A stretch of DNA of 8,864 nucleotides from Candidatus Mcinerneyibacteriota bacterium (lineage in GTDB: Bacteria; AUK180; JAQVHJ01). The position numbers and the translations under genes were made by a program. Each line of letters starts with the position of its first letter. The stretch's first letter is position 1. A model generated the notes under the pieces. That model saw nothing but the letters and a program-made list of their open reading frames with translations. It had not been told where the DNA came from and did no database searches. Shown one piece after another: positions 1-8,864 of the stretch. Where the stretch lies: positions 1-8,864 of the forward strand of contig DAOVMD010000099.1 in assembly GCA_030630935.1 (NCBI GenBank), written 5' to 3'.

Positions 1-19
1 ACTTATAGTATTTTAAAAC

Positions 20-40
20 GGAATAATTTGGTTTTATTCC
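20..40. repeat. Short inverted repeat (7-bp arms)
   Basis: GGAATAA (20-26) and TTATTCC (34-40) are perfect inverted arms around a 7-nt loop. There is no T-run after it on the + strand, so it is at best a weak structure. It could be the end of a transcript entering from the left, whose gene is outside the window. Confidence 0.3.
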
Positions 41-104
41 TATATATGCGAATTTATTGATGTTTCGGTATATGTTCGCTCTCTCTTATGTCTGAATCAC
101 AATA

Positions 105-240
105 AGAGTTTAAGAGTTCAATAGTTAAAGTGTTAAATGAGTTAAAGTGCTGAAGAATTTAAGATAGTTCAATTGTTTAAGAGTTAAAAAACGTTCAAGA
201 GTGCGTAGGTTAGGATAGTTCAATTGTTCAAGTGTTATAG
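105..240 (+). repeat. Degenerate octamer tandem array, consensus about AKWGTTHA
   Basis: Units of eight bases follow each other nearly without gaps: AGAGTTTA (105-112), AGAGTTCA (113-120), ATAGTTAA (121-128), AGTGTTAA (129-136), a 9-base variant (137-145), AGTGCTGA (146-153), AGAATTTA (154-161), then ATTGTTTA (172-179) and AGAGTTAA (180-187). After a broken stretch come ATAGTTCA (215-222), ATTGTTCA (223-230) and AGTGTTAT (231-238). The G-T-T core is the best kept part. The same array occurs on the opposite strand at 5541-5767. It is not coding and has no spacer structure, so it is not a CRISPR. Function unknown. Confidence 0.75.
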
Positions 241-319
241 TTTCGCTTGACGTAAGCTAGATCTTGCTTCGCTGCGATGCGCTCCACAAATAAGAATGAA
301 TAATGAATAATGAAGAATT
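241..319 (+). repeat. TTCGC/CTCCACAA segment followed by GAATAAT heptads
   Basis: A locally GC-richer stretch (241-290) has TTTCGCTTG, GCTTCGCTGCGATGCGC and ends in CTCCACAA. Related text occurs at 6650-6668 (TTTCGCTTCGCTCCACAA) and 6691-6707. It is followed by period-7 repeats of GAATAAT/GAAGAAT (about 297-319). The reverse complement of that heptad stretch is found at 1943-1979. In the window this block sits between the octamer array and the 65-bp module, an order repeated near 6650-6811. Confidence 0.55.
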
Positions 320-320
320 A

Positions 321-385
321 TTTGCATTAATGATTTCACTGCTTTGGTTTAGAGCGATATTTCCTATTGTAAACTTTTTAATTAC
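321..385 (+). repeat. 65-bp intergenic module, copy 1
   Basis: Three conserved blocks: TTTGCATTA (321-329), TTTAGAGCGATA (348-359) and TAAACTTTTTAATTA (starting at 370). Block starts are 27 and 22 bases apart, exactly as in the copies at 6747 and 8628. Against copy 2 I count roughly 52 of 66 matching bases. No ORF runs through it. It could be a non-coding RNA, a protein-binding element or the core of a small mobile repeat; the sequence alone does not decide. Confidence 0.65.
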
Positions 386-445
386 TGTTAAAATCTATTC
401 ATTTTTTATATATTTATACACCTTCGAGTTATTTAAAAATTTCCC

Positions 446-474
446 TTGATTAATTGTAGAAATTAATATATAAT
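446..474 (+). promoter_or_regulatory. Sigma-70-type promoter of the nuclease gene
   Basis: TTGATT (446-451) and a perfect TATAAT (469-474) are separated by 17 bp. Transcription would start near 481, leaving a leader of about 16 nt. An AAGGAG ribosome binding site (486-491) sits 5 nt before the ATG at 497. No operator is evident. Confidence 0.75.
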
Positions 475-496
475 TAAAATTAAATAAGGAGATAAT

Positions 497-1333
497 ATGA
501 AGGTAATATCTGTAAGTGATAGATTTTCATCACATCCTGAAGAGAAGGTTATTACAATTTCCCGGGTAAGTTCTGCAAATTGTCCATTTAGTTATTTTAA
601 GAGTTATATCGAAAAACCAAAGCCAAAACCTCCTTTTGAGACAATTGAAATTGGGATAGGTTCATTCTTTCATTCGTATGTTGAAAATATATTTAAGATT
701 ATTTCCAGTGAAGATAGGTCAATTGCAGATTCTGACATTATTGATATTGATGAACTGGTTTCAGATTTTAAATTAGCATTTATCTGGGATAGTAAATTAA
801 TAAAACCTTATAAGATTATTAAGAATAATACAAACATCGAATATTATATCACCAGGTTGATTGGTTTTGGGAAAAACTTTAATAAATTCCTTAAGAATAG
901 CCTTGTGAATCATACAGTCTTTGATGTCGAAGGAGACCTTGAGATAGAAACAGAGAAGTATATAATCAGAGGGAAATATGACCTGACGACAAAGAACCCA
1001 AATGGTGATTTAATTCTATGGGATTGGAAAACAGGCCAGGCACCAAATCCAAGGTATATAAAAGATTTAAAAGTTAAAAAGCTTCAACTTGGAATCTATG
1101 CGATCTGGATGGCGCATAAATATCCTGAGAATAAAATTAGAGGAACCGTAGTTTTTTTAAGAGGTGAGTTAGCCCAATTAACAGAAGTCTTTAGTGAATC
1201 AATCGAGCAGGAAGTTTTAACTTACTTATTTAAATGGCGTGAGAAGATTAATAAGTTAGAGAAATATATTCCTATGAAGAGTGGTTTATGTCCATGGTGC
1301 GCCTGGAAATCTACTTGCCCTGCATGGAAATAG
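497..1333 (+). CDS. PD-(D/E)XK nuclease, Cas4/RecB-like, with predicted 4Fe-4S cluster
   Basis: A 278-residue predicted DNA nuclease of the Cas4/RecB-like PD-(D/E)XK group. Seen in sequence: His59 in GSFFHSYVE, Asp162 in RGKYDLT (motif II), Asp176-x-Lys178 in LWDWKTG (motif III) and the Q197-x3-Y201 element in LQLGIYA. Cys29 lies near the N-terminus, and Cys265, Cys268 and Cys274 form a C-x2-C-x5-C pattern at the C-terminus. In Cas4 and AddB-type proteins this 1+3 cysteine arrangement binds a 4Fe-4S cluster that staples the fold. Those families act as exonucleases on DNA ends, so a role in DNA repair or processing is inferred. No helicase, Cas1/Cas2 or CRISPR array is in the window, so I do not call it Cas4 proper. 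The start is set by AAGGAG 5 nt upstream. The gene has its own promoter and faces the met operon tail to tail. Confidence 0.85.
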   Translation: MKVISVSDRFSSHPEEKVITISRVSSANCPFSYFKSYIEKPKPKPPFETIEIGIGSFFHSYVENIFKIISSEDRSIADSDIIDIDELVSDFKLAFIWDSKLIKPYKIIKNNTNIEYYITRLIGFGKNFNKFLKNSLVNHTVFDVEGDLEIETEKYIIRGKYDLTTKNPNGDLILWDWKTGQAPNPRYIKDLKVKKLQLGIYAIWMAHKYPENKIRGTVVFLRGELAQLTEVFSESIEQEVLTYLFKWREKINKLEKYIPMKSGLCPWCAWKSTCPAWK

Positions 1334-1343
1334 CTTCGGTGTC

Positions 1344-1390
1344 GAGAGCAGAGAGCAGATAGCAGAGAACAGTCGTTTTGTAGATTGCAG
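1344..1390 (+). repeat. Heptad array element, copy without the hairpin
   Basis: Four in-phase heptads: GAGAGCA (1344-1350), GAGAGCA (1351-1357), GATAGCA (1358-1364), GAGAACA (1365-1371), followed by GTCGTTTTGTAGATTGCAG. The tail matches the copies at 5280-5353 (reverse) and 8792-8864. The CAAGCAAC hairpin seen in those copies is missing. It begins about ten bases after the nuclease stop codon, so it would be part of that transcript. Confidence 0.65.
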
Positions 1391-1393
1391 TAG

Positions 1394-1412
1394 GGGTTAA
1401 CGACGTTAACCC
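1394..1412 (+). terminator. Perfect hairpin, possible transcript end of the nuclease gene
   Basis: GGGTTAACG (1394-1402) and CGTTAACCC (1404-1412) are perfect 9-base arms about one central base, 60 nt after the nuclease stop. The following bases (TGACCAAAAG) hold no T-run, so intrinsic termination is doubtful. A processing or mRNA-end-stabilising structure is as likely. Confidence 0.4.
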
Positions 1413-1495
1413 TGACCAAAAGAATTTATACACCCATCGGATATTATGAATAAAAATATAAATATTAAAAGAAAAACTTTTTCTCTTCTTTATTT

Positions 1496-1530
1496 TCATC
1501 CCGTCAATCCCGTACATCCCTGTTAAAATC
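1496..1530 (+). repeat. CATCCCGTC nonamer repeat, copy 1
   Basis: Period-9 units CATCCCGTC (1498-1506), AATCCCGTA (1507-1515) and CATCCCTGT (1516-1524), followed by TAAAATC. The same block with varied bases is at 6970-7005 and 8770-8789, always preceded by TTTT. I recall similar ATCCNGT runs in spacers of unrelated bacteria, but cannot check this here. Confidence 0.6.
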
Positions 1531-1557
1531 TTTTTTGTATTCAATCGAATTCTTAAG

Positions 1558-1643
1558 GGGGTAAAACCCCATTGTTATGGCTAATTATAATACTTTTCAA
1601 AGTACTAACCTTCAGTCAGAAATCAGAAAGGGTGCTTGCACCC
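1558..1643. repeat. Three consecutive short hairpins in the convergent spacer
   Basis: GGGG/CCCC around TAAAA (1558-1570), TACTTT/AAAGTA around TC (1591-1604) and GGGTGC/GCACCC around TT (1630-1643). All arms are perfect and the sequences are unrelated. They lie between two convergent genes and could stop or protect transcripts from either side; no clear U-tract follows on either strand. Confidence 0.4.
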
Positions 1644-2015
1644 CAGTTTGACCTTGACCCTGATTGAAGACAATAGCATTAAAAGTTTTAAACAATTATA
1701 AACAATATAAGTAAGCCAATTATAAGTCTTGTTAAAGTCACTGTTAAATATTTTTTCTCTTTTGTTTGTTTTTTTGCGGTGTGGTCAGTGTGATCAGTGG
1801 TTTTTTTTCTTTCTTTTTTTGCTTTTATTTTTTCTTTTGTTTTTTAGTTCTCTTAAGTTCTCGTTAGTTCACTGTTAATATTGTTTTTGCATTCAATTAT
1901 TCCTTTAAGCAACTCTAGTTTTCAAAAAAAGCAACATAATAATTAATGCAAAACATTATTCATTCTTCATTATTCATTGTTACTTTTTCATTGCAGAGCG
2001 AAGCAGTCGCTTCAC
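1644..2015. other. Gene-free spacer: T-rich tracts and repeat fragments
   Basis: No ORF with a ribosome binding site is seen. Recognisable parts are: a period-9 pair GTGTGGTCA/GTGTGATCA (1779-1796), whose opening GCGGTGTG also occurs at 6900-6906; long T-rich stretches (1747-1775 and 1800-1846); an AGTTCTC-type array (1848-1872) whose reverse complement lies at about 5420-5440; and reversed GAATAAT heptads next to ATGCAAAA (1943-1979). Close to the metE stop, GCGAAGCAGTCGCTTC (1998-2013) can form a 5-bp hairpin, but no T-run follows in the metE direction. Confidence 0.55.
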
Positions 2016-4169
2016 TTATTTATTCTCACGTAATTTATAGGCAAGTGAAACCATATTCTTTAAAGATGGAATGACTTCTTCCCATTTCCTGGTTTTTAAT
2101 CCACAATCAGGATTTATCCAGATGTTTTCATATGGGATTTTGACCTTTACTTTTTTAATTGTATCTTCCATCTGTTCAATATCGGGAATCATAGGGGAAT
2201 GAATATCCCAAACACCAATCCCAATCTGCCTTTTAAAATTATCAGGAAAATCAGTAACAATTCCACCAGAATTCCTTGAAGCTTCAATTGAAATCACATC
2301 AAAATTCATTTTCAAGATTTCATTAATTATCTCATCAAATTTTGAATAACACATATGTGTATGAATTTGAGTTTCAGGTTTTGTATTTGTTGCGAGATTA
2401 AATGAATTAACAGCCCAGGAAAAATAATCAGACCACTTTGATTTCTTGATTGGTGCTTTCTCTCTAATTGCAGGCTCATCAATTTGAACTATTTTTATCC
2501 CGGCATTTTCAAGTTCTTTAATCTCATCTAAAATTACTAATCCTAATTGATACGCAATGTTTTTAATGGGGATATCTTTCCTCTCAAAGCTCCATGCAAT
2601 AATTGTGACCGGACCAGTCAGCATTCCTTTCACTGGTTTCTCAGTAAGGGTCTGAGCAAATTTGATCTCTTTTAATGTCATGTTCCCTTTTCTGGAAATA
2701 TCTCCAAAGATAATTGGTGGTCTATATACTCGTGAACCAAAAGAAATTATCCAACCATGATCAGTAGTTGCGATTCCATTTAGTTTTTCTGCAAAAAACT
2801 CAACCATATCCGACCTTTCAAATTCACCGTGGACAAATACATCAAGATTTAATTCTTCTTGTTTTGAAATTAAATCTTTAATCTTACTTTTTACAAAATT
2901 ATCATAATCTTCTGAACTGATTTTATTCAGTTTAAATTTCCTTCTAATTTTACGGGCTTCCGAAGTTTGGGGGAAACTGCCAATTGTTGTAGTTGGGTAT
3001 TCGGGCAGGTTTAATCTTTCCTTCTGAAGTGTTTTTCTCTTAATTGAGTTTGTTGATTTATTGAAATCCTTCTCAGTTAGATTACTCACTCGTTCTTTTA
3101 CTTTTACATCAATTCCAAAGTCTGACTTGTGATTCCAAACTTCAATCTCTTTCCCGTTCACTTTCTTTAAAATTAAATTTAATTCTTTCAATCTTTCTTC
3201 AGCAAAAGCAATTTTATTAATTAAATTATTTTCAATATTCGATTCATTTTCAACTGAAATAGGAAGGTGAAATAAAGGCCCGGCATTTGAAATTATTATA
3301 TTTTTTTTAATTTTGCGTATGGAATTAATTTTTTCAACAACCTTATCAATTTCAGTTCTCCAGATATTAGTCCCGTCTACGCATCCGATTATAAGTTCTT
3401 TATCCTCCGGGAATCCATTTTTTAAAATCATATCAAGGTTTTTAGTTCCTTTAACAATATCAATTCCAATACCATCTACAGGTAAGTCATAGAGCTCGGT
3501 TAAAAAATCAATGTCTTCATAATAAGAGATTATATATAATTTCGAATTACCCTTGTTTTTTCCTAAGATTGAATATACTTCCTTTATAAGATTGATTTCA
3601 TCTGTGGAAAGCTCAAGAACAAAACTTGGTTCCTCGAGTATTACAGTTGAGAACATATCGAATAAGTTGGAATAAATATTTACAAGCTTCTTTAGGTTAA
3701 CACTGAAATTTGAAACGTTCTTTGAAAGTTTTAAAAATGTAAAAGGTCCGATTACAGAAACAGTATTATATTTCTTGAAATCACCAAAGATATCCGGATT
3801 GAATTTAAAATTAAATTCATCTTCATTTTGGAGATTAGGAACCAGGTAATGGTAATTTGTGTTAAACCATTTCTTCATTTCCAATGCTGAGCCCCCACGG
3901 CATAATTCAAAATAATTATCTAATGTTTCAGGGTTATAAACACCGGTCATGATTGCAGTATCAAAAAGGTAATCGTATTTCGAAATATCATTGAACGGGA
4001 AAATATCTATATCATAACTTTTATAAGTATTCGAGATATCCTTTTGTAAAATACTTAATCTTTCATTTAATTCCTGTTCGGTAATTATTTTCTTCCAATA
4101 CTTTTCAATTGAAGTCTTGTATTCTCTTTTTCTCCCTAACTTAGGAAACTTGAATGCTAAGGTTTTCAT
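2016..4169 (-). CDS. metE: Cobalamin-independent methionine synthase MetE
   Basis: Cytosolic zinc enzyme that transfers the methyl group of 5-methyltetrahydropteroyl-polyglutamate to homocysteine, giving methionine without B12. It has 717 residues, a little short of the usual ~750, but both barrels are present. N-terminal half: FPKLGRKREYK (8-18), KKWFNTNYHYLVP (99-111), GPFTFL (141-146), VDGTNIWR (264-271). C-terminal half: YPTTTIGSFPQT (391-402), MLTGPVTIIAWSF (516-528), VQIDEPAIRE (561-570). The zinc ligands are all there: His605 and Cys607 in HTHMCYS, Glu629 in ISIEAS, Cys689 in NPDCGLKTR; their spacing matches the E. coli enzyme within one residue. The canonical serine-rich segment before LLHVP reads SNAGPLFHLP (294-303), a divergence in the N-terminal barrel. 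AAAGGAG lies 8 nt before the ATG. It is the second gene of the operon, 19 nt after metF. Confidence 0.96.
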   Translation of the reverse strand: MKTLAFKFPKLGRKREYKTSIEKYWKKIITEQELNERLSILQKDISNTYKSYDIDIFPFNDISKYDYLFDTAIMTGVYNPETLDNYFELCRGGSALEMKKWFNTNYHYLVPNLQNEDEFNFKFNPDIFGDFKKYNTVSVIGPFTFLKLSKNVSNFSVNLKKLVNIYSNLFDMFSTVILEEPSFVLELSTDEINLIKEVYSILGKNKGNSKLYIISYYEDIDFLTELYDLPVDGIGIDIVKGTKNLDMILKNGFPEDKELIIGCVDGTNIWRTEIDKVVEKINSIRKIKKNIIISNAGPLFHLPISVENESNIENNLINKIAFAEERLKELNLILKKVNGKEIEVWNHKSDFGIDVKVKERVSNLTEKDFNKSTNSIKRKTLQKERLNLPEYPTTTIGSFPQTSEARKIRRKFKLNKISSEDYDNFVKSKIKDLISKQEELNLDVFVHGEFERSDMVEFFAEKLNGIATTDHGWIISFGSRVYRPPIIFGDISRKGNMTLKEIKFAQTLTEKPVKGMLTGPVTIIAWSFERKDIPIKNIAYQLGLVILDEIKELENAGIKIVQIDEPAIREKAPIKKSKWSDYFSWAVNSFNLATNTKPETQIHTHMCYSKFDEIINEILKMNFDVISIEASRNSGGIVTDFPDNFKRQIGIGVWDIHSPMIPDIEQMEDTIKKVKVKIPYENIWINPDCGLKTRKWEEVIPSLKNMVSLAYKLRENK

Positions 4170-4188
4170 TAATTATTCTCCTTTATGA

Positions 4189-5058
4189 TTATACGATATT
4201 AAGTGTTTTAATTATTTCCCTGATATATTTTACTTTATTCATTGTATATAAATGAATACCGCTATTATCAGGGATATTTTTTAATAGGTTATCCACTTGC
4301 TTGATTGAGAATTCCATTCCGGCTTTTTTAAAGTCTTCTCCTTCATAAGTGTCACGGATATGCTTCAAATTTTCCGGAATACTTGCTTTAGACAGGTGAA
4401 GGATTTTTTCAAGCAAACTTTTATCATAAACCGGCATGATACCCGGTATAATTTTCACATGATCTAACTTTCTCTTTTTTACTTGATCAATGAAATTAAA
4501 GAATTTTGAGTTATCGAAGAAAACTTGTGTAATGAAAAAAGATGCACCCGCATCAATCTTTTGTTCAAAGTAATCCATGTTCTTCTTTAAGTCAGGGCAT
4601 TCAGGATGACCTTCAGGATAAACTGCTGCTCCAATACAGAATCTACCATCATCTTTAATATACTTTATCAGGTCACGAGCATACTTGAAATCAGGTTTCC
4701 CCTTCTGTGCAGATTTAAAATCCGGAGAAATATCTCCCCTCAATGCAAGAATATTCCTGACTTCTGCAATGTATAAATCACTTAGAATTCTCTTAACTTC
4801 TTTTTTTGTATAACCTATTGCAGTTATATGTGAAAGAGCTCTGCTCCCTATAATCTTGATGTAATTTGCAATCTCAGTTGCATTCTTCTTATTGATTCCG
4901 CCAACTCCAAATGTTACACTGATGAAGTCAGGATGATATCTCTCAAGCTTTACAATCATCTTGAGAATTATCCTGAGACTCTTGTTCGTTGTACTTCTTG
5001 TCGGAAAAATTTCAAATGAAAGTGAGAAGTGTTTTTCTGCTAAAAGTTTCTGAATCAT
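4189..5058 (-). CDS. metF: 5,10-methylenetetrahydrofolate reductase MetF
   Basis: Flavoprotein that reduces 5,10-methylene-THF to 5-methyl-THF, the methyl donor for MetE encoded next in the operon. 289 residues from the ATG, the normal bacterial length. Family motifs in order: SFEIFPTR with Glu16 (catalytic Glu28 in E. coli), FISVTFGVGG (45-54), ILALRGD with Asp109 (the flavin-tuning Asp120 in E. coli), AAVYPEGHPE (144-153), ITQVFFD with Gln178 (folate-contacting Gln183 in E. coli), IIPGIMPV (203-210) and HLYTMNK near the end. The start is uncertain. AAAGGAG (5073-5079) is 14 nt from this ATG but only 2 nt from an in-frame TTG at 5070, which would add four residues. Both distances are poor; I prefer ATG because 2 nt is too close. 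The 5' leader is about 30 nt, too short for a SAM riboswitch. Confidence 0.95.
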   Translation of the reverse strand: MIQKLLAEKHFSLSFEIFPTRSTTNKSLRIILKMIVKLERYHPDFISVTFGVGGINKKNATEIANYIKIIGSRALSHITAIGYTKKEVKRILSDLYIAEVRNILALRGDISPDFKSAQKGKPDFKYARDLIKYIKDDGRFCIGAAVYPEGHPECPDLKKNMDYFEQKIDAGASFFITQVFFDNSKFFNFIDQVKKRKLDHVKIIPGIMPVYDKSLLEKILHLSKASIPENLKHIRDTYEGEDFKKAGMEFSIKQVDNLLKNIPDNSGIHLYTMNKVKYIREIIKTLNIV

Positions 5059-5094
5059 GAATCTTACCAAAGCTCCTTTTCTTTATTAAAAATT

Positions 5095-5123
5095 ATGATA
5101 TCAGATTTCGTTAATAAAGTCAA
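5095..5123 (-). promoter_or_regulatory. Sigma-70-type promoter of the metF-metE operon
   Basis: On the minus strand TTGACT (5118-5123) and TATCAT (5095-5100) are 17 bp apart. Start of transcription would be near 5088, giving a leader of about 30 nt that contains only the AAAGGAG site. No riboswitch or leader peptide fits in it. Any methionine control would have to act at the promoter itself, and I recognise no operator there. Confidence 0.75.
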
Positions 5124-5170
5124 GTTTTTTTATAACAGGGCTGGACGGAAAAAAACAAAGAATAAAAAAC

Positions 5171-5368
5171 TTGGGACATCCTGTAAATTGGATAAGTAAC
5201 ATTATTAATAAAATATTCTTTTATCTCCTGTTTCCAAAGAAATATGCCAATGAGATCAGAAGAATTATTTATTTCTTCTATCTACAATCGATAAAACGAC
5301 TGTTTTCTGTTCTCTGATATCTGTTCTCTGTTCAAGCAACAGCGTTTCTTGAACATGGGGTGTCCCAT
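5171..5368 (+). mobile_element. Element with GGGACA inverted ends, copy A (interrupted)
   Basis: Ends TTGGGACATCC (5171-5181) and GGGTGTCCCAT (5358-5368) are inverted repeats of each other. Between them the left interior (GTAAAT..., AGTAACA, ATTCTTTT, TTTCCA) matches the inverted copy B at 7056-7151, but copy A is about 100 bp longer because it contains the heptad-hairpin element at 5280-5353. Flanks outside the ends are shared with copy B too (AATAAAAAAC to the left; TAATCACTC, TTACGAAAGAAAAC to the right), so the transposed unit may be larger than the TIR-to-TIR span. There is no transposase gene; it looks non-autonomous or a remnant. The IS family is not recognised. Confidence 0.55.
5280..5353 (-). 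repeat. Heptad array plus CAAGCAAC hairpin, nested in element A
   Basis: Reads ATCTACAATC at the left, then in-phase heptads TTCTCTG (5310-5316), ATATCTG (5317-5323), TTCTCTG (5324-5330), then TTCAAGCAAC (5331-5340), AGC, GTTTCTTGAA (5344-5353), whose arms pair in 9 of 10 positions. It is the reverse complement of the copy at 8792-8864 over nearly its whole length. It lies inside an element whose other copy lacks it, so it appears to be an insertion. Confidence 0.65.
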
Positions 5369-5399
5369 TAATCACTCCTTACGAAAGAAAACAAAAAAC

Positions 5400-5470
5400 A
5401 AAAAAAATTAACAGGGAATATAAGAGAACTAACGAGAACTTAAAAAACAAACAAAAGAAAAATATTAACA
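5400..5470 (-). repeat. A-rich tract with GAGAACT-type repeats
   Basis: ATTAACAGGGAA, then AGAGAACTAACGAGAACTT (5423-5441) and AACAAACAAAAGAAAAATATTAACA. Its reverse complement resembles two stretches of the 1334-2015 spacer: 1738-1775 (TATTTTTTCTCTTTTGTTTG) and 1838-1880 (AGTTCTCTTAAGTTCTCG, then CACTGTTAATATT). No gene is seen. Confidence 0.5.
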
Positions 5471-5509
5471 TGGACTTGAACGAGACATGTAAGTAACTTA
5501 TTTATATCG

Positions 5510-5529
5510 TTTGCATTTGTTTAGAGCGA
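5510..5529 (+). repeat. Collapsed copy of the 65-bp module
   Basis: This site joins the first block of the module (TTTGCATT) directly to the second (TGTTTAGAGCGA). In the full copy at 6747 the two blocks are separated by a stretch bounded by two GCAT words. Deletion from one GCAT to the other would give this junction with one base difference. The third block is absent. Confidence 0.55.
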
Positions 5530-5540
5530 CTTATGCTTAA

Positions 5541-5767
5541 GGGAACTATTGAACTATCGTCACTCCCGCACATTTTAACGTTTTTTTAACTCTTGAACTA
5601 TTGAACCATAGACGTGCCGTGGCACGTCTCTACAATAACACTTAAACACATGCAAAGCATACCTTGAACACTTGCACATTTGAATTCTTGAATCTTGAAC
5701 GCATGCGAAGTATGCATTGTTAACATTTGAACACTTTAACACTTTAACACTTGAACTTTTCAATAGT
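5541..5767 (-). repeat. Octamer array in reverse orientation with embedded hairpins
   Basis: Reverse-strand counterpart of the array at 105-240. Units on the + strand: TTAACTCT (5586-5593), TGAACTAT (5594-5601), TGAACCAT (5602-5609); TGAACACT (5665-5672), TGCACATT (5673-5680), TGAATTCT (5681-5688); then six units in perfect phase from 5720 to 5767 (TTAACATT, TGAACACT, TTAACACT, TTAACACT, TGAACTTT, TCAATAGT). Interspersed are hairpins GCATGC/GTATGC (5701-5715) and ATGC/GCAT (5650-5660), themselves variants of one CATGCRAAG-type word. A minus-strand ORF over this stretch is only a translation of the repeats. The array abuts the lipoprotein promoter. Confidence 0.75.
5610..5629. repeat. 20-bp near-perfect palindrome AGACGTGCC/GGCACGTCT
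   Basis: Arms AGACGTGCC (5610-5618) and GGCACGTCT (5621-5629) pair perfectly around GT. It is markedly more GC-rich than its surroundings and is followed by CTACAA. It interrupts the octamer array. I recall near-identical GACGTGCC palindromes in spacers of several unrelated bacteria, which would suit a small mobile repeat, but this is from memory only. Confidence 0.6.
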
Positions 5768-5769
5768 TC

Positions 5770-5798
5770 TTGACATTTATTTCTATTCATTGTATAAT
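5770..5798 (+). promoter_or_regulatory. Full-consensus sigma-70 promoter of the lipoprotein gene
   Basis: TTGACA (5770-5775) and TATAAT (5793-5798), both perfect, with a 17-bp spacer. The start would lie near 5805, leaving a leader of about 17 nt that is mostly the AAAGGAG site (5811-5817), 4 nt before the ATG. The -35 box is inside the next in-phase unit (5768-5775) of the octamer array. Confidence 0.85.
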
Positions 5799-5821
5799 TA
5801 AATAAATAACAAAGGAGTTAT

Positions 5822-6508
5822 ATGAAAATAATATTAAATAAAAACGTTATTATCATTTTTATGATAATTCTTTTATTATCATTAGTTGCGTGTAATAATA
5901 ACCACTCAAAAAAAGTTATATTTACAGATATCGTTCTTGATGATATTGCATGGGATGGAGAGCATCTTTGGGGTGTTAATATGGAGAAATCCAGGTTAGT
6001 TAAATTAGATATAAACACAAGTGAGATATTATTTAATACTGAGCTTCCCATTAAGTGTCCTCAAAGTATTTGTTATTCTGACGATTACTTTTGGATAACA
6101 ACATGTTTAGGTGAGATTGTAAAGGTGAGTGAATTAGGTGAGTATTTAGAAACTACTAAAATTCCCGGATTAAGTATTGGAAGTGCAGATATTAAAGGGA
6201 TTGTGTTTGCAAAGGGAAAACTTTTTATTCTGAACGGTTATAATATTCTTGAATTGGATAGAGATACTTATGAGATTATTAATAAATTCGAATTCCCAAG
6301 AAGAATTTATAGTGGTTTGAGTTTTAATGGTGAGGAGTTAGTATTATTAAATTCAATTGGGAAATTAATGTTTATAAATCTTGAATATGGTTATGTGTCG
6401 GTTGAAAAGAAAATTGAAAAGTCCGGGATTCCCATTGGGATTACCTGGGATGGTGAAAAGTTTCTTATCCCGATTTATTCAAAGAAGAGAATTATAATAG
6501 TTAAATAA
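5822..6508 (+). CDS. Predicted lipoprotein with five beta-propeller-like repeats
   Basis: 228 residues. A lysine-containing N-terminus, a hydrophobic stretch (9-22) and a lipobox LVAC with Cys24 followed by NNN predict a signal-peptidase-II-processed, lipid-anchored exported protein. The mature part has five repeats about 41 residues apart: DIAWDGEHLWGVN (41-53), ICYSDDYFWITT (83-94), GIVFAKGKLFILN (126-138), GLSFNGEELVLLN (165-177) and GITWDGEKFLIPI (206-218). Each pairs a WDG-like turn with a following strand and a K-L-D or L-E-L-D-like strand, as in small beta-propellers such as glutaminyl cyclotransferase- or NHL-like folds. Five blades would be a short propeller. No catalytic motif is recognised and the substrate or partner is unknown. 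The gene stands alone behind a consensus promoter, between inverted copies of the GGGACA-ended element. Confidence 0.8.
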   Translation: MKIILNKNVIIIFMIILLLSLVACNNNHSKKVIFTDIVLDDIAWDGEHLWGVNMEKSRLVKLDINTSEILFNTELPIKCPQSICYSDDYFWITTCLGEIVKVSELGEYLETTKIPGLSIGSADIKGIVFAKGKLFILNGYNILELDRDTYEIINKFEFPRRIYSGLSFNGEELVLLNSIGKLMFINLEYGYVSVEKKIEKSGIPIGITWDGEKFLIPIYSKKRIIIVK

Positions 6509-6554
6509 GGTAGTGTGAAAAGTAATATGAAAGAATATTAAAAGTAAAACTACC
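6509..6554 (+). terminator. Weak nested stem after the lipoprotein gene
   Basis: GGTAGT (6509-6514) can pair with ACTACC (6549-6554), and inside it TAATAT (6523-6528) pairs with ATATTA (6535-6540). It begins right after the stop codon. The stems are short and no T-run follows, so a terminator role is only possible. Confidence 0.25.
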
Positions 6555-6641
6555 CCAAAAGTATATATATTAAGAAGTTCTTTTCTTACTTATGCAGTTT
6601 CGGAAGTTCATTTATAAGATGATTTAATATGAATCAGTTCT

Positions 6642-6707
6642 TTGACATAGTTTCGCTTCGCTCCACAATAAAGAGTTCAAATGTTATTGTTTCGCATCGC
6701 TACACAT
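6642..6707 (+). repeat. TTCGC/CTCCACAA segment, second occurrence
   Basis: TTTGACATAG, then TTTCGCTTCGCTCCACAA (6651-6668), AGAGTTCAA (octamer-like) and TTTCGCATCGCTACACA. It parallels 241-290 and again precedes the 65-bp module. TTGACA at 6642-6647 looks like a -35 box, but no good -10 follows at the right distance, so I do not call a promoter. Confidence 0.5.
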
Positions 6708-6746
6708 TTGAGATTTATGGTTGGTAATTATTAATTGATAATTGTT

Positions 6747-6811
6747 TTTGCATTACATATTATACTGCATCTGTTTAGAGCGATAGTTCTTGGTGTAAAC
6801 TTTTTGATTAT
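6747..6811 (+). repeat. 65-bp intergenic module, copy 2
   Basis: TTTGCATTA (6747-6755), TTTAGAGCGATA (6774-6785), TAAACTTTTTGATTA (from 6796). The 27- and 22-base offsets equal those of copies 1 and 3. It is preceded by AATTATTAATTGATAATT, a stretch resembling the lead-in of copy 3. Confidence 0.65.
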
Positions 6812-6840
6812 TCTTAATTATCAAATGAATACAAAATTTT

Positions 6841-6896
6841 TTCTGTTCTCTGTTCTCTGATATCTGCTCTCTGTTCAAGCAACATAGTTGCTTGAG
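6841..6896 (-). repeat. Heptad array plus CAAGCAAC hairpin, third copy
   Basis: TTCTGTTCTCTG repeats, ATATCTG and CTCTCTG heptads lead into TCAAGCAAC (6875-6883), ATA, GTTGCTTGA (6887-6895), a perfect 9-bp stem with a 3-base loop. The far end (ACAATC block of the other copies) is weak or lost here. Confidence 0.65.
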
Positions 6897-6921
6897 AATG
6901 CGGTGTGTTCAGTGTGGAGTT

Positions 6922-6959
6922 TACCCCGAATTCACTTCGGGGTAGTTATTCTTTTTTTT
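6922..6959 (+). terminator. Strong hairpin followed by T-run
   Basis: TACCCCGAA (6922-6930) and TTCGGGGTA (6936-6944) form a perfect 9-bp stem with a 5-base loop, followed by GTTATTC and eight Ts (6952-6959). This is the best rho-independent terminator shape in the window, although the T-run starts seven bases after the stem. It is about 410 nt beyond the lipoprotein stop, so that transcript would have a long repeat-filled 3' end. Confidence 0.5.
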
Positions 6960-6969
6960 GTTTTTTCTT

Positions 6970-7005
6970 TTCATCCCATACATCCCGTCCATCCCTGTTA
7001 AAATT
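6970..7005 (+). repeat. CATCCCGTC nonamer repeat, copy 2
   Basis: Units CATCCCATA (6972-6980), CATCCCGTC (6981-6989), CATCCCTGT (6990-6998), then TAAAATTG. Both the last unit and the TAAAAT tail are as in copy 1 at 1496-1530. T-rich DNA follows to about 7040. Confidence 0.6.
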
Positions 7006-7055
7006 GTTTTTCTTTTTTTGTTTTGTTTTTGTTTTCTTTCGTAATGAGTGATTAA

Positions 7056-7151
7056 TGGGACACCCTTGATGAATTTGGAAAACTCATTATTCTGGAAACA
7101 AAAGAATGTTTTATAAATTGTGTTACTTTTTCCTATTTACAGGATGTCCCA
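7056..7151 (-). mobile_element. Element with GGGACA inverted ends, copy B (short form)
   Basis: TGGGACACCC (7056-7065) and GGATGTCCCA (7142-7151) are inverted ends of a 96-bp unit. Its reverse complement matches copy A at 5171-5368 over both ends, the GTAAAT...AGTAACA portion and the outer flanks (GAGTGATTAAT and CTTTCGTAA on one side, AAGTTTTTTATT on the other). It lacks the nested heptad-hairpin. No coding capacity; mobility is inferred only from the inverted ends and the two copies. Confidence 0.55.
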
Positions 7152-7173
7152 AGTTTTTTATTTTTTGTTTTTT

Positions 7174-7200
7174 TTCGTGTTTTTCATGTTTTCGTGGCTA
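7174..7200 (+). repeat. TTCGTGTTT nonamer repeat
   Basis: TTCGTGTTT (7174-7182), TTCATGTTT (7183-7191) and TCGTGGCTA (7192-7200) are period-9 units, with another TTCGTG at 7207-7212. It is the only place in the window where this word is seen. It lies just upstream of the amidohydrolase promoter. Confidence 0.45.
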
Positions 7201-7232
7201 AGAATCTTCGTGTAAAAAATTTTAGAAATCAT

Positions 7233-7261
7233 TTGACTTTTTAATCAAAGTGTTATAAAAT
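7233..7261 (+). promoter_or_regulatory. Sigma-70-type promoter of the amidohydrolase gene
   Basis: TTGACT (7233-7238) and TAAAAT (7256-7261) with a 17-bp spacer. The leader would be about 28 nt and contains AAGGAGGT (7285-7292), a near-perfect anti-16S match, 4 nt before the ATG at 7297. Confidence 0.7.
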
Positions 7262-7296
7262 GTAAATTAATTTACTAAATTACTAAGGAGGTAATT

Positions 7297-8526
7297 ATGT
7301 TAGCGATTATTAATGGGAAAATTCTAACTATTACAAAGGGAGTTATTGATAAAGGTACAATTATAATTGAAAAAGGCAGGATTGTTAAAATTGGTAAAGG
7401 AATTAAAGTTCCTAAGAAAGCTAAAGTAATTAATGCTAAGGGGAAAGTAATTATGCCCGGGATGATTGATGCACATTGTCACACTGGTATTTTTGCGGAT
7501 GGAGTAGGTTGGAAGGAATCTGACGGCAATGAAATGACAGACCCGATCACCCCGCAGCTGAGAGCAATTGATGCTATTCACCCGGAAGATATTGCATTCC
7601 AGGACTTGAGAGAAGCGGGTGTTACAACTATTAATACAGGTCCCGGTAGTGGAAATTTAATCGGGGGACAATTTGTCTGTATGAAAACTAAAAAAACTAA
7701 TTCAATTGAGAAAGTAATTATTAAACAACCATCTGCAATGAAGATGGCTCTTGGTGAGAATCCAAAAAGTGTTTATGGCGCGAATAAAAGAATGCCGTCC
7801 ACAAGAATGGGTAATGCTGCAGTCTTGAGGAATGCTCTTGTTGAAGCTGTTGAATACAATGAAAAATTAAAGAAGTTCAAAGACAGCAATAAAGAATATA
7901 AAAAGAAATTAAAAGACTGGGAAAAGAGTAAGAAGAAAAAGAAAGGTGATAAGCCCAAAGCACCGGAACCACCGGCAAGAAATTTAAAGCATGAAGCGTT
8001 AGTCCCGGTTATTGAGGGTAAGATGCGTGCAATGATTCATTGTCATCGTGCTGATGATATAATAACTGCTATTAGAATTGCTGAAGAATTTAAAATGTAC
8101 TTTTCAATTGAACATTGTACTGAAGGATTTAAAATTGCAGATATCCTCGCGAAGAAAAAAATCGCCTGTGTTGTTGGACCGATCTTTTTTTCAAGGTCAA
8201 AATATGAACTTCGTGAAATGACTCCTGAGAATCCTGCGATTCTAAGTAAAGCAGGTGTTAAAATTGCTATTCAGACTGATGAAATGTCAGCTGTAAAATA
8301 TATGCTCTTGAATGCAGGGGTCGCGGTTAAGTATGGTATGGATGAGAAAGAAGCACTAAAAGCAATTACTATTTATCCTGCTGAGATTATTGGAGTTGAA
8401 AAACGGGTCGGGAGTCTCGAGAAAGGAAAAGATGCTGATATTATTATATTGAGTGGAAATCCAATGGACTATAAAACTCGAGTCGAAATGGTTTTAATTG
8501 ACGGGGAAATTGAATATAAACGATAA
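7297..8526 (+). CDS. Metal-dependent amidohydrolase (imidazolonepropionase-like)
   Basis: 409 residues of the amidohydrolase superfamily, close to the imidazolonepropionase-like/metal-dependent hydrolase group. The N-terminal beta-sandwich (LAIINGKILTITKG... to KVINAKGKVIMPG, 2-55) leads into the barrel with the metal motif DAHCH (His60, His62). Further likely ligands or catalytic residues: His248/His250 in AMIHCHRADD, His273 in SIEHCTEG, Asp328 in IQTDEMS. The C-terminus returns to the sandwich with VGSLEKGKDADIIILSGNP (371-389). A lysine-rich segment (189-219), then KAPEPPARN, precedes the HCH strand; I recall similar charged inserts in relatives. The group hydrolyses amide or amine bonds of small molecules; the substrate is unknown here. 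No signal peptide, so cytosolic. The gene is single, with its own promoter and a strong ribosome binding site. Confidence 0.88.
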   Translation: MLAIINGKILTITKGVIDKGTIIIEKGRIVKIGKGIKVPKKAKVINAKGKVIMPGMIDAHCHTGIFADGVGWKESDGNEMTDPITPQLRAIDAIHPEDIAFQDLREAGVTTINTGPGSGNLIGGQFVCMKTKKTNSIEKVIIKQPSAMKMALGENPKSVYGANKRMPSTRMGNAAVLRNALVEAVEYNEKLKKFKDSNKEYKKKLKDWEKSKKKKKGDKPKAPEPPARNLKHEALVPVIEGKMRAMIHCHRADDIITAIRIAEEFKMYFSIEHCTEGFKIADILAKKKIACVVGPIFFSRSKYELREMTPENPAILSKAGVKIAIQTDEMSAVKYMLLNAGVAVKYGMDEKEALKAITIYPAEIIGVEKRVGSLEKGKDADIIILSGNPMDYKTRVEMVLIDGEIEYKR

Positions 8527-8530
8527 TGAG

Positions 8531-8581
8531 ATTAACTCTGTTAACCTTATTAAGCGCAGAGAGCAGAAAGCATCTCTGCTC
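8531..8581. repeat. Short hairpins and heptad fragment after the amidohydrolase gene
   Basis: TTAAC/GTTAA around TCT (8532-8544) recalls the GTTAAC hairpin at 1394-1412. GAGCAGA (8561-8567) and TCTGCTC (8575-8581) form a 7-bp stem built from heptad-like CAGAGAGCAG text. No T-run follows, so terminator activity is doubtful. Confidence 0.35.
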
Positions 8582-8627
8582 AAAATTTATGATTTATAAT
8601 TGATACTTGTTAATTGATAATTGAATA

Positions 8628-8691
8628 TTTGCATTATATATTACAATGCTTTTGTTTAAAACGATATTTCTTAACATAAACTTTTTAATTA
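8628..8691 (+). repeat. 65-bp intergenic module, copy 3
   Basis: TTTGCATTA (8628-8636), TTTAAAACGATA (8655-8666), TAAACTTTTTAATTA (from 8677). Offsets 27 and 22 as in the other two copies, although the middle block has two G-to-A differences. It is led in by TTAATTGATAATTG, as is copy 2. Confidence 0.65.
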
Positions 8692-8769
8692 TTTTTTCTA
8701 TAATATCATATTGTTTGTAATCATCTCACTTTTTGTAAACCTTCATAATGTTGATTTTATATTTTAGAT

Positions 8770-8789
8770 TTTCATCCCGTCCATCCCAT
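8770..8789 (+). repeat. CATCCCGTC nonamer repeat, copy 3
   Basis: CATCCCGTC (8772-8780) and CATCCCATT (8781-8789), two units only, joined immediately to the CAAGCAAC hairpin. The CTGTTAAAAT tail of the other two copies is missing. Confidence 0.55.
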
Positions 8790-8791
8790 TC

Positions 8792-8864
8792 TCAAGCAAC
8801 TTTGTTGCTTGAACAGAGAACAGATATCAGAGAACCGAGAGCAGTTGTTTTACAGATTGTAGAT
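8792..8864 (+). repeat. CAAGCAAC hairpin plus heptad array, longest copy (runs to window edge)
   Basis: TCAAGCAAC (8792-8800), TTT, GTTGCTTGA (8804-8812) is a perfect 9-bp hairpin. It continues into heptads CAGAGAA (8814-8820), CAGATAT (8821-8827), CAGAGAA (8828-8834), then GAGAGCAGTTGTTTTACAG and ATTGTAGAT. It is the forward counterpart of 5280-5353 and gives the fullest view of the element. Confidence 0.65.

Follow-up and report, generated by a model that had tools for sequence, protein, structure and literature searches.

A rigidly spaced core module in a high-copy, modular intergenic repeat of two related bacterial genera

The window (the whole stretch of DNA analysed here, 8,864 nucleotides) forms contig 152 in an assembly of 3.16 Mb and 471 contigs, 80% complete (G000 in what follows), and it carries, besides a minus-strand metE gene, several pieces of one intergenic repeat (Table 1). 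In three copies of a 65-bp arrangement, TTTGCATTA starts at 321, 6747 and 8628, a middle block follows 27 nucleotides further on (348, 6774 and 8655) and TAAACTTTTTnATTA lies another 22 beyond it (370, 6796 and 8677). An earlier note on this DNA had claimed that both offsets are exact in these copies, and direct reading bears this out; the copies are also where it placed them, but one of its block spellings has to be changed, as copy 3 reads TTTAAAACGATA in the middle and not TTTAGAGCGATA. Forty-six of the 65 columns are identical across all three copies, and any two of them agree at 51-52 positions of 65, against 40 for the best 65-mer from 300 Markov-1 random windows. Two further pieces had escaped notice, a type B copy and a half copy with an alternative head. 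The minus-strand region 1344-2003 is itself a long composite, in which GCTTCGCTCTGCA, an AATGAA array, the type B copy, AACAGTGAACTAACGAGAAC, CCACTGATCACACTGACCAC and then another head succeed each other.

Table 1. Parts of the repeat found in the window, with their positions and the basis of each assignment
Feature	Position	Strand	Basis
Copy 1, upstream module of 7-nt period, AATGAAGAATGA type	289-320	+	Sequence; many genome copies with the same slot
Copy 1, core (321-355) and type A tail (356-385)	321-385	+	R1 match 320-384, E 5e-16
Type B copy, TTTTGCATTA ... GTTGCTTAA ... GAATGCAAAAA, downstream of minus-strand metE	1884-1953	-	R1 match 1900-1953, E 2e-4
Alternative head AACATGGACTTGAACGAGACATG... 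fused to right half GTTTAGAGCGAC...GCTTAAGGGAAC...TTGAA	5467-5553	+	Like junctions in L007, L028 and L137
Copy 2, upstream module of another kind, TTATGATTGATAATTATTAATTGATAA type	6705-6746	+	Sequence
Copy 2, core and type A tail	6747-6811	+	R1 match 6746-6811, E 6e-17, best of the genome
Copy 3, upstream module, TTAATTGATAA type	8585-8627	+	Sequence
Copy 3, core and type A tail, middle block TTTAAAACGATA	8628-8692	+	R1 match 8627-8692, E 8e-17

All three stretches represent one and the same module of a high-copy, non-coding, modular intergenic repeat of this bacterial family, and not a private set of three. A 39-bp core with at most 3 mismatches was found 53 times in G000, where the reversed pattern used as a control gave 0, and R1, a sequence-only profile built from 34 type A copies, gave at least 150 matches there, of which at least about 140 had E<1e-3. 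When the relatives were searched with the same profile, as the earlier note had advised for both parent genome and relatives, 8 weak matches appeared in G001, which belongs to a sister genus and is the one other genome of the family that the search covered, and at most one in each of the other 39 relatives. These 8 matches read ATAGCATTATAAATGNTGTTGCAGATGTTTAGAGCAATTGATGCTTAA...GGATGC and keep the 24-nt offset from GCATTA to TTTAGAGC that the G000 copies have, and they turned out to belong to a respelled family: a second profile, R2, made from an alignment (A2) of 25 type B copies, 9 of them from G001, produced at least 145 matches there with a best E of 5e-16, most of which had not been used in building it. 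All these copy counts are lower bounds, since the profile searches scored a limited number of candidates and both assemblies are incomplete. In the next family of the class, five genomes gave only 0-8 weak R2 matches each; those of G005 were considered as true copies and rejected as chance-like on inspection, and the genomes of that family are without the repeat. Horizontal spread was also considered, and rejected, as neither the viral contigs nor those belonging to 84,980 species contain the exact core pattern (a collection from which the window's own or a near genome was perhaps left out). Nor was the core found in the genomes that share the CGCAGAG module, one of which (G093) gave 3 weak matches at E>=0.24.

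The two types differ in their tails. Type A, the form of the three window copies, has a TATTTCTTAATATAAACTTTTTAATTA tail, and type B a tail with TGATGCTTAA...GAATGC. The type B tail is probably ancestral and the type A tail derived in G000, since type B is the form common to both genera.

Copies of the repeat lie between genes. With ORFs called by a simple script, 0 of 134 copies in G000 overlap an ORF of at least 110 aa, and 2 of 92 copies in G001 overlap an ORF. They occur on both strands, so that the common strand of the three window copies, to which attention had been drawn, is a local accident. By the same ORF calls, the gene side is uneven in G000 (75 on the 3' side versus 34), where a left gene was called for 109 copies and 75 of these come after a gene on their own strand (p 1e-4), at a median of 94 nt past the stop; in G001 the corresponding figures are 19 versus 32, without the 3' bias of G000.

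What is rigid in this element is less than the whole 65 bp. The offset from the start of TTTGCATTA to the start of TTTARARC is 27 nt in 35 of 36 copies and 28 in the remaining one, with spacers of 4-34 nt allowed in the search, whereas the second interval drifts by 1 nt, the distance from TTTARARC to the end of ATTAT being 37, 38 or 39 nt. The fixed spacing that had been claimed from three copies therefore holds for its first interval and not for the 22-nt one, and the rigid part is a 35-bp core, TTTGCATTANNNATTNNAATGCTTTTGTTTAGAGC, followed by alternative tails. Because a search pattern biases the conservation of what it retrieves, copies were picked on one half of the core and scored on the other half; even so, columns 12, 19-21, 28, 30 and 32 stay above 90%, and columns 9-11, 16, 25 and 35 are much freer. 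Such uneven conservation is constraint and not uniform decay, and on this point the earlier note was right: near-invariant and free columns stand next to each other, and the pattern survives cross-half selection.

In type B, one pair of positions varies in concert. Among 111 copies, the TRCTT...AATGYA pair is G-C in 62, A-T in 37, G-T in 6 and A-C in 3, and it covaries in A2 alone as well. A separate count by genome gave G-C 44, A-T 8, G-T 5 and A-C 1 in G000, and A-T 49, G-C 26 and G-T 1 in G001. This is the single covarying pair of type B, with no palindromic REP unit carrying compensatory changes, and it fits either two inverted half-sites or a small hairpin. The covariation may reflect few events, because both the A-T and the G-C states occur in both genera.

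These observations bring to mind a chromosomal protein-binding site, nucleoid-associated or regulatory, that would be under selection and would have spread between genes as something useful, the repeats around it being incidental. The rigid spacing speaks for such a site, as do the near-invariant blocks that flank freely varying positions, and the TRCTT and AATGYA halves change together as the half-sites of a dimer would. However, long repeated flanks accompany the copies in slot order, G000 and G001 do not agree in orientation or in the bias towards one side of genes, and the coupling of the halves may come down to few independent changes, as said above. We think that this hypothesis, read from sequence patterns, is rather unlikely.

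The position of so many G000 copies shortly after the stop of a same-strand gene, together with the one covarying pair, could also be explained by a structured RNA or a 3' UTR element working in transcripts. We consider this very unlikely. RNAalifold predicts 0 pairs in the type A alignment and 0 in the type B alignment, most single sequences fold no better than their shuffled versions, double changes are absent from the GCAUU/AAUGC helix, an Rfam search of the window at E<=1 gave no match, and the 3' bias is missing in G001. The option of a structured RNA that the earlier note had kept is accordingly not supported, and the look for covariation that it proposed brought out no multi-pair covarying helix. 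Two hairpins in the core were tried and set aside, GCTTT/AGAGC at the level of shuffles and GCATT/AATGC at z 2-4 above them; the latter excess comes from a few loop-side columns and related copies, and we did not count it as evidence. A coding relic was rejected too, with stops in most copies in every frame and no period-3 variability common to both genera. Downstream of the core, L012 and L020 have a hairpin with a compensatory change between two otherwise similar copies (CTCCCCGATTAGGGGAG versus CTCCTGTTTACAGGAG).

The core is one slot in a longer chain. Its left neighbour can be any of several modules, AATGAAGAATGA arrays and TTATTAATTGATAA blocks among them, and on its right it meets one of at least 7 tails. 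Most type B copies of both genera have a 7-nt-period module upstream, and downstream modules of the ACAGGGA, CGCAGAG, CATGAAG, CACTGA, CACGGAG or ATCCCGA type; the slot order common to G000 and G001 is thus a 7-nt-period array upstream, and ACAGGGA or 9-nt-period arrays downstream. A sample of G000 contains 1551 blocks of at least 70 bp (range 70-700 bp) shared between loci, with variable ends, and when blocks are compared with each other, mismatches outnumber gaps by about 13:1 and, in both genomes, are clustered. Variable-ended blocks and clustered mismatches fit shuffled repeats and not a single transposing unit with fixed ends. Duplication, which had been set aside in favour of a constrained site, needs to be brought back, some form of it being central to a very high-copy mosaic intergenic repeat, even if the absence of uniform decay stands. 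The 3'-side bias of G000, which shuffling of repeats leaves unexplained, may point to some role or to preferred insertion there.

Strand-polar A-rich modules, variable junctions, substitution-rich copies, period-7 and period-9 arrays, and the presence of group II introns in G000 would all suit composites made by reverse transcription with template switching, that is, a bacterial SINE-like process stringing modules together. The present data do not separate template switching by a reverse transcriptase from shuffling at the DNA level, and we give this scenario only a very small probability. One may also imagine intergenic composites built by an unrecognised assembly process, in which the order of 7-nt-period array, spaced core, tail and 9-nt-period arrays is kept between genera, slot spelling is replaced and some fillers (CGCAGAGRACGCAGAG) are identical in unrelated bacteria; this seems to us doubtful.

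L155 and L160 have near-identical blocks of 440-550 bp, in which entire 9-nt units (TCCTCTGCG) are present in one and not in the other and a single segment has been replaced, and at about 2326 (+) of L130 two left halves of the core stand head to head as an inverted repeat. In L118 (1614-1704, minus strand) the 3' end of a group II intron (Rfam RF00029) abuts the core at ...CTCGAC|ATTATATATTA, and the same junction letters are present near the end of L036.

A further possibility is that a RAYT (Y1-type) transposase moves these sequences, which would then be REPIN/BIME elements, since copy number, extragenic location and mosaic make-up are like those of BIMEs (PMC2817692), and Y1_Tnp genes do exist in the two genomes (3 in G000 and 8 in G001). 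Yet the five genes examined among these 11 have neither a core nor a type B copy next to them, Y1_Tnp genes are equally present in members of the class without the repeat, and the unit has no clear hairpin palindrome. With no copies flanking these five genes and no co-distribution, we rejected RAYT/REPIN mobilisation as highly improbable, and we do not file the element as a REPIN or a BIME. At about 1050-1200 of L143 a Y1_Tnp gene ends in tandem ACAAAGATATCGCTCTTACAGAG-like units, as if a repeat had grown into its 3' end.

Taking this together, we think it reasonably probable that the family is a mosaic intergenic repeat of a BIME/BOX-like, non-autonomous kind, that recombination or template switching shuffles it, and that a putative DNA-recognising factor constrains its core. 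While the repeat family, its presence in two genera, the rigid core and the mosaic of slots are observed, mobility and this factor are what we infer. The repeats would spread as non-autonomous DNA, one copy may be shuffled with another through recombination, gene conversion or template switching, and the core would be kept because the factor, either mobilising or chromosomal, reads it in double- or single-stranded DNA. The G001 family could instead mean that functional sites have persisted by vertical descent.

The comparison with known systems is instructive in this respect. BIME, REP and REPIN sequences of Escherichia, Pseudomonas and Stenotrophomonas have more than 100 extragenic copies per genome and are mosaics of short motifs (PMC2817692, PMC3116915). 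The element described here resembles them in both respects, with its more than 100 extragenic copies per genome (at least 150 in G000 and at least 145 in G001) and its composite make-up of short motifs; it differs from them in that neither a REP hairpin nor, at the examined Y1 genes (5 of 11), a RAYT neighbour was found, and in a core that is a rigid 35-bp spaced module, one slot of a longer chain. In Streptococcus pneumoniae, BOX elements are modular intergenic repeats with optional modules, and are thought to be parasitic (PMC3049150). The modular units found here likewise come in a recurrent order, which is analogous while the sequences are different; RNA stem-loops are predicted for BOX, and RNAalifold found none here. 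BOX is also flanked by terminal inverted repeats and target duplications. As with MITEs, the element is short, non-coding, dispersed and AT-rich, but no fixed-end unit was seen, and terminal inverted repeats (TTTTGCATT...AATGCAAAA) occur only in type B of G000. Finally, the small dispersed repeats of cyanobacteria are very short, intergenic and nested in other repeats, and what we describe is similar to them in all three respects (a general likeness), in a different lineage.

A text search of a literature library for these sequences found no paper. Bacteria commonly carry short repeats between their genes, but the best-described families rely on a known transposase or form hairpins. Here each of two genera has about 140 copies or more, and neither feature has come to light. 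Its core keeps a rigid spacing and the order of slots outlasts changes of spelling, which makes the assembly and upkeep of a mosaic repeat testable within one small bacterial family.

The 9-nt modules that adjoin the repeat recur in unrelated bacteria. The 16-mer CGCAGAGRACGCAGAG, a slot filler beside the element, is spelled identically wherever it occurs among 116 genomes, 11 of which have it and several of these belong to unrelated families, with 37 copies in G066 and 11 in G054 (controls 0-1), and in the G066 loci that were read it often forms long inverted repeats.
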